This document shows, piece after piece, positions 1 through 64,000 of a stretch of 64,000 bases of DNA. Source of the DNA: Halalkalicoccus tibetensis (GTDB taxonomy: Archaea; Halobacteriota; Halobacteria; Halobacteriales; Halalkalicoccaceae); the NCBI RefSeq assembly GCF_037996645.1, contig NZ_JBBMXV010000002.1, positions 372,001-436,000 on the forward strand, read 5' to 3'. The number at the start of each line of letters is the position of its first letter. The stretch's first letter is position 1. The position numbers and the translations under genes were made by a program. A model generated the notes under the pieces. That model was not told the DNA's origin and did not search any database. It saw nothing but the letters and a program-made list of their open reading frames with translations.

Positions 1-420
1 TTCGTCCGTGGGGACGCGGCTCGCCTGCCGTTTCCCGACGACCACTTCGACGCCGTGCTCGCGATGCGGTTCTTCCACCTCATCCCCAACCCCGATCGGT
101 ATCTCGAGGAGATCCGCCGGGTGACGAGCGACCAGCTCGTCTTCGATACGTTCAACACGCCGAGCACGCGCTCGATCTACAACCGGCTGTTGCCGATGGG
201 CTCGCGGCTCTACGAGGAGAGCGACGTCAGCGCGATGCTCGAGCGCACGGGCTACGAGCTGACCGACTCGACCCACGACTTCCTGCTTCCCTACGGCTTC
301 TACCGGGCGATCCCGCGGTCGGTCGCCGACGCGTTCTACCGCGTCGAGTCCGGGCTCCGGGACACCGAAGCGGGCGACGGGTTCGCGTCGGTCACGTACT
401 GGGACGCACGGATCAACTAG
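1..420 (+). CDS. Class I SAM-dependent methyltransferase, C-terminal part (cut by window edge)
   Basis: The reading frame is open from the first base, so the 5' end lies outside the window. The first residues, read from base 1, give FVRGDAARLPFPDDHFDAV, the motif of class I (methyltransferase-11 type) enzymes in which the acidic residue and the post-beta4 segment contact S-adenosylmethionine. The in-frame Met at 55 lies inside this conserved core and is not the start. The downstream segment reads LAMRFFHLIPNPDRYLEEI, typical of these enzymes. The glycosyltransferase that follows 57 nt later on the same strand suggests a role in modifying a glycan or lipid, but the substrate cannot be told from sequence. 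Confidence 0.85.
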   Translation, partial: FVRGDAARLPFPDDHFDAVLAMRFFHLIPNPDRYLEEIRRVTSDQLVFDTFNTPSTRSIYNRLLPMGSRLYEESDVSAMLERTGYELTDSTHDFLLPYGFYRAIPRSVADAFYRVESGLRDTEAGDGFASVTYWDARIN

Positions 421-477
421 CGCCGGCGCGACCCCAGTCCACTGTATTTTTAGTGTTCGGGTGCGGTATCGGGTGGT

Positions 478-1431
478 ATGGAGTTCTCCGTCGTGGTCCC
501 GACCCTCAACGGTCGGCGGCAGCTCGTGGGGTGTCTCGACGCGCTCCGCGAGCGCCTGCCGACCGCGGAGACGGTCGTGGTCAACGGGCCCTCGACGGAC
601 GGGACCAGCGGCATGCTCCACGAGCGCCCCGACGTGGACGTGCTCGTCGAGATAGCCGACAGGAACATCAACGTCGCGCGCAACGCCGGCCTCGAGGTCG
701 CGGGCGGCGAGGCCGTGGCGCTGCTCGATCAGGGCCACCGGATCGAGGACGGCTGGGCGGGGGCGATCGAGCGCGGCCTCGAGGGGAGCGACGCCGTCAC
801 CGGGCCGACCCACCGGCCGATCCGGGGCGGGGTCACCACCGAGGCGCGCGAACACCGCACCGTGGTCGGCCGGGAGGTCACCTACTTCAACGGCGGCAAC
901 GTCGCGCTGACCCGCGAGGCGATCGACGAGCTCGACGGGTTCGACGAGTACCTCGAGACCGGCGGGGCCCGGGACCTGGCCCACCGGCTCGCGGGCCAGG
1001 AGCGGGCCGTGAGCTGGCAGTCCGGGATGGGCGTCCGCGAGGGCGTCGAGACCGACGGCGGCGAGGACGGCGACCCGCGGGTCGTGAGCCAAGGGGGGAG
1101 CTTCGTCGGCAACGAGGCCCACCGCCGATGGGGGCTCAAGTACCGGGCGCTCGCCTACCGGCTCGCGAAGAACTACGGGCCGCGCCCGAGCGTCCTCCGG
1201 CGTCTGGCGGGCCATTCGACCGTCGACGGGGTCAGCTCCGCACGCGGGGTGCTCAGGGGCGAGGTCAAGCCGACGGCGTGGGTCGGCGGCGGGAGTGCGG
1301 TGACCGCGAACACGCTGATCGGGCTGAAGGACGGCCTCCGTGCGCGCGCGAGCGACCGAACGACGCGTCGCAACCCCTACGGGATCTCCGGGCGTCGCGA
1401 CCGGGCGGTCGAACGGTACGACTGGCGGTGA
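478..1431 (+). CDS. Glycosyltransferase family 2 protein
   Basis: 317 residues. The N-terminus MEFSVVVPTLNGRRQL is the GT-A nucleotide-sugar binding start of family 2 glycosyltransferases, followed by NGPSTDGT (about 36-43) and ARNAGLEVA (67-75), both standard in the family. The usual metal-binding DxD is replaced by DQG at 84-86. GGNVALTREA with GFDEY further on matches the acceptor-side region. No membrane segment is evident, so a cytoplasmic or membrane-face enzyme is likely. A T-rich stretch just before the start (around 446-453) may be its own promoter. The acceptor is unknown; S-layer or exopolysaccharide glycan is plausible given the preceding methyltransferase. Confidence 0.85.
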   Translation: MEFSVVVPTLNGRRQLVGCLDALRERLPTAETVVVNGPSTDGTSGMLHERPDVDVLVEIADRNINVARNAGLEVAGGEAVALLDQGHRIEDGWAGAIERGLEGSDAVTGPTHRPIRGGVTTEAREHRTVVGREVTYFNGGNVALTREAIDELDGFDEYLETGGARDLAHRLAGQERAVSWQSGMGVREGVETDGGEDGDPRVVSQGGSFVGNEAHRRWGLKYRALAYRLAKNYGPRPSVLRRLAGHSTVDGVSSARGVLRGEVKPTAWVGGGSAVTANTLIGLKDGLRARASDRTTRRNPYGISGRRDRAVERYDWR

Positions 1432-1504
1432 GCGGGTTTCACCCGAAGAACGCGGGCGGGAAGCGGGATGACAGCGGTTCGCACCGTCGTCCCGAGTAGA
1501 AAAC

Positions 1505-1513
1505 ATTATATAG
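1505..1513 (+). promoter_or_regulatory. TATA box of the thermosome gene
   Basis: ATTATATAG lies in an otherwise GC-rich gap, centred about 37 nt before the thermosome ATG. This predicts transcription starting only about 10 nt before the start codon, as is usual for haloarchaeal short-leader messages. Confidence 0.75.
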
Positions 1514-1545
1514 AACCGCTAACGACCCTTATCTGAGAGATACAC

Positions 1546-3129
1546 ATGTCACAAGCATCACAGCGGCGCATGGGCGGACAGCCCGTTTTCATCCTCAGCG
1601 ACGACAGCGAGCGCACCAAGGGTCGGGACGCGCAGTCCTCGAACATCTCGGCCGGGAGGGCGGTCGCCGAGGCCGTACGGACCACTCTCGGGCCCCGCGG
1701 GATGGACAAGATGCTCGTCGATAGCTCGGGCGAGGTCGTCATCACCAACGACGGGGCGACGATCCTCAACGAGATGGACATCGAGCACCCCGCGGCCCAG
1801 ATGATCGTCGAGGTCGCCCAGACCCAGGAGGACGAGGTCGGCGACGGGACGACGACGGCCGCCGTATTGGCGGGTCAGCTGCTCGCGCAGGCCGAGGATC
1901 TGCTCGAGGACGACGTCCACCCGACGACGATCGTCGAGGGCTACAACGAGGCCGCCCGCATCGCCCAGGGGGCGATCAACGACCTCACCCAGCGCGACGA
2001 CATCGACGACGAGCACCTGCACGCGGTCGCCGAGTCCAGCATGACCGGCAAGGGCACCGGCGACGTCGGCGCCGAGCGCCTCGCCGAGATCGTCGTCGAG
2101 ACGGTCAAGGGCGTCCAGTCCGAGGAGGGCATCGCCCGCGACGAGATCCGCGTCCAGACCCAGGTCGGCGGCAGCTCGAGCGGGACGAAGCTCGTCGAGG
2201 GCGTCATCGTCGACGAGGAGCCCGTCACCGAGACCATGCCCCGGTCGGTCGAGGACGCCACCGTCGCGGTGCTCGACATGGAGCTCGGCGTGCGCGAGGC
2301 GAACATCGACGCCGAGTACAACATCACCGACATCGACCAGCTCAACGCCGCCATCGAGGCCGAGGAGACCGAGCTTCGAGGGTATACCGAGAAGCTCGCC
2401 GAGGCCGGCGTCGACGTCGCGTTCGTCACTGACGACGTCGAGGACCGCGTCGCGAGCGCGCTCGCGGAGGCGGGCATCCTCGCCTTCGAGAACGTCGGCA
2501 ACAGCGATGCGCGTGCGGTCGCCCGCGCCGTCGGCGCCAAGCGCATCGGGACGCTCGAGGACCTCGACACCGACGACTTCGGCTACGCCGAGTCGATCGG
2601 CGTCGAGAAGTACGGCGACGACGAGTTCGCGTTCGTCGAGGGCGGCGCCGAGGCCGAGGCCGTCACGCTGTTCGTCCGCGGGGGCACCGACCACGTCGTC
2701 GACGAACTCGAACGTGCCGTCGGCGACGCGCTCGACGTTGTGACCGCCGCCATCGAATCGGGCGGGATCGTCCCCGGCGCGGGCGCGACCGAGATCGCCA
2801 TCGCCGAGCGGGTCCGCAGCGAGGCCGCGGGCGTCTCGGGGCGCAAGCAGCTGGCCGTTGAGGCCTTTGCCGACGCGGTCGAGATGCTGCCCCGGACCCT
2901 GGCGCGCAACACCGGGATGGACGCGATCGACGCACTGGTCGAGCTGCGCTCGGAGTACGACGCGAGCGGCCGTGCGGGCATCATCTCGAAGGGCCAGACC
3001 GGCGAGGTCGCCGACCCCTACGAGGAGGGCGTCTTCGACCCCGCCGCCGTCAAGCGCGAGGCCGTCGAGAGCGCCACCGAGGCCGCGACGATGATCGTCC
3101 GCATCGACGACATCATCTCCGCTGACTGA
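1546..3129 (+). CDS. Thermosome subunit (group II chaperonin)
   Basis: 527 residues, within the usual 520-560 of archaeal thermosome subunits. Visible group II signatures are [11 protein letters not shown] (47-57), NDGATIL (68-74) and GDGTTTA (99-105, ATP binding and hydrolysis), then [12 protein letters not shown] near residue 405. The protein assembles into a double-ring ATP-driven folding chamber in the cytosol. The C-terminus ends in RIDDIISAD, without the Gly-Met-rich tail of some chaperonins. The gene is monocistronic, with its own TATA box and a convergent neighbour. Haloarchaea carry two or three paralogues (cct1-3); which one this is cannot be decided here. Confidence 0.97.
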
Positions 3130-3191
3130 CGCCGCCCAATCACGAACCGGCGTTTCCCTTCTTTCGAGGATGGATCCCGACAGCGATCGCT

Positions 3192-4400
3192 TCACCCCCC
3201 TACGCCGGTCATCAACCAGCCAGCGGCGGCGATCACGAGCCCGGCGAGGGCGATGGCGCCGAGCCCGGGGACGAACGAGCCCGTGAGGTCGAGCAGCGAG
3301 CCGATCAGGAACGGGCCGAGGAAGCCGCCGATCTCGCCGACGGCGAAGACGAAGCCCACGGCGGTGGCCGTGAGTCCGGGCCCGATCCCCTCGAGCTCGA
3401 CGGGGATCGCGCGCAGCAGCGGGCCGACTCCACCGAGGCCGACCCCGACGGCGACGATCCCGGCGGCGGCGACGACGAGCGCCGACTCGGCGAGTATCAG
3501 GACCGTCGTCCCGGCCGTGACGAGCAGCCCCGAGCAGACGACCGCCTGGCGGCGCGCGTCGAGGCGGTCCGAGAGCGGCGGGATCGAGAGCGCGCCGATC
3601 GCCTGGCCGGCCACCAACACAGTGGTCGTGAGCCCCGCGAGCGCGGGCCGGATCCCCCGGTCCTCGAAGAGCGTCACGAGCCAGCCCTGCAGGCCGTGAT
3701 TGACCAGCAGGTAGCCCGTCCCGGCGACGACCAGCAGGACCATCGCGCGGCTCGAGAGCACCCGGCGGGCGTCCTCGCGCAGCGAGCCGGGCGAGAACGT
3801 TCGACCGTCGTCGCCCCCCTCGGGCTCGATCCGTGCGGTCCCGAGGAACCAGACGACGGCGAAGGCCAGCACCGCGAGCCCGCTGTAGAGGAAGGCAGGG
3901 CGCCAGCCGCCGAGGGTCGGGCCAAGCAGGGGCCGGCCGATCGCGAACGCCCCGGCGGAGCCGGCGTAGGAGCCGAGGACGTAGACCGTCGAGGCCGAGC
4001 CGACCCGCTCCTGGGGGTAGAGCGCCGCCACCAGCTTGGGAAGGCCGAAGGTGATCCCGGTCGCGCCGACGCCGATGAGGAGGGTGAACGCGAGCATCGA
4101 GGGGAAGCCCGTCGCGAGGCCCCGGAGGGCGCCCGCGGCGCCGAAGACCAGCAGGCCGAGGCCGATCCCCAGTCGAGGACCGACCCGGTCGATCGCGAGC
4201 CCGCTGACCAGCGAGAGGGGGATGTAGGTGAGAGGCACTGCCCCGACGAGCACGCCGGCCTGCCAGTTCGTCAGGCCGAGATCGTCGATCACCGGCGAGA
4301 GAAAGGCGGGCAGCAGGAACCAGACGAACAGCAAGCAGGCGTAGCTCGCGGCCCCGAGGGCGAGCGCGAGGTGGTCCCAGCGGTTCGCGGCGCGCGCCAC
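3192..4400 (-). CDS. Major facilitator superfamily transporter
   Basis: 402 residues, almost entirely hydrophobic, with about 12 predicted membrane spans. The N-terminal half starts WDHLALALGAASYACLLFVW and carries GVLVGAVPLTYIPLSLVSG followed by AIDRVGPRLGIG, which matches the loop 2-3 basic motif of MFS proteins. A charged cytoplasmic linker (around 200-215) separates the two six-helix bundles. The architecture resembles nitrate/oxalate-formate-type or CynX-type MFS members, but the substrate is unknown. The gene is convergent with the thermosome gene, which ends 62 nt away. Confidence 0.9.
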   Translation of the reverse strand: MARAANRWDHLALALGAASYACLLFVWFLLPAFLSPVIDDLGLTNWQAGVLVGAVPLTYIPLSLVSGLAIDRVGPRLGIGLGLLVFGAAGALRGLATGFPSMLAFTLLIGVGATGITFGLPKLVAALYPQERVGSASTVYVLGSYAGSAGAFAIGRPLLGPTLGGWRPAFLYSGLAVLAFAVVWFLGTARIEPEGGDDGRTFSPGSLREDARRVLSSRAMVLLVVAGTGYLLVNHGLQGWLVTLFEDRGIRPALAGLTTTVLVAGQAIGALSIPPLSDRLDARRQAVVCSGLLVTAGTTVLILAESALVVAAAGIVAVGVGLGGVGPLLRAIPVELEGIGPGLTATAVGFVFAVGEIGGFLGPFLIGSLLDLTGSFVPGLGAIALAGLVIAAAGWLMTGVGG

Positions 4401-4504
4401 GGGGGCCGTCCTCGCCGGCGGGCCCTAAACGCGCCGGTAGCGGCGAACCGAAGCATTCCATAGCAACGGACACCCTCAACAGGGTTCCGGGAGTATCTTC
4501 GCCC

Positions 4505-5389
4505 ATGACGCTCGAGGAAGCCCGCGAGAAGGCAGAGGAGATCGAGCCCCAACAACAGGACCGCCAGCCCGGCGTCGAGGGCGAGATGGAGCCGCCCGCG
4601 GAGTTCATCCGCGACGGCTACGAGGGCAGCGGCAAGCTCGAGGGGAAGGTCGCGATCGTCACCGGCGGGGACAGCGGGATCGGCCGTGCGGCCGCGGTCC
4701 ACTTCGCCCGCGAGGGCGCCGACGTCGCCGTGATGTACCTCGACGAGGAGGAGGACGCGGAGAAGACGGCTGAAATGATCGAGGACGAGGGCCAGGAGGC
4801 CCTGACGATCGACGGCGACGTCCGCGACAGCGCGTTCTGTCAGGCCGCCGTCGAGGAGGTCATAGAGGAGTTCGGCGACCTGAACGTGCTCGTGAACAAC
4901 GCGGCGGTCCAGGTCGTGAAGACCGAACTGACCGACATCACCGACGAGCAGTGGGAGGAGACGTTCGCGACGAACATCCACGGCTACTTCTACATGACCA
5001 AGGCGGCGCTGCCCCACCTGGAGGACGGCGACACGGTCATCAACACGACCTCCGTGAACGCGTTCGAGGGCAACGACTTCCTCGTGGACTACTCGACGAC
5101 GAAGGGCGCGATCGTCGCGTTCACCCGCTCGCTCTCCCAGCAGCTCGCCCCCGAAGGGATCCGCGTCAACCAAGTCGCTCCCGGTCCGATCTGGACGCCG
5201 CTGATCCCGGCGACGATCGGCGACTTCGACCCCGAGGCCGTCGCGGAGTTCGGCCAGGACGTCCCGATGGGCCGACCCGGCCAGCCCAGCGAGCTCGGCC
5301 CGGCGTACGTCTATCTGGCCTGCGAGGACTCGTCCTATATGAGCGGCCAGACGCTGCATCTCAACGGCGGCTCGATCGTCGGCGGGTAG
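4505..5389 (+). CDS. SDR-family oxidoreductase (YghA/YhxC type)
   Basis: 294 residues: a classical short-chain dehydrogenase with a roughly 45-residue N-terminal extension. The nucleotide-binding motif TGGDSGIGRA lies near residues 56-65, NNAA near 135 and the catalytic YSTTKGA near 197. The N-terminal extension with QQDRQPG and the GDSGIG variant is characteristic of the YghA/YhxC/YdaD group, usually stress-associated NAD(P)-dependent dehydrogenases of unknown physiological substrate. The C-terminus SGQTLHLNGGSIVGG is standard for the family. It is separated by about 100 nt from the divergent MFS gene and convergent with the next gene. Confidence 0.92.
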   Translation: MTLEEAREKAEEIEPQQQDRQPGVEGEMEPPAEFIRDGYEGSGKLEGKVAIVTGGDSGIGRAAAVHFAREGADVAVMYLDEEEDAEKTAEMIEDEGQEALTIDGDVRDSAFCQAAVEEVIEEFGDLNVLVNNAAVQVVKTELTDITDEQWEETFATNIHGYFYMTKAALPHLEDGDTVINTTSVNAFEGNDFLVDYSTTKGAIVAFTRSLSQQLAPEGIRVNQVAPGPIWTPLIPATIGDFDPEAVAEFGQDVPMGRPGQPSELGPAYVYLACEDSSYMSGQTLHLNGGSIVGG

Positions 5390-5390
5390 C

Positions 5391-5786
5391 TCAGGGCGCG
5401 ACGAACGCCTCGCCGTAGATCGGGATCATGAGCGCCGAGATCGACAGGGCGCCGACGATGAGGACGCCCCCGAGAGCAGTCCGGCGAGCAGAGGATCGCA
5501 GGGAGAGCCCGGCGCCCGCGAGGGCGAGCAGGAGCGCCTGTCCGGCCAGCTCGACGTAGGAGGCGTACAGCCCGGGCCCACCGGGGCGCAACAGGAGAAC
5601 GGTCAGCGCCGTCGAGAAGACCGCCAGGCCAGCAGCGATCGTGGTAAAGGGATGGCGGATCCCGAGCGATCGGACTAGGAGAACGACGAGCGAGCCGTTA
5701 CAGAGCGCTCGCAGCCCGACGATCGCCGCGAGCGCGGCGGGGTTCTGCCAGCCCGGGAACAGCCACTCGAACACGGTATCAGCCAT
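5391..5786 (-). CDS. Small integral membrane protein, unknown function
   Basis: 131 residues with about four hydrophobic segments (roughly 18-38, 48-64, 72-92 and 106-124). The fourth is followed by a C-terminal GEAFVAP. No recognised motif. Its stop codon lies 1 nt beyond the convergent SDR stop. High-GC codon use like its neighbours argues for a real gene. The family is not recognised. Confidence 0.65.
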   Translation of the reverse strand: MADTVFEWLFPGWQNPAALAAIVGLRALCNGSLVVLLVRSLGIRHPFTTIAAGLAVFSTALTVLLLRPGGPGLYASYVELAGQALLLALAGAGLSLRSSARRTALGGVLIVGALSISALMIPIYGEAFVAP

Positions 5787-5820
5787 CGGAGGCGGAGTCG
5801 GCGTGAACGTTTCGGCCGTT

Positions 5821-6600
5821 TCAGTAGGAGATCGTCACCTCGGAGCCGACGCCCACGCCGAAGGCCTCGTCGCCGCGGCCGGCGTTGACCGCGAGCTCGA
5901 CGTTGCCGTGGCTGCCGACGGTAGCCAGTCGGTGGCCGGGTTCGACCCCGGCATAGCTCCGCTCGGCGGGGACGGCGGTGCCGTTGACCGCGACCTCCTC
6001 GCCGAAGCGGTCCTCCAGCACGCTCCCCGGGACGTTGGTGATCGCGTTGCCGAAACGATCGACCACGAGCACCTCGCCGCTCGCCTCCCGACCCCGGAGG
6101 TCGGGCTCGGGAAAGCGCAGCTCCTCGGGGTCGTCGACCGGCGAGAGCCACTCGATCTCTCCCACTTCTTCGACGCCGGCCTCGTGGACCGCCGCGGCGG
6201 CGGGCGCGAAGACGTCCCGACCGTCGAAGGTGCTGCCCTCGCCGCCGGTGGCGGGGAACTCCTCGTGGCCCGGATCGATGGCGAACGCCTCGGGATCGGG
6301 ATAGCCGAGCCCGCGGGCCGGGGGCATGAGCACGCCGTTGTCCGGTCCCACGAGGGCGCTATCGCCGGCACGGACGACCAGGGCGTTCCGATCGGTGCCG
6401 ACGCCGGGGTCGATCACCGCGAGGTGGACCGCCGGCGGGAACCAGGGAAGCGTCTCGCGCAGCCAGAAGGCGGCGGTACGGGGCTCCTGGCGGGGGAGGT
6501 TGTGGGCGACGTCGACCAGGCGGGCGTCGGTCCGCGAGAGCAGCACGCCCTTCATCGCGGCCGGGTACGGCTCGCCGAAGTCCGAGGCGAGCGTGATCAT
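5821..6600 (-). CDS. SAM hydrolase / SAM hydroxide adenosyltransferase (DUF62 family)
   Basis: 259 residues, the family's usual length. The start MITLASDFGEPY contains the conserved Asp, followed by VIDPGVGTDRNALVV, VGPDNGVL and RFGNAITN, which are the diagnostic blocks of the DUF62/chlorinase-fluorinase fold. Members hydrolyse S-adenosylmethionine to adenosine and methionine using water. The ATG overlaps the stop of the upstream nadM by 4 nt, so the two are cotranscribed and probably translationally coupled, which places SAM turnover beside NAD synthesis. Confidence 0.92.
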   Translation of the reverse strand: MITLASDFGEPYPAAMKGVLLSRTDARLVDVAHNLPRQEPRTAAFWLRETLPWFPPAVHLAVIDPGVGTDRNALVVRAGDSALVGPDNGVLMPPARGLGYPDPEAFAIDPGHEEFPATGGEGSTFDGRDVFAPAAAAVHEAGVEEVGEIEWLSPVDDPEELRFPEPDLRGREASGEVLVVDRFGNAITNVPGSVLEDRFGEEVAVNGTAVPAERSYAGVEPGHRLATVGSHGNVELAVNAGRGDEAFGVGVGSEVTISY

Positions 6601-7118
6601 TGGACGCCGTTGGCGTCGGTCTCGCTGACCTGCTGGACCCGCTCGATCCCGTTGCTCTCGTGGATCACGTCGGCGACGGGCTCGGGGACGAGGCTCTCCC
6701 AGTCGCCGTCGTCGATCATGCGTTCCCGTACTTCGGTCCCTTCCAGCTCCTCGCGGTTGAACATCGGCGACTGGCGCACCTCGACGCCGGCCTCGTTGAA
6801 CAGCCGGATCACGAGCGGGTTGTTCGAGTAGGCGACGTCGAAATCGGGGGACATGCTCTGGACGTGGCTGACCCAGACGGAGTTGCGATCGAGGTCCTCG
6901 ATGGGGACGGCGTAGGTCACCAGGTCGTAGTCGACGAGCGACTTGGTGATCATCATGATGCGCTCGCCCGCGGTGAAAGGATCGTGTCGGGAGTGCGAGT
7001 CGCCGGCACTGCCGATCCCGAGGACGAGCTCGTCGACCTCGCTCGCGATCCGGTCGACCATACGATGGTGGCCGTTGTGGTACGGCTGGAACCGGCCGAT
7101 GTAAAACCCCCGTGTCAT
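6597..7118 (-). CDS. nadM: Nicotinamide-nucleotide adenylyltransferase, archaeal type
   Basis: 173 residues from the ATG at 7118, chosen because the conserved fold begins MTRGFYIGRFQPYHNGH right there; an upstream in-frame Met would add 38 non-conserved residues. HNGH (14-17) is the HxGH nucleotidyltransferase motif, and EGTEVRERM near the C-terminus corresponds to the second nucleotide-binding motif (SxTxxR type). The enzyme joins NMN and ATP to give NAD. An AT-rich element around 7147-7153 on the complementary strand may be its promoter. It is divergent from lonB and coupled to the SAM hydrolase downstream. Confidence 0.94.
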   Translation of the reverse strand: MTRGFYIGRFQPYHNGHHRMVDRIASEVDELVLGIGSAGDSHSRHDPFTAGERIMMITKSLVDYDLVTYAVPIEDLDRNSVWVSHVQSMSPDFDVAYSNNPLVIRLFNEAGVEVRQSPMFNREELEGTEVRERMIDDGDWESLVPEPVADVIHESNGIERVQQVSETDANGVQ

Positions 7119-7192
7119 TGTCCTGGGGAAATCGACAACGCGGACGATTAAAAGCGTAGCGTGTTCACAAGATCGGGGACGGCAGGGAGAAA

Positions 7193-7210
7193 GTATATCA
7201 GTTGCGCAAC
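7193..7210 (+). promoter_or_regulatory. lonB TATA box with adjacent palindrome
   Basis: GTATATCA (7193-7200) is a good haloarchaeal TATA element about 40 nt before the lonB ATG. Directly abutting it is the perfect 10-nt palindrome GTTGCGCAAC (7201-7210), between the TATA box and the expected transcription start. A regulator bound there would block or shape initiation. The TATA box is well supported; the operator role is inference. Confidence 0.6.
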
Positions 7211-7237
7211 CCTCGTTTTCATCAGCGACCACGTTCT

Positions 7238-9274
7238 ATGAGCAACGAGAGAGATACCGGAGAGCACCCCGCTGACGGGGTGGACGAGTCGCCGGAACGG
7301 GAGCCCGGCGACGTCGAAGACCAGTCCCCGAGCGAGGAGTCCGACGGGGGGTTCGGCAGCGACGTCGACGTCGAGTTCGACGCCGACATCGCCGACGAGG
7401 AGGACGACCTGCTGGGTGGGCTGAAGATCGAGTCCACCGACGACATCAAGGTCCCCGAGAAGCTGGTCGACCAGGTGATCGGCCAGGACCACGCCCAGGA
7501 GATCGTCCGCAAGGCCGCAAAGCAGCGACGGCACATCCTCATGATCGGCTCGCCGGGGACCGGCAAGTCGATGCTGGCGAAAGCGATGACCCAGCTGCTG
7601 CCCAACGAGGACCTCCAGGACGTCCTGATCTACCACAACCCCGACGACGGCAACGAGCCGAAGGTCCGGACGGTCCCCTCGGGCAAGGGCGAACAGATCG
7701 TCGACGCCCACAAGGAGGAGGCCCGCAAGCGCAACACGATGCGGACCATCCTCATGTGGCTGATCATCATCGTGATCCTCGGCTACTCGCTTTTCATCGG
7801 GAACATCCTGCTGGGGATCATCGCCGCCGCGATCATCTACCTCGCGTTCAAGTACGCGAACCGCGGCAGCGACGCGATGGTCCCGAACCTCCTGATCAAC
7901 AACGCCGACCGCACCACCGCGCCCTTCGAGGACGTCACCGGCGCCCACGCCGGCGCGCTGCTCGGCGACGTCCGCCACGACCCGTTCCAGTCGGGCGGGA
8001 TGGAGACGCCGAGCCACGACCGCGTCGAGGCCGGCGGGATCCACAAGGCTCACCGGGGCGTGCTGTTCATCGACGAGATCAACACCCTCGACGTCCGCAG
8101 CCAGCAGCACCTGATGACGGCAATCCAGGAGGGCGAGTTCGCGATCACCGGCCAGTCCGAGCGCTCCTCGGGCGCGATGGTCCAGACCGAACCCGTCCCC
8201 ACCGACTTCATCATGGTCGCGGCGGGCAACCGCGACGCGCTGGAGAACATGCACCCGGCGCTTCGCTCGCGGATCAAGGGCTACGGCTACGAGGTGTTCT
8301 TCGACGACACCATCGAGGACGAGCCCGAGATGCGCCGCAAGTACGCCCGGTTCATCGCCCAGGAGGTCGACCGCGACGGTCGGCTCCCCCACTTCACCCG
8401 CCAGGCGATCGAGGAGGTCATCCTCGAGGCCAAGCGCCGGTCGGGCCGGAAGGGGCATCTGACTCTCGAGTTCCGGAACCTCGGCGGGCTCGTCCGCGTG
8501 GCGGGCGACATCGCCCGCGCGGAGGACGCCGAGTTCACCACCCGCCAGCACGTCCTCGACGCGAAGGACCGCTCGCGGTCGATCGAACAGCAGCTCGCCG
8601 ACACGTTCATCGAGCGCTACAGTGACTACGACATCTCGATGAACGAGGGCGGCGTCGTCGGCCGCGTCAACGGCCTCGCGGTCATGGGCGGCGACAGCGG
8701 GATCGTCAAGCCGATCATGGCCGAGGTCACCCAGGGCCACGGCGAGGTCATCGCCACGGGTAAGCTCCAGGAGATCGCCCAGGAGTCCGTCCAGAACGTC
8801 TCGGCGATCATCAAGAAGTTCACCAACAAGGACATCAACGAGATGGACGTCCACATCCAGTTCCTCCAGTCCTACGAGGGCGTGGAGGGCGACTCGGCGT
8901 CCGTCTCGATCGCCACCGCGGTGATCAGCGCCCTCGAGGAGATCCCGATCGACCAGAACGTCGCCATGACCGGCTCGCTGTCGGTCCGGGGCGACGTGCT
9001 GCCCGTCGGCGGGGTCACCCACAAGATCGAGGCCGCCGCGAAGTCGGACATCGATACGGTCATCATCCCGAAATCGAACGAGCAGGACGTGATGATCGAG
9101 GACGAGTACAAGGAGCAGGTCGAGGTCGTCCCCGTCTCGCATATCAGCGAGGTGCTCGAGATCGCCCTGGTCGGCGAGCCCGAGAAGGACGGCCTGGTCG
9201 ACCGCCTGAAGAACATCACGACCGCGCTCGATCGGGAACACCAGGTCCCGAGCGGCAGTCCCACCCCGCAGTAA
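7238..9274 (+). CDS. lonB: Membrane-anchored ATP-dependent protease LonB
   Basis: 678 residues from the ATG at 7238 (MSNERDTGEH); an upstream in-frame Met at 7202 lies within the promoter. An acidic N-terminus is followed by the AAA+ domain with Walker A GSPGTGKS at 104-111. Two membrane spans (about 170-205) are inserted in the ATPase domain, and FIDEINTLD forms Walker B and sensor residues. The C-terminal protease domain carries the Ser-Lys dyad: Ser553 in GDSAS and Lys596 in GGVTHKIEA, the 43-residue spacing expected for archaeal Lon. It degrades unfolded and regulatory proteins at the cytoplasmic membrane. The next gene, a membrane protease, starts 4 nt after the stop. Confidence 0.97.
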   Translation: MSNERDTGEHPADGVDESPEREPGDVEDQSPSEESDGGFGSDVDVEFDADIADEEDDLLGGLKIESTDDIKVPEKLVDQVIGQDHAQEIVRKAAKQRRHILMIGSPGTGKSMLAKAMTQLLPNEDLQDVLIYHNPDDGNEPKVRTVPSGKGEQIVDAHKEEARKRNTMRTILMWLIIIVILGYSLFIGNILLGIIAAAIIYLAFKYANRGSDAMVPNLLINNADRTTAPFEDVTGAHAGALLGDVRHDPFQSGGMETPSHDRVEAGGIHKAHRGVLFIDEINTLDVRSQQHLMTAIQEGEFAITGQSERSSGAMVQTEPVPTDFIMVAAGNRDALENMHPALRSRIKGYGYEVFFDDTIEDEPEMRRKYARFIAQEVDRDGRLPHFTRQAIEEVILEAKRRSGRKGHLTLEFRNLGGLVRVAGDIARAEDAEFTTRQHVLDAKDRSRSIEQQLADTFIERYSDYDISMNEGGVVGRVNGLAVMGGDSGIVKPIMAEVTQGHGEVIATGKLQEIAQESVQNVSAIIKKFTNKDINEMDVHIQFLQSYEGVEGDSASVSIATAVISALEEIPIDQNVAMTGSLSVRGDVLPVGGVTHKIEAAAKSDIDTVIIPKSNEQDVMIEDEYKEQVEVVPVSHISEVLEIALVGEPEKDGLVDRLKNITTALDREHQVPSGSPTPQ

Positions 9275-9277
9275 GCC

Positions 9278-9985
9278 GTGACCGAGTGGGCGACGTTCGT
9301 CGGCCTGACGGGCGTCGTCACGGTGCTTCTCCTCGCGCTCTCTCACGCCTCACAGGAGGCCCTCGATACCGATCCCGAGGCGGAGCCCGACGTCGAACTC
9401 TCCTCGGGCCTGTTGCTCGCGAACGTCGCGCTCTCGCAGGGGCTGCTCCTCGGCGTCCTGCTGGCGGCCGCCTGGTACACCGAGGTCCCGCTGGAGGCCC
9501 TGGGGATCGGCGCGGGCCTCACGGGGATGGGCGCGCTCGCGGCCGGAACGGTTCTGGGGATCGGGCTCTATCTCGGCTCGGAGCTGGGCGGGGCGGCCGC
9601 CGGGCGGCTCGGCTTCGAGTACGACGAGGGGCTCCGCGAGCTGCTGGCGCCCGACTCGGCTGGCGGCTGGGCGATCCTTCTGGGGCTCGTCCTGCCGGTG
9701 ATCGCCTTCTTCGAGGAGTTCCTCTTCCGGGCGGCGCTGATCGGCGCGGTCGCGGCGGGCTACGGCGTCTCGCCGTGGCTTCTCGCGGTGCTCTCCTCGA
9801 TGCTCTTCGCGATCGGCCACGGCGCACAGGGCAACACCGGGATCCTCGTCACGGGGCTGTTGGGGTTCGTCCTCGCGGCGGGGTTCGTCGTCACCGAGAG
9901 CCTGCTGGTCGTCGTCGTCGCCCATTACCTCGTGAACGCCCTGGAGTTCGTCGTCCACGAGGGGCTAGGGATCGAGTGGACCTGA
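9278..9985 (+). CDS. CPBP-family intramembrane metalloprotease (CAAX/Abi type)
   Basis: 235 residues starting with GTG 3 nt after the lonB stop, so probably one transcript. It has about seven hydrophobic segments. The family motifs are all present: EEFLFR (146-151), FAIGH with His181, and HYLVN with His216/Asn220, which together coordinate the catalytic metal in Rce1/CPBP enzymes. Haloarchaeal members are predicted to cleave membrane proteins or peptides; the substrate is unknown. Pairing with LonB suggests a membrane proteolysis unit. Confidence 0.9.
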   Translation: MTEWATFVGLTGVVTVLLLALSHASQEALDTDPEAEPDVELSSGLLLANVALSQGLLLGVLLAAAWYTEVPLEALGIGAGLTGMGALAAGTVLGIGLYLGSELGGAAAGRLGFEYDEGLRELLAPDSAGGWAILLGLVLPVIAFFEEFLFRAALIGAVAAGYGVSPWLLAVLSSMLFAIGHGAQGNTGILVTGLLGFVLAAGFVVTESLLVVVVAHYLVNALEFVVHEGLGIEWT

Positions 9986-10444
9986 TCAGCCGCCCGACTC
10001 GACGCGCCGGAGGCGGCGGTCGAGCTCGCCCGGAAGGGGGCTCGGGCCGTCTACGACCCGGTGGCCCGGGATCAGGATCGGAACGGGGTTCGCCCGCAGG
10101 GCGCCCCGAACGTCCTCCCGATCCTCCTCGTCGAGCCCCGGAGTCGTCCGCGCGAGGGTGGCGACGTCGGTGGTCCCGCCGTACGGGAGCTCCCGGACCC
10201 GCTCGAGGGTCGCCCGCTGGTCGGTGGGGACGGTCAGCGCGATCGGGACGTCCCCGAAATCGTCGGCCTCGCCCCCAAGGAAGCGCTCGATCCGGTCGAG
10301 CAGCTCGTGGCCCGGGTCGGCCTCCGGCGAGGGCTCGTCGGGTATCGAGACGTCGATCACTCGTCCGGAGGCGATCCCGATCCGGACGGCGCGGTCGATC
10401 CCGTCGATCTGTCGGGCGTAGATCCCGGTGTCGCTGTCGTCCAT
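9986..10444 (-). CDS. Alkyltransferase-like protein: O6-alkylguanine-DNA methyltransferase fold without the active-site Cys
   Basis: 152 residues from the ATG at 10444 (MDDSDTG). The C-terminal half matches the DNA-binding domain of Ogt/MGMT: RELPYGGTTDVATLAR (85-100, helix-turn-helix), then NPVPILIPGHRVVDG (119-133). In active enzymes the latter reads P-C-H-R; here residue 127 is Gly, so alkyl transfer to protein is not possible. Bacterial and yeast alkyltransferase-like proteins with W or A at this place bind O6-alkylguanine and hand it to nucleotide excision repair. A similar role is inferred. The gene is convergent with the CPBP gene and divergent from trpC. Confidence 0.85.
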   Translation of the reverse strand: MDDSDTGIYARQIDGIDRAVRIGIASGRVIDVSIPDEPSPEADPGHELLDRIERFLGGEADDFGDVPIALTVPTDQRATLERVRELPYGGTTDVATLARTTPGLDEEDREDVRGALRANPVPILIPGHRVVDGPSPLPGELDRRLRRVESGG

Positions 10445-10488
10445 ACCGGGGAGAGGAGCGAGCCCGACTTCAACCCCGTGACGCAAGT

Positions 10489-10517
10489 CTTATGTGCAAA
10501 TCAGTACGTTAGCGTAC
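10489..10517 (+). promoter_or_regulatory. trpCBA promoter with palindromic operator candidate
   Basis: A TATA-like CTTATGTGC (10489-10497) precedes the trpC ATG (10522) by about 29 nt, so the message is essentially leaderless. A perfect inverted repeat, GTACG-TTAG-CGTAC (10504-10517), fills the space between TATA and the predicted start site. This is the position of a repressor operator. Half-sites of GTAC type recall the TGTACA boxes bound by the methanogen regulator TrpY, but that link is inference. Confidence 0.65.
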
Positions 10518-10521
10518 AGTG

Positions 10522-11274
10522 ATGAACACTAGTGAGTCGATCGCGCCGGCCGTCGAGTCGATCCTCGACTCGGCGCGCGAGCGCGACGGGGGCGACGAAC
10601 GCCTCTCGGTCGAGGCGCGGTCGTTCCCCGATGCGGTCGCCGAGGCCGAGCGCGAGGGACGCGTGGCGGTGATCGCGGAGGTCAAACCCACGAGCCCGAC
10701 CACGGAGGGCATCCGGGAGGACGACCCGGTCGAGTTGGCCCGGGAGATGGTCGCCGGCGGGGCGGCGGCGCTGTCGGTGCTGACCGAACCCGAGCATTTC
10801 GGTGGGTCGCCCGAGACCCTCCGGCGGGTGCGTGAGGCCGTCGACGTGCCGGTTCTCAGGAAGGACTTCCTGCTCCGCGAGGACCAGCTCGACGTCGTCG
10901 AGGCCGATCTCGTCCTTCTGATCGCTCGGTTCGTCGACGACCTCGCGGGGCTCGTCGAAGCGGCGAAAGAGCGCGGGTTCCAGCCGCTCGTCGAGGTCCA
11001 CACCCGCGAGGAGCTCGCCGAGGCGATCGAGGCCGGCGCCGACGTCGTCGGGATCAACAACCGCGACCTCGGGAAGCTGGAGGTGGATCTGGACACCTTC
11101 GAGCGGGTGGCGATCGAGGCCCCTGAGGACGTGCTGCTGGTCGCCGAAAGCGGGATCGGTAGTGGAGAGAACGTCCGGCGGATGCGCGAGGCGGGCGCCG
11201 ACGCGCTGTTGATCGGCACTGCCATCATGGACGGGGACGTACGAGAGAACACGAACGATTTCACCACAGCATGA
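10522..11274 (+). CDS. trpC: Indole-3-glycerol phosphate synthase
   Basis: 250 residues; a GTG directly before the ATG at 10522 is an alternative start. It has the TIM-barrel active-site blocks in order: [13 protein letters not shown] (catalytic Lys), [40 protein letters not shown] and VAESGIG. It converts carboxyphenylamino-deoxyribulose phosphate to indole-3-glycerol phosphate. It is first of the trpCBA operon; the stop overlaps the trpB start by 4 nt. Confidence 0.97.
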
Positions 11275-12503
11275 GCACGACCAAGTTCGGACGCTACGGC
11301 GGCCAGTACGTACCGGAGGCGCTGATGCCCGCGATCGGGGAGCTCGAGGACGCGTATCACAGGTTCGTCCTCGAGAACGAGGACGGGTTCATGGACGACT
11401 TCCGCGCCCGGCTGCGGGATTTCGGGGGGCGGCCCACGCCGCTCCAGCACGCCGAGGCGCTCTCCGCGCGCTACGGTCGGGAGGTGTACCTCAAGCGCGA
11501 GGACCTGCTTCACGGGGGCGCCCACAAGCTGAACAACGCGCTCGGGCAGGCGCTGCTCGCGAAGTACATGGGCAAGGAGCGGATCATCGCCGAGACCGGC
11601 GCCGGGCAACACGGCACCGCGACCGCGATGGCGTGTGCCCATCTCGGGATGGACTGCGAGATCTACATGGGCGAGCGCGACATCAACCGCCAGCGTCCCA
11701 ACGTCTTCCGGATGCGGCTCAACGGCGCCGAGCTCAACCCCGTGACGACGGGACGGGGAACCCTCAAGGAAGCCATCAGCGAGACGATGCGCGACTGGGC
11801 CACCTCGGTCGAGGACACCCATTACGTGATCGGGAGCGTCGTGGGCCCGCATCCGTTCCCGCGGATGGTCCGGGACTTTCAGGCAGTCATCAGCGAGGAG
11901 GCCCGCGAGCAGGTCCAGGAGAAGGCCGGCGGGCTTCCGGACAGCGTGCTCGCGTGTGCGGGCGGGGGCTCGAACACGATGGGCGCGTTCCACGAGTTCG
12001 TCGGCGACGACACGGATCTCTACGCCGTCGAGGCCGGCGGAAGCAGTCTGGAGGTCGACGAGGCGGGCGGCGTCGCGCCCAACTCCGCGTCGCTCTCGAC
12101 CGGAAGCGAGGGCGTGCTCCACGGCGCGCGCACCAAACTGCTTCAGGACTCGGACGGCCAGATCATGGAGTCCCATTCCGTCTCCTCGGGGCTCGACTAC
12201 GCGGGCGTCGGCCCGGAGCTCGCACACCTCGTCGACGAGGGCCGCGTGACGCCGGTGAACGTCGACGACGACGGGGCCTTGGAGGGCTTCCATCGCCTCT
12301 CGCAACTGGAGGGGATCATCCCCGCGCTGGAGACGGCCCACGCCTTTGCTTTCCTCGAAGACGAACACGAGGAGCTGGGCGAGGTCGTGATCGTCAACGT
12401 CTCGGGGCGGGGCGACAAGGACCTCGAGTCGGTGATCGAGGAGACCGCGGAACGCGACATCGAAAGTGCGCCCGACATGGACGTCTTTCAGGGGGGACTA
12501 TGA
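11271..12503 (+). CDS. trpB: Tryptophan synthase beta subunit
   Basis: 410 residues, the usual length for TrpB1. It starts [15 protein letters not shown]. The pyridoxal phosphate lysine is Lys86 in [12 protein letters not shown], followed by [12 protein letters not shown] and the phosphate-binding GGGSNTMG. It condenses indole with serine to make tryptophan. It overlaps trpC and trpA by 4 nt on each side (ATGA), so the three are translationally coupled. Confidence 0.98.
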
Positions 12504-13330
12504 GCCAGAGCCGCATCGATGAGGCCTTCGCGGACGGCCCGGCGTTCATCCCGTATCTCGCCGCGGGCGATCCCGACGTCGAGTCGACGAAGGAGTACGT
12601 CCGCGCGCTGGTCCAGGGCGGTGCGGACATCGTCGAACTGGGACTCCCCTTCTCGGAACCGATCGCGGAAGGCTCGACCATCCAGAACGCGATCGTCCGG
12701 TCGTTAAAGGGCGGGATGACCCCCGACACCTACTTCGACCTGGTCGACGATCTGGACATCGACGTGCCGGTCGTCTGCATGACCTACTACAACCTGATCT
12801 ATCGCTATGGTGAGGAAGAGGGGCCCGAGCCGTTCGTGCGCCGGGCCACGGAGGTCGGGATCGACGGGTTCGTCGTGCCGGACCTGCCGGCCGAGGAGTC
12901 GGGTCCCCTTCGGGAGGCCTGCGACGAGTACGGGCTCGATCTCGTCTTCATCGTCGCGCCGACGACGCGCGGCGAGCGCCTCGAACGGATCATGAGTCAG
13001 GTCTCGGGCTACGTCTATGTCCAGGCGCGGCTGGGAACCACCGGTGCGCGCGCCGACGTGAGCGGCCAGACCGACACGAGCCTCGGACGCCTGGAGGAGT
13101 GGGACGTCCCGAAGGCCGTGGGCTTCGGGATCAGCGAGCGCGAACACGCCGAACGCATCGTCGCAGGCGGCGCCGACGGGATCATCGTCGGCTCGGCTCT
13201 AGTCGACATCGTCGCTGAGGGCGACACCGAGGAGGGAACCGTCGCCGAGCGCCTCGAACGAAAGGCGCGGGAACTGAAGGAGGGTGCGCTCGCCGGGGCG
13301 GCTGACCGGCCGCAACCGGAACGTCCATAA
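12500..13330 (+). CDS. trpA: Tryptophan synthase alpha subunit
   Basis: 276 residues, starting [10 protein letters not shown] at the ATG overlapping the trpB stop. The catalytic Glu is in [11 protein letters not shown]. The second catalytic acid, Asp in the E. coli enzyme (ADGPTIQ), is Glu here (AEGSTIQNA), as I recall is common in haloarchaeal TrpA. Phosphate binding [11 protein letters not shown] and GFGISE are present. It cleaves indole-3-glycerol phosphate to indole, which is channelled to TrpB. Confidence 0.97.
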
Positions 13331-13357
13331 CCGCTCCATGCCGGAGTGTCTCATACT

Positions 13358-14152
13358 ATGACCGCAGGATTCGACGCGCGACTCGACCGGATCGGCACCG
13401 ACGGGAACTACCTCATCGTCCCGATGGACCACGGGATCACCATGGGCGCGGTGAAGGGCCTGAAGGACATCGAGGGGACGATCGACGCGGTGACGCGCGG
13501 CGGCGCGGACTGCGTGCTCACCCAGAAGGGGATCGCCCCGCGGGTCCATCCCAACACCAACGGCGCGGGCTACGTCGTCCACGTCAACGGCTCGACCACC
13601 ATCGGCCCCGACGAGAACGACAAACGCGTGACCTGCACGATCGAGGAGGCGATCCGCGCGGGCGCCGACGCCGTCTCGTTCCACATCAACGTCGGCTCGA
13701 ACTACGAGCCGAAACAGATCGAGGATCTCGCTGAGCTCAGCGGGAAAGCGGAGCGCTTCGGAATGCCCGTGCTGGCGATGGCCTACGCGCGCGGGCCGGG
13801 CATCGACAGCGCCGACCCCGAGGCGTTGGGCCACGCGGTGCGGCTCGCCGAGGAGCTCGGTGCCGATATCGTCAAGACGGGGTACTCGGGCGACGCCGAG
13901 AGCTTCCAGCACGTGATCGAGTCGACCCGACTGCCCGTCGTGATCGCCGGCGGCGCGCGCGGCACGGACAGGGAGACCCTGGAGAAGGTCCGCGGGGCGG
14001 TCGACGCCGGCGGCGCGGGCATCTCGATGGGGCGGTCGATCTTCCAGCACGACGACCCCGAGGCGATCACGCGGGCGGTCTCGGCGGTGATCCACGAGGA
14101 CGCGAGCGCCGAGGAGGCCATCGAGGAGGCGGGGCTCGCGGTCGAGGCGTAA
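13358..14152 (+). CDS. 2-amino-3,7-dideoxy-D-threo-hept-6-ulosonate (ADH) synthase
   Basis: 264 residues from the ATG at 13358. A class I aldolase-type TIM barrel: YLIVPMDHGITMG at the start, Schiff-base lysine region ADIVKTGYSGD, and the phosphate site VIAGGARG with GISMGRSIFQ. This is the AroA' type enzyme that starts the alternative archaeal route to dehydroquinate, avoiding DAHP. Its partner, DHQ synthase II, lies 0.9 kb downstream and trpCBA directly upstream, which supports an aromatic-synthesis role over that of a simple fructose-bisphosphate aldolase. Confidence 0.9.
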   Translation: MTAGFDARLDRIGTDGNYLIVPMDHGITMGAVKGLKDIEGTIDAVTRGGADCVLTQKGIAPRVHPNTNGAGYVVHVNGSTTIGPDENDKRVTCTIEEAIRAGADAVSFHINVGSNYEPKQIEDLAELSGKAERFGMPVLAMAYARGPGIDSADPEALGHAVRLAEELGADIVKTGYSGDAESFQHVIESTRLPVVIAGGARGTDRETLEKVRGAVDAGGAGISMGRSIFQHDDPEAITRAVSAVIHEDASAEEAIEEAGLAVEA

Positions 14153-14193
14153 GCCGGCCCAACGTTTTTCGCCGTTCCGGCCGGACGCCCGCC

Positions 14194-14982
14194 ATGGGCG
14201 ACGTCCACTACGACTTCGCGGGCGAGACGGTGATCGTTACAGGCGGCGCATCGGGCATCGGCCGCGCGATCGCGCTTTCGTTCGGGAACGCGGGGGCGAC
14301 CGTGATCGTCGCCGACATGCGCGAGGAGCCGAAAGACCCCGACGCACAGTTGCCGACCCACAAGGCCATCGAGGAGGCGGGAGGGGCGGCCGAGTTCGTC
14401 GAGACGGACGTCGCCGACCCCGAGCAGGTCCACTCGGTGGTCGAGGCCGCCCGCGATTATGGGGGAGTCGACGTGATGGTCAACAACGCCGGCGTGTTCA
14501 TCGGCGGCTCCTTCACCGAGTACGACAGCGAGGACCTCGATACGGGTTACGAGGTCAACGTTCGGGGGATGTTCGTCGGCACGCAGGCCGCCGCGAGCGA
14601 CATGCTCGACCGCGACGCCGAGGGGGCGATCGTCAACACGGCCTCGATCAGCTCGAACCTCGCCCAGCACGGGCAGGTCGCCTACGACACCACCAAGGGC
14701 GCGCTGCGGATGCTCACCCGCGGGGCGGCCCTCGAACTCGCCTCCGAGGGGATCAGGGTCAACGCCACCGCGCCGGGCCAGATCGCCACCGAGTTCACCG
14801 AGAACGGCACCGAGAGCACGCAGGAACGCGCCGGCGACGGTGAGTTCCTCAAGCCGATCCCGATGGGACGGGCCGGTTTCCCCGAGGACGTGGCCGACGC
14901 CACCCTCTATCTCGCGAGCGACGCCGCCGGCTACACCACCGGCGAGCTGCTGTCGGTCGACGGCGGCTGGCAGATCGCCTGA
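14194..14982 (+). CDS. SDR-family oxidoreductase
   Basis: 262 residues. TGGASGIGRAIALSFG is the dinucleotide-binding motif, NNAGVFIGG follows at about 98, and the catalytic YDTTKGALRML lies near 163. The C-terminus ends LSVDGGWQIA. A classical SDR with no visible substrate clue. It sits between the two genes of the alternative shikimate entry on the same strand with a 41 nt upstream gap, so it may be cotranscribed with them, but no SDR step is known in that route. Confidence 0.92.
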   Translation: MGDVHYDFAGETVIVTGGASGIGRAIALSFGNAGATVIVADMREEPKDPDAQLPTHKAIEEAGGAAEFVETDVADPEQVHSVVEAARDYGGVDVMVNNAGVFIGGSFTEYDSEDLDTGYEVNVRGMFVGTQAAASDMLDRDAEGAIVNTASISSNLAQHGQVAYDTTKGALRMLTRGAALELASEGIRVNATAPGQIATEFTENGTESTQERAGDGEFLKPIPMGRAGFPEDVADATLYLASDAAGYTTGELLSVDGGWQIA

Positions 14983-15045
14983 GGTCAGGGGACCCGCTCG
15001 GGCCAAACGGTTGGATTGAAGCCCACCCCGCCCGACCCCCGAACC

Positions 15046-16227
15046 ATGACGCGATCCGTGTGGCTGAAGGCCGACGACGCGGTCGGCGACTGGGACGCGC
15101 GCAGACGACGAATCACCGCCGGCCTGGAGGCCGGCGTCGACTGGGTGCTCGTCGACGAGTCGGACGTCGAGCGCGTGCGAGAACTCGGCAGCGTGAACGT
15201 CGCGGCGTTCCGCTCGGGCGGGGACGTCCACGTGATGGACGCCGAGGAGCCCGAGACCGACGCCGACGCGGAGCCCGACGCCGTCGTGATCGGCAAGAAG
15301 GGCGAGGGCGACGGCACCGTCGACCTGCCCGAGGACTTCTCGGGCTCGGCGGACCTCTCGGCACTGCGCCGGGAGGAGGAAGCCGAAACGGGCGCCTACG
15401 TCCGCATCCACGACGAGTACTACGAGGCGTTCGCCGAGGAGGCGGCCGCCGAGGCCGACCACACGATCGTGATCGGCGAGGACTGGACCATCATCCCCCT
15501 CGAGAACCTCATCGCCCGTATCGGCGAGGAGACCGAGCTGATCGCGGGCGTTCAGAGCGCCGAGGAGGCCCGCACCGCCTTCGAGACCCTCGAGATCGGA
15601 GCCGACGCCGTCCTGTTGGACTCCGACGACCCCGACACGATCCGTGAGACGGTCGCGGCGCGCGATCGATCGGAGCGTGAGCACCTCGATCTGGAGTGGG
15701 CCGAGATCACCGAGATCGAACAGACGGGCAGTGCGGATCGGGTCTGCGTCGACACGGGCAGCCTGATGGAGGGCGACGAGGGAATGCTCGTCGGCTCGAT
15801 GTCCCGCGGGCTGTTCTTCGTCCACGCCGAGACCGCCGAGTCGCCCTACGTCGCCTCCCGACCCTTCCGGGTGAACGCGGGGGCGGTCCACGCCTACGTG
15901 CGCACGCCCGACGGCGGCACGAAGTACCTCTCGGAGCTCGAGAGCGGCGACGAGGTCCAGATCGTCGACGCCGACGGGAACACCCGTGAGGCGATCGTGG
16001 GCCGGGTGAAGATCGAGCGACGCCCGATGTTCCGGGTCGAGGCCGAGACCGACGAGGGCGACCGGGTCGCGACGCTGCTACAGAACGCCGAGACGATCAA
16101 GGTACGGACCCGGGAGGGCCGCAAAGCAGTGACGGATCTCGAGGCCGGTGACGAGGTGCTGTTGTACTACGAGTCGGTGGCGCGGCACTTCGGCGAGGCC
16201 GTCGAGGAGCGGATCATCGAGAAGTAG
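15046..16227 (+). CDS. 3-dehydroquinate synthase II (archaeal type)
   Basis: 393 residues from the ATG at 15046 ([11 protein letters not shown]). The N-terminal half has [15 protein letters not shown] and IPLENLIAR; the C-terminal half has [16 protein letters not shown] and [13 protein letters not shown], both diagnostic of the AroB' family. The enzyme performs NAD-dependent oxidative deamination and cyclisation of the ADH synthase product to 3-dehydroquinate. With ADH synthase upstream it completes the non-canonical entry into the shikimate pathway. Confidence 0.96.
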
Positions 16228-16639
16228 GCTCCGGCTTGTCGGCCTCCGCGTCGGCGCCGGGAAGCGGTTCGGTACACCAGTGACAGAACTCCAGTTCGAG
16301 GTCGTCGATCTCGCGCCCGCAGTGGGGACAGCGCTGGCCGGTGACGCGTTGTCTGGTCTGGGTCGCCTGCCAGTAGGCGTCGGCGGCGCTGATGGCGATC
16401 ACGACGAACAGCGCGATCTGGGCCTCGATCGGCAGCTCGGTCGAGAGGGCCATCGCGTCGCCGACGGAGCCGACGCCGTCGACGAGCTCCTCGGGGACGA
16501 ACAGCACGAACGAGAGGACGGCCATCCAGAACCACAGCAGGGCTCGCAGCCAGGCCTGCAGATAGACGTGGCCGAGGCCGGGGACGAGAACGGCGAACAG
16601 CGCCGCCAACCACGGTCGTTTGTGCGAGCCCCCGCTCAT
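16214..16639 (-). CDS. Membrane protein with C-terminal zinc ribbon
   Basis: 141 residues. It starts with a W-LAALFAVLVPGLGHVYL segment of the kind seen in TM2-type/DUF5683 membrane proteins, followed by two or three further hydrophobic stretches. The C-terminal soluble zinc ribbon reads CPHCGREIDD then CHWCTEPLPG (two CxxC knuckles). Function unknown; haloarchaea have several such proteins. Its 3' end overlaps the convergent DHQ synthase II gene by 14 nt. Confidence 0.8.
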   Translation of the reverse strand: MSGGSHKRPWLAALFAVLVPGLGHVYLQAWLRALLWFWMAVLSFVLFVPEELVDGVGSVGDAMALSTELPIEAQIALFVVIAISAADAYWQATQTRQRVTGQRCPHCGREIDDLELEFCHWCTEPLPGADAEADKPEPTSR

Positions 16640-16684
16640 TGTAGTCGGGTCCGCCCCCCTGATACTTAATGCGTTCGACCGGGA

Positions 16685-16828
16685 TCAGAAGCCGAGCAGC
16701 CGCATGACGGCCCCGAGGGCGACGACGAGCAGCCCGAGCCCGATCCCGATGCCGGGGATGGGGACCGGCAGCAGCCCGATGCCGATGATCACGCCGAGCA
16801 CCATCACGATCGTCGAGATCCTGATCAT
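16685..16828 (-). CDS. Small hydrophobic protein (47 aa), paralogue of the next
   Basis: 47 residues beginning MIRISTIVMVLGVIIG, almost wholly hydrophobic, with a central PVPIPGIGIG turn, predicted as a helical hairpin in the membrane. It is followed upstream on the same strand by a 46-residue protein with the same plan (hydrophobic segment, IPxPG turn, hydrophobic segment, GY/GF end). The paired organisation and high-GC codons argue that both are expressed. No function can be assigned. Confidence 0.6.
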   Translation of the reverse strand: MIRISTIVMVLGVIIGIGLLPVPIPGIGIGLGLLVVALGAVMRLLGF

Positions 16829-16893
16829 ACCGGTACGAGCCCCGGAACGACAAAAGGGCTTGGCCCGGCAGCTGCGTCGTGTCGCGGGCCGGC

Positions 16894-17034
16894 TCAGTAG
16901 CCGGCCAGCCAGGCGCCGACGCCGGCGAGGATCACCAGGACGGCGAAGAGCAGGCCGGTCCCCGGGAGGGGGATCGCCCCGAACAGCAGGCCGACGAGCC
17001 CGACGGGGATCAGTACGGTGGATGCGTTGACCAT
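16894..17034 (-). CDS. Small hydrophobic protein (46 aa), paralogue of the previous
   Basis: 46 residues starting MVNASTVLIPVGLVGLLFG, then AIPLPGTGLLF and a second hydrophobic stretch ending LAGY. The same hairpin layout as the 47-residue neighbour 65 nt away suggests tandem duplication. It lies divergent from the PurM/HypE-like gene, 88 nt away. Confidence 0.6.
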   Translation of the reverse strand: MVNASTVLIPVGLVGLLFGAIPLPGTGLLFAVLVILAGVGAWLAGY

Positions 17035-17122
17035 ACCCCCACGAGTCGGCGCCGATAAAAAGGCGTTGGGCCAGCGAATGCGTGACCACCACCGCTAAGT
17101 ACCACAGCGTCATCCCTCGCGT

Positions 17123-18145
17123 ATGAGCGATCTGGGCAAGGCCGACCGGGAGTTCTTCGACCGCGAGATCTACCCGAACCTCGGCGCCGACCGCGAGGAC
17201 GTCCGACTCGGGCCGCGACACGGCGTCGACTTCGGGGTGGTCGACGTGGCCGATCGGGTCCTCGCGCTCGCGACCGACCCCGTCTTCGTCATGCCGTCGC
17301 TGGGCTTCGACCGGGCGGCGTGGTTCGCCTTTCACATCCTGATGAGCGACGTCGCGGTCTCCGGGCTCCGACCGACGCATCTCTCGATCGACCTGAACCT
17401 GCCCGCGGAGATCACCGACGAGCAGTTCGCGACCCTCTGGGGGCGGATGCACGAGGAGGCAGCGGAGCTCGGCGTCTCGATCGTGACCGGACACACGGGC
17501 CGCTACGCGGGCTGTAACTACCCGATGGTCGGCGGGGGCACCGCGCTCGCGGTCGGCGATCCCGCGGACCTCGTCCGGCCCGACGGCGCGCGCGCGGGCG
17601 ACGAGGTGATCGTCACGAAGGGCCCCGCGATCGAGGCAACGGGGCTGCTCGCGATCCAGTTCGAGGAGCTCCTCGATCTCGATCCGGGAGCGATGGAGGC
17701 GGCGAAGGACCGCTTCTACGACATGAGCCCCGTTCGCGACGCGCTGGTTGCGGCCGCGGCCGGGCCCGTCACGGCGATGCACGACGCGACCGAGGGCGGG
17801 ATCTATGGCGGACTCCACGAGACCGCCCGCGCCGGCGGCGTGCGCATCGACGTCGAGCGCGAGGCGGTGCCGGTGATGGACGGCGTCCGCGAGACCTGTG
17901 GGGCGTTCGACATCGACCCCTGGATCTCGATCAGCGAGGGCACCCTGCTGTTGACGGTCGAGGGGGGACACGGCGAGGAGGTACTCGCCGCGCTCGACTC
18001 GGAGGGGATCCCGGCGGCGGTCGTCGGCGAGGCGAGCGAGGGCGAAGGGGTGTACTTCGACGGCGAGCCCGTCGAGCGCCCCGAGCGCGACCCGTTCTGG
18101 GCGGCCTTCGAGGAGGGAATGCAGGAGCTGGAGGGCGCGGAATGA
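17123..18145 (+). CDS. AIR synthase-related (PurM/HypE/ThiL superfamily) protein
   Basis: 340 residues with the two-domain PurM-like layout. The N-terminal domain contains LATDPVFVMPSLG and DVAVSGLRPTHLS; the C-terminal domain carries MHDATEGGIYGGLHETA and ISISEGTLLL, the blocks seen in HypE-type ATP-binding proteins. The family includes AIR synthase, FGAM synthase, HypE, SelD and thiamine-monophosphate kinase. The ATGA overlap with thiD-thiN suggests a thiamine link, perhaps in TMP phosphorylation, but the true ThiL signature is not evident, so the role is left open. Confidence 0.8.
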   Translation: MSDLGKADREFFDREIYPNLGADREDVRLGPRHGVDFGVVDVADRVLALATDPVFVMPSLGFDRAAWFAFHILMSDVAVSGLRPTHLSIDLNLPAEITDEQFATLWGRMHEEAAELGVSIVTGHTGRYAGCNYPMVGGGTALAVGDPADLVRPDGARAGDEVIVTKGPAIEATGLLAIQFEELLDLDPGAMEAAKDRFYDMSPVRDALVAAAAGPVTAMHDATEGGIYGGLHETARAGGVRIDVEREAVPVMDGVRETCGAFDIDPWISISEGTLLLTVEGGHGEEVLAALDSEGIPAAVVGEASEGEGVYFDGEPVERPERDPFWAAFEEGMQELEGAE

Positions 18146-19449
18146 GCCGACGAGTCGCACCCCACGCCCCGCCCGTGGCGCTTTCGATCGCGGGCAGCGA
18201 CTCGGGGGGCGGCGCGGGGATCCAGGCCGACATCAAGACGATGGAGGCCCACGACGTGTTCGCGACGAGCGCGATCACCGCCGTCACCGCCCAGAACACC
18301 CAAGGGGTGGCGGGCTCGCACGTTCTCCCGATCGGGGAGATCGACGCCCAGATCGAGGCCGTGACGAGCGACTTCGACGTTGGCGCGATCAAGACAGGGA
18401 TGCTCGCGACGAGCGAGGTGGTCGGGCTAGTGGCCGAGAAGCTCGCGGACTACGACGGCCCGACGGTGATCGACCCGGTGATGGTCGCGGCGACGGGCGA
18501 TCGGCTGCTCGAACCCGAGGCCGAGGCGGCCTACGAGGCGCTGATCGGGCAGGCGACGCTGGTGACGCCCAACGCCGACGAGGCGAGGGTGCTGACGGGG
18601 ATCAATCCCGAGGACGCCGCCGACGCCCGCGATGTCGGCGAGCAGTTGGTGGAGACCGGCGCCGAAGCCGCGCTCGTCAAGGGCGGGCACCTGCCGACCG
18701 AGGACGTGAAGGACGTGCTGGTGACGGGCGAGGGCGCGACGACGTTCGAGCACGCGCGGGTCGACACCGAGGCGACCCACGGCTCGGGCTGTACGCTCGC
18801 CTCGGCGATCGCCGCCCGCCTCGCGCGCGGCGAGGCCCTCGAAGGGGCCGTCGAGGGGGCACTCGACTTCATGGAGCGGGCGGTCAGATACTCGCTGGAC
18901 GTGGGCCAGGGTCCGGGCGCGGTCCATCACCTCGCCGAGCTCCGCGATCGCGCGGAGCGCGAGCCGACGGCCGAGGACGTTGAGGAGATCGTCGATCGGT
19001 TCGTGGAGGAGGGCGTCTCCGCACTGGTCCCCGAGGTGGGGATGAACGTCGTCGGGGCGACGCCCTCCGCCGAATCGGTTAGCGAGACCGCCGCCGTCGA
19101 GGGACGGATCACTCGAACCATGACGGGGATCAGCCCCAACGGGGGCGTGCGCTTCGGCGCGTCGAGCCACGTCGCGCGGTTCCTGCTGTCGGCCCGCGAG
19201 CTCGACTCGGACCTCCGGTACGCCGTGAGCTGCCGGTTCGACGACGAGGTGGAGGGGGCGCTCGGCGCGCTCGACGCTCCCGTCGTCGAAGCCGGTGACG
19301 GCGGGTTCGGGGACGAGGTGGATGGAGAGACCCCTGCAGCGGTGATCGAGCGCGCCGAGACGGGTCGGGAGGCGACCCTCCGGATCGTCGCGCCCGACCC
19401 GGAGACGCTGATCGGGCGGACCCTCGCCGTCCACGACGCGCTGGACTAG
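18142..19449 (+). CDS. thiDN: Bifunctional HMP/HMP-P kinase and thiamine-phosphate synthase (ThiD-ThiN)
   Basis: 435 residues. Residues 5-260 are ThiD: SIAGSDSGGGAGIQADIKT, VIDPVMVA, VTPNADEA and THGSGCTLASAIAA. Residues about 270-435 are ThiN, the archaeal thiamine-phosphate synthase replacing ThiE: LVPEVGMNVVGATP, GGVRFGASSHVARF and VSCRFDDEV. The protein phosphorylates hydroxymethylpyrimidine twice and couples it to the thiazole phosphate. It overlaps the PurM-like gene by 4 nt and ends overlapping the convergent cyclo-ligase by 4 nt. Confidence 0.95.
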   Translation: MSRRVAPHAPPVALSIAGSDSGGGAGIQADIKTMEAHDVFATSAITAVTAQNTQGVAGSHVLPIGEIDAQIEAVTSDFDVGAIKTGMLATSEVVGLVAEKLADYDGPTVIDPVMVAATGDRLLEPEAEAAYEALIGQATLVTPNADEARVLTGINPEDAADARDVGEQLVETGAEAALVKGGHLPTEDVKDVLVTGEGATTFEHARVDTEATHGSGCTLASAIAARLARGEALEGAVEGALDFMERAVRYSLDVGQGPGAVHHLAELRDRAEREPTAEDVEEIVDRFVEEGVSALVPEVGMNVVGATPSAESVSETAAVEGRITRTMTGISPNGGVRFGASSHVARFLLSARELDSDLRYAVSCRFDDEVEGALGALDAPVVEAGDGGFGDEVDGETPAAVIERAETGREATLRIVAPDPETLIGRTLAVHDALD

Positions 19450-20144
19450 CGAACCCGATCGAGGACCGGGATCTCAGCGATCCGCTCCTCCGAGAGGAGC
19501 GACCAGTCGATCCCGGCCGGTTTCTCGCCGCCCTCGGTCCGAACCACGCGCTCGGGCGTGACCAGCAGGTCCATCGGCACGTCGTGGGGAGCGGGGTCGG
19601 GGGCCTTGTCGATCACCTGCGTCTCGTGGACGGTCGTGGCCGTTGGGGTATCGTCGCCCACGAGGTCGAGCTCGCGGAGGAGGGCGAACTCCAGATCCGA
19701 GTAGCCCTCGCCCTTGCCGATCCGCGCGCCCGCCTCGGTCACGGCGACGCTTCCCGACACCACGAGGTCGATCTCGGGCATCTCGCTCGGCCCGACCGGG
19801 ACGCCGTGCTTCGAGACCCCCGAGACGGTCGTCGCCTCGTCGATATCGCTCACCTCGGCGGGGTCGAGCTCGAGGAACGGTCGCTCGCTCTTCAGCCGGG
19901 GCTGGGCCATGTAGAGGGTCTTGTCCTCGCGCATCGCGCGCCTGCGGACCGGGAGCTGCGGGGCGTCGGGGTTCGCCTTGACCGTGTCCGCCTTCCGCCA
20001 CTCGGCGGTGTCGGCCAGCCGTTCCGCCGCGTCGTCGGCCCCGGCGAAGTTCGGGATCCGGCCGTGGGGCGGGAAGGGGAAGCGGGCGATCCCCTCCTCC
20101 TCGAGCGCGTCCCAGGTCCGCTCGCGAAGCGCCTGTTTGTCCAT
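19446..20144 (-). CDS. 5-formyltetrahydrofolate cyclo-ligase family protein
   Basis: 232 residues. It begins MDKQALRERTWDALEEEG, like cyclo-ligases, and has IDLVVSGSVAVTE with IGKGEGYSDLEFALL, the family's ATP-binding and substrate loop (G-K-G-x-G-Y-x-D). The archaeal members are a divergent subgroup, also related to MTHFSD proteins, so folate salvage is likely but the exact substrate is uncertain. Convergent with thiDN. Confidence 0.85.
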   Translation of the reverse strand: MDKQALRERTWDALEEEGIARFPFPPHGRIPNFAGADDAAERLADTAEWRKADTVKANPDAPQLPVRRRAMREDKTLYMAQPRLKSERPFLELDPAEVSDIDEATTVSGVSKHGVPVGPSEMPEIDLVVSGSVAVTEAGARIGKGEGYSDLEFALLRELDLVGDDTPTATTVHETQVIDKAPDPAPHDVPMDLLVTPERVVRTEGGEKPAGIDWSLLSEERIAEIPVLDRVR

Positions 20145-20224
20145 AGATGTGGGAAGGAAGGCCGGAGGGAAAACCCGCCGATCCGCCGTCGGGATATTTC
20201 ACCGTCGGGCCGCGAAAGAGAGGC

Positions 20225-20593
20225 ATGCCGGACGGATACAGCGTCATCGACGTCACCGAAGCGGAGCGAACGCCCTCGGCCTCGTCGGGGACCGACACCG
20301 TGGACCTCGCGGCCGAGCTGGGCTGTACGGAGATGCGCCCGCGGGTCTGGGACCTCGCGCCGGGCGACGCGATGAGCTACCACCGCCAGCGCGAACAGGA
20401 GGAGTTCTACTACGTCCTCGAGGGGCCCGCCCGGATCCGGATCGGCGAGGAGCGACTGGACGTCCCCGAGGGGACCGCGCTCAGGATCCCGCCCGAGACC
20501 CCGCGGCAGGTGTTCAACGACACGGACGGGGACCACCAGTGGCTGATAATCGGCGCGCCCCCCGCGGAGAACGACGGCGAGGTGTTGGAGTAG
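20225..20593 (+). CDS. Cupin-domain protein
   Basis: 122 residues from the ATG at 20225 (MPDGYSVIDV). The single cupin barrel shows YHRQREQEEFYYVLEG (motif 1 with metal-ligand His and Glu), VPEGTALRIPPETPR and QWLIIGAPP. It is small and cytoplasmic; substrate unknown. An AT-rich GATATTTCA at 20195-20203 may serve as TATA box. The mutS gene follows 44 nt downstream. Confidence 0.85.
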   Translation: MPDGYSVIDVTEAERTPSASSGTDTVDLAAELGCTEMRPRVWDLAPGDAMSYHRQREQEEFYYVLEGPARIRIGEERLDVPEGTALRIPPETPRQVFNDTDGDHQWLIIGAPPAENDGEVLE

Positions 20594-20637
20594 CGCGAAC
20601 CCGACACGGTTTTGGCCCCGACGGACGATCCTCGGAT

Positions 20638-23313
20638 ATGACAGAGGGCGGGATCGTCGGGGAGTTCCTCGGGCTCAAGGAGGGAACCGACGCCGATCTG
20701 CTGGCGATGCAGTGTGGGGACTTCTACGAGTTCTTCGCCGCCGACGCGGAGCTGGTAGCGGAGGAGCTCGACCTCAGGGTCTCGGAGAAGTCCTCCCACG
20801 GCTCGTCGTATCCGATGGCCGGGGTGCCCCTCTCGGAGCTCACTCCCTATCTGAAGGCGCTGGTCGAACGGGGCTACCGGGTCGCGGTCGCAGAGCAGTA
20901 CGACACCGACGACGGGGGTCACGCCCGTGAGATCACGCGCGTGGCGACGCCGGGCACCCTCATCGAGACGAGCGACGACGACGCGCGCTACCTCGCGGGG
21001 GTCGTCCGCGTCGCCGAGGACTGCTACGGGCTCGCGTTCGCGGAGGTCACGACGGGGCGCTTTCTCGTCACCCGGGTCGAGGGCGAGGACGCCGCGGCCC
21101 GCGCGATCACCGAGTGCTACCGCTACGACCCCGTCGAGATCCTGCCGGGGCCCGAGCTCCGCGAGGACGAGGACTTTCTCGAGTCGCTCTCGGAGCGAAC
21201 CGACGCCGAGGTGACGAACCACGAGGCGAACGCCTTCGCGCCCGGGGCGGCGACCCATACCACCAGAGAGCAGTTCGGCCGCGAGACCCTCTCGAGCCTG
21301 GATCTCGAGCCGGAGGGCCCGGAGGTCCGCGCGGCGGGCGCGGTGCTCTCGTACGTCGAGGAGACGGGACTGGGGGTGCTCCCCTCGATGACGCGCCTGC
21401 AGCCCTACGGCGCCGACGACTTCGCCTCGTGTGACGTGACCACCCAGCGCAACCTCGAGATCACCGAGACGATGACCGGCGCGGGCCGGTCGCTGTTCGG
21501 GACGGTCGACCACACCGTCACGAGCGCGGGCGGCCGGCTGCTGAAGGAGTGGCTCGGGCGACCCCGGCGGTCGCTTCGCGAGCTCCATCGCCGCCAGGAG
21601 TCGGTGGCGGCGCTCGCAGAGCGCGCGCTGGCCCGCGAGGACCTCCGGGAGCTGCTCGGGGAAGCCTACGACCTCGAACGCCTCGCGGGACGGGCGACCC
21701 ACGGCAGCGCCGACGCCCACGCCCTCCTGCGGGTGCGCGACAGCCTGGCGGTTCTGCCGAAGCTCGCCGACCTGATCGCGGGCGACGACCGCCTCGCGGA
21801 CTCACCCCTCTCGGAGATCGTCGAACGCCCGGACCGCGAGGCCGCGGCGGGGCTCCGCGAGGCGCTCGACGAAGGGCTGGCCGACGACCCGCCGAAGACG
21901 CTACGGGAGGGCGGGCTGATCGAGCGGGGCTACGACGCCGAGCTCGACGAGCTGGTCGGGCGCCACGAGGAGGCCCTCGAGTGGATCGATACCCTCGGCG
22001 AGCGCGAGAAGGAGACTCACGGGATCACCCACCTGCAGGTCGACCGCAACAAGACGGACGGCTACTACATCCAGGTCGGAAAGAGCGAGGCCGAGGACGT
22101 TCCCGAGAAGTACCGCCAGGTGAAGACGCTGAAGAACTCGGTGCGCTTCACCACGGACGCCCTCGAGGAGCGAGAACGCGAGGTCCTCCGACTCGAGGAA
22201 CAGCGCGGCGAACTCGAGTACGAGCTCTTCTGCGAGCTGCGCGAGCGCGTGGCGAGGCGGGCGACCCTGCTCCAGGACGTCGGGCGGGCGATCGCCGAGC
22301 TCGATACCCTGGCGAGCCTCGCGACCCACGCGGTCGAGAACCGCTGGATCCGCCCCGAGCTCGAGGACTCGCGGGCGCTCGACATCGAGGCGGGTCGCCA
22401 CCCGGTCGTCGAGCGGACCACCGAGTTCGTCCCCAACGACCTCTCCCTGACCGACGACCGGGAGTTCCTGATCGTCACCGGCCCGAACATGAGCGGCAAG
22501 TCGACCTACATGCGCCAGGTCGCGCTGATCGTCCTGCTGGCCCAGGTGGGCAGCTTCGTCCCCGCCGAGCGCGCGCGGATCGGGCTGGTTGACGGGATCT
22601 ACACCCGCGTGGGCGCGCTCGACGAGCTCGCGCAGGGGCGCTCGACGTTCATGGTCGAGATGGGCGAGCTCTCGAACATCCTCCATTCGGCGACGGACGA
22701 GTCGCTGGTGATCCTCGACGAAGTGGGCCGGGGAACCGCGACCTACGACGGGATCAGCATCGCCTGGGCGACCACCGAGTACCTGCACAACGAGATCCGC
22801 GCGAAGACGCTCTTCGCGACCCACTATCACGAGCTGACGGCGCTCGCGGATCACCTCCCGCGCGTCGAAAACGTCCACGTGGCCGTCGACGACAGCGGCG
22901 ACGACGTCACCTTCCTGCGGACGATCCGCGAGGGGCCGACGGATCGGTCCTACGGCGTGCACGTCGCGCAGCTCGCGGGCGTTCCCGATCCCGTCGTCTC
23001 GCGGTCGGACGAGGTGCTCGAGCGCCTGCGAGCGGAGAAGGCGATCGAGGCGAAGGGCGGAGACGCGAGCGCGGACGGCGGCTCGGGGACCCAGCAGGTG
23101 GTCTTCGACGTCGGCTCGGGCGAGATGACGACGGCCTCGGCCGACGGGGGAAGCGAGGACGAGGGATCGATGCCGGACGGGGAGCCCGAAGGAGCGCTCG
23201 ACCCCGAGACCGAGGCGGTGCTCTCGGAGCTGTCGGGCCTCGAACTGGCCGACGTCTCGCCCGTCGAGCTGATGACGCGGGTCCAGGAGTGGCAGGGGCG
23301 GGTCGACGAATGA
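20638..23313 (+). CDS. mutS: DNA mismatch repair protein MutS
   Basis: 891 residues from the ATG at 20638. The mismatch-reading F-x-E motif is Phe29-Tyr30-Glu31 in GDFYEFF. The ATPase domain has Walker A GPNMSGKS (615-622), then VILDEVGRGTATYDG and FATHYHELT. A low-complexity acidic linker (around 805-860) precedes a C-terminal helix. This is the bacterial-type MutS1, present in haloarchaea but few other archaea, which implies old acquisition from bacteria. mutL overlaps its stop by 4 nt. Confidence 0.98.
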   Translation: MTEGGIVGEFLGLKEGTDADLLAMQCGDFYEFFAADAELVAEELDLRVSEKSSHGSSYPMAGVPLSELTPYLKALVERGYRVAVAEQYDTDDGGHAREITRVATPGTLIETSDDDARYLAGVVRVAEDCYGLAFAEVTTGRFLVTRVEGEDAAARAITECYRYDPVEILPGPELREDEDFLESLSERTDAEVTNHEANAFAPGAATHTTREQFGRETLSSLDLEPEGPEVRAAGAVLSYVEETGLGVLPSMTRLQPYGADDFASCDVTTQRNLEITETMTGAGRSLFGTVDHTVTSAGGRLLKEWLGRPRRSLRELHRRQESVAALAERALAREDLRELLGEAYDLERLAGRATHGSADAHALLRVRDSLAVLPKLADLIAGDDRLADSPLSEIVERPDREAAAGLREALDEGLADDPPKTLREGGLIERGYDAELDELVGRHEEALEWIDTLGEREKETHGITHLQVDRNKTDGYYIQVGKSEAEDVPEKYRQVKTLKNSVRFTTDALEEREREVLRLEEQRGELEYELFCELRERVARRATLLQDVGRAIAELDTLASLATHAVENRWIRPELEDSRALDIEAGRHPVVERTTEFVPNDLSLTDDREFLIVTGPNMSGKSTYMRQVALIVLLAQVGSFVPAERARIGLVDGIYTRVGALDELAQGRSTFMVEMGELSNILHSATDESLVILDEVGRGTATYDGISIAWATTEYLHNEIRAKTLFATHYHELTALADHLPRVENVHVAVDDSGDDVTFLRTIREGPTDRSYGVHVAQLAGVPDPVVSRSDEVLERLRAEKAIEAKGGDASADGGSGTQQVVFDVGSGEMTTASADGGSEDEGSMPDGEPEGALDPETEAVLSELSGLELADVSPVELMTRVQEWQGRVDE

Positions 23314-25277
23314 GCCCCGAGAGAGCCGAGATCCGCGCGCTCGACCCCGGGACGGTCGACAAGATCGCTGCGGGCGAGGTGGTCGAACGGCCCGCCTCGG
23401 TCGTGAAGGAGCTCGTCGAGAACGCTCTCGACGCGGGCGCCTCGGAGATCACCGTCGAGGTCGATGCGGGAGGGACCGAGCGGATCCGCGTCGCCGACGA
23501 CGGGATCGGGATGGGCGAGGAGAGCGTGCGAAAGGCCGTCGAGCAACACACCACGAGCAAGCTCCGGGACGTCTCGGAGCTGGATCGGGGCATCTCGACG
23601 CTCGGGTTCCGGGGCGAGGCGCTGTACACCATCGGCGCCGTCTCCCGGCTGACGATCACGACCAAGCCCCGAGGTGGGGAGTCGGGAACGAAACTGACGC
23701 TCGCGGGCGGCGAGGTCGAGGGGTGCGATCCGGCGGGCTGTCCCGAGGGAACCGCGGTCGAGGTGACCGACCTCTTCTACAACACGCCGGCCCGCAAGAA
23801 GTACCTCAAGCGCGAGCCCACGGAGTTCGACCACGTCAACACCGTTGTCACGCGCTACGCGCTCGCCAATCCCGGCGTGCGGTTCGTCCTCGAACACGAC
23901 GGTAGAGAAGTGTTCTCGACGACGGGCCAGGGCGACCTGCAGTCGACGGTGCTCTCGATCTACGGCCGGGAGGTCGCCCGCGCGATGGTGCCGATCGAGG
24001 GACTCGCGGAGGGGCCCCTCGAGGACATCTCGGGCTACGTGAGCGATCCCGAGACCACCCGGTCGGGCTCGACCTATATCTCGACGTACGTCAACGGCCG
24101 GTACGTCCGCTCGAAAGCGATCAGATCGGCAGTCGTCGACGCCTACGGCACGCAGCTCGCGCCCGACCGCTACCCCTTCGCGGTCCTCGATCTGGCGGTC
24201 CCGCCGGGGACGGTCGACGTCAACGTCCACCCCCGCAAGACCGAGGTCCGCTTCGGCGAGGAGGGGGCGATCCGGGACCAGATCGAGGAGACGGTCGAGG
24301 AGGCGCTGCTCGAGAACGGCCTGATCCGGTCGTCGGCCCCGCGCGGGCGTTCGGCGCCCGAGGAGGCGTCGGTCGCGCCGGAGCCGACCCGCGAGGACGG
24401 CGAGGGAGAGGGAACCGACGCGGGATCGCGATCGGAGTCGGACGCCGATCGGTCCCCGGGCGCGAGCGGGTGGTCGGGTTCGGCGGCGACGGGGACCGAT
24501 CGCACCACGCCCAACCAGGGCGGAGGAGGCGAACGGGACGCGACGGCCGAGAGCGAGGTGAGCACGCCGAACGCGACCTCGGGGCCGGCCGAGGAGGGCC
24601 GTTTCTCGGGGCCGACGACTCAGGCCACGTTCGGCGGGCCCGGCGACCGCGACGAGCCCGACGCGGACTACGACCGGCTGCCCGACCTTCGGGTGCTCGG
24701 CCAGCACCGGGACACGTACGTGGTCTGTGCGGCCGACGACGGGCTGGTGATCGTCGACCAGCACGCCGCCGACGAGCGGGTCCACTACGAGCGCCTGCGG
24801 GCGGAGCTCGCGGGCGAGACGAGCACGCAGGCGCTCGTCGAGCCGGTCGAGATCGAGCTCACCGCCCGCGAGGCCGAGCTGTTCGAGGCCTATCGGGAGG
24901 CGCTCGCGCATCTGGGCTTCGCCGCCAGTCGCGAGGGGCGGACGGTTCGGGTGACGACGGTCCCCGCCGCCTTCGATACGGCCCTCTCGCCCGAGCGCCT
25001 GCGGGACGCGCTGTCGGACTGCGTCGCGGGCGAGCCCGGCGACACCGTCGAGGCGACCGTCGACGAGCTCCTGGGGGATCTGGCGTGTCACCCCGCCGTG
25101 ACGGGCAACACCTCGCTGACCGAGGGATCGGTCGTCGACCTCCTGGCGGCGCTCGACGGCTGTGAGAACCCGTATGCCTGCCCGCACGGCCGGCCGACGG
25201 TGATCCGCGTCGATCGGGAAGAACTGGAGGAGCGCTTCGAGCGTGACTACCCCGGCCACGCCGACCGGCGGGAGTGA
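23310..25277 (+). CDS. mutL: DNA mismatch repair protein MutL (with endonuclease motif)
   Basis: 655 residues from the ATG overlapping the mutS stop. The N-terminal GHKL ATPase has KELVENALDAGAS, DDGIGM and GFRGEAL. A disordered acidic linker spans about 345-455. The C-terminal domain contains the metal-dependent nicking motif DQHAADERVHYE (483-494) and the conserved CPHGRPT. This MutL should therefore nick DNA itself, as expected in an organism without MutH. Confidence 0.98.
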   Translation: MSPERAEIRALDPGTVDKIAAGEVVERPASVVKELVENALDAGASEITVEVDAGGTERIRVADDGIGMGEESVRKAVEQHTTSKLRDVSELDRGISTLGFRGEALYTIGAVSRLTITTKPRGGESGTKLTLAGGEVEGCDPAGCPEGTAVEVTDLFYNTPARKKYLKREPTEFDHVNTVVTRYALANPGVRFVLEHDGREVFSTTGQGDLQSTVLSIYGREVARAMVPIEGLAEGPLEDISGYVSDPETTRSGSTYISTYVNGRYVRSKAIRSAVVDAYGTQLAPDRYPFAVLDLAVPPGTVDVNVHPRKTEVRFGEEGAIRDQIEETVEEALLENGLIRSSAPRGRSAPEEASVAPEPTREDGEGEGTDAGSRSESDADRSPGASGWSGSAATGTDRTTPNQGGGGERDATAESEVSTPNATSGPAEEGRFSGPTTQATFGGPGDRDEPDADYDRLPDLRVLGQHRDTYVVCAADDGLVIVDQHAADERVHYERLRAELAGETSTQALVEPVEIELTAREAELFEAYREALAHLGFAASREGRTVRVTTVPAAFDTALSPERLRDALSDCVAGEPGDTVEATVDELLGDLACHPAVTGNTSLTEGSVVDLLAALDGCENPYACPHGRPTVIRVDREELEERFERDYPGHADRRE

Positions 25278-25278
25278 C

Positions 25279-25536
25279 CTACTGGGCCGTCTCCCGACCG
25301 GTCACGTCGGCGCCGGGGTGGCGATAGCGCCGCAGGAGGCGGTGGTCGCGCCAGACCTGCGCGGCCAGTACGGGAACGGCGGCGCCGAACAACAGTGGGG
25401 CGGCCGGGACGCCGAGCGTCGATGCCCCCGCACCGCCGAGGGCGCTGCCGAGGCACAACCCCGCACCGGCGTACAGCCGGCGGCGGGTCGCGTCGATCTC
25501 GCCGACCGGCTCACCGGGGGACTGGAACGGTCGCAT
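25279..25536 (-). CDS. Small membrane protein, unknown function
   Basis: 85 residues. N-terminal DATRRRLYAGAGLCLGS is followed by two short hydrophobic segments and a basic stretch HRLLRRYRHPG. It is convergent with mutL, with 1 nt between the stops. No family recognised; codon use fits a real gene. Confidence 0.55.
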   Translation of the reverse strand: MRPFQSPGEPVGEIDATRRRLYAGAGLCLGSALGGAGASTLGVPAAPLLFGAAVPVLAAQVWRDHRLLRRYRHPGADVTGRETAQ

Positions 25537-25640
25537 GCCCCCGACTACACGCCCGGGGATAAAAGAGGTGGGCCAACCGCGGTGAAAGTGAACGTCGACG
25601 GATGACGGGAGCTTTTAGGGACCCCACACAAGGACGGGCC

Positions 25641-26594
25641 ATGACCGATCTCGTGACGTTCGGCGAGACGATGGTGCGCCTCTCGCCGCCGGGCAACGAG
25701 CGCCTCGAAACGACGACCGAGCTGGAAGTGCGGGCCGCCGGCGCCGAGAGCAACGTCGCGGTCGCCGCCGCCCGACTGGGCGCCGGCGCCGTCTGGACCT
25801 CGAAGCTGCCCGACTCCCCGCTGGGACGGCGCGTCACGGGCGAGCTCGAGAGCTACGGGCTCGAGACCGACGCCGTCCTGAGCGAGGAGGGCCGTCAGGG
25901 CACCTACTACATCGAGTTCGCGGGCGAGCCCCGCGGGACGGACGTGATCTACGACCGGGCGGACGCGGCGGTGACGACCGCCCGCGCCGAGGAGCTGCCC
26001 ACCGAGCGGATCCGCGAGGCGGAGTGGTTCTACACGAGCGGGATCACCCCCGCGCTCTCCGAGACCCTCGAAGAGACCACCGAAACGCTGCTCTGGACGG
26101 CCCAGGACGCGGGGACGAGGACGGCGTTCGACCTGAACTACCGGAGCAAGCTCTGGTCGCCCGAGGAGGCCCGTGAGACGCTGACGGGCCTGTTCGAGGA
26201 CGTCGACGTGCTCGTGACCGCGGTCCGGGACGCGCGGGACGTCCTCGGTGCGGAGGGCGACCGGGAGGCGGTCGCCCGCGGGCTGGCCGACGAGTGGGGC
26301 TTCGAGACGGTCGTGCTCACGCTGGGAGCCGAGGGCGCGCTCGCCCATCACGACGGGGAGCTGATCGAGCAGCCCGCCTTCGAGACGGAGACCCACGACC
26401 CCATCGGGACGGGCGACGCCTTCGTCGGCGCCTTCCTCGCGCGGCGGATCGCGGGCGGGGACGTCGCGAGCGCGCTCGAATACGGGGCGGCGACGGCGTC
26501 GCTCAAGCGCACCGTTCCGGGGGACATCGCGGTCGTCACCCCCGCGGAGGTCGAACGCGTGATCGACGAGGGGAGCGACGGGATCTCGCGGTAG
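25641..26594 (+). CDS. kdgK: PfkB-family sugar kinase, probably 2-keto-3-deoxygluconate kinase
   Basis: 317 residues from the ATG at 25641. It has the PfkB layout: [14 protein letters not shown] at the N-terminus, [14 protein letters not shown] (substrate glycine motif) and the C-terminal [13 protein letters not shown] with the catalytic Asp and anion hole. The sequence [13 protein letters not shown] and [10 protein letters not shown] are close to KDG kinases of the haloarchaeal semi-phosphorylative Entner-Doudoroff pathway. Another hexose or ribose-type substrate is possible. Confidence 0.85.
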
Positions 26595-26651
26595 CCGGGA
26601 GCGGAGCGCGAACGGGGAACGGCTAAACCGATCCACACCGAACCAGGGGGC

Positions 26652-28046
26652 ATGACACACGTCGCGATCGTCGGCGCCTACGGCAGCGCCGGCGTCGCCG
26701 TTGCGGAGTCACTGGCCGACAGGGGCGTCGAGCTGACCCTGATCGACGACGGCGACCCGGGCGGCGGGCTCTGTATCCTCCGGGGCTGTATGCCCTCGAA
26801 AGAGGTGCTTTCGGCCGCAGCTCACCGGTTCCAGGCCCGCCACGACAACCGGCTCTCCGGGATCCCCGAGGTCGACATCGGGGCGGTCGTCGAGCGAAAG
26901 GACCGCCAGGTCTCGGAGTTCGCCGAACACCGCCGTGACGCGGTCCACGAGCTCGCCGAGCGCGAGAACGTCGAGTTCATCCACGAGACGGCGCGCTTCG
27001 TCGACTCGCATACCCTCGCGGTCGGCGATCGGGAGATCGAGGCCGACTACGTCGTGATCGCGACCGGCTCGACGGTGAACGTCCCCGACCTCCCGGGGAT
27101 CGACGAGGTCGATCCCATGACCAGCGCGGACGTCCTCGATACGACGGAGTTCCCCGACTCGGGGATCGTCATGGGCTTCGGCTACGTCGGCCTCGAACTC
27201 GTCCCCTATCTCTCGGAGGCCGCCGGGATGGAGCTCACCGTCATCGAGCACGACGAGCGGCCGATCGACGAGGCCCCCCCAGGGTACGGCGACACCGTTC
27301 TCGACCTCTACCGCGAGCAGTTCGGGATCGAGGTGCTGACGGACGCGACCGAGCGTTCGGTCGAGCGGGGCGAGGACGGCGGGGTCCGCATGGAGGTCGA
27401 ACACGACGGGAGGACGGAGAGCCTCGAGGCCGACCAGCTGTTCGCGTTCACCGGCCGGAAGCCGAACCTAGACGGGCTGGGGCTCGAGAACACCGACCTC
27501 TCGCCTGAGGAGGGCTGGGTCGAGGACACGATGCGGGCACGCGACGACCCTCATACGTTCGTCGTCGGGGACGCCAACGGCCGCGAGCCGATCCTCCACG
27601 TCGCGAAGGAGCAGGGCTATCACGCCGCGGACAACCTCGTCGCCCACAAAGCGGGCCGCGAGCTGCTGCCCTACGAGAACGTCGTCCACCGCGTGATCTT
27701 CAGCGGGCTGGGGGTGTATCCGTTCGCCCGCGTCGGCCACACCGAGGAGAGCGCCCGCGAGGAGGGGTACGACCCGGAGGTCGTCACCCGCGCGGCCGCC
27801 AGCGACGGCGTGTTCAAGGTGAAGGACGTCCCCGAGGGGCTCGCGACGCTCGTGGTCGCACAGGACGGGACTGTGCTCGGCTACCAAGGGCTACACCACC
27901 ACGCCGACTCGATGGCCAAGACGATGCAGATCGTCGTCGAGCTCGGGCTGGACGTCCGGGAGCTACCTGATAGAGCGTATCACCCGACGCTGCCGGAGAT
28001 CCTCGACGGGCTGTTCCGGGAGACGAGCGCCCGGCTAGACGGATAG
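26652..28046 (+). CDS. FAD/NAD-dependent disulfide oxidoreductase (dihydrolipoamide dehydrogenase family)
   Basis: 464 residues. The FAD-binding start is variant, IVGAYGSAGVAVAE instead of GxGxxG. The redox disulfide is CILRGCMPSK, the CxxxxC motif of class I pyridine-nucleotide disulfide reductases with Ile-Leu-Arg in place of the common Val-Asn-Val. VIATGST, VMGFGYVGLEL (NAD site), FVVGDANG and a C-terminal dimerisation domain with a His-containing YHPTLPEIL are present. Not in an oxo-acid dehydrogenase operon, so lipoamide may not be its substrate; mercuric or other disulfide reductases are alternatives. Confidence 0.88.
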   Translation: MTHVAIVGAYGSAGVAVAESLADRGVELTLIDDGDPGGGLCILRGCMPSKEVLSAAAHRFQARHDNRLSGIPEVDIGAVVERKDRQVSEFAEHRRDAVHELAERENVEFIHETARFVDSHTLAVGDREIEADYVVIATGSTVNVPDLPGIDEVDPMTSADVLDTTEFPDSGIVMGFGYVGLELVPYLSEAAGMELTVIEHDERPIDEAPPGYGDTVLDLYREQFGIEVLTDATERSVERGEDGGVRMEVEHDGRTESLEADQLFAFTGRKPNLDGLGLENTDLSPEEGWVEDTMRARDDPHTFVVGDANGREPILHVAKEQGYHAADNLVAHKAGRELLPYENVVHRVIFSGLGVYPFARVGHTEESAREEGYDPEVVTRAAASDGVFKVKDVPEGLATLVVAQDGTVLGYQGLHHHADSMAKTMQIVVELGLDVRELPDRAYHPTLPEILDGLFRETSARLDG

Positions 28047-28077
28047 TCGCGGTTCACGGTAGTGGCGGCCGGCACGA

Positions 28078-28329
28078 GCGGAGCCGTCACTTCCGACGGC
28101 TCCGCGAGTGGGGCGGGGAAGGGCTGGTTCACTCGGGAGCGGCGCGTGACCGCGCGTCGCGACCCGGCGGTACCTGGTGGTCCTCGGAAATCTTCGATTT
28201 CCGGGATCTCGCGGGAACGGGGTTCCCGCGGACCTCGCGGCGACGTCGTCGCCGCTCAGCCCGAAAAGACCGCGAAGCGGTCTTTTCTTGGGACATGAAA
28301 AGGGCGAGGGCTGGCTGCCAAGCCAGCCC
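28078..28329. repeat. Intergenic hairpin array A (homologous to array B at 34.9 kb)
   Basis: Between two convergent genes lie seven consecutive inverted repeats: 28078-28105 (11-bp stem), about 28139-28161 (imperfect), 28185-28203 (CGGAAATC/GATTTCCG), 28211-28229, 28237-28255, 28263-28287 (11-bp stem, GAA loop) and 28308-28329 (9-bp stem). Array B shares five of them in the same order, including the 28171-28205 block, which is identical except for its first base. The last hairpin abuts the stop of the minus-strand flavoprotein and, followed by T-rich sequence, may end transcription in both directions. Confidence 0.85.
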
Positions 28330-28337
28330 GAGGGCTT

Positions 28338-28958
28338 TCATCCGAAGTTCTCGACCTTCGCGTCGTCGGGGTCGCCGCCGGCGTCCTCGAGGGCGTCGAG
28401 CGCCTCGGTGACGAACTCCTGGAAGCCGTAGACGAAGACCTGCTGGCCGTCGTAGTAGCTCGCGACGTGGTCGGCCAGTTCGTCGGTGACGACGACGGTC
28501 GCGCCCGCCCCCTGAAGCTCGGCCAGCCGGTCCTCGTGGACGGGCTCGTCGTCGCAGTAGACGACCGTGGCGTCGTTGCCGTCGGCCAGCGCGCGCTCGC
28601 CGATGCCGACCGCGGGGCCGACGCCCGGCCCGCCCGCGAGGATCAGCGAGTCGGGTTCGTCCTCGTAGTAGGCGCTGCCGTAGGGGCCCTCGACGGTGAC
28701 GGTCTCGCCCTCGGCGTCGACGATCCACGGCCCGAGCTCGCCCTCGGGGTCGATCCCGATGGTGGTCTCGAAGGTCTCGCCGACGTCGGGCGACGAGAGG
28801 GTGTAGAAGCGCGAGACGTGCTCGCCGTCGACGTCGGTCGACAGTTTGACGAACTGGCCGGGCCGCGCGTCGAAGCCCTCGGGGGTCTCGAGGTCGACCG
28901 CGACGGTGTCGCTGCCGACGTCCCTGACCGCCTCGATCGTCACGTCAGTGGGTTCCAT
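28338..28958 (-). CDS. FAD/NAD(P)-binding oxidoreductase (ferredoxin-NADP reductase-like)
   Basis: 206 residues from the ATG at 28958. The N-terminal beta-barrel carries RFYTLSSPD (flavin-binding RxYT) and the second domain LILAGGPGVGPAVGIG for NAD(P) binding, then VVYCDDEPVHEDRL. C-terminal GFQEFVTEALDAL resembles the FNR tail. No ferredoxin domain is attached. It is divergent from the 2-oxoacid:ferredoxin oxidoreductase genes 224 nt away, which makes ferredoxin or another low-potential carrier a reasonable partner. Confidence 0.88.
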   Translation of the reverse strand: MEPTDVTIEAVRDVGSDTVAVDLETPEGFDARPGQFVKLSTDVDGEHVSRFYTLSSPDVGETFETTIGIDPEGELGPWIVDAEGETVTVEGPYGSAYYEDEPDSLILAGGPGVGPAVGIGERALADGNDATVVYCDDEPVHEDRLAELQGAGATVVVTDELADHVASYYDGQQVFVYGFQEFVTEALDALEDAGGDPDDAKVENFG

Positions 28959-29182
28959 GTCCGGGGATACCCGCGGTTCGAACAAAGGGCTTCCCCTCCC
29001 CGACGGCCCTGCCGAGGGTACGACGGCCGGGTCGTCCCGACCGGTTGGGGGCGTCGGTAGAGGGTGGCATATCGGCGCCCCGGCCTCCGACGTCCCGTAG
29101 TCGGCTGCTTGCGCCGGCAAGCGGGCAGCAAAGGGCGGTTACGGAAGGCTTTTTGTCCGCGGCCGGGCTACCCCTAACCCAC

Positions 29183-30931
29183 ATGCCTGAGGACTTAAAC
29201 TGGGCCGTCGGCGGCGAAGCCGGCGACGGGATCGATTCGACGGGGAAGATCTTCGCCCAGGCTCTCTCACGGGCTGGACGACACGTCTTCACATCCAAGG
29301 ACTTCGCATCGCGGATCCGCGGCGGCTACACCGCCTACAAGATCCGGACCTCAGTCGACGAGCTGAACAGCGTCGTCGACCGGCTCGACATCCTCGTTGC
29401 GCTGACCCAGCGCACCATCGACGAGAACCTCGACGAGCTCCACGAGGACAGCGTCGTCATCTACGACGGCGAGCGCTCGTGGGACGCCGAGGTGCCCGAC
29501 GAGCAGATCCCCCTCGACGTGCCGCTCAAGTCGCTGGCGGAGGACGCCGGCGGCGCTATCATGCAGAACGTCGTCGCGCTCGGGGCCGCCTGTGAAGTGG
29601 CGAACTTCCCGATCGAACACCTCGACAGCGCCCTCGAGAAGCGCTTCGGCGACAAGGGCCAGAAGCTCGTGGACAACAACCAGGAGGCCGCCCGGAAGGG
29701 CCGGGACTACGTCCGCGAGAACTACGACCACGACTTCGGCTACGACCTCGACACCACCGACGAGGACTACGTGCTGCTCAACGGCGACGAGGCCATCGGG
29801 ATGGGCGCGCTCGTCGCCGGCTGTCGGTTCTACGCGGGCTACCCGATCACCCCCGCGACGAACGTGATGGAGTACCTCACCGGTCGGATCGACGAGTACG
29901 GCGGCACCGTCGTGCAGGCCGAGGACGAGCTCTCGGCGATCAACATGGCGCTGGGCGCGGCACGGGCCGGCGCCCGCTCGATGACCGCCACCTCGGGGCC
30001 GGGGATCGACCTGATGACCGAGACGTTCGGCCTCATCGCGACCACCGAGACGCCGCTCGTGATCGCCGACGTGATGCGCTCGGGCCCCTCGACGGGGATG
30101 CCCACCAAACAGGAGCAGGGCGACCTGAACATGACGCTGTACGGCGGCCACGGCGAGATCCCTCGCTTCGTCCTCGCGCCGACGACGATCGCCGAGTGTT
30201 TCCACAAGACCATCGAGGCGTTCAACCTCGCCGAGAAGTACCAGACGCCGGTCTACGTGGTCTCGGACCTCGCGATGGCGGTGACCGAACAGACGTTCTC
30301 GCCCGAGGAGTTCGACATGGACGCCGTCGAGATCGACCGCGGGAAGGTCGTCGACGAGGACGACATCGACCAGTACATGGACGAGCAGGGTCGTTTCCAG
30401 CCCCACTACGACGCCGCCGACGGTATCAGCCCCCGGGCGTTCCCCGGCACCGTCGAGGGCGCACACATGACCACCGGCCTCGAGCACGACGAGCTGGGCC
30501 GGCGGACGGAGGACACCGACGAGCGGGTCCAGCAGGTCGACAAACGAAACCGGAAGGTCGAGACCGCCCAGAACGAGGAGGACTGGTCGCCCCGGGAGTT
30601 CGGCAACGAGGACGCGGAGAACCTCGTGCTCTCGTGGGGCTCGAACGAGGGCGCGATCAGGGAGGCGATGCAGGAGCTCGACATCGACGTGCGGTTCATC
30701 TCGGTGCCGTACATGTTCCCGCGGCCGGACCTGACCGAGGCCGTCGAGAGCGCCGAGAAGACCGTCGTCGTCGAGTGTAACGCGACGGGCCAGTTCGCGG
30801 ACGTCGTCGAGCGCGACACCCTTACACGCGTCGAGCGCATCAACAAATACAACGGCGTCCGGTTCAACGCGGACGAACTCGTCGATCGGATCACGGAGGC
30901 GTTCGCCGCCGAATCGGAGGTTACAGCATGA
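29183..30931 (+). CDS. korA: 2-oxoacid:ferredoxin oxidoreductase alpha subunit (gamma-alpha fusion)
   Basis: 582 residues from the ATG at 29183 (MPEDLNWAVGGEAGDG). The gamma-type domain occupies about 1-190 (GGEAGDGIDSTGKIFAQAL), and the alpha domain then starts with NGDEAIGMGALVAGC, followed by YPITPATNVMEYL and SGPGIDLMTE. The C-terminal domain begins NLVLSWGSNEGAI. With the beta subunit it oxidatively decarboxylates a 2-oxoacid, passing electrons to ferredoxin and forming acyl-CoA. The sizes fit the KorAB (2-oxoglutarate) pair rather than the pyruvate enzyme, but substrate choice is not certain. Confidence 0.88.
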   Translation: MPEDLNWAVGGEAGDGIDSTGKIFAQALSRAGRHVFTSKDFASRIRGGYTAYKIRTSVDELNSVVDRLDILVALTQRTIDENLDELHEDSVVIYDGERSWDAEVPDEQIPLDVPLKSLAEDAGGAIMQNVVALGAACEVANFPIEHLDSALEKRFGDKGQKLVDNNQEAARKGRDYVRENYDHDFGYDLDTTDEDYVLLNGDEAIGMGALVAGCRFYAGYPITPATNVMEYLTGRIDEYGGTVVQAEDELSAINMALGAARAGARSMTATSGPGIDLMTETFGLIATTETPLVIADVMRSGPSTGMPTKQEQGDLNMTLYGGHGEIPRFVLAPTTIAECFHKTIEAFNLAEKYQTPVYVVSDLAMAVTEQTFSPEEFDMDAVEIDRGKVVDEDDIDQYMDEQGRFQPHYDAADGISPRAFPGTVEGAHMTTGLEHDELGRRTEDTDERVQQVDKRNRKVETAQNEEDWSPREFGNEDAENLVLSWGSNEGAIREAMQELDIDVRFISVPYMFPRPDLTEAVESAEKTVVVECNATGQFADVVERDTLTRVERINKYNGVRFNADELVDRITEAFAAESEVTA

Positions 30932-31797
30932 GCTCTCAGGCACACTTCACCGACTTCAAGTCGGACAAGCAACCCACGTGGTGTCCCGGCTGCGGCGACT
31001 TCGGGACGATGAACGGCATGATGAAGGCACTGGCGAACACCGGCAACAGCCCGGACGACACCTTCATCTGCGCGGGGATCGGCTGCTCGGGCAAGATCGG
31101 CACGTACATGCACTCGTATGCGCTCCACGGCGTCCACGGGCGCGCGCTGCCGGTCGGCACCGGCGTGAAGCTCGCGAACCCCGACCTCGAAGTGATGGTC
31201 GCGGGCGGGGACGGCGACGGCTACTCGATCGGCGCGGGCCACTTCATCCACGCCGTCCGGCGGAACGTCGACATGACGTACGTCGTCATGGACAACAGGA
31301 TCTACGGGCTGACGAAGGGGCAGTTCTCGCCGACCAGCCGCGAGGACTTCGAGACCTCGACCTCGCCCGAGGGGACCAAGCAGTCGCCGGTCCACCCGCT
31401 CGCGCTGGCGATGGCCGCCGGCGGCAGCTTCATCGCCCAGTCGTTCTCCTCGGACGCGATGCGTCACACCGAGATCATCGAGGAGGCCATCGAGCACGAC
31501 GGCTTCTCGCTGGTCAACACCTACAGCCCGTGTGTGACGTTCAACGACGTCGACACCTACGACTTCTTCCGGGACTCGCTGATCGACCTCGAGGACGAGG
31601 AGGAGGAGCACGACCCCACCGACTACGACCAGGCCCGCGAGAAGATCATGGACTTCGATAACATCTATCAGGGCGTGCTCTACCAGGACGACGACAGCGT
31701 GGGCTACGAGAAGCGCCTCGGCATCGACGAGCCGATGAACGAGATCCCCGACGGTGCTCCCGAGGGCGCGATGGACCTCGTCCGCGAGTTCTACTGA
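30928..31797 (+). CDS. korB: 2-oxoacid:ferredoxin oxidoreductase beta subunit
   Basis: 289 residues; the ATG overlaps the alpha-subunit stop by 4 nt. It has WCPGCGDFG and CAGIGCSGK, cysteines that ligate the 4Fe-4S cluster, and the thiamine diphosphate site AGGDGDGYSIGAGHF with MDNRIYGLTKGQ. It is the catalytic TPP subunit of the complex, working with the preceding gene in the oxidative branch of the citric acid cycle. Confidence 0.93.
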   Translation: MSSQAHFTDFKSDKQPTWCPGCGDFGTMNGMMKALANTGNSPDDTFICAGIGCSGKIGTYMHSYALHGVHGRALPVGTGVKLANPDLEVMVAGGDGDGYSIGAGHFIHAVRRNVDMTYVVMDNRIYGLTKGQFSPTSREDFETSTSPEGTKQSPVHPLALAMAAGGSFIAQSFSSDAMRHTEIIEEAIEHDGFSLVNTYSPCVTFNDVDTYDFFRDSLIDLEDEEEEHDPTDYDQAREKIMDFDNIYQGVLYQDDDSVGYEKRLGIDEPMNEIPDGAPEGAMDLVREFY

Positions 31798-31875
31798 CGT
31801 CGGGTTTTTCGTTTTCGGAGGAGGCAGCGAGTCGCCGAGGGGCGAGACTATACCGACCGGCACGCTACGGGACGT

Positions 31876-32262
31876 ATGCGCTTCGATCACGCCGGCATCG
31901 CGACCGACGATGCGGAGGGGCTGACCGAGCTGTTCGGGACCGTTTTCGACGCCCCGCTCGTCCACGAGGAGCGGTTCGACGGGATGGACGTGCGCTTTCT
32001 CGACCTCGGGAACGGCTGCTTCGAGCTGCTCGAGCCCCGCGAGGGCGGGACGATCGCCCGGTATCTCGAGCGAAACGGGCCGGGGATCCACCACCTCGCA
32101 CTCGAGACCGATGACGTCGAGGCGGCGCTCGACGACGCCCGCGCGGAGGGGGTCGAGCTCATCGACGAGGAGCCCCGTCCCGGCGCGTGGGGCCACGAGG
32201 TCGCCTTCCTGCACCCGAAGTCCACGGGCGGGGTGCTGATCGAGTTCGTCGAGCACGGGTAG
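31876..32262 (+). CDS. mce: Methylmalonyl-CoA epimerase-like VOC protein
   Basis: 128 residues: two beta-alpha-beta-beta-beta modules. MRFDHAGIATDD begins with a metal-ligand His, NGCFELLEP supplies Glu, GPGIHHLALETDD a second His, and GGVLIEFVEH the C-terminal Glu. Spacing matches methylmalonyl-CoA epimerase, which interconverts the R and S forms in propionyl-CoA metabolism. The start at 31876 follows 78 nt after korB. Confidence 0.88.
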   Translation: MRFDHAGIATDDAEGLTELFGTVFDAPLVHEERFDGMDVRFLDLGNGCFELLEPREGGTIARYLERNGPGIHHLALETDDVEAALDDARAEGVELIDEEPRPGAWGHEVAFLHPKSTGGVLIEFVEHG

Positions 32263-32379
32263 TCCGGTCGCTAGGGACCCGTGCTGGGTTCCCGCCGACG
32301 ACCACCCCGTCGAGACATACTCGTGGCTCGGTGGACGACTGTCCGTAGAGAGCCGGAACTGGGCGTCTGCGGTGGCGGA

Positions 32380-32408
32380 CCGGCGCGGCGAAGCCGCGCC
32401 GGCTTTTT
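32380..32408 (+). terminator. Intrinsic terminator-like hairpin after mce
   Basis: A 10-bp perfect GC stem with GAA loop (32380-32389/32393-32402) is followed by C and TTTTT (32404-32408). It is the first hairpin of array C and lies 118 nt after the mce stop in the convergent space before EF-2. Confidence 0.65.
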
Positions 32409-32510
32409 GTCGCCGGAAATCTCAGATTTCCGGCTGCTAACCAGAACGCGAAGCGTTCTGGTGATGGAGGAGATTTTTCGAGAGAGGTGTGCGAACGAAG
32501 TGAGCACACC
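32380..32510. repeat. Intergenic hairpin array C
   Basis: Four hairpins occupy the convergent gap between mce and EF-2: 32380-32402, 32412-32434 (GCCGGAAATC/GATTTCCGGC), 32441-32461 (9-bp stem, GAA loop) and 32486-32510 (GGTGTGC stem, loop GAACGAAGTGA). The second shares its CGGAAATC/GATTTCCG core with hairpins of arrays A and B. The loop of the fourth resembles sequences found beside the tRNA-Arg copies. Confidence 0.8.
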
Positions 32511-32529
32511 CGACGATGAAAAAGGTCCC

Positions 32530-34719
32530 TTAGAAGTAGTCGATCGACTCGGGCAGTTCGAGCTTCATGCCCTTTCGCTCGCGGATCTCCATGATGGTCT
32601 CGCGCTGGAGGGTGTCAGACATCACGCGGAAGCCGGCGTTCTCGGTGTTCCAGGAGGCCCGGCCCTCGGTGGCGCTCCGGATGTCGCTCGAGAAGCCGAT
32701 CATCTCGTCGACGGGGGCGATTCCCTCGATGACCATGAGGTCGCCCTCCTGATACATGTCGTCGACGCGGCCACGGCGGCCCTGGATCTCGCCGCTGGCG
32801 GATCCCATGTGCTCGCTGGGAACGTCGATGCGGACGTTCTGGATGGGCTCGAGCAGCGCGATCTCGCCGGCGATGAGCGCGCGGTGGACCGCGCGTCGCA
32901 CCGCGGGGATGACCTGTGCGGGACCCCGGTGAATGGTGTCCTCGTGCAGGCGCGCGTCGTTCAGGCGCAGCAGCGTCCCCTGGACGGGCTCGCCGGCGAG
33001 GGGACCCTCGTCGAGGGCGTCCTCGAGGCCCTCGATGACCAGCTCCATCGTCTCGTTGAGGTGCTGGATCCCCTTCGTGTCGTCGATCAGGATGTTGCTA
33101 CCGAAGATGTGTTCGACGTTCTGGGAGGTGTCCTTGTCCATGCCGGTCTCCTGAAGCACCTCGCGGCGCTCCTGTTCGGGCATGTCCATCGAGACCTCGC
33201 CGAGCTTGATCTGCTCGACGATCTCCTCCGAGAGGGGTTCGGCGGTGAGGTAAAAGCGGTTGTGGCGGTTCGGCGAGATCCCCTCGACGGTGTCGGTGGG
33301 CTGCTGGATCGCCTCGCGGAAGACGACGATCGGCTCACCGGTGTTGACGGGAATTCCCTGGTTTCGCTCGATGCGCTGGGTGATCACTTCGAGGTGGAGC
33401 TCGCCCTGCCCGCTGATGAGGTGCTCGCCGGTGTCCTCGTTGATCGTGATCTGGATCGTGGGGTCCTCCTTCGAGACCTGTCGCAGCGTCTCGATGAGCT
33501 TCGGCAGGTCGTCCATGCTCTTGGCCTCGACGCTCTTGGTGATGACGGGCTCGGAGATGTGCTCGATCGACTCGAAGGGGGTCATCTCCACGGAGGAGAC
33601 CGTCGAGCCGGCGATCGCGTCGCGCAGCCCGGTGACCGCGGCGATGTTGCCCGCGGGGACGTGTTCGACCTCCTCTCGCTCGCCGCCCATGTAGATGCCG
33701 ACGGACTGGACGCGGTTCTTGCCCGCGGTACCCGAGACGTAGAGCTCCTGACCTTTCTCGATGGTGCCCGAGAAGACACGGCCCGCGGCGATCTCGCCGG
33801 CGTGGGGATCGATACCGATGTCGGTGACCATCAGGACGACCTCGCCCTCGTCGTCGACCAACCGCATGCCCTCCGCGAGGTCCGACTCGTCGTCGCCGCG
33901 CCAGATGCGCGGGATACGACGGGGCTGGGCTTCGACGGGGTTCGGGAAGTGCTCACAGACCATGTCCAGGACGACGTCCGACAGGGGCGTCCGGTCGTGG
34001 AGCTCCTGGCGCTCGTCGTTGCGCTCGAGTTCGATGATGTCGCCGAAGTCGATGCCGGTCGCCTGCATCGAGGGCATCGAGACGCCCCAGCGATAGAGCG
34101 CCGAGCCGAAGGCGACGGTGCCGTCCTCGACGGAGACCGTCCAGTCCTCGTCGATGTCGTCCATGTCCTCAGTCATCCCGCGGATGAGCTCGTTGACGTC
34201 GCCGATGACCGACATGAGACGCTGCTGCATCTCCTGGGGCCCCTCCTGGAGCTCGCTGATGAGCCGGTCGACCTTGTTGATGAACAGCGTCGGCTTGACG
34301 CCCTCCCGGAGCGCCTGGCGGACGACGGTCTCGGTCTGGGGCATCGCGCCCTCGACGGCGTCGACGACGACCAGGGCGCCGTCGACCGCGCGCATCGCGC
34401 GGGTGACGTCGCCGCCGAAGTCGACGTGACCCGGCGTGTCGATGAGGTTGATGAGGTGGTTGGTCTCCTCGTACTCGTGGGTCATCGAGACGTTCGCCGC
34501 GTCGATGGTGATGCCACGCTCCTGTTCGTCCTCCTCGGTGTCCATCATCAGCCGGGTGGCCTCGCCCTCGTCGGCGATCATGCCCGCGCCGGCCAGCAGG
34601 TTGTCGGTCAGCGTCGTCTTCCCGTGATCGACGTGTGCGGCGATGGCGATGTTCCGGATGTGGTCCGGGTTGTCCATCAGCCGTTCACACTCCTGAACGA
34701 TCTTCTTTCGTCGGCCCAT
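32530..34719 (-). CDS. fusA: Translation elongation factor EF-2
   Basis: 729 residues from the ATG at 34719 ([15 protein letters not shown]). The G domain has [25 protein letters not shown] and INKVD. The diphthamide-modified histidine is His597 in [11 protein letters not shown]. Domains III-V follow to [10 protein letters not shown]. It catalyses ribosomal translocation using GTP. The length fits archaeal EF-2. It is flanked by hairpin arrays on both sides (C downstream, B upstream). Confidence 0.98.
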
Positions 34720-34860
34720 TACCGTCTTATATCGGAAGCGGGGTGAAAAGGGTAGTGTTTCGGCCCCGTTGCGGCGAATGCGGGAGGTGAAGCGAACCGC
34801 AGTGTTTCGGTGAGCGACACGGGAGCGAGGATCTTCAGGAACGGGGAGGAGGGCCCACTC

Positions 34861-35105
34861 TCGATGGCGACCATCGAATCCTCGTCCCACTTCGATGGCC
34901 GGTTCGAGCGGAGCCGCCACTCACGGCGGCTCTGCGAGTAGGGCGGGGGAGGGCTGGCGCCCTGAGAGCGGCGCGTGATCACGCGCCGCGACTCGGCGGC
35001 ACCTGGTGGTCCTCGGAAATCTTCGATTTCCGGGACCCAGAAAGGCCGCTTCGCGGCCTTTCTTAGCGACATAAAAAGGGCGAGGGCTGGCTGCCAAGCC
35101 AGCCC
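34861..35105. repeat. Intergenic hairpin array B (homologous to array A)
   Basis: Six hairpins in a row: 34861-34877 (TCGATGG-CGA-CCATCGA), 34908-34935, 34968-34989 (a perfect 22-nt palindrome), 35014-35032 (CGGAAATC/GATTTCCG, same as in array A), 35040-35062 (10-bp stem) and 35084-35105 (same stem as in A). Relative to array A the stems carry paired changes and two hairpins are missing. It sits between the EF-2 start and the stop of the TauE-like gene. Confidence 0.85.
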
Positions 35106-35114
35106 GAGGGCTTT

Positions 35115-35882
35115 TCAGAGCAGCAGCGTCGGCGCCACCACGATCAGGACGACCCCCAGGATCACCCGCAGCCGGCCGGGATCGACCAGGTGGGCGACCT
35201 TCCAGCCGGCGACGACGCCGATCAGCTGGGGGATCCCCACGAGCAGCGCGACGGGGATCGACACCGCGCCCGCGAGCGCGTAGCTGGCGGCCGCGAACCC
35301 GGAGATGAACACCGACTGGACCTGCGCGACCGCGACGGCCACGAGCATCGGCACCCCGAGGACCACGAGGATCGGCACGGCGACGACGGGGCCGCCGACC
35401 CCGAGCAGCCCGCCGAGCACCCCGACCCCGAAGCCGATCGAGCCGATCAGGATCCGGCGCTGGCGGTCGGGGACGGCGTCGAGGCGGTTCGAGGGGCGCA
35501 GCCCGACTCGCTCGCGATAGACGATCACGCCGCCGATGCAGGCGACGAACGCCGATAGCAGGTAGCCGAAGACCGCCTCGGGCAACAGGAGGTTGAGCTG
35601 CGAGCCCGCGAGCGCGCCGAGGATGCTCGTCACGCTGAGAACGATCGCCATCTCGCGGGCGTGGCCCTGTGCGAACTCGCCCGACTGGAGGTAGACGAGG
35701 CTTCCCAGGAGGCCGGTCGCGACGAACGTCGCGCTGGCGGTGCCCGCGACCTCCGCGGTCGAGAGCGGCGACAGCGCGAACAGCGCGATCGTGACGAAGA
35801 CGCCGCCGGGGCCGATCGCGGTGATCCCGACGCCGGCGAACAGCGCGATCAGCGCGAGGAGGGCGGCGAGTTCGGGGGACAC
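35115..35882 (-). CDS. TauE/SafE-family membrane transporter
   Basis: 255 residues from a GTG at 35882 (reading VSPELAALL); no ATG precedes the first membrane segment in frame. About eight hydrophobic helices arranged as two repeats: GITAIGPGGVFVTIALF in the first and GGLLGVGGPVVAVPILVVLG in the second, the doubled glycine-rich signature of TauE/SafE (DUF81) exporters of sulfite, sulfoacetate or other organic anions. The substrate is not evident. Its 3' end abuts hairpin array B. Confidence 0.88.
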   Translation of the reverse strand: MSPELAALLALIALFAGVGITAIGPGGVFVTIALFALSPLSTAEVAGTASATFVATGLLGSLVYLQSGEFAQGHAREMAIVLSVTSILGALAGSQLNLLLPEAVFGYLLSAFVACIGGVIVYRERVGLRPSNRLDAVPDRQRRILIGSIGFGVGVLGGLLGVGGPVVAVPILVVLGVPMLVAVAVAQVQSVFISGFAAASYALAGAVSIPVALLVGIPQLIGVVAGWKVAHLVDPGRLRVILGVVLIVVAPTLLL

Positions 35883-35983
35883 TGTCGGGCGAAAACGGCC
35901 GGGGGTAATACGTCTGGTGGTCGGTGCGCGTCGTCGTTGGGGAGCCGCTCCGACGGGATCCCGGGACGCGGTCGGTCGACGGC

Positions 35984-37252
35984 CTACAGCCCGCCGCCGA
36001 AGAGCATGTCGATGAAGTCCTGCACCGCGAGCACCGCGAGGACGATCGCGAGCAGGACGAGCGCCGCGTTGACGGCGTTGTACTTCAGCGTGTTCGTGTG
36101 CTCGCCCATCGTCTCGCGGTCGTTGACCGCCCAGAACAGCAACGCCGCGGCCAGCGGCAGCCCGAAGATGCCGTTGTAGGTCGGGAACAGCACGACCATG
36201 TCGACGACGCCGAGGCCGAGCGTGGAGGCGACCAACGGCGAGAACACGCCGAAGCTCGTCCCGCCGACGAAGATGAGCTTGAACAGCCGGCTCTCCTTGG
36301 TCGGCTCCTCGCCCATCGCCTGCGGGATGATGTAGGCGGGCGTCCACATGATCGGGATGATGCTGTTGAACGCCGCGGCGGCGGTCCCGGCGACGAAGAG
36401 GATCATCGCCCACGCGCCGAACACCTCGACGAGCGCCTCGCCGGGCGTGATGAACGACTCGAGGGTGGTGTAGCCCAGCGCGGGCAGGAGCGCGGCGGCG
36501 ACGATCAGGATCGCCATCGTCGTGATCCCTCCCACCGTATAGCCGACCGCGAGGTCCTTTCGCATCGTCGAGAGGTCGGATTCAGTGGTCCAGCCCTTCT
36601 TCTCGACGAGGATCGACTCGAGGAAGAAGTTGGGCCAGAGCGCGGTCGTCCCGAGCAGCCCGGCCGCGACGGTGAGCGCGGCGGTGTTGGGCACCGTCGG
36701 GACGAACCCGGTCGCGACCGCCGTCGGGTCCGCGCCGCTCGGGATCATGACGATCAGGAACATCGCCATCAGCGCGAGCATCATCGCGATCATGAAGTTC
36801 TCGACGAGGTCGTAGTTCAGCAGGCCGACCCCCATCGCGACGAACGTCGTCACGACCGCGACCGGCTGCCAGGCGACCGCCCCGCCGGTGACGAACTGGA
36901 CGGCTGCCCCGACCGCGGCGACCAGGCCGATGGTCCAGGCGACACAGCCGATCGAGAGGAACAGCGCGACGGCCGTCGCGCCGCCCCGCCCGAGCTTGCG
37001 CCTGACGAACACCATCAACGAGGTGCCGTGGATGCCGAGCCGGGCACTCATGTCCTGGGCCATGAAGCCCAGCAGCGCCGCGCCGACGACCGCCCACAGC
37101 AGGGTGTAGCCGTGTGCGACGCCGGCCTGGCTCGCGATGAACACCGAGCCGGAGCCGAAGTAGCTCGCGACCATCACGAACGCGAGCCCGTATTCCTTGA
37201 TTACCGCCGATACCCCGCCGAGCCGACCGCGTGACGTGTGATCCGTTGCCAT
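35984..37252 (-). CDS. NRAMP-superfamily transporter lacking the canonical metal-site motifs
   Basis: 422 residues from the ATG at 37252, with about 11 membrane spans. The fold and spacing match NRAMP (divalent metal-proton symporters). However, the TM1 DPGN motif is replaced by GSGSVFIASQAG, and the TM6 MPH motif is replaced by the region ALWPNFFLES. Transition-metal selectivity is therefore doubtful; Mg- or organic-substrate-transporting NRAMP relatives show similar losses. The flanking 3' gene is another transporter, but a 101-nt gap separates them. Confidence 0.8.
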   Translation of the reverse strand: MATDHTSRGRLGGVSAVIKEYGLAFVMVASYFGSGSVFIASQAGVAHGYTLLWAVVGAALLGFMAQDMSARLGIHGTSLMVFVRRKLGRGGATAVALFLSIGCVAWTIGLVAAVGAAVQFVTGGAVAWQPVAVVTTFVAMGVGLLNYDLVENFMIAMMLALMAMFLIVMIPSGADPTAVATGFVPTVPNTAALTVAAGLLGTTALWPNFFLESILVEKKGWTTESDLSTMRKDLAVGYTVGGITTMAILIVAAALLPALGYTTLESFITPGEALVEVFGAWAMILFVAGTAAAAFNSIIPIMWTPAYIIPQAMGEEPTKESRLFKLIFVGGTSFGVFSPLVASTLGLGVVDMVVLFPTYNGIFGLPLAAALLFWAVNDRETMGEHTNTLKYNAVNAALVLLAIVLAVLAVQDFIDMLFGGGL

Positions 37253-37447
37253 TGATGTCAGTAGTAAAATAGGTCCCGGAAACTCCCTCGCTACGGACCT
37301 GCCCGTTACTATCCGGTTATTGAAAATAAGCGCTCCGCTTTCGGGAGCCGTCGTCGCCCGCCGGGCAACGATGTCGCAGACCACGGCACCGAGATCCTTC
37401 GATGGCGGGGATCGAAGAGCGTGCTCTCCCGATCGAACCGGGATCGC

Positions 37448-38752
37448 TCACGAGCGGCGGTGGTAGGCGTATCCGCCGGCGGTGCCGAGCAGCGCCGCGC
37501 CGGCGAGCCCGGAGTCCAGGGTGGCGCCGTCGGCGTCGATCGTCACGTCGTATCGGTCGGTCTCGCCGGCGCCGACCGACCCCTCGAGCGTCTCCTCGAG
37601 ATAGGTCCGGTTCCGACCGCCGGCGTAGAGGTCGATGGCGTACTCGCCGGCCTCCCGGCCGGTGACCGAGATCCTGTAAGTGCCCTCGGATGCGCCGTAC
37701 CGATAGTGGAGGGGATCGACGCCGCCGGTACGGGCGAGCCGGCGGCCGCTCGGGTCGACGACGTGCGTCCGGACGGCGGGGTCGCCCGTGACGAACAGCG
37801 TCGTGCCGAACAGCCTGTCGTAGAGAGAGGCGTCCGCGAGGGGACCGGACTCGTCGCGCGCGCTGATGGAGCGATCGTACTCGTTGTGGAGGAAGTGATC
37901 ATACCCCGCCCCGTACTCGATGGGGTCCGGGGCGGGCGACCCGCCGCCCGTGTGGACTTCGATGGTGTAGGTAAACCGATCGTAGACCTCCGCGCGGTAG
38001 TTCGGGTCGTAAGCGATGAGATCCACCCGATCGGAGTGGCGCTCGTAGTCGTAGACGAGGATCTGGTGGGAGCGAAGCGAATCCTCCGAGAAGACGGTGA
38101 TGCCCGCCGTTCCGAACGTGTCGATCATCGCGATCAGGTCGGCGATCTGGGACTCGTAGTCGATCAGCGACGGATCGAGGAGGGCGTACCGACCGAGCCA
38201 GGCGTGGAGATCGAGGTACTGGGTGGTATGGTAGTCGATGATCTCGTCGAGGACCGGCGTCCGGTCGCTCGTTCGGGGTGCGTACGGGTCCATGACGTCG
38301 CTCGCGAGGTCGAAACCGCCGGGAATCGAGCCGGGGCGTTCGAAGTACTGCTGGGCGGCGAAGACCATGCCGTAGCAGTAGCCGTTGGTCCGCGTCGCCT
38401 CGAGCAGGCCCTCGCGGGCGTGGCGGGCGAGCGCGTCGACGAGCCCGTCGGGCAGGTCCGACATCGGCCGGTCGAAGACACGCTCGAACGGCTCGCGCCA
38501 GCCCTCCTTGAGGGCCGCATCGGTACCGGGGAAGGGTCCGTCCTGGACGCGCCAGTTGTAAAACCCGAAGCCGTGGCGGGTCGGGTCGAACGACCGGTCG
38601 GCGTCGACCGATCTCGTCGTCGCCGTCGCCCCGCCAAGCACCGGGGTGACCGCCGTGGCGACGACCGACGCGGCGGCAAGCACCGATCGACGTGTCACAC
38701 CACGACCATCCTCGTCGGGAGATGGCCGCCGTGTCGGCTCAGAGTCGCTCAC
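37448..38752 (-). CDS. Tat-exported papain-like fold protein with C-terminal membrane anchor
   Basis: 434 residues. A twin-arginine signal (TRRSVLAAASVVATAV, 20-35) predicts export folded. NGYCYGMVFAAQQYF places Cys126 at a helix start, SHQILVYDYE gives His229, and LIAYDPNY gives Asp249; this Cys-His-Asp order and the H-x-I-L-V-Y/YDPN context resemble secreted C39-like/papain-fold proteins. Residues about 300-410 look like a beta-rich surface domain, and LAGAALLGTAGGYAYHRRS at the end is a membrane anchor with basic tail. Catalysis is inferred. It has its own TATA box. Confidence 0.7.
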   Translation of the reverse strand: MSDSEPTRRPSPDEDGRGVTRRSVLAAASVVATAVTPVLGGATATTRSVDADRSFDPTRHGFGFYNWRVQDGPFPGTDAALKEGWREPFERVFDRPMSDLPDGLVDALARHAREGLLEATRTNGYCYGMVFAAQQYFERPGSIPGGFDLASDVMDPYAPRTSDRTPVLDEIIDYHTTQYLDLHAWLGRYALLDPSLIDYESQIADLIAMIDTFGTAGITVFSEDSLRSHQILVYDYERHSDRVDLIAYDPNYRAEVYDRFTYTIEVHTGGGSPAPDPIEYGAGYDHFLHNEYDRSISARDESGPLADASLYDRLFGTTLFVTGDPAVRTHVVDPSGRRLARTGGVDPLHYRYGASEGTYRISVTGREAGEYAIDLYAGGRNRTYLEETLEGSVGAGETDRYDVTIDADGATLDSGLAGAALLGTAGGYAYHRRS

Positions 38753-38780
38753 GGGAGGTCACGCCAGAAACAAGACAGAA

Positions 38781-38790
38781 ATAATATATA
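38781..38790 (-). promoter_or_regulatory. TATA box of the Tat-exported protein gene
   Basis: On the minus strand TATATATTAT lies about 33 nt before the ATG at 38752, in an AT-rich patch (38776-38800) that stands out from the GC-rich surroundings. It predicts a short-leader transcript. Confidence 0.7.
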
Positions 38791-38856
38791 AGTTCTAAAT
38801 AACGACTGGGTGATCAGACGCGGTCACGTGACGGTAAGCGGGTCGGATCGTAACCC

Positions 38857-38865
38857 CTTTAAACG
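38857..38865 (+). promoter_or_regulatory. Promoter element of tRNA-Arg
   Basis: CTTTAAACG lies 23-31 nt upstream of the tRNA 5' end, the expected place of an archaeal TATA box for a stable RNA gene. Confidence 0.6.
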
Positions 38866-38887
38866 GAACCGGCATAGCGTGAGATGA

Positions 38888-38960
38888 GTCCTGATAGGGT
38901 AGTGGACCATCCTACGGGCTTGCGGAGCCTGTGACCGGAGTTCAAATCTCCGTCAGGACG
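38888..38960 (+). tRNA. tRNA-Arg (anticodon GCG)
   Basis: 73 nt. The acceptor GTCCTGA (38888-38894) pairs with TCAGGAC (38953-38959), discriminator G at 38960. The D arm is GGGT/ATCC. The anticodon stem CGGGC/GCCTG encloses TTGCGGA, giving anticodon GCG (codon CGC). The T arm is CGGAG-TTCAAAT-CTCCG. No CCA is encoded and no intron is present. Confidence 0.95.
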
Positions 38961-38986
38961 CTCATTTCATTCGCGGCCTGACTTGC

Positions 38987-39134
38987 CTCACGCTCACTGC
39001 GTTCGCGTGAGACTCCGTCAGGACGCTTTCGGAACCCGGCGAGCGAAGCGAACCGTTCGTGTTCCGAGAACGGACGGTGCGAGGATTTGAACAGGGAGTG
39101 AAGCGAACGCAGTGAGCGTGAGACTCCGTCAGGA
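38987..39134 (+). repeat. Partial 3'-end copies of tRNA-Arg with inverted repeat
   Basis: The tRNA tail with its flank, CTCCGTCAGGACGCT (38948-38962), recurs exactly at 39013-39027, and its first 11 nt recur at 39124-39134. Each copy is preceded by GAGA or GTGAGA. A 20-nt segment at 38987-39006 occurs as an exact inverted copy at 39103-39122, so the two tails are introduced by the same sequence in opposite orientation. An inverted T-loop-like piece (GAGGATTTGAAC) lies at 39081-39092. Confidence 0.85.
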
Positions 39135-39395
39135 GGTTCGTTTCACACCGGAGCTACCGCGCCGGTTTTTGACGAGTCGAAGATCCGGTAGATCCGTATC
39201 CCGACGTGTACTCCACCCGCTGTCGCTCTCGTGCGTGGAACTGCCGTCGAGACGTTTCTTCTGTCGGTACGAGCGAAACGCAGCGACCGAGCCGTCACCC
39301 GCATCTCGGTCGAGGGGTAGTGATGCTCCGATCCGGACGGCAAGCTGGCCGCGTCCGGCGGTTCTTTGCATACTGTTACCATCCAACTACAAAAC
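39135..39395. other. Intergenic stretch without a recognised gene
   Basis: About 260 nt between the tRNA-Arg tail copies and the lipoprotein promoter. Overlapping short reading frames exist on both strands, but none has a recognisable protein, codon bias or promoter. Confidence 0.5.
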
Positions 39396-39400
39396 CTTTT

Positions 39401-39415
39401 TTATATATTTATATG
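39401..39415 (+). promoter_or_regulatory. TATA region of the lipoprotein gene
   Basis: TTATATATTTATATG precedes the ATG at 39429 by about 20 nt. A purine-rich GAGGAG (39422-39427) sits directly before the start. With both elements so close, the leader must be very short. Confidence 0.65.
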
Positions 39416-39428
39416 AGACTAGAGGAGT

Positions 39429-39929
39429 ATGAACGATCGGAGATACAGCCGGAGGCGGGTCGTCCTCGCCGCCGGGAGCGCCGCACTCGTCGGACTGGCG
39501 GGCTGTGCCGACGACGAGAACGGCGACGACGAGGAGGAGAACGGCGAAAACGGCGATGACGACGGCGACGACATCGACCTCGACGAGGGAGACGACGCGC
39601 CGGAGCTGACGATCAGCCTCGAGAACGAGGACGGCGAGCCGGTCTCGACCGGCGTCGAGATCTCGGTCGAGGAGCTCGACGGCGTCACGACCCACAACAT
39701 CAGCGAGGAGACCCTCGAGGACGGCGAGGCCAGCCCCGAGTCCGAACTCGAGCCGGGCGACTACCTGATCACCGTCGAGAGCCTCGAAGAGGAGTTCGAG
39801 CCCCAGGAGGAGGAAGTCACCCTCGAGGAGGGCGAGGAGGAAGAAGTCACCTTCACCCTCGAGGGCGCGACGGCCGACGAGGACGCCGACGTCGACGAGG
39901 AGGAAGCGGAAGAGGAAGACGAGGGCTGA
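39429..39929 (+). CDS. Tat-exported lipoprotein, highly acidic
   Basis: 166 residues. RRRVVLAAGSAALVGLAGC is a twin-arginine signal followed by a lipobox with the acceptor Cys at residue 26, so the protein is lipid-anchored outside the cell. After an Asp/Glu/Gly-rich linker (27-55) a single beta-sandwich-like domain (about 56-140: ELTISLENEDGEPV, GDYLITVESLEEEF) resembles carboxypeptidase-regulatory/PEGA-like modules. The tail is almost all Glu and Asp. Function unknown. Confidence 0.8.
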   Translation: MNDRRYSRRRVVLAAGSAALVGLAGCADDENGDDEEENGENGDDDGDDIDLDEGDDAPELTISLENEDGEPVSTGVEISVEELDGVTTHNISEETLEDGEASPESELEPGDYLITVESLEEEFEPQEEEVTLEEGEEEEVTFTLEGATADEDADVDEEEAEEEDEG

Positions 39930-40012
39930 TCGGCCCGGCGGTCACGGGCGTTCGGTTTTTTCGCGTTTCTTGTCACCGTCATCCCCGAATCGTATCCGAT
40001 CGCTAACCAAAG

Positions 40013-40020
40013 CTATATCC
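40013..40020 (+). promoter_or_regulatory. TATA box of the zinc-finger microprotein
   Basis: CTATATCC is centred about 28 nt before the ATG at 40045, the standard distance for a leaderless haloarchaeal gene. Confidence 0.6.
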
Positions 40021-40044
40021 CATGGTACCCCTAGACAAGGGTGT

Positions 40045-40182
40045 ATGCAGGAGCAGTACTGTGGGTGGTGTGGGGCGAAGACCGTCGGGTCCTACGATCG
40101 ACAGGGGGAGACCTGGGTATGTGGGATCTGCAACGTCTCGGACCGTATTCCCGGAGAATCAGGCCACTACGGTATCCAGTAA
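40045..40182 (+). CDS. Small zinc-finger protein (45 aa)
   Basis: 45 residues from the ATG at 40045 (MQEQYCGWCGAKTVGS); the frame extends upstream past the TATA box, so longer starts are excluded. Two CxxC knuckles, CGWCG and CGICN, can bind one zinc. It belongs with the haloarchaeal one-domain zinc-finger microproteins, several of which affect swarming or biofilm formation in Haloferax; this one's role is unknown. Confidence 0.75.
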   Translation: MQEQYCGWCGAKTVGSYDRQGETWVCGICNVSDRIPGESGHYGIQ

Positions 40183-40213
40183 ACCGCGTCGTCCGCGAGG
40201 CCGTCGGCCGACC

Positions 40214-40360
40214 TCACAGAACGAGCGAGATGATCGCCAGGACCAGGAACGCGAGCACCAGCCATTTGGCGATCGTCATCGACAGTCCCGCGACCCCGCC
40301 GGCGCCGAGAGCCCCGGCCACGATCGCGAGGATGAAAAACAGGATCGCGAGCTCAAGCAT
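40214..40360 (-). CDS. DUF1328-type small membrane protein
   Basis: 48 residues, [16 protein letters not shown] followed by [17 protein letters not shown] and a second helix ending ISLVL. This two-helix plan with a glycine-rich turn is the DUF1328 (YtjA) family of small inner-membrane proteins, unknown in function and often stress-related in bacteria. Confidence 0.85.
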
Positions 40361-40493
40361 GGCTCACACCTCCCTGTCCGTCCGCGGCGTGCGTCGTCGC
40401 GAGCGCCGTCTGTCGACCGACATGAGTAGTGTTCATGTCACACCAACAAACTACGACTCGCCGGAGATATTCGGCGCTTGCAAATGCAGACAT

Positions 40494-40502
40494 CTTATAT
40501 GA
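40494..40502 (+). promoter_or_regulatory. TATA box of the DUF309 gene
   Basis: CTTATATGA is centred about 43 nt before the ATG at 40541. An in-frame ATG at 40499 lies inside this element and would not be transcribed, which supports the downstream start. Confidence 0.55.
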
Positions 40503-40540
40503 ACGACGACGGAAACGCGCCCCGCGGCCGGGAATCGGCG

Positions 40541-41161
40541 ATGGAGCGGGCGCTCCACGTCGGCGTCGCGATCCACAACGCCGGCCACTACCACGCCGCC
40601 CACGACGCGTGGGAGGAGCCGTGGCTCGAGCTCCCCGAGGGCGACGACGAACGCCTGCTTCACGGGCTGATCCAGTACACCGCTGCGATCCACCACGCAC
40701 GGAACCGGAACTGGGCGGGCGCGACCGGCCTCGCCGGGAGCGCCCGGGAGTATCTCGACGGGCTTCCGACCGACTACAGAGGTCTGGACCTCGGGCCGGT
40801 CCGGGAGGCGCTCTCGGCTCTCGAGAGCGATCCCGAGTGGATCGAACGGACGAGCCCGCCCCCGCTCGTCCACCGGGGCGAGGCGCCCTCACTTCCGGGG
40901 CTCAGGGTCGAGGAGTGTCTCGACGCCGCCCCGCTCGTCGCGGCAGCCGAGGGCTATGGGGTCGAACCCGTCGAACGGGGCTGTGAGTACGCCCGCGAGG
41001 CAATCGCGGCCGACGAATCGAACGCCTTCCTCGCGCTCTGTACCGACTTCGTCCGCGATCCCGCCCGCCGTGGGCTCGTCTACGGTCGGCTCGCCGAGCA
41101 CGTCGACCGGCGGCGGGTCCGCGAGCGCGACGTCGAGGGACTGTTCGACCCCGGCAACTGA
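40541..41161 (+). CDS. DUF309-domain protein
   Basis: 206 residues from the ATG at 40541 (MERALHVGVAIHNAGHYHA), where the family's conserved region begins; a start at 40499 would add 14 residues but lies within the TATA box. AAHDAWEEPWLELP and LLHGLIQYTAAIHHAR form the helical DUF309 signature with conserved His and Glu residues that suggest metal or substrate binding. The C-terminal half (about 110-206) is a haloarchaeal extension. Biochemical function unknown. Confidence 0.85.
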   Translation: MERALHVGVAIHNAGHYHAAHDAWEEPWLELPEGDDERLLHGLIQYTAAIHHARNRNWAGATGLAGSAREYLDGLPTDYRGLDLGPVREALSALESDPEWIERTSPPPLVHRGEAPSLPGLRVEECLDAAPLVAAAEGYGVEPVERGCEYAREAIAADESNAFLALCTDFVRDPARRGLVYGRLAEHVDRRRVRERDVEGLFDPGN

Positions 41162-41201
41162 CGGCAATGTTTCAATAGGCGGGCGCAACCAAGGGACGGA
41201 C

Positions 41202-41498
41202 ATGCAGTACAGCACCGCAGACGGCGACGACATCCGCGTGTTCATCACTGCCGGCGAGGTCAACAACGATCCCGACAGGGAGATCGAGTTCGAGGAGGTG
41301 ACCGTCTCGGTTCACAAAAACGAGATCGAGGGCCGCATCCGCAGCCGGACCGACGAGGACTCGATCGAGGAGCTCGCGCGCAGCGACCGGCCGGCGCGCA
41401 TCGAGGTCGAACCGCTCGGGGATACCGGCGCGCGGACGATCGAGGCGCGCGTCGAGAACCGCTCGGGCGAGCTCGAGATCACCGGCGTTCAGTCGTAG
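41202..41498 (+). CDS. Small acidic protein, unknown function
   Basis: 98 residues with alternating charged and hydrophobic residues suggesting an all-beta domain (DDIRVFITAGEVNND, ARIEVEPLGDTG). No motif recognised. It starts 40 nt after the DUF309 stop and its 3' end overlaps the convergent azf by 10 nt. Confidence 0.65.
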   Translation: MQYSTADGDDIRVFITAGEVNNDPDREIEFEEVTVSVHKNEIEGRIRSRTDEDSIEELARSDRPARIEVEPLGDTGARTIEARVENRSGELEITGVQS

Positions 41499-42232
41499 TC
41501 GGCGGAGTTGTCCCGCGGGTCGTAGCCCAGCACCTCCCGGGCGCGCTCGATCGAGTAGTACTTGCGGTCGTTATCGGAGATACCGTAGACGATCTCGTAG
41601 CCGTAATCGGCTTCGAGACACCGATCGAAGAGATGCGCGCAGTCCCGATGGGAGAGCCACATCGCCTGTCCGCGCTCGTAGTCCTTCGGCGGGTGGCCCT
41701 CCGTGAGGTTGCCGATCCGCACGCAGGCGACGCTCAGACCGTGTTCGTCGTGGAAGAACCGCCCTAAGGTCTCGCCGGCGGCCTTCGAGACGCCGTAGCG
41801 GTTGCTCGGTCGGGGCAGCTCCGCGCCGTCGAGGGCGAACCCGTCGTCGGGGCGGTAGATGTCGGGGGTCCGATCGGCGGTCTCGTAGGCGCCGACCGCG
41901 TGGTTCGAGGAGGCGAAGACGAACCGGTCGACGCCGGCGTCGACGGCCGCCTCCAGCACCGTGTGGGTGCCGTCGATGTTGTTGCGGAGGACGCTGTCCC
42001 AGGGGGCCTCGGGGCGGGGGTCGCCCGCCAGGTGGACCACCGCGCCGATCCCCTCCATCGCCTCGCGAACGTCGTCGTAGTCGGTGATATCGCAGACGAC
42101 GAACTCGCCGGGCCGATCCTCGGCCGGCGGCTCGCGGTCGAGCAGGCGCCAGTCGTACTCATCGGCGAGACGCTCGACGATCGCGCGGCCGACCCGTCCC
42201 TCGGACCCGGTCAGCAAGACGGGAGCGTCCAT
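41489..42232 (-). CDS. azf: NAD-dependent glucose-6-phosphate dehydrogenase (archaeal zwischenferment)
   Basis: 247 residues, an extended SDR. It shows LLTGSEGRVGRAIVE for NAD binding, LDREPPAEDR, VVHLAGDPRPEAPWDSVL, FASSNHAVGAYE, catalytic YGVSKAAGE and QAMWLSHRDCAHL. From memory this pattern, including the DNDRKYYSIERAREVLGYD end, is very close to Haloferax volcanii Azf, which starts the oxidative pentose phosphate pathway with NAD. Uronate dehydrogenase is the nearest alternative. The protein ends slightly earlier than Azf as I recall it. Confidence 0.85.
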   Translation of the reverse strand: MDAPVLLTGSEGRVGRAIVERLADEYDWRLLDREPPAEDRPGEFVVCDITDYDDVREAMEGIGAVVHLAGDPRPEAPWDSVLRNNIDGTHTVLEAAVDAGVDRFVFASSNHAVGAYETADRTPDIYRPDDGFALDGAELPRPSNRYGVSKAAGETLGRFFHDEHGLSVACVRIGNLTEGHPPKDYERGQAMWLSHRDCAHLFDRCLEADYGYEIVYGISDNDRKYYSIERAREVLGYDPRDNSADYD

Positions 42233-42325
42233 TCAGTTGAGGGGTCGCCGCCGAACCCTAAGAAACGTGCGATTCGCGCGGCGATCCGCCGATTCGCCGG
42301 CCTCGTCGCGACGGGCTGGCGCGGG

Positions 42326-42937
42326 CTACTGGGAGATCCGCGAGAAGGCGAGGTTGCCGCTGATGTTCTCGATGTAGATCGTCACGACGTCGCCCTCGCT
42401 CGCGCCGGGGACGAAGATCGTGTACTCGCCGCGCTCGGCGACGCCGTCGCCCTTCCGGCCCGTGCCGGTGATCTTGACCTCATAGGTCTGACCCTCCTCG
42501 ACTGCGTCCTGCTGTTGTGTCCCCGTGGACTGGGTGCGCTTCGTGACCGGGCGGAACGCCCCGCAGGCGTCACAGCGAAGCATCGGGGTGCGGTCCTCGC
42601 GCACGAGACGGGTGTCGGGCAGCCCACACTCCGAACAGCGGACGTACTCCTCGACGTAGCTCGAGACCGCGGCGTCGAGCTCCTCGCCACCGAAGTTGCC
42701 GTTGTATCGGCCCCGCCCGTCGTCGAACTTCCCGCTGGTGCCGAGTTCGCGCTGGATGAACCGGTGGAGGTGTTCGGCCTCGCGGTTGAGCTGGTCGGCG
42801 ATCTCCCCGAGGTTCGTGAGTCGGGTGAACGCGCCGTCCTTCTGGGCCTGTGCGTCGGGGATCGAGAGGCGCTCGCTGCTGCCCTCGATGTCCGGGACCT
42901 CGTCCATCGCCCTGTCGAGGCTCGCGCTGTAGTCCAT
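42326..42937 (-). CDS. Translation initiation factor aIF-2 beta with C-terminal TRAM domain
   Basis: 203 residues from the ATG at 42937. The N-terminal helix and alpha-beta domain include EHLHRFIQRELGTSG and GRYNGNFGGEEL. The zinc ribbon reads CSECGLPDTRL then CDACGAF. Residues about 145-203 are a TRAM RNA-binding domain (GQTYEVKITGTGRKGDGVA, FVPGASEGDVV). The subunit joins alpha and gamma to bring initiator tRNA to the ribosome. The TRAM extension occurs in haloarchaea and some other archaea. Confidence 0.95.
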   Translation of the reverse strand: MDYSASLDRAMDEVPDIEGSSERLSIPDAQAQKDGAFTRLTNLGEIADQLNREAEHLHRFIQRELGTSGKFDDGRGRYNGNFGGEELDAAVSSYVEEYVRCSECGLPDTRLVREDRTPMLRCDACGAFRPVTKRTQSTGTQQQDAVEEGQTYEVKITGTGRKGDGVAERGEYTIFVPGASEGDVVTIYIENISGNLAFSRISQ

Positions 42938-43029
42938 ATCGGGAGAACGGACCGCTCCTGTATAGGGTCTTCGTGACACGCCGACGCAGACACCGAAAGG
43001 GCCTTTCGCCGACCGATCCACCTCCCCTC

Positions 43030-43368
43030 ATGCCAACCGACAGCGAGGTCGCCTGTTTCGAGGCGGGCATCAAGTTCGGCACGCTCTATCACCAGTTCAC
43101 GGGGACGCCGGTCGACCGCGAGAGCGCCCCCGGACTGGAGCGCGCCATCGAGGAGGCGATCGAGAACCAGCCCCACTGCGTCGAGGCGTCGGTGGCGATC
43201 CGCGAGGACAGGTTGCAGGAGGCGATCGACCCCACGATCGGCTACACCGAGCTTCAGGGCCCGCTGATGGACGTCGAGATCCGCGTCGACTACGAAGGCG
43301 TGACAGTACATACGGAGATGGAACTGGAGGACGGCTACCCGCGGATGCGGGTCGAAAGCGTCGAATGA
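43030..43368 (+). CDS. mptD: Archaeal dihydroneopterin aldolase (MptD-like)
   Basis: 112 residues from the ATG at 43030. FEAGIKFGTLYHQFTGTPV followed by LERAIEEAIENQPH is the signature of the archaeal DHNA family (PF04038-type), which cleaves dihydroneopterin on the way to tetrahydromethanopterin or folate. Divergent from aIF-2 beta. Confidence 0.85.
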   Translation: MPTDSEVACFEAGIKFGTLYHQFTGTPVDRESAPGLERAIEEAIENQPHCVEASVAIREDRLQEAIDPTIGYTELQGPLMDVEIRVDYEGVTVHTEMELEDGYPRMRVESVE

Positions 43369-43432
43369 GTCGGTTTCACTTTCACCTCGCGGTCGGGTCA
43401 GTATTAAACGGACGGGGGGCGAACCGTTCGTC

Positions 43433-43909
43433 ATGAGCCAATCGACACTGGACGACGACGACCTGCTCGGCGAGGCCGCGAGCGAGATCCGCGAGGACGT
43501 CGAGGCGAACATGGACGCCGCCCGGAGCGAGCTCCCGGCGGCCGGGGATATCTGGGCGGTCGACGCCGAGAACACCCTCGGCGTGCTCAACTCGCTGAAG
43601 TCCTCGCTCGACGTCGGCGAGGCCGACGAGAACCTCCGGGACGCCCGCAAGTGGTTCATGGTCGGCGAGCGCGCCGACGCCTTCGAGGACCCCGAGGAGC
43701 TCGAGGAGGAGCTCGACGAGCTGGCGGCGCTGATCGAGACCGTCGAGACCGCCCAGGGCCAGGTCGGCGAGCTCGCGAGCACCGTCCCCGAGCTCCGCGG
43801 CGAGCTCGAGGACGCCGGCACCGGGGGGACTGAGGAGGAAAGCGACGACGAGGATGCGGACGAAACGGAGTCGTCGGAGGAGAGCGACGACGAAGAGACC
43901 GAGGAGTAA
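43433..43909 (+). CDS. Haloarchaeal acidic coiled-coil protein (DUF5790-like)
   Basis: 158 residues. It starts MSQSTLDDDDLLGEAASEI, continues with predicted helices (LGVLNSLKSSLDVGEAD, DARKWFMVGERADAF) and a Glu-rich coiled coil (about 85-125), and ends in a roughly 30-residue Asp/Glu/Ser tail. I believe it belongs to DUF5790, a haloarchaea-only family of unknown function; not verified. Confidence 0.75.
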   Translation: MSQSTLDDDDLLGEAASEIREDVEANMDAARSELPAAGDIWAVDAENTLGVLNSLKSSLDVGEADENLRDARKWFMVGERADAFEDPEELEEELDELAALIETVETAQGQVGELASTVPELRGELEDAGTGGTEEESDDEDADETESSEESDDEETEE

Positions 43910-43912
43910 CGC

Positions 43913-44650
43913 CTACCGCCGTTCGGGTGGCGCGAGGTCGCGACCCTCGATCGCCGAAAGCAGCTCGACGAGCGCCGCGCTCGCGAGGGCGAGCAGCTCC
44001 TCGCCGCGCTCTTTCGAACCCTCGCGTGGATCGCCGACGACGCCGTTCTCGGTGAACTCCGCCGAATCGACCGCGAGGTTCACCCGCGAGACCCACTCGC
44101 CCCAGCGCTCGGCGGCCTCCGTTGCGGCCTCCTCGATCCGGCCCTCACGGACGAGGTCGGGGGCGGCGTGGCGCAACAGCGCGGTCTCGAGGGGGCCGCC
44201 GTGGCCCATCTCCTCCCTGTGATCGCCGACCCCCTCGAACCAGGTGAACGGGACGGCGTAGGCCGCGTCCCGCCGGGAGATCGTCGCACAGACCTCGCCG
44301 AGGGCGGGCACGTTGCCGCCGTGTCCGTTGACGACGACGACGCGGTCCCAGCCGTGGTGGGCGAGGGCGGCGACCGTCTCGCGGACGTACGACCGGAAGG
44401 TGTCGGGGCTGACCCACAGCGTCCCCGGGAACTGGCGGTGTTCCTCGGCGACCCCCACGGGTATGGAGGGAGCGACGACCACCTCGCCGTCGTAGGCGTC
44501 GGTGGCGGCGTCGGCGACGGCCTCGGCGGTGGCGACATCGGTGCCGAGGGCGGCATGGGGGCCGTGCTGTTCGGTGCTGCCGACCGGGAGAAGGGCGAGG
44601 TCGGTGTCGAGGGCGCCCGCCTCGGTCCACGTGGAGTCGGGGAGGTGCAT
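43913..44650 (-). CDS. Creatininase-family amidohydrolase (possible ArfB-type deformylase)
   Basis: 245 residues. LLPVGSTEQHGPHAALGTD carries the metal-binding Glu-His, VVVNGHGGNVPAL the Asn-Gly-His block, and EMGHGGPLETALLRH further ligands. In archaea this family includes ArfB, which deformylates the pyrimidine intermediate of riboflavin and F420 synthesis; creatininase proper is unlikely. Identity with ArfB is inference. Convergent with the previous gene, stops 3 nt apart. Confidence 0.85.
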   Translation of the reverse strand: MHLPDSTWTEAGALDTDLALLPVGSTEQHGPHAALGTDVATAEAVADAATDAYDGEVVVAPSIPVGVAEEHRQFPGTLWVSPDTFRSYVRETVAALAHHGWDRVVVVNGHGGNVPALGEVCATISRRDAAYAVPFTWFEGVGDHREEMGHGGPLETALLRHAAPDLVREGRIEEAATEAAERWGEWVSRVNLAVDSAEFTENGVVGDPREGSKERGEELLALASAALVELLSAIEGRDLAPPERR

Positions 44651-44742
44651 GCGGGCAGGTCGCGGAGCGGCGAGTTAGTTCCGGCGGTAGCGGGGCTTGC
44701 AGGAGGAACCGTTTTGTGTGCGGGCATCGACGTTCGAGTGCT

Positions 44743-45123
44743 ATGAGCGACGACGATTCCACCACCATGGGCGAGGACGAGAGCAGGGAGCAGGGCGTCG
44801 AGTTCGGCGAGTTCGAGGAGACGATGGAGGAGGAGATCGACTACCCCATCGACAACGACGACCTCATCGAGCAGTACGGCGACGCCGAGTTCCAGCTCTC
44901 CGAGGAGACGACCACCCTCGAGGAGATCCTCGCGCCGCTACAGGACAACGACCAGACCTACCAGGACGCGGGCGACCTCGAGACGATGATCATGAACTTC
45001 GTCGGCGACGAGGCGATCGGCCGGAAGAACTACTCCGACCGCACGCCCCCCGCGGCGGGGGAAGACAGGCAGGAGGAGGGCGCCCCCGGTCAGGACGTCA
45101 ACCCCGGCGACGAGTCGCTCTGA
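44743..45123 (+). CDS. Haloarchaeal DUF5789-like small acidic protein
   Basis: 126 residues from the ATG at 44743. The core EIDYPIDNDDLIEQYGDAEF, then TTTLEEILAPLQDN and DLETMIMNFVGDEAIGR, is the pattern of a widespread haloarchaeal family (DUF5789, from memory; DUF2795-related). The C-terminal tail is disordered. Function unknown. Confidence 0.75.
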   Translation: MSDDDSTTMGEDESREQGVEFGEFEETMEEEIDYPIDNDDLIEQYGDAEFQLSEETTTLEEILAPLQDNDQTYQDAGDLETMIMNFVGDEAIGRKNYSDRTPPAAGEDRQEEGAPGQDVNPGDESL

Positions 45124-45225
45124 GGCGCTCGGCTCCGACCCGAACGAGACGGCAGGATCGCCCGATGCTGCGTATTTCTGCGGTCGCGGAGGGACATCGA
45201 TCGCGCCGATCGAGGCGTCGTTGCG

Positions 45226-47142
45226 TCAATCGTTGCCCGCTTCCGTTCGGGCCTGACGTTTCGCCGCTCGCTCGATGAACTCCTCGGGAAGCTCGTCGAT
45301 CTCCCCCGCCTGCACGCCCCAGAGGTGGGCGTAGAGCCCGCCGTTCTCGAGCAGCTCGTCGTGGCCGCCGTGTTCGACGATCCGGCCGTCCTCGAGAACA
45401 ACGATCCGTTCGGCGTCCTTGATCGTCGAGAGCCGGTGGGCGATCGCGAACGTCGTCCGGTCCTCGGTGAGTTCGTCGAGGCTGCGCTGGATCAGCATCT
45501 CGGTCTCGGTGTCGACGTCGCTGGTCGCCTCGTCGAGGACGAGGATCTCGGGGTCCTTCAGCACTGCGCGGGCGATCGAGATCCGCTGGCGCTGGCCCCC
45601 CGAGAGCTTCACGCCCCGCTCGCCGACCATCGTATCGTAGCCCTCCGGCAGGTCCCGGATGAACTCGTGGGCCTCCGCGGCCTTCGCGGCCTCGACGATC
45701 TCCTCGTCGTCGGCGATGAAGGTGCCGTAGGCGATGTTCTCCCGTACGGTGCCGTAGAAGAGGAACGTGTCCTGGCCGACGTAGCCGATCGACTGACGCA
45801 GGCTCCGCAGCGACACGTCACGAACGTCCTGGCCGTCGATCCGGATCTCGCCCTCGTCGACGTCGTACATCCTGAGCAGGAGCTTCAGCACGGTGGACTT
45901 GCCCGCGCCGGTGGGCCCGACCAGCGCGGCCGTCTCGCCGGGTTCGACGGTGAAGCTGACCCCCTCGACGATCGGCTCCTCGTCGTAGCCGAAGGTGACG
46001 TCGTCGTACTCGACGCGACCGCCCTCGACCGCGAGGTCGGGCAGCTCGTCGTCGTCGGCGAGCGCGCCGTGTTCGTCCATCAGCCCGAAGACGCGGGCGC
46101 TCGAGGCCTCGGCGCGCTGGTACATGTTGATCACCTGCCCGAACTGGGCCATCGGCCAGGTGAGCTGCTGGCTGAGCTGGATGAAGACGACGAACGTCCC
46201 CAGCGTGAGCTCGCCGGTCAGCGGGCCCGGCGCGCCGGCGAACACCCAGTAGCCCCCGACGACGAACGTCAGCGCGAAGCCGAACCCGGAGATCGCCTGC
46301 AGCGACGGGAAGAACTTGATCCGCGTCCAGATGGCGTCCCAGTTGGCGTCGAAGTACTCCATCGAGGCGTCGTCGACGCGGTCGTCCTCGTAACGTTCGG
46401 TGTTGCTCGACTTGATCACCTGGATCCCCCCGAGGTTGTTCTCCAGGCGGGAGTTGAGCGCGCCGACGGTCGCGCGCATCGTCTTGTATTTCGGGCGGAT
46501 GATCGAGATGAAGCCGTAGGTGAACAGCGCGATCAGCGGCACCGGAACGAGCGCCACGAGCGCAAGCTGCCAGTTGTAGGTGAACAGCACCAGCGAGACC
46601 CCGATCACCATCACGATCAGCCGCGAGGCGGAGTTCAGCCCGTCGTTGAGGAAGCGCTCGAGCTGGTTGACGTCGTTCGAGAGGATGCTCATGAGCTCGC
46701 CGGTCTGTTTGTCGGAGAAGAAGTCCATCCCCAGGCGCTGCATCTGGTTGTAGGCGTCGACCCGAACGTCGTGGGTGATGTTCTGGGAGGAGGCGTTCCA
46801 GCCCCAGTTCCGCAGCCAGTGAAAGACCGCGCCGAGCGCGAACGAGCCGGCGATGATCGCAACCGTCAGGGCGAACTGGCCCTCCTGGGTCGCCGGCAGC
46901 CACTCCGCCGGGACGGGTCCGAGGCCGAACGCCCGCGAGTCGGTGAAGATCGCGTCGATGGCGACCCCGAGCATGACCGGCGGTACCAGATCGAGCAGGC
47001 GGGCGAGGACGCTCGCGACGATCGCGACGGCGTACTCGAAGGCGTTCTCCGAGCCGTACCGGCGAAAGAGCCGCTGCATCGAGTCGTCGACCCGTTCTCG
47101 CTGCTCCTCGAACGGGTCGTCGTCACCCTCCTGAACAGCCAT
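45226..47142 (-). CDS. ABC exporter, fused permease and ATPase
   Basis: 638 residues. Residues about 35-350 hold six membrane spans of an ABC type 1 exporter fold (DFFSDKQTGELMSILSNDV is the characteristic coupling segment). The ATPase domain follows: Walker A GPTGAGKST, Q-loop YVGQDTFLF, signature LSGGQRQRISIARA, Walker B ILVLDEATS and H-loop AIAHRLST. Homodimeric or heterodimeric lipid/drug exporter; the substrate is unknown. No partner half-transporter is adjacent. Confidence 0.95.
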   Translation of the reverse strand: MAVQEGDDDPFEEQRERVDDSMQRLFRRYGSENAFEYAVAIVASVLARLLDLVPPVMLGVAIDAIFTDSRAFGLGPVPAEWLPATQEGQFALTVAIIAGSFALGAVFHWLRNWGWNASSQNITHDVRVDAYNQMQRLGMDFFSDKQTGELMSILSNDVNQLERFLNDGLNSASRLIVMVIGVSLVLFTYNWQLALVALVPVPLIALFTYGFISIIRPKYKTMRATVGALNSRLENNLGGIQVIKSSNTERYEDDRVDDASMEYFDANWDAIWTRIKFFPSLQAISGFGFALTFVVGGYWVFAGAPGPLTGELTLGTFVVFIQLSQQLTWPMAQFGQVINMYQRAEASSARVFGLMDEHGALADDDELPDLAVEGGRVEYDDVTFGYDEEPIVEGVSFTVEPGETAALVGPTGAGKSTVLKLLLRMYDVDEGEIRIDGQDVRDVSLRSLRQSIGYVGQDTFLFYGTVRENIAYGTFIADDEEIVEAAKAAEAHEFIRDLPEGYDTMVGERGVKLSGGQRQRISIARAVLKDPEILVLDEATSDVDTETEMLIQRSLDELTEDRTTFAIAHRLSTIKDAERIVVLEDGRIVEHGGHDELLENGGLYAHLWGVQAGEIDELPEEFIERAAKRQARTEAGND

Positions 47143-47199
47143 TACGCGAACGAGGCGACGCGCGGCAAAAAGGGTTGTTACGAACCGAAACCCGGCCGA

Positions 47200-47679
47200 T
47201 CACCGGTACTCGATGCCGACCTGGTCGCCCTCCTCGATCCCGTGTTCGGCGGCGTAGCCGTAGTTCACCTCGAGGACCCATTTGGCCTCGCCGCGGTAGC
47301 TCGAATCGTCGTCCTCGACGGGCGCCTCGTGGATCGTCGTGATGGTCCCGTCCTCGCCGACGAAGATCATGTCGATCGGGAAGGCCATGTCGCGCATCAC
47401 GAAGCTCTGGGTGTCCTCGCTCCCGAAGACGAACAGCATGCCCTCGTGTTCGCCGAGGGACTCGTGATCGGAGAGACCGGTGTAGCGCTCGGGCGGGGTG
47501 TCGGCGACCTCCGCCTCGACGGTCGCGAGCGTCTCGCCGCCCTCCTCGGAGATCGTCACCGTCGCGCGGTCCTCCGTGCCGGTGAGGTAGGCGAGCAGTC
47601 CGAGCTGGTAGGCGAAAGCGAGGACGACCGCGGCGATCAGGAGGGCGGCGACCAGCAGCGACAGCCGACGGGAGGCCAT
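47200..47679 (-). CDS. DUF192-family exported protein
   Basis: 159 residues: an N-terminal membrane anchor or signal (LSLLVAALLIAAVVLAFAY) followed by the DUF192 beta domain (TPPERYTGLSDHESL, GMLFVFGSEDTQSFVMRDM, PIDMIFVGEDGTI, KWVLEVNYGYA). The family is common outside the haloarchaeal membrane; function unknown. Confidence 0.88.
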   Translation of the reverse strand: MASRRLSLLVAALLIAAVVLAFAYQLGLLAYLTGTEDRATVTISEEGGETLATVEAEVADTPPERYTGLSDHESLGEHEGMLFVFGSEDTQSFVMRDMAFPIDMIFVGEDGTITTIHEAPVEDDDSSYRGEAKWVLEVNYGYAAEHGIEEGDQVGIEYR

Positions 47680-47762
47680 GTTCGAGGGTGGGCGCCATCG
47701 GGGTAAGGGCTTCCGGTCGAGAAAGAAACCGTTATTCGATCGGGACGAGTTCGTCCGGATAC

Positions 47763-47836
47763 GGGTTCGTGGTCTAGTTGGTTATGACGCGGCCTTTACA
47801 AGGCCGAGATCGGTGGTTCGAATCCGCCCGAACCCA
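47763..47836 (+). tRNA. tRNA-Val (anticodon TAC)
   Basis: 74 nt. Acceptor GGGTTCG pairs with CGAACCC (47829-47835), discriminator A. Anticodon stem CGGCC/GGCCG encloses TTTACAA, anticodon TAC (codon GTA). The T arm is GGTGG-TTCGAAT-CCGCC. No CCA encoded. Weak AT-rich box (GTTATTCG, 47731-47738) about 28 nt upstream. Confidence 0.95.
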
Positions 47837-48055
47837 TGGAGGCACGACGAGCATCCCGCGAGTCGCGCCGGAATTTCGTGAGGGCGATTCGGAGCAGGGA
47901 GCGGAACGAAGTGGAGCGACCGTGGTTCGAATCCGCCCGAACCCACTTTGCTGGCGCGAGCACTTCCGCGAGCGCCAGCGACGTGACGAGAGGGGGGTTC
48001 GGACCCAGAGGACGAGCAGAGCGAAGTCCTCGTGGTTCGAATCCGCCCGAACCCA
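47813..48055 (+). repeat. Tandem array of tRNA-Val 3' ends, 109-110 nt period
   Basis: The last 24 nt of tRNA-Val (47813-47836) recur exactly at 47922-47945 and 48032-48055. The flank after copies one and three is nearly the same (TGGAGGCACGACGAGCA versus TGGAGACACGACGAGCA), while the middle spacer differs and contains hairpins (CTGGCGC/GCGCCAG at 47951-47978; GAGGAC/GTCCTC with loop GAGCAGAGCGAA at 48008-48031). The extra copies lack D and anticodon arms, so they cannot be tRNAs. Confidence 0.9.
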
Positions 48056-48119
48056 TGGAGACACGACGAGCAACCCGCGAGCCGCGGCATCTTTCTACGA
48101 GGAGGGCCTCTCCCCTCGC

Positions 48120-48515
48120 ATGGAGGGGGCAGACGACGAGCTGACGGCCGAGGACAGGCGCTTTCTCTCGCTTGCGGTGCCGGCCTCGGCGTTCGTCGGC
48201 GGGCTCTGCTGTTTCACCCCGGTCGTGACCGTCCTACTGGGCCTGGGGAGCGTGAGCTACGCCGCCTCGCTCACCGACCTGCTCTACTACCAGTACGCCT
48301 GGGTATTCCGGCTGGCCGGGTTAACGTTCCTCCTCTGTGCACTGGGGGTCTATCTCTATCGAAGCGAGGGGATCTGTAGCCTCGACGAGGCGCGACGCAG
48401 CCGTCGGCGGGTCGTCAACCTGGTCGCGATCACGGTCGCGCTCTCCGGGCTGGCCTACGTCCTCTGGCTCTACGTGATCGTCGAGCTGCTCGGGCTCGCG
48501 CTCGGGATCTGGTGA
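48120..48515 (+). CDS. MerT-like membrane protein
   Basis: 131 residues with three to four spans. GGLCCFTPVVTVLLGLGSV has the vicinal Cys pair in the first helix seen in mercuric transporters MerT/MerF, and a lone further Cys follows in SEGICSLDEA. Such proteins carry mercuric or other soft-metal ions across the membrane; many archaeal relatives occur without mer genes, as here. Function therefore uncertain. It starts 64 nt after the last tRNA-Val copy. Confidence 0.7.
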   Translation: MEGADDELTAEDRRFLSLAVPASAFVGGLCCFTPVVTVLLGLGSVSYAASLTDLLYYQYAWVFRLAGLTFLLCALGVYLYRSEGICSLDEARRSRRRVVNLVAITVALSGLAYVLWLYVIVELLGLALGIW

Positions 48516-48516
48516 G

Positions 48517-49428
48517 TCACACGTGCTCGATCACCTCGCTCGCGAAGCGCGCCAGCGCCGCCTCGCGGTCCTCGCCGCGCACGGAGACCAGGACGTGATC
48601 GACGCCCCACTCGCCGATCTCGCGGAAGTACTCGACGAACCAGTCGCTTCGCGCGCGAAAGCCCTGTTCGATGTGTTCGGGGTCGGTGTCGGCGAGCTCG
48701 ACGCCCATCGACATCGCGAACGGTTTGCCGCCGCCCGCCTCCCGCCAGTCGTCGAGGTAGTCCTCGAGGGTGCGCCGCGGGAGGTGGTAGAACAGCCAGC
48801 CGTCGCCGTGCTCGCCGATCCACGGGAGCGACTGGCGGGCGTGGCCGGTCACCAGAAGCGGTAGGGTTTCGGTTGTGGGATCGGGCACGACGCCGACGCT
48901 CCCGTCGAGCCGGCCCCACCGTGAGTCGTGTTCGGGAAACTCCTCGCGCCAGACGGTCCTGAGCAGGTCGACGCTCTCGCGGAACAGTGCCCCGCGGTCG
49001 TCCTCGTCGACCCCGAACGCCGCGTACTCGGGCGGGCGGTCCCCGGAGGCGATCCCGAGCACGAGCCGCCCCTCCGAGAGTCGGTCGACCGAGGCGGCCG
49101 CCTTCGCGACGTGCAACGGGTGACGAAGCGGGAGGACGACGCTCGCGGTGCCGAGCGCGACCTCGTCGGTCCGGGCAGCGACCGCCGAGAGCCACGGCCA
49201 GACGTCGTAGTCCTGGCCCGTATCCCGGAAGTCGGGCCAGTCGGTCGGCACGTCGCGGGCCCAGAGCGCGTCGAACCCGACCGCTTCGGCGTGTTCGGCC
49301 ATCTCAAGCTCCCGGTCGATCGGGGGGGTTCCCCGACCGCGTTCGGAGAGCGGGAAGCCGGTCCCGAAGGTCAGCGCGTCGCTGTCGAACAGCCTCCGAT
49401 AGCCCGCGTTCGCGTGTCCGCCGGTCAT
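48517..49428 (-). CDS. LLM-class flavin-dependent oxidoreductase
   Basis: 303 residues from the ATG at 49428. The luciferase-like barrel shows MAEHAEAVGFDALWARDVP, VALGTASVVLPLRHPLHVA and LSEGRLVLGIASGD, all family blocks. Such enzymes use FMN or F420. Haloarchaea make F420, so either cofactor is possible. It lies 31 nt downstream of the DegT gene on the same strand, so it may be the last gene of the glycan cluster. Confidence 0.9.
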   Translation of the reverse strand: MTGGHANAGYRRLFDSDALTFGTGFPLSERGRGTPPIDRELEMAEHAEAVGFDALWARDVPTDWPDFRDTGQDYDVWPWLSAVAARTDEVALGTASVVLPLRHPLHVAKAAASVDRLSEGRLVLGIASGDRPPEYAAFGVDEDDRGALFRESVDLLRTVWREEFPEHDSRWGRLDGSVGVVPDPTTETLPLLVTGHARQSLPWIGEHGDGWLFYHLPRRTLEDYLDDWREAGGGKPFAMSMGVELADTDPEHIEQGFRARSDWFVEYFREIGEWGVDHVLVSVRGEDREAALARFASEVIEHV

Positions 49429-49459
49429 GGTTCGATCGTTGGCGCCGAGCGACTTCGGT

Positions 49460-50605
49460 CTACGCCTCCTCCTCGAGCAACGGTCCCAGATCGCGGAGGT
49501 CCAATCCCTGATGGACCGGCAGTGTGTGGAGATGCGTCGAGAGGTGGTTCTCCGTGGCGAACTCGCCGTCATCCCTGATCTCGTAGGGAAGGGGAGGCCA
49601 CGGCTTCGCCACCGACGACAGCGGTCCGAGGTCGTCGGGGTCGTCGACGATGACGGGGAAGTACTGCGGGCAGGTCCCCTCCGACAGCGAGTCGAAGACC
49701 GGCTCGACGCCGTTTAGGTCGCGTAGCTCGCGGTCCCAGACCCGATAGTTCGCCCGCCGGGCGGCGATCACGTCGAGCGGGTCGGTGCGCTCGATCACGT
49801 GCATCGAGAGGCGGGACATGGGGACCTTGGTCGACTCGTAGATCTCGTGGGGGTCCTCCTCGATGTCGCTCTTGTGGACGTGACCGTTGGTCCGGTAGGG
49901 CCGGTGGTCGTTCGCCCAACGGAGCATCGAGATCGCCTGTTCGAACCCCGGTCGCCCGCTCATCGACCGGCCGAACGCCCGCGCACAGTAGCGATAGTCG
50001 GCCCTCGTGTAGCTCTCTCGGACCTCGTTGCGCGACAGCGAGTCGGCCGGCAGCGCCTCGTTGCCGAGGAAGAGTGCCGCGCCGTTGGGGATCGGCAGTG
50101 TCTTCCGGAGGCTCGTGATCCCGATGTCGCCGAACGTCCCGAGCAGCCGGTCGTCGAGCGTGCTCAGCACGGAATGGGCGTTGTCGTCGATCGTATACGC
50201 GCCGTACTCCGAACACAGCTCCGTGATCGCGTCGATCGTCTCCCGCGCCTGGGGCTGGCCGAAGTAGTGGACGAACATGGCCGCGAGCGAGTCCGAATCG
50301 AGCCGAGCCTCGAGCGCGTCGAGGTCCGGCCGGAGCCCTCGATCACAGCCGTAGTAGCGCGGTTCGAGGCCGGCCTCGCGGAACGGCTCGATGATCCCGT
50401 AGGGGAGGTATGCCGGCAGGACGACGTTCGTCGCCTCGGGGCGCTCCTCGAGCAGGAGGTCGATCCCATCCCGCACCGCGACCTTCCCGTAGCCGTAAAA
50501 GGAGTGGCGCGCGCCGCCGTGCTCCGAGAGGTACTCGCGGACGCTGGCGCTTCTCACGCGGCCGAACACGGTGCGGGGGCTGAGTCGCGGGGTGGAGCGG
50601 GTCAT
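49460..50605 (-). CDS. DegT/DnrJ/EryC1/StrS-type aminotransferase-like protein
   Basis: 381 residues. N-terminal YGYGKVAVRDGIDLLLEE, VVLPAYLPYGIIEPF, MFVHYFGQPQ and IDDNAHS follow the DegT plan, and the PLP lysine is in SLRKTLPIPNGA. The usual substrate is a nucleotide-linked keto-sugar, making an amino sugar for a surface glycan. The sequence is divergent in the C-terminal half. It is preceded by the FemAB-like gene with an 8-nt gap, consistent with one operon. Confidence 0.85.
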   Translation of the reverse strand: MTRSTPRLSPRTVFGRVRSASVREYLSEHGGARHSFYGYGKVAVRDGIDLLLEERPEATNVVLPAYLPYGIIEPFREAGLEPRYYGCDRGLRPDLDALEARLDSDSLAAMFVHYFGQPQARETIDAITELCSEYGAYTIDDNAHSVLSTLDDRLLGTFGDIGITSLRKTLPIPNGAALFLGNEALPADSLSRNEVRESYTRADYRYCARAFGRSMSGRPGFEQAISMLRWANDHRPYRTNGHVHKSDIEEDPHEIYESTKVPMSRLSMHVIERTDPLDVIAARRANYRVWDRELRDLNGVEPVFDSLSEGTCPQYFPVIVDDPDDLGPLSSVAKPWPPLPYEIRDDGEFATENHLSTHLHTLPVHQGLDLRDLGPLLEEEA

Positions 50606-50613
50606 TCGTGCTC

Positions 50614-51624
50614 TCAGAACGGCAACAGCGTCCTGGCGGTGTTGACCGCGTTGGCGCGCGGCGAGCGCTTGAGCGCGCCGTGGTAGGTCGCCAGGTCGGG
50701 CGCGAACTTCGATTTGTACCGGCAGATCCGGCGCTGGTTCGCGCCGACGAAGTCGTAGCGCTCGATCCCCCTCGACTTGGCGTCGGTCATGACGTGCCAG
50801 TCGAGCAGGTCGTTGACCGGGATCTCGGTGTCGCCCTTCGTCCCGCCCTGCCAGCGATACACCGTGTCCTTGTGCTCGATGGCGACGATCCCGCCGGCCA
50901 TCTTGCCGTCCGAATTCCAGCAGGTGTAGGGCTTGACCTGGCCATCGGGGAACTTCGTATAGAGGCGAGTGATGTACTCGTCGTCGATGAAGTAGTCCAC
51001 CTCCTGGTCCTCGTGGCGTTCGCGGACTCGGTCGATGATCTCCTTCGCCTCCGAGAGCCCGCCGACCTCGATCTCGAACTCGTCGTCGTCGGTGTTGCGG
51101 ATGTTCGAGCGCGCGTCGCTCGAGAGCTCCATCATGAGGTCGTCCTCGCTGGGCGTGAGGTCAGTGATGTAGGTGTAGTACGGCTCGACCTCGTAGCCCT
51201 TCTCCTTGAACGGCCGGAGGTCCTGATACCGGTCGACCGTCCGGATATGGGTCAGGTCGGGATCGATGTTCTCCTCGATCCACTCGTGACAGGTGTAGGC
51301 AAAGCGGCGGTTTCGCCGCTCGAGCTTGCGCTGTTTGAGCTGGTGGGTGTCGAGCAGCGCCGCGCCCAGGTAGTAGACTTCGGTGTGGCTGGGCGGCGTG
51401 ACCACCATCGTGAAAGGGCCCTTCTGCTGTTCGAACACCGGGAGAATCCCGACGGCCTGCTGGCCCTTGTAGGCGACCAGCGGGTGGAGGGTCGTGTCGG
51501 TGTGATCCGCCAGCAGCTCGATCCCCTCGCGTTGATGGAAGGGACCGGCGGCCTCCGATCTGTTCACGTAGCTGTCCCACTGTTCGAGTTCCTCGTCGTC
51601 TGCGCGTCGTACGGTGATACTCAT
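50614..51624 (-). CDS. FemAB-like GNAT-fold acyl/aminoacyltransferase
   Basis: 336 residues with a tandem GNAT layout. The first half contains GPFHQREGIELLADHTDT and LVAYKGQQAVGILPVFE; the second has DARSNIRNTDDDEFEIEVG (the FemAB-type N-R-N motif region), GGIVAIEHKDTVYRWQGGT and a C-terminal FVGANQRRICRYKSKFAP. Family members transfer amino acids or acyl groups to cell-wall or exopolysaccharide precursors. The ATG overlaps the phosphatase-like gene's stop by 4 nt. Confidence 0.85.
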   Translation of the reverse strand: MSITVRRADDEELEQWDSYVNRSEAAGPFHQREGIELLADHTDTTLHPLVAYKGQQAVGILPVFEQQKGPFTMVVTPPSHTEVYYLGAALLDTHQLKQRKLERRNRRFAYTCHEWIEENIDPDLTHIRTVDRYQDLRPFKEKGYEVEPYYTYITDLTPSEDDLMMELSSDARSNIRNTDDDEFEIEVGGLSEAKEIIDRVRERHEDQEVDYFIDDEYITRLYTKFPDGQVKPYTCWNSDGKMAGGIVAIEHKDTVYRWQGGTKGDTEIPVNDLLDWHVMTDAKSRGIERYDFVGANQRRICRYKSKFAPDLATYHGALKRSPRANAVNTARTLLPF

Positions 51625-53231
51625 TCGTTTCCTTCTAGATAGCCGAGCGCCGATAAGCGATCTTCGATCTCCTCGTCGTCGGTCTCCTGTGTACCCTCGT
51701 CGAGCCGGGGGTACTCATATTCTTCGGTTGCTTCAGTGGCGGAAAGAACGCTACCGTCCATCCGGTCGCTGCGCTCGATCCCGAGCAGCGAGCAGATCGT
51801 CGGTGCGACGTCGAACAGGTGGGCGCCCGTGAGATCGGCATCGGTGTCGACGCCCGCGCCGCTGATCGCGACCATCCCGTCGAGCTTGTGGTTGTACGGT
51901 TCGGTCGGCGGGCCGAAGACCTCGCCCTTGAAGTCCGCCGAGAGGAACTGCTCGAACTCGTTGGGGATCATCACGACGTCGACACCGCCGTCGGCGTAGG
52001 GGCCCCAGAAGTACTCCTCGCGGGGGGCGACCTCCTCAAACATCGCCTCGCCGTCGGGGGTCTCGACATCGGCGAGCACGTCGATGATCTCCTGTCGGAC
52101 CGACTCGTACTCGCTTTCGGGGACGATCCCCTCGGGCTCGCGACCCTTGACGTTCATCCGGAGGCCGAGTTCGATCCGCGAGCGCATGTAGGCAGTCGAC
52201 TCGGCGAAGTCGACCTGCTCGTTGCCCGCCCGTCGGGCGTCGGCGGGGACGAACCGTTTGACCATCCCCTCGAGGCCGACCGCCCGAAGCGCCTTGCCCG
52301 CGCGGGCGGGAGTGATCCCGACCTGGGCGGCGGCGCCGATCGCCCGGCCCGCCAGCCCCGGATCGGGCGCTTCGGCCTCGCTGCCCTCGCGCAGCTGGCT
52401 GTTGAGCATCGGGAGCCACGCGGGCATCCCCGAGCCGCCGGTGGTCGTCTCGACGTAGCCCGCCTCGTCGAGGAACTCGTTGACCCGGAGCTCGTACCTG
52501 TCGTAGGGGCCCATCCCGTGGTCGCTCGCGACGACCACGGTATCGGGGTCGCAGCTCTCGAGCAGGTCGCCGATCTCCTCGTCGACGGCGCGGTAGATCG
52601 CCTCGACGTAGTCCTCGCGGCCCGGATGCTCGTGGAAGACGCTGTCGGTCTGTTGGAACTCGATGAACCCGAACTCGGGATCGTGTTCCTCGGCGAGGTG
52701 GCGGAAGGCTGCCCCGCGCATACGTATCAGATCGACGTACTCGCCGGGCTGTTCCCGGTCTGGGTCGGGGTAGACCCGGTACTCGCCGATTGCCTCGCGG
52801 ACCTCCTCGAGGGTGCCCTCGGGGTGACACGTCGGGTTCTCGGGGGCCGTGTATCCGGGGATCACCGCGCCGTCTATCTCCGGCGGCGGCGCCGTGACGG
52901 GGACGTTGACGACGACGCTGGTCATGTCGTGATACGAGAGCAGGTCCCACAGCGCCGCTTCGCGGACGTGGCTCGCGTTGACGACGTCCCAGTCGTAGCC
53001 GTCGTAGTCGAGGAAGCCGAAGACACCGTGTTTGCCGGGGTTCACGCCCGTATACATCGACGGCCACGCGCTCGCGGTCCAGGGCGGGATCTGGGACTCG
53101 AGGGGGCCGCTCGCACCCTCCTCGAGGATCGATTCGAGGTTCGGAAGCGCGCCCTTCTCGAGCATCGGTTCGAGGACCGAGTCACAGGCGGAGTCGATCC
53201 CGATCAGGAGGGTATCGAGGCTGTCGCTCAC
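51621..53231 (-). CDS. Alkaline phosphatase superfamily (nucleotide pyrophosphatase/phosphodiesterase-like) protein
   Basis: 536 residues from a GTG at 53231 that overlaps the upstream stop (GTGA). IGIDSACDSVL provides the first metal Asp, PPWTASAWPSMYTG the nucleophile Thr52, and VVASDHGMGPYD the second metal site (Asp-His). DLTGAHLFDVAPTICSLLG is the typical C-terminal block. The family includes phosphodiesterases and phospho- or sulfo-transferases acting on lipid-linked sugars. No signal peptide, so cytoplasmic. Its place in the cluster suggests transfer or removal of a phosphate group on a glycan precursor. Confidence 0.88.
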   Translation of the reverse strand: MSDSLDTLLIGIDSACDSVLEPMLEKGALPNLESILEEGASGPLESQIPPWTASAWPSMYTGVNPGKHGVFGFLDYDGYDWDVVNASHVREAALWDLLSYHDMTSVVVNVPVTAPPPEIDGAVIPGYTAPENPTCHPEGTLEEVREAIGEYRVYPDPDREQPGEYVDLIRMRGAAFRHLAEEHDPEFGFIEFQQTDSVFHEHPGREDYVEAIYRAVDEEIGDLLESCDPDTVVVASDHGMGPYDRYELRVNEFLDEAGYVETTTGGSGMPAWLPMLNSQLREGSEAEAPDPGLAGRAIGAAAQVGITPARAGKALRAVGLEGMVKRFVPADARRAGNEQVDFAESTAYMRSRIELGLRMNVKGREPEGIVPESEYESVRQEIIDVLADVETPDGEAMFEEVAPREEYFWGPYADGGVDVVMIPNEFEQFLSADFKGEVFGPPTEPYNHKLDGMVAISGAGVDTDADLTGAHLFDVAPTICSLLGIERSDRMDGSVLSATEATEEYEYPRLDEGTQETDDEEIEDRLSALGYLEGNE

Positions 53232-55129
53232 TGTGGGCCACCCTGGAGGATCGATCGGTAGTCGCCGGTCGGTTCGGGACGGTGGGCGCTCCGCGCGCCG
53301 GCTAGTTGTCGTGTTATGGGCATGGTAAGTACGGTGAGGAGCGTATAGAGCTCCACGACGTTGTTCCGGCCGTCGAGGTGGTCCTGGTAGCAGGCGCGCA
53401 CGTCCTCGAAATCGAGGAACTCGAGGCCCTCGATGACGTCGGCGTTGGCCTCGACCGCCCGCCAGTAGAAGTCGTCCTGGCGGATCAGCTCCGCGTCGTT
53501 GACCCACGAGCCGTTGCTGAGATACGAACGCGGGGGGGTTTCCTGTGCGACGTGCTTTCGCCACAGCGCCTTCAGCTTCCGGCCCGTGAAGTCGATGGGA
53601 AACGAGTGATCGAGACCGAGCCCCGCGTCGGCGTGGGGGATCGACGCGAGCTTCGGGTCGAGGCGTTTGACCGCCTCGTTGATGACGTTTCGCCGGAGAC
53701 GATACCGGATCGGCATCCGCAGCGAGAGGTCGACCATCCGGTTGTCGAGAAACGGCGTCCGGTAGGGAAGCATCTCGCGGAGGCTGTTGCGGAAGATGAC
53801 GTCGTCGTCGTTGGTCAGCGGGAAGTAACCGCTGCAGTAGACGAGGTCCTGGATCGAGTCGTAGCGCACGCCGTGGTGGATGATCCCGCCGTCCTCGCGG
53901 TAGATGTTCTCCTCGAGCGTCGAACGGAGGTCGTTGGGGAACGGGAGGTTGTCGTCGCTCGGGGCGATCTCGACGAGCCAGTCGATGAACTCCGGGACCG
54001 TTTCGATCTTCGTCTCGATCGGGATCGAGAGGTTGCCGACCTGGCCGAGGTCGTAGCTGGGCGAGGGGATCACGTGGCCCTTGAACAGCGTGTCGGCGTA
54101 CATCCCCGAGAGCAGCACGTTGACGCGGCTCGTGATCTCCTCCTCGAAGCCGGTCGCGTAGCCCTGGGTGAACCAGCCGTTGAAGTTCGAGAAGGGCTGG
54201 TTGCGGACGAGCGCCTCCTTCTGGTAGTCGTGGTTGCGCCGCAGGAAGACGAACTCGCTGTCCGACTCGAGGGCGACACGTTCGGCGGTGCGCGCCTCCC
54301 GACTCATCCAGCCCGCCATGTGGAAGGCGGTCGTTCCGGGTCCGAGGGCGGCGAGGTTCAGCCGCGAGTCGCTTCCGCCCGAGAGCAACACGCCGTACTC
54401 GAGGTCGTCGCGGCGCCATTCCTCGAAGAGCTCGGTGAACCGGTCTGTGAACTCGCCGACGAACTCCTCGAAGGGGGCCTCCTGGGGTCGATATTGGGGG
54501 CGCCAGTACTGCTCGACGTCGATCGAACCGTCGTCGATGTCGATCGTGGTGATCGAGGCGGGCTGGAGCTCCTCGATCCCGACCAGGGGGGTCTTGACCC
54601 CGAAGGGACGCCGATAGACGAGATACTCGTGGAGGTAGCCCAGGTCGAACTCGGTCTCGACGGCGGGGTGGCGCGCGACCGCGTCGATCTCGGTCGCGAA
54701 CACGATCCCCTCGTCGGGCGTCGCGTAGTAGATCGGGACGGACCCGAGCCGGTCGGTGAACACCGAGAGCTCGCGGGCGTCGCGGTCGTGGATGATCCCG
54801 ACGCAGTTACCGTTGAGACCGTGGACGAACTCGCGGCCGTGGTCGGCGTACAGCTGCGAGCAGAACTCGACGCTGTCCTGACCCGTCGGAAGCGGGACGT
54901 GGCCGGTCGTTCCGCCGAGCGGGGTGTCGTCGAAGCCGTAGACCTCGCCGAGCACCCAGACGTCGACGCCGTCCTCGGCTTCGATCGGTTGCTCGCCGGA
55001 CAGCAGGGGATGGGTATTGAGCTGCAGCGACACGTCCGCGCCCGCTTGCTCCGACAGGACGCCGTTCTCGGACGGCTTCGTCCCGTTCGTCGGTAGCTCG
55101 TGGCCGACGGCTCCGCGCAACCCGACCAT
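53228..55129 (-). CDS. Asparagine synthetase B-like protein lacking the glutaminase cysteine
   Basis: 633 residues from the ATG at 55129 (MVGLRGAVGHEL), chosen because the family begins MCGIxGxxG exactly there; an in-frame ATG at 55189 would add 20 residues. The N-terminal nucleophile Cys2 is Val, so glutamine hydrolysis should be lost, although the fold remains (SVFTDRLGSVPIYYA). The synthetase domain has the ATP-pyrophosphatase loop LLSGGSDSRLNL near 248-259. It may use free ammonia or ligate another amine to a carboxylate on a sugar. First gene of the compact cluster; its own TATA box is upstream. Confidence 0.88.
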   Translation of the reverse strand: MVGLRGAVGHELPTNGTKPSENGVLSEQAGADVSLQLNTHPLLSGEQPIEAEDGVDVWVLGEVYGFDDTPLGGTTGHVPLPTGQDSVEFCSQLYADHGREFVHGLNGNCVGIIHDRDARELSVFTDRLGSVPIYYATPDEGIVFATEIDAVARHPAVETEFDLGYLHEYLVYRRPFGVKTPLVGIEELQPASITTIDIDDGSIDVEQYWRPQYRPQEAPFEEFVGEFTDRFTELFEEWRRDDLEYGVLLSGGSDSRLNLAALGPGTTAFHMAGWMSREARTAERVALESDSEFVFLRRNHDYQKEALVRNQPFSNFNGWFTQGYATGFEEEITSRVNVLLSGMYADTLFKGHVIPSPSYDLGQVGNLSIPIETKIETVPEFIDWLVEIAPSDDNLPFPNDLRSTLEENIYREDGGIIHHGVRYDSIQDLVYCSGYFPLTNDDDVIFRNSLREMLPYRTPFLDNRMVDLSLRMPIRYRLRRNVINEAVKRLDPKLASIPHADAGLGLDHSFPIDFTGRKLKALWRKHVAQETPPRSYLSNGSWVNDAELIRQDDFYWRAVEANADVIEGLEFLDFEDVRACYQDHLDGRNNVVELYTLLTVLTMPITRQLAGARSAHRPEPTGDYRSILQGGPQ

Positions 55130-55272
55130 CCGCTCAGCCACCTCCTGCTGACCGACCATGTTCCCCACTGCACGCGCGAGGGGATTCAATGCTGCGGTCC
55201 GATTCGGAAACCGATCCCAGTTCGGCGGGGCGAGGGCGATTCAGCATACCTACCTCACCGCTTCCTAGGGTG

Positions 55273-55281
55273 TTTATTATA
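55273..55281 (-). promoter_or_regulatory. TATA box of the glycan cluster
   Basis: TATAATAAA on the minus strand, in an AT-rich patch (55268-55292), would start transcription near 55250, leaving a leader of about 60 nt to the ATG at 55189 or about 120 nt to that at 55129. Confidence 0.6.
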
Positions 55282-55496
55282 GAGTGTGTAACCCATTCAA
55301 CAATTACCAGCGACGGAGCGCGCTGGTCCGACCGGTCCACCGACTGATCGATCGGAGCCGGACTTCCGGCGGTCGATAACCGAACGCTAAGCCGACGTTG
55401 AGCGGGATAAGGGAAGCAATAACACAGGCGGGCGCCGCGATAGCGACCGGTGCCTTTCGAAATCCTTTTTGCGGCGGTCGTCCTCGCTTCGGACGC

Positions 55497-55570
55497 GCCG
55501 CCTTAGCTCAGACTGGGAGAGCACTCGACTGAAGATCGAGCTGTCCCCGGTTCAAATCCGGGAGGCGGCA
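55497..55570 (+). tRNA. tRNA-Phe (anticodon GAA)
   Basis: 74 nt. Acceptor GCCGCCT pairs with AGGCGGC (55563-55569), discriminator A. The anticodon stem CTCGA/TCGAG encloses CTGAAGA (anticodon GAA). The T arm is CCCGG-TTCAAAT-CCGGG. No intron and no CCA. Confidence 0.95.
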
Positions 55571-55736
55571 TCCGGTTTTACGGGATCTCGTTCGAAGAGT
55601 TGTCGAATTCGACTGAGGATCGAGCTGTCCTCGTTCCAGCGAGCGGAGCGAGCGGGAAGTCGAAAGACGAGCGCAGCGAAGTCTTTCGGAAGTTCAAATC
55701 CGGGAGGCGGCATCCGGTTTTACGGGATCTCGTTCG
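55550..55736 (+). repeat. 45-nt direct repeat spanning the tRNA-Phe 3' end and its flank
   Basis: 55550-55594 and 55692-55736 are identical over 45 nt: 21 nt of tRNA T arm plus acceptor and 24 nt of the downstream flank. Similarity continues into GAGTTGTCGAA, and a third, decayed anticodon-arm-like piece follows (GAGGATCGAG near 55757-55766). The period is 142 nt. Confidence 0.9.
55608..55712 (+). pseudogene. Interrupted partial copy of tRNA-Phe
   Basis: 55608-55630 repeats the anticodon arm and variable region of tRNA-Phe (55524-55546) with changes at its second base and in the anticodon loop, which becomes CTGAGGA. After a 61-nt insertion the T arm and acceptor reappear at 55692-55712. The insertion holds two hairpins, one with an 8-bp stem (55661-55668/55681-55688) and loop GAGCGCAGCGAA. 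There is no 5' half, so it is not a functional tRNA. Confidence 0.85.
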
Positions 55737-56193
55737 GAGAGTTGTCGAACTCGGCAGAGGATCGAGTAGCAGCCGTCTCTCGCCACGGATCCGTAGCCGA
55801 AGGAGGACGATCCGAACGGATCCCGGACCTGATCGTACGGGGCGTGGCGAGCGCGTTCGACTCCGGCTCCGACTCGGACCCAGCAGGAAGCTCCGTTTCG
55901 ATCATCCTCATACGCGATACGCCAACCGGCTTCGGCGAGAAGCCGGTGCGTAGCCATGCGCGAACGATCTTCGTCCCCGACGAAACGTCAACGAGACGTG
56001 TCAATACAATCGGCGCGCATTTCATCCAATATACCGAACATACTACAGAGGAAGTCGGCCCCGTCCCTCGGTTTCCTATTATCTAAACTCGTTAACATTT
56101 TTATTGTCTATTTGACGTTAGTTAAATGACTATATTTAGTGTCTCCAATATTCGAATAAATTCATATTGGATGCGGTGTATGGGTATGTTGTG
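55737..56193. other. Intergenic stretch, AT-rich at its right end
   Basis: About 450 nt with no convincing gene. The left half is GC-rich with short overlapping frames lacking known motifs. From about 56080 the base composition drops sharply (runs such as TTTTTATTG and GACTATATTTAG). This AT-rich island precedes the 44-residue peptide gene and supplies its likely promoter (TTCATATTGG, 56161-56170). Confidence 0.55.
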
Positions 56194-56328
56194 ATGTCCA
56201 ACGAAAGCATCAAAACGTACCTGGCGAACCACCCACGAATGACCGGCGTCCTGTTCACCGCCCTGCTGCTGCTGACGCAGGCGGGGAACGCGGCAGCAAG
56301 TCACGCTGTTACTACAGCAGGACCCTGA
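56194..56328 (+). CDS. 44-residue signal-peptide-like protein (DUF7503-like)
   Basis: 44 residues. A hydrophilic N-terminus MSNESIKTYLANHPRMTG is followed by a hydrophobic core VLFTALLLLTQAG and a signal-peptidase-like NAAAS, leaving a mature tail of only nine residues (SHAVTTAGP) if cut after Ala35. The layout matches a recurrent haloarchaeal mini-protein family that I recall as DUF7503 (not verified). An AT-rich TATA candidate lies at 56161-56170. Its stop directly abuts the stop of the convergent CHAT gene. Confidence 0.7.
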   Translation: MSNESIKTYLANHPRMTGVLFTALLLLTQAGNAAASHAVTTAGP

Positions 56329-58464
56329 TTAGAAATACGCGCTGAGGTCGACTTCGCCACTCCAAACGAGCTTGTCCTTGACTCGAATGGGAGCACCCGT
56401 AGTCTGTTGTAAGAACTCTTCCAATTCCTTGAGAGACATCTCGAACTCATGTATTGTGCCCGAGTTGAGATGGTGAACAACACCCTCGCCAATACATGGC
56501 CGGATTAGGCTACCTATTCCCTCCAAGGAAGTTGTATATGCAGTCATGTCCAAGCAAAAGGCGTTGTCCGTTTTTCGGACATCGAACAGAAGTGGGGTTC
56601 CTCCATCTACTTGCGTCACCGACATCCCGCCGTCACCGACCACGATGTACTGCTCGCCGATGACGTTCTCGCCCTTCGCGACCTCGAGTGCGGCCCGCAG
56701 CGGGAAGCCGTTGTTCAGCAGCCTCGCGAGCGTCGAGCCGATCTCGACCGCGCCGGCGTTGACCACGTCGGCGAGGGTGACGATCCCGCCGATCGCGCCG
56801 CCGTCGATCAGCGCCATCCCCTGATCGTAGGACCGACAGCCGTTGAGCAGGAAGGCGTCGACGCCGATCGAATCGAGCTCCCGCGCGTCGAGGCGACCGT
56901 CGGCACACTCGAAGCCGTCGGGCTCGATGTGGCCGATGTAGTGCAGGAAATCGACATCCGTTTCGAGGACCGCCCGCAGCTCCTCGCGGGTGAGGTCGTG
57001 GTGTGGCGTCACCTCGAAGGGGAGTTCCTCGCGCGAGCCGTAGACGTCGTCGACGAGGTCGCGCTCCTCGATCATCTCCGGATCGTTGCAGACGACGGTG
57101 ATCGAGACGTCGCCGCTCGACCCCTCGCGCGCGAGGCGGTTGTGATACGCCTGCGGGGTCGCCTTGCTCGCACCCATCGGCGTCTCGCTGCCGACCCAGG
57201 ACTGCTCGAGCGAGTCGGTCGTCGTCGGTTCGACGTACGACCCCGTCGGCGTGGCCGTCGCGGTCGCCGCCTCACGGGTCCCGTCGCCGGGGCCTCTGAG
57301 GAACCCCTCGACCGCCGTGGTCTCGACCCCCGTCGAGGAGACGAAGCCGCTGTCGGGGGTGTGGATCACCGCCAGGTCGTCGACCAGGAACGGCAGCATC
57401 TCGATGCTCGAGGGGCTCGTCGAGACGTGGGAGGTGAGCTTCCACTCGGGAACGTGCGGTTCGACGTCCGAGTACGGAACGGAGAGATACGCCTCGAGTC
57501 GGTCGGCGGGCGAGCGGTCGTAGAGTGCGGCGAAGTCCAGGTCGACGTGCTCCTCGATCGCGCGGCGCTCGTGGAGGTCGATGGGATAGAGCCCCTCGGT
57601 GCGGGTGACACAGTCGAGGAAGAACGTCTGCTTCAGCACCCGCTCGACCTCGCGCTCGAAGGCGTCGCCGGAGCCGAGCGGGTGCGAGAAGCCCGACTCC
57701 GTATGGATCCACGCGTCGTCGCCGGGTTCGACCCCCGCGCCCAGATAGTACGCGAGGGGGGCGACCACGTACGCGTGGCCGAGCGTCGGCGGGACCTCGA
57801 TCGAGATCCCCGTCTCGGGCGCCGAGAGGCCCTCGGGGATCGAGAGCTCCGAGCCGCGTTCGAGGGTCGGCGGGTGACCCCGGAGCGTGGGGTAGGAGCG
57901 CTCGGGACTCGTCGTCTTCAGCGCCGAGCCGAACGCGGAGATCGCGGCCATCACGTCCTCCGGGTCGTCGGTCGTCGTGATCGTCGCCGCGGGCCGGTCG
58001 TGTTTCGATCGCGCGCCGATCGCGACCCGGGCCGGCTCCGGGAGCGCGATCGTCATCCGGGAGGCGTCGGCCTCGATCTCGAAGGGGCCGTCGATCCGGA
58101 CGTAGAGCTTCATCGGCGCGCACAGCTCGAGGCTGTACGAACCGTCCGAAAACGATTCCTCGGCGAACTGGCCGACCTCCGCGAGCATCCGGCCGTCGTC
58201 GTCGCGGACGTAGACCGCGATCACCGACGGGAGCGAGATCGTGCCGGTCTCGACGGCGATCGCCTCGTCGACCGGGAACCGGAACGACGACGCTCGCGCG
58301 GGCGATGACGCGGTCGCAGCCATCAGCGATAACGAGTACCGCCGGCGCTCGACGGTGTCGACGACGTCCAGCGTTCCGCCGCCGCGTTCGAACCGGATCG
58401 CTGCCGAATCGGCCGACTGCCCGCGTGGAGCCGATGGAATCATGGCGTCACGGTAAGACATCAC
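56329..58464 (-). CDS. CHAT-domain (caspase-like) protease
   Basis: 711 residues (a Met at residue 2 is an equal start). The first 440 residues are a haloarchaeal-type region without known motifs, partly beta-rich (SYSLELCAPMKLYVRIDG), followed by a Thr-rich linker (395-420). The CHAT peptidase lies at about 430-615: His512 in LHYIGHIEPDG and Cys543 in FLLNGCRSYDQG are the catalytic pair. CHAT proteases cut target proteins in signalling, and some mediate cell death or defence. The final 95 codons are visibly less GC-rich than the rest. Confidence 0.85.
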   Translation of the reverse strand: MMSYRDAMIPSAPRGQSADSAAIRFERGGGTLDVVDTVERRRYSLSLMAATASSPARASSFRFPVDEAIAVETGTISLPSVIAVYVRDDDGRMLAEVGQFAEESFSDGSYSLELCAPMKLYVRIDGPFEIEADASRMTIALPEPARVAIGARSKHDRPAATITTTDDPEDVMAAISAFGSALKTTSPERSYPTLRGHPPTLERGSELSIPEGLSAPETGISIEVPPTLGHAYVVAPLAYYLGAGVEPGDDAWIHTESGFSHPLGSGDAFEREVERVLKQTFFLDCVTRTEGLYPIDLHERRAIEEHVDLDFAALYDRSPADRLEAYLSVPYSDVEPHVPEWKLTSHVSTSPSSIEMLPFLVDDLAVIHTPDSGFVSSTGVETTAVEGFLRGPGDGTREAATATATPTGSYVEPTTTDSLEQSWVGSETPMGASKATPQAYHNRLAREGSSGDVSITVVCNDPEMIEERDLVDDVYGSREELPFEVTPHHDLTREELRAVLETDVDFLHYIGHIEPDGFECADGRLDARELDSIGVDAFLLNGCRSYDQGMALIDGGAIGGIVTLADVVNAGAVEIGSTLARLLNNGFPLRAALEVAKGENVIGEQYIVVGDGGMSVTQVDGGTPLLFDVRKTDNAFCLDMTAYTTSLEGIGSLIRPCIGEGVVHHLNSGTIHEFEMSLKELEEFLQQTTGAPIRVKDKLVWSGEVDLSAYF

Positions 58465-58566
58465 CGATATCGGACAAAAGTCTATCGCCCGAATCGCCCG
58501 GTCGGCGGGCCGACGGCCGATCGGGGTCCGTCTCGATTATCAGCAATGAAAACGATTGGGGCAACG

Positions 58567-58576
58567 TTTATATTTT
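58567..58576 (+). promoter_or_regulatory. TATA box of the KaiC-like gene
   Basis: TTTATATTTT sits about 30 nt before the ATG at 58602; a purine-rich AAGGAG (58593-58598) precedes the start. The region is shared with the divergent CHAT gene (start 58464). Confidence 0.65.
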
Positions 58577-58601
58577 GAAGCCTTGAGACTACAAGGAGAG
58601 A

Positions 58602-59306
58602 ATGCGACGCGAGCAAGGGTCCGACGGGCCGGCATACGAGGAGACGACGGCGCTCGTACAGGAGCTCGACGCGCTCAAGGGGCGCGGTTCGAACCTCCTC
58701 GTGGTCGGGTCGCGGATGCCGGCCGCTCACGAAGCCGCCTGCCGACAGTTCCTGGGCGAGGCAGCCATGGAAGCGCGCCGGCAGTTGTTCGTCCTCGCCG
58801 ATCCCTGTACCCCCGCCACCGAGCGGATCTCGGGCGGGGAGCCGGGCCGATCGGCGGTCATCCGACACGATGCGGCGAGCCGGAGCGCCGCGGCCATGTC
58901 CGGGGACGCGGCCGTACCGAACGACACGGCGGTACCGGAACGTCGCATCGAGGGCGACCTCGGCGCGCTCGGGCTGGCCGTCTCGGAGGCGATCGCCGAG
59001 TTCGAGGTCACGAGCGGGGGGCTCAGTCCGGCCGAGCTCCGGCTCTGTTTCGACTCGCTCACGCCGCTGATCTCGGAGCACGACTCCGAGACCGCATTCC
59101 GGTTCCTTCACCTGTTGACCCGCCGCGTGCGTACCGTCGACGGCATGGCACACTACCACCTCACGGCCGAGCGGTCGAACCGGACTGTCGCGCTGCTCGA
59201 GCCGCTGTTCGACGCGGTCATCGAGCTCTGTCTGCGCGACGACGAGCTCTATCAGCGCTGGTATCTCCGGGACAGCGGCCTCACCACGGGCTGGCTGCAG
59301 CTCTAA
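58602..59306 (+). CDS. KaiC/RAD55-like protein lacking Walker A (DUF7504-like)
   Basis: 234 residues. GRGSNLLVVGSRMPAAHEAA (27-46) aligns with the start of KaiC-like ATPases, but the P-loop GxxxxGKT is gone. The C-terminal half keeps the family's LCFDSLTPLISEHDSETAF and FRFLHLLTRRVRTVDGMAHYHL with the PLFDAVIEL strand, ending GLTTGWLQL. It is therefore a degenerate RecA-fold protein, likely a binding or signalling partner. I recall it as DUF7504. It is divergent from CHAT and its stop overlaps the convergent transglutaminase-like gene. Confidence 0.75.
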   Translation: MRREQGSDGPAYEETTALVQELDALKGRGSNLLVVGSRMPAAHEAACRQFLGEAAMEARRQLFVLADPCTPATERISGGEPGRSAVIRHDAASRSAAAMSGDAAVPNDTAVPERRIEGDLGALGLAVSEAIAEFEVTSGGLSPAELRLCFDSLTPLISEHDSETAFRFLHLLTRRVRTVDGMAHYHLTAERSNRTVALLEPLFDAVIELCLRDDELYQRWYLRDSGLTTGWLQL

Positions 59307-60268
59307 ACCCCCCAGCCGATCTCGTCGGCCCGGTGTCGTCGATCGTACGCACAGAGCATCTCGCCGGCGATCGACCGCACCCACAGGTCGTCGGCCAGCG
59401 TCGAGTCCGTGTAGTCGACGAACGTCACGGGGACCGCGAGGGACGGGCCGTCGCGGACGACGCTCGCGAGCCCGTTGTAGACGTGTTTGTGGCGCCGGTC
59501 GCGCACCCAGAACGCCGCCAGTGGCGGGTCCTGCTCGGTCGCCGGAACCGAGTGGAGCGCCTCGATCGCCCGGACGGTCATCTCGCCACAGAACAGGCCG
59601 GTCCGTTCCTCCTCGATGAGCGTCTCGAAGTCGGTCGGTCCCTCGAAGGGCGCGCGCAGGTCGACCGCCCCGCGAAGGACGTTGTCCTGAACCGAGCCGC
59701 CGACGTAGCGCGGGACGTCGTAGTAGCCGTGCTCGCGGAAGCCACGTTTGAGCCCTGAGAGGAGGCCGACGCTATCGGCAGGCGGGACGCCGGCGAACCG
59801 ATTCACTACGGACGGTTCGACCGGATCGGAAACGCCTCCCCGAAGCGCCTCGGTCGCGAGCGCCCGCGGAGTCGTTCCGTCGAGGCGTTCGAGGAACCCC
59901 TCGAGCGTGTGGAACTCGTACGTGGACTCGTCCTCGAGCCCCCGGAGGTCCTCGAACAGGGCACGGTCCTCGCCGTCCCCGGGCGCGTCGGACGCCCCAT
60001 TCTCGAAGGAATACGCCCGGGAGTCGGTCCCGCGATCGACCCGTAGCGTTCCGCCGTCGATCCCGTAGGTCGCGTCGGCGGTCACGACCTCGCCGGCGAG
60101 CGAGCGACGCTCGGAGAGCAGCGGCCCGAGCTCCTGCTCGCGGAGGTTCGTCCCGCCGCCGACGACGCCGTAGCCGAGTGCGACGTTGTCGACGGTCTTA
60201 CCGGCGGCGAGCGCGAGCACACCGGCGCCGCCGGTCCTGAGCAGCCCGCGTCGGGTGAGTCGGGTCAC
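59303..60268 (-). CDS. Tat-exported transglutaminase-like protein encoded with archaeosortase A
   Basis: 321 residues from a GTG overlapping the artA stop (GTGA). The N-terminus LTRRGLLRTGGAGVLALAAG is a Tat-type signal. A long region rich in charged residues follows. Then TGLFCGEMTVRAIEALH (Cys227), RHKHVYNGLASVV (His262) and VTFVDYTDST (Asp285) give the Cys-His-Asp order, local context and spacing of transglutaminase-like/papain folds. Catalysis is inferred. Coupling to artA suggests a role in processing or attaching surface proteins. Confidence 0.65.
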   Translation of the reverse strand: MTRLTRRGLLRTGGAGVLALAAGKTVDNVALGYGVVGGGTNLREQELGPLLSERRSLAGEVVTADATYGIDGGTLRVDRGTDSRAYSFENGASDAPGDGEDRALFEDLRGLEDESTYEFHTLEGFLERLDGTTPRALATEALRGGVSDPVEPSVVNRFAGVPPADSVGLLSGLKRGFREHGYYDVPRYVGGSVQDNVLRGAVDLRAPFEGPTDFETLIEEERTGLFCGEMTVRAIEALHSVPATEQDPPLAAFWVRDRRHKHVYNGLASVVRDGPSLAVPVTFVDYTDSTLADDLWVRSIAGEMLCAYDRRHRADEIGWGV

Positions 60269-61158
60269 GCCCCCTTCCGGCCGAGGTCGTACTCCTCGCC
60301 GGTGACGAGGTACGCGAGGTCCTCGACGATCACGTAGAGCTCGGGCAGCAGCTTCACGACGAGCCAGGCGATCGCGAGCAGCGCGAACACCGCGAGCCCC
60401 TGCGAGAGGACCCGGTCGGCGACGAAAAAGGAGACCCGGATCGGGTCCTCGAGCCCGAACAGCCACATCACGGGCCCGACGAGCGCCTCGCGGGCGAACA
60501 GCTGGTGGCCCGTCGAGTACGCGATGAAGACGTTGCGCGCGATGTTGAGCACCCAGATGGTCGAGAGGGCGACCGCGAGCGCGGCGAGCCGGCGTTCGAG
60601 GGGGGCGCGCACCGCCGCGATCAGCCCGCCGAAGATCGCCATGCTGCCGATGCCGGTGCAGGCGAAGACGATCCGCGTCGAGTACTGCTGGCCCGAGGCG
60701 AGGGTAAAGGCGAACGTGTTCTGCAGCCCGGCCTCGTCGGTCTCGAAGGCGGGCGTCGAGCCGAGTAGCTGGAGGCCGGCGTGGGTCTGGGCCGCGACGA
60801 CCTCGATCAGCGCGTCGTGGAAGGCGGGGATCGCGCCGAAGGGGAGGTAGATCAAGCCCATGACGCCCACCGCCCGCGAGAGGACGAGCAGGGAGTCCCG
60901 CCCCCGGAGAAGGCGGTAGGCGACATAAAGGCAGGCGGGAACGGCGACGGCCGCCAGGATCGACTGGACGACGCTTCGGTGATCGAACGCGAAGAAGGGG
61001 ACCATCAGCAGCCAGAACAGCGCGAACAGCGCCCACGCGGCGGTCGTGACCGCCCGCGCGGTCCCCCGGTCGCGCCAGTCGGCCGCGATCCCCAGGACGA
61101 AGAGCCCGACCACCACCCAGCCGAGTGGGTCGGTCACCGGCGTCAGGTCGGGGAGCAT
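60265..61158 (-). CDS. artA: Archaeosortase A
   Basis: 297 residues with about eight membrane spans. The exosortase/archaeosortase active site is clear: Cys167 in VFACTGIGSMAI, Arg208 in LNIARNVFI and Arg249 in SFFVADRVLSQG. The Cys-Arg spacing of 41 equals that of Haloferax ArtA as I recall it. The enzyme cleaves PGF-CTERM tails and links the protein to archaeal lipid. A predicted substrate lies just upstream (next gene), and the downstream transglutaminase-like gene is translationally coupled. Confidence 0.95.
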   Translation of the reverse strand: MLPDLTPVTDPLGWVVVGLFVLGIAADWRDRGTARAVTTAAWALFALFWLLMVPFFAFDHRSVVQSILAAVAVPACLYVAYRLLRGRDSLLVLSRAVGVMGLIYLPFGAIPAFHDALIEVVAAQTHAGLQLLGSTPAFETDEAGLQNTFAFTLASGQQYSTRIVFACTGIGSMAIFGGLIAAVRAPLERRLAALAVALSTIWVLNIARNVFIAYSTGHQLFAREALVGPVMWLFGLEDPIRVSFFVADRVLSQGLAVFALLAIAWLVVKLLPELYVIVEDLAYLVTGEEYDLGRKGA

Positions 61159-61309
61159 GGCTCTAGAGCGGGCCCCATTCCTAATAGATGTGTCGAGTTG
61201 GCGTATGGAAATAGACCGACGCCGTCGCTGTGTGAGTGGCGTCGAAAGAAAGGCGGTTGGAGTGCGTCAGCGGGAACCGGACGCGTGTCCGGGTGGTTCG
61301 TGGGCGGTT

Positions 61310-63703
61310 CTATGCGCGGTTCCGGAGCGCGATGCCGGCGGCGGCCAGCAGCGCGATCAGGGCGACGGCGATCCCGAAGCCGGGCTGCTCCTCGTCTTCA
61401 GGGTCGTCATCGTCGTCGGTGTCGGCGGCGTCGTCGTCGGTCGCGTCATCGTCGTCGGCGTCCGTGGCGTCGTCGTCATCGACACCGGTGTCGTCGTCCT
61501 CGTCGTCGACGCCGTCGTCGGCGTCGTCAGCGGGGTCGTTGATCTCACCGGCATCCTCCTCACCGAGAGTCAGCGAACCCGTGTCCGAGGACTCGTCGTC
61601 AACGGTGACAGTGCCCGATGCGCTCTCACCGTCGTGGGTGGCGCTCACGTCGTACTCGCCGTGCTGGAGTTCGAACGTGGCCTCACCGTTGGAGTCGGTG
61701 GTCTCGGTCTGTCCGTCGATCTCGACATCGGCGTCCTCGACAGGCTCGCCGTCAGCGTCCGTCACGGTGACCGTCACCGGGTGGGGGTCCTGGTCGTGGT
61801 CGTCAGCGGACTCGACGAGGACTGCTTCAGCGGTGGCGTCCACATCATCACCAGCACCGTTACGGTCGGTCATGGTGATGGTGAAGTCCTGACCTTCCTC
61901 GTGCCCGCTGAGGTCGAAGTCAGCGTCGATGACGCCATCCTCGTCAACCTCTCCGGTCTGGGTCAGGTGGAAGGGGTCGTCACCGGTTGCGCGCAGGTTG
62001 ACCTGCACGTCCGTACCAGCCGCAGCGGTGGACTCACCAGTGACGTTGGCCTCTTCACTGTTCTCTACCTGCACGCGGTCTTCATCGTCAAGGTCGCCGG
62101 TGACCTCGAGGTCGCGGTCGATGACGGAGAAGCTCGTTTCGAGCTCTTCATCGTCAGCACCGTTTTCAGCGTAGTATTCGACGTACTCCTCGTCAACGCT
62201 GAAGGTCACGTCGTATTCCGCACCGGCTTCAAGCCCTTCTGCTTCCGTGTCGATCACGAAGAAGAGCTGGTCGTTCTCGCTGTCAACGATAACGTTGAAG
62301 TTATCGACATTGTCAGGCGAGTCGTATCGGTCCGGGTTGGACTGCTCGATCTCGAGATCGAGGGAGTCACCCAGATCGTTCTCTGCAAGGCCATCAAGGT
62401 ATCCGAAGACACCGTTGACGCCAGTGCCAACAACGAAGTAGTCGTCCTCGGCAACCTCGTCACCCGCAGTGGAGATCTCGTTGAGATCATCAACATCGTC
62501 GTCAAGGTCCTCAAGCGAGCCAGCGGGTGCGATAGCGGAGTCAATGTCGCCGATCGATCGCTCCTCTAGGAAGAGCGTCGCGACATCGACTTCATCAAAG
62601 CCGCTCAGGTCGAGTCGGTCGTCCTCATCAGTCGCAGGATCTGAACTCGTTACGTTGTCAACTGCAGTGTCGTCGCCAACGTAGAGCTGCATGTCAAGGG
62701 CACTGGGGAGGAGTCGGTACTCCGACACAGTTTCACCATCGTCATCGGTCGTGAAGTCACGCTCGTCGAGGACATTGACAGTACCGTCCTCAGACGAGAA
62801 GGCATCGTTCTCCACTCCAGGCTCATCCTGGCCCGCTTCGAAGGTGTTGAACTCGACCGTCACTTCGTCCTCACCATCGTCGGCGGTGACGAGAACGTCA
62901 GCCCAGTAGCCACCGTCCTCGTCTTCGAGGCTCACGACAGCACTGTCCTGATCGCCCTCCATCTCGACGGTGAACTCAGCTATGTCACCGGCGGTCTGGG
63001 AGTAAGTGGAGGAGTCGAACTGCGCGCCGTCCTCGACTGCTTCAGTGACCTCGATCGAGAGGTCCTCCTCAACGGTCGTGTCAGCGACAGTCACGGTGAA
63101 GTTGTACTCACCGGTGTCGACGTCACTGAAGTCAGCGCCAACGTTATCGCCAGGCGAAACCTCAGTGATCGTAATCACGTCGTCGTCGGTGTTGTATTCA
63201 TCACCGAAGACGTCCTGAAGGTCGTCACCGTCGAGTTCGTCCGAGCTGACTTCGAGAGTCACGTCGTCGGAGCGGTCGCTCTCGTAGTTCAGCGAGGTGC
63301 TGGTCTGAGCGACGGTCTCAGAGTCGAACTCGATGTCCGCTGTGTGCTCGTTCACCCAGAACGGACCGTAGGTCCCTTCATCATCCACGATGACGTGTGG
63401 ACCCGTTTCGAGTTCGTCGACATCTAACGTGTGATCATTCTGTGCACGGAGGTAGTGGACAACGTCACCAGTCTCACTCGTACCTTCGTGAACCTCTACT
63501 GTACTGCCAACGAGATCCGTGATCTCGATTTCCTGACCCTGATAGAGATCCATGTCGTCGAGCTCTTCTTTCACGGGCTCGTGCTCGTCCGCAGCCGCCG
63601 CACCCGCAAACGCTGCGGACATGGCGAACACGGAGAGGACCATCAGAGCAGAGAGGAACAGCGCCTGCCCCTTCTCGCGTTTCGTGTGTGTTTGTGTACT
63701 CAT
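61310..63703 (-). CDS. S-layer-type surface glycoprotein with PGF-CTERM sorting signal
   Basis: 797 residues. The N-terminus TKREKGQALFLSALMVLSVF is the special haloarchaeal surface glycoprotein signal, with cleavage likely after Ala38. The ectodomain (39-725) is very acidic with Ig-like beta domains (residues about 655-720, PVTVTVTDADGEPVEDADV, look like a carboxypeptidase-regulatory module). An Asp/Thr-rich low-complexity stalk (730-772) is a place for O-glycans. The tail QPGFGIAVALIALLAAAGI plus RNRA is the archaeosortase signal. N-x-T/S sequons (e.g. NFT, NVT) are few. Likely the S-layer or a major surface protein. Confidence 0.9.
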   Translation of the reverse strand: MSTQTHTKREKGQALFLSALMVLSVFAMSAAFAGAAAADEHEPVKEELDDMDLYQGQEIEITDLVGSTVEVHEGTSETGDVVHYLRAQNDHTLDVDELETGPHVIVDDEGTYGPFWVNEHTADIEFDSETVAQTSTSLNYESDRSDDVTLEVSSDELDGDDLQDVFGDEYNTDDDVITITEVSPGDNVGADFSDVDTGEYNFTVTVADTTVEEDLSIEVTEAVEDGAQFDSSTYSQTAGDIAEFTVEMEGDQDSAVVSLEDEDGGYWADVLVTADDGEDEVTVEFNTFEAGQDEPGVENDAFSSEDGTVNVLDERDFTTDDDGETVSEYRLLPSALDMQLYVGDDTAVDNVTSSDPATDEDDRLDLSGFDEVDVATLFLEERSIGDIDSAIAPAGSLEDLDDDVDDLNEISTAGDEVAEDDYFVVGTGVNGVFGYLDGLAENDLGDSLDLEIEQSNPDRYDSPDNVDNFNVIVDSENDQLFFVIDTEAEGLEAGAEYDVTFSVDEEYVEYYAENGADDEELETSFSVIDRDLEVTGDLDDEDRVQVENSEEANVTGESTAAAGTDVQVNLRATGDDPFHLTQTGEVDEDGVIDADFDLSGHEEGQDFTITMTDRNGAGDDVDATAEAVLVESADDHDQDPHPVTVTVTDADGEPVEDADVEIDGQTETTDSNGEATFELQHGEYDVSATHDGESASGTVTVDDESSDTGSLTLGEEDAGEINDPADDADDGVDDEDDDTGVDDDDATDADDDDATDDDAADTDDDDDPEDEEQPGFGIAVALIALLAAAGIALRNRA

Positions 63704-63845
63704 GTTTCGTTTTGATCGGTCGACATCGGTTTCTCACCCGCCAGGACCCCGGAGGGCCACCGACCGGGTGATACTCACGCTGCCATTGGGTAGGGGTATC
63801 TGGATTCAGTAAGGGACCTGTAGTAAGTTTTGTGAGTTTTAGCTA

Positions 63846-63860
63846 CAAATATTTATACGA
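63846..63860 (-). promoter_or_regulatory. TATA box and long leader of the surface glycoprotein gene
   Basis: On the minus strand TCGTATAAATATTTG lies about 150 nt before the ATG at 63703. It predicts a leader of roughly 120 nt, unusual in haloarchaea but similar to the long leader of the Halobacterium S-layer gene. It is the strongest AT-rich element in the last kilobase. Confidence 0.55.
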
Positions 63861-64000
63861 ACTGCCGAGGACGATTCATCCCGTTTCCCGCCCAGAGATC
63901 CCAGCGGGTCCGTTTTCGATATCAGCCGGGAATATCGCCCCGGGACGGGGCTCGAACCCCTCCACCGACTGATACCGGTTCGGTCGAGCGAGGGACGTCG

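Follow-up and report, generated by a model that had tools for sequence, protein, structure and literature searches.

RESULTS

Paired differences between two hairpin arrays

The window analyzed here, the whole 64,000-nucleotide stretch from Halalkalicoccus tibetensis, contains two hairpin arrays, A and B, whose hairpins follow one another in the same order (Table 1). An earlier note had read the differences between them as paired changes that indicate selection for, or copying of, base-paired structure. The question is what these arrays are and how their stems came to differ while remaining paired.

Table 1. Arrays A and B, their parts and their neighboring genes, by position in the window
Feature	Position	Strand	Details
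Gene left of array A	26652-28046	+	pyridine nucleotide-disulphide oxidoreductase
Array A	28062-28339	+	long form of the element: hp1, hp2, hp3-hp6 block, hp7
hp1 of A	28078-28105	+	GCGGAGCCGTC-ACTTCC-GACGGCTCCGC; flanks CAC-GA ... GA-GTG
Scaffold linker of A	28106-28138	+	GAGTGGGGCGGGGAAGGGCTGG...
hp2 of A	28139-28160	+	one G-T pair
hp3 of A	28185-28203	+	cassette GGAAATC-TTC-GATTTCC
hp4 and hp5 of A	28210-28255	+	both missing from array B
hp6 of A	28263-28287	+	GAAAAGACCGC-GAA-GCGGTCTTTTC
hp7 module of A	28293-28339	+	ACATGAAAAGGGCGA-(9 bp-GCCA-9 bp)-GAGGGCTTTC; covariance model R1
Gene right of array A	28338-29120	-	FAD-binding oxidoreductase
Gene left of array B	start near 34738	-	EF-2
Array B	34897-35115	+	hp1, hp2, hp3, hp6, hp7
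hp1 of B	34908-34935	+	
hp2 of B	34968-34989	+	all pairs Watson-Crick, against one G-T pair in A
hp3 of B	35014-35032	+	identical to hp3 of A
hp6 of B	35039-35063	+	
hp7 module of B	35069-35115	+	CATAAAAA ... CTTTT; outer pair A-T (G-C in A)
Gene right of array B	35115-36413	-	TauE-family

Reading the arrays base by base confirmed that the hp1 pair T28087/A28096 of A is C34917/G34926 in B. In the AAAGACC stem of hp6, A28269-T28281 is likewise replaced by G35045-C35057, the loop is GAA in A and TTC in B, and two more outer pairs differ in paired fashion (GA..TC versus AG..CT). The two additional hairpins reported for array A are present at 28210-28230 and 28237-28255. The block described as identical apart from its first base had been placed one base too far to the left in A: 28172-28206 equals 35001-35035, and base 28171 corresponds to 35000. 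The 3' hairpin hp7, GGGCTGGCT-GCCA-AGCCAGCCC, is identical in the two arrays, and hp1 and hp2 are likewise common to both. The window holds 30 perfect hairpins (stem of at least 8 bp, loop of 3 to 6), compared with 13.6 in third-order Markov sequences, and 11 of the 30 fall within arrays A and B. RNA folding gave z scores of -6.4 for A and -6.9 for B, and 0 shuffles were equally stable.

A modular element in Halobacteriales

When the own genome was searched with each array, matches were found at about 20 places, with many more in relatives. Arrays A and B are among some 20 to 25 copies per genome of an intergenic element of about 150 to 290 bp with the conserved scaffold GTGGCCGG / CGGGGAAGGGCTGG / CCTGGTGGACATGAAAAGGGCGA / GAGGGCTTTC. 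Comparison of 72 copies gave the order of the 5' half on the + strand as GTGGCCGGCGCGA, hp1 (often with a 6-nt loop), GAGCGGGGCGGGGAAGGGCTGG...GA, hp2 and ...CCTGGTGG; this is followed by an optional hp3-hp6 block, ACATGAAAAGGGCGA, hp7 and GAGGGCTTTC. The optional block reads TCCT, hp3, GGATCT, hp4, GACCTC, hp5, TCAGCCC, hp6, TTGGG, and many copies have a compact form (hp1, hp2 and hp7; about 150 to 165 nt). In an alignment of 33 copies, the CGGGG and GG columns of the linker GAGTGGGGCGGGGAAGGGCTGG... are invariant or nearly so. Some copies carry extra hairpins inside the hp2 or hp7 loops (L110, L120, L100, and L127), and others have tandem hp7 modules (L005, L082, and L200). As aligned, these copies show a scaffold of predicted unpaired linkers that carries three regular hairpins (hp1, hp2, and hp7) and the optional hp3-hp6 block.

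The earlier note had proposed a covariance-model search for further members. Model R1 matched 58 of 194 Halobacteriales genomes, and in a phylum-wide sample it matched 16 of 296 genomes, all of the same order. When 84,980 species were scanned for an exact pattern, all matches came from haloarchaea or archaeal metagenome-assembled genomes, with Halalkalicoccus, Halococcus, Halapricum, Haloprofundus, Halobium, Halegenticoccus, Halorussus, and Natrinema among the genera. Halalkalicoccus genomes have 8 to 24 model matches each (20 in the own genome, G000, 24 in G001, and 8 in G002), and in some other families each genome has just one copy. No matches were present in the plasmid and phage collections searched, and all 11 matches in genome G004 lie on its largest replicon. 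Rfam 15 gave 0 families at the gathering threshold and none that was meaningful at E values up to 1, the sole match being one unrelated 20-bit chance match. We found no account of the element in the openly licensed literature, and the family has apparently been undescribed so far.

Copies at shared gene borders

When 138 copies were sorted according to the genes on either side, about 18 loci proved common to several species, several of them also common to other families. The copy retained most widely lies behind the gene for the archaeal termination factor aCPSF1, which was identified by TIGR03675 (814.8 bits; cut-off, 580). The element stands after this gene in six Halalkalicoccus species and in G052 and G080 of family f7, and it also follows aCPSF1 in Natrinema and in G016, G067, G157, G192, G200, and G203. 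Genomes of the Natrialbaceae-like family f8 that have a match contain exactly one copy, which was directly behind the aCPSF1 gene in those inspected. The glutamate dehydrogenase (GdhB) locus is common to the own genus, Halococcus, and family f7; further cross-family loci are gyrB and a ...RRYQM gene (family f5). Judged by their flanking genes, copies have stayed at the same borders in different species and, in the case of several loci, in different families.

The array A locus is present in G000, G001, G003, G004, and G006. In two sister species, G003 and G004, the copy there shares its hp7 stem with array A but is without the hp3-hp6 block, which confirms, at an orthologous locus, the earlier proposal that arrays grow or shrink by whole hairpins. 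A search for an empty site at array A gave no clean junction, since G002 and G007 have another gene on the left. Taken together, arrays A and B are best explained as members of one ancient, chromosomal, noncoding element family of Halobacteriales.

Conservation of the fold and the folding strand

Next, we examined whether stem pairing is conserved. Alignment A1 comprises 62 distinct hp7 modules; stem pairing played no part in their selection, although the flanks served as the search pattern. A standard pair is formed in 93.2% of pair cells, compared with 69.5% (standard deviation, 1.0) after shuffling and at most 48% after sliding. Paired changes in the family lie far above both controls, and with further members found by the covariance model, the idea of the earlier note withstood both of the conditions set for its refutation. 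In most of the 62 copies, hp7 has a stem of exactly 9 bp and a GCCA loop. Ten pairs changed on both sides, including the outer G-C to A-U change that also distinguishes array A from array B. With alignment A2 (33 compact copies from several families), RNAalifold recovered hp1, its CGC/GCG collar, and hp7 de novo, with double changes at 20 of 32 pairs. Covariation beyond shuffled and slid controls, as expected of a structured noncoding RNA, was observed. These alignments show that the predicted fold, and not the stem sequence, is what is conserved.

The remaining mismatches are asymmetric between strands. Purine-purine mismatches outnumber pyrimidine-pyrimidine mismatches 58 to 12 (p = 2e-8, counted on copies); by stem type, the hp7 counts are 12 and 3, and tandem mismatches in hp7 are GA/GA in 23 cases and TC/TC in 0. 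This excess implies that the + strand is the strand that must fold. G-T and A-C mismatches did not differ significantly (36:28, p = 0.38), unlike in ordinary structured RNA, and therefore ordinary RNA wobble tolerance is not visible; an early excess of G-T over A-C (29:11) was lost with the larger, deduplicated data. A kink-turn or box C/D assignment of the GA/GA motif was rejected because the 3-nt bulge is missing. A small open reading frame, ATGAAAAGG..., was also rejected because its ATG is not conserved (CATA and CATT variants in A1).

Replacement of whole hairpins

To follow the stems over time, we used 39 within-genus ortholog pairs with a codable facing gene. In these pairs, linkers and loop are 94% identical, compared with 68% at fourfold-degenerate sites. 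Identity of the hp7 stem was 0.89 to 1.00 in 7 pairs, at most 0.45 in 24, and between these values in 8; the background between unrelated loci is 0.39. At the aCPSF1 locus, for example, one stem is common to G000, G001, and G006 and another to G002 and G003. We distinguished 38 stem types for hp1, 24 for hp2, and 35 for hp7, and the common types are found at as many as 9 loci and in as many as 6 species. The L097 hairpin has the left arm of one stem type and the right arm of another. As read from these comparisons, copies come to differ largely because whole hairpins are exchanged for others from a pool, and whole hairpins are also gained and lost. Some gradual stem change also occurs, as the 8 intermediate ortholog pairs indicate.

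Sharing of hp7 stems within a genome was not above that in a permutation that keeps loci (p = 0.46). Hence, donors of hp7 stems are not traceable, and genome-specific gene conversion of hp7 was rejected on the same test. Gene conversion and ectopic recombination are common in polyploid haloarchaea. Homologous linkers would allow either process to swap the hairpin between them, and copies with a broken fold would then be lost. Given the identical hp7 and hp3, the differences between A and B are probably in part the outcome of copying. That the fold persists between families whose stems are unrelated implies that selection is needed as well. Both halves of the earlier proposal, selection and copying, therefore apply: the former accords with the fixed 9-bp length, the GCCA loop, and a fold kept across families, the latter with the mostly all-or-none replacement of orthologous stems, the stem types common to nonorthologous loci, and the half-and-half L097 hairpin.

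Position relative to neighboring genes

Codon-position composition assigned the left and right genes of 24 loci to strands (-,-) in 9, (+,-) in 7, (-,+) in 6, and (+,+) in 2 cases. In 16 of the 24 loci the element faces a gene, the stop codon of which is usually fused to the element's 3' end or a few bases from it. Of 60 copies, 52 have the stop of the facing gene between -3 and +5 nt from the end of the element, and most of these stops share one reading frame, which the distances -2, +1, and +4 preserve (about 13 of 16 loci, p = 1e-4). The last two bases of a TGA stop are supplied by the element in 27 facing genes, and at array A the last bases of the hp7 module form the TGA (28338-28340) of the facing gene. 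Only a stop codon or a promoter separates the element from its right-hand gene. A spacer that wore to nothing while the element stayed argues that the element is useful.

At a peptidase-like locus (L014, L076, L088, L111, and L220), an open frame extends into the element and has its stop codon within the hp7 stem, at a position in the hairpin that varies by species. In two Halorussus species (L153, 1890-2040, and L154), the hp7 module lies between direct repeats of about 35 bp of an acyl-CoA dehydrogenase-like 3' end. Most of the differences between the two repeats are synonymous, as would be expected had both been kept as coding ends.

Base composition upstream of 57 copies from the genus revealed no conserved TATA box or promoter, and an independent RNA gene with its own promoter was rejected for want of a TATA peak. 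Nor is the placement that of an intrinsic terminator: at 6 of the 24 loci the two neighboring genes diverge and would need no terminator, which does not agree with a plain terminator role.

DISCUSSION

The explanation that we tentatively prefer, at somewhat less than an even chance for the whole, is that of an ancient, fold-conserved family with swappable hairpins that likely serves as a gene-boundary element. In the weakest step of this proposal, the folded + strand and/or the complementary transcript would end or insulate transcription between neighbors. It is possible, though doubtful, that the copies represent a new class of folded archaeal boundary elements made of a conserved scaffold and interchangeable cassettes that copies exchange as units, in which the shape (length, loop, and purine mismatches on one strand) is selected and inherited and the stem sequence is not, and that they may mark transcript ends for aCPSF1; the latter idea comes from the position of the most widely retained copy behind the aCPSF1 gene.

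Mobile DNA offers a different account, a serious rival though in our judgment an unlikely one, in which REP/BIME- or MITE-like copies are immobile relics of transposons (e.g., of the single-strand IS200/IS605 kind) and the folded top strand was once the transposase substrate. The copies are indeed dispersed and intergenic in all gene orientations, the + strand folds, the 3' module occurs in modular tandem copies (L005, L082, and L200), and a Halorussus copy is flanked by the ~35-bp direct repeat of a gene end, a direct repeat being seen in Halorussus only. However, the Y1/RAYT transposase (PF01797) is absent from the own genome and from G001 and G002, near-identical full copies are very rare, and no terminal inverted repeat was recognized, since GTGGCC at one end and CTTTC at the other do not form one. 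The absence of matches from plasmid and phage collections and from outside the main chromosome in G004, and the retention of the same loci across families, also speak against it. A TnpB right end or omega RNA was rejected because 8 TnpB-family loci of the own genome are without the scaffold, two of them having isolated single-motif matches only. Haloarchaeal PATEs and MITEs (Haloquadratum) are small, dispersed, palindrome-containing elements, and PATEs are transposon derivatives. The present element differs from them in having no terminal inverted repeat and no transposase relative found here.

Bacterial REP/BIME/REPIN sequences (GTAG and CGTC families) are likewise short, multicopy extragenic palindromes that lie between genes of any relative orientation, with stems of 5 to 13 bp whose sequences changed between families (PMC3733652). 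The haloarchaeal element, in contrast, is about 150 to 290 nt long, has a fixed scaffold with three to seven hairpins that differ from one another, has only about 25 copies, occupies cross-family loci, and varies its stems copy by copy. A REP-RAYT system was rejected because the copy-rich genomes G000, G001, and G002 have no Y1 transposase and because the hairpin feet are CGA...GAG, not GTAG or CGTC (alignments A1 and A2). In Rickettsia palindromic elements and organelle repetitive hairpin elements, hairpin units insert and spread, some inside genes (see PMC2800124). What marks those repeated hairpins is their conserved sequence; in the present element, conservation is in the linkers, and one hairpin can take the place of another.

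That the + strand acts in trans as a small noncoding or 3'-UTR-derived RNA, through a protein recognizing linkers and hairpin geometry, we consider unlikely, although it is a serious rival. Conserved single-stranded linkers, the fixed 9-bp stem, the GCCA tetraloop, tandem G-A pairs, compensatory changes, and the folding z scores of both arrays (-6.4 and -6.9) are what such an RNA would have, but we found no conserved promoter at a fixed distance, no significant G-U excess, and no Rfam match, and convergent loci with spacers of about 20 nt leave little room. The element resembles Rfam families in its covariation-supported predicted fold with conserved loops and linkers. Pure DNA mechanics, in which template switching at quasi-palindromes perfects hairpins and yields paired changes without a selected function, seems very improbable and is largely refuted as the whole story. 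It would account for the very few mismatches despite turnover and for loops in both orientations (TTC/GAA, and an inverted GCCA loop in L104), and it may contribute to stem perfection. It leaves unexplained the linkers' 94% identity against 68%, the fixed stem length and loop, the tolerated GA/GA mismatches, the strand asymmetry, and the retention of loci across families.

The element represents a natural extreme, absent from the RNA family library, in which structure is kept and stem sequence replaced across a whole archaeal class. Its many orthologous and paralogous copies allow one to ask whether compensatory change proceeds base by base or by block replacement, a question that bears on every covariation-based inference of RNA structure. 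Should it prove to be a boundary element, a new component would be added to the transcription architecture of archaea.

Other hairpin strings were seen alongside the family. A third string in the window (32380-32462) has three perfect 10-bp triloop hairpins and belongs to a different family; strings resembling it precede MCM-like genes (L034 and L084), joined there to the 5' domain of arrays A and B, and EF-2 in genome G001 (L230). The hp3 hairpin GGAAATC-NNN-GATTTCC (28186-28202 and 35015-35031) is a dispersed haloarchaeal cassette, found in 26 of 59 genomes, with as many as 11 copies in one genome and none for the reversed control, in several distinct array families and with triloops in both orientations. 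In the own genome, a string of about six hairpins immediately follows a tRNA-like gene (L035, 1390-1590; C2 near 465.1 kb), and hairpin-forming insertions, judged by eye, apparently lie within the 3' part of a hemB-like frame (L039, 1555-1700; C3 near 102.5 kb). Hairpin-like additions are also known from the genus in another setting: an expansion of 108 nt is present in the 5S rRNA of Halococcus and Halalkalicoccus (PMC7812874).
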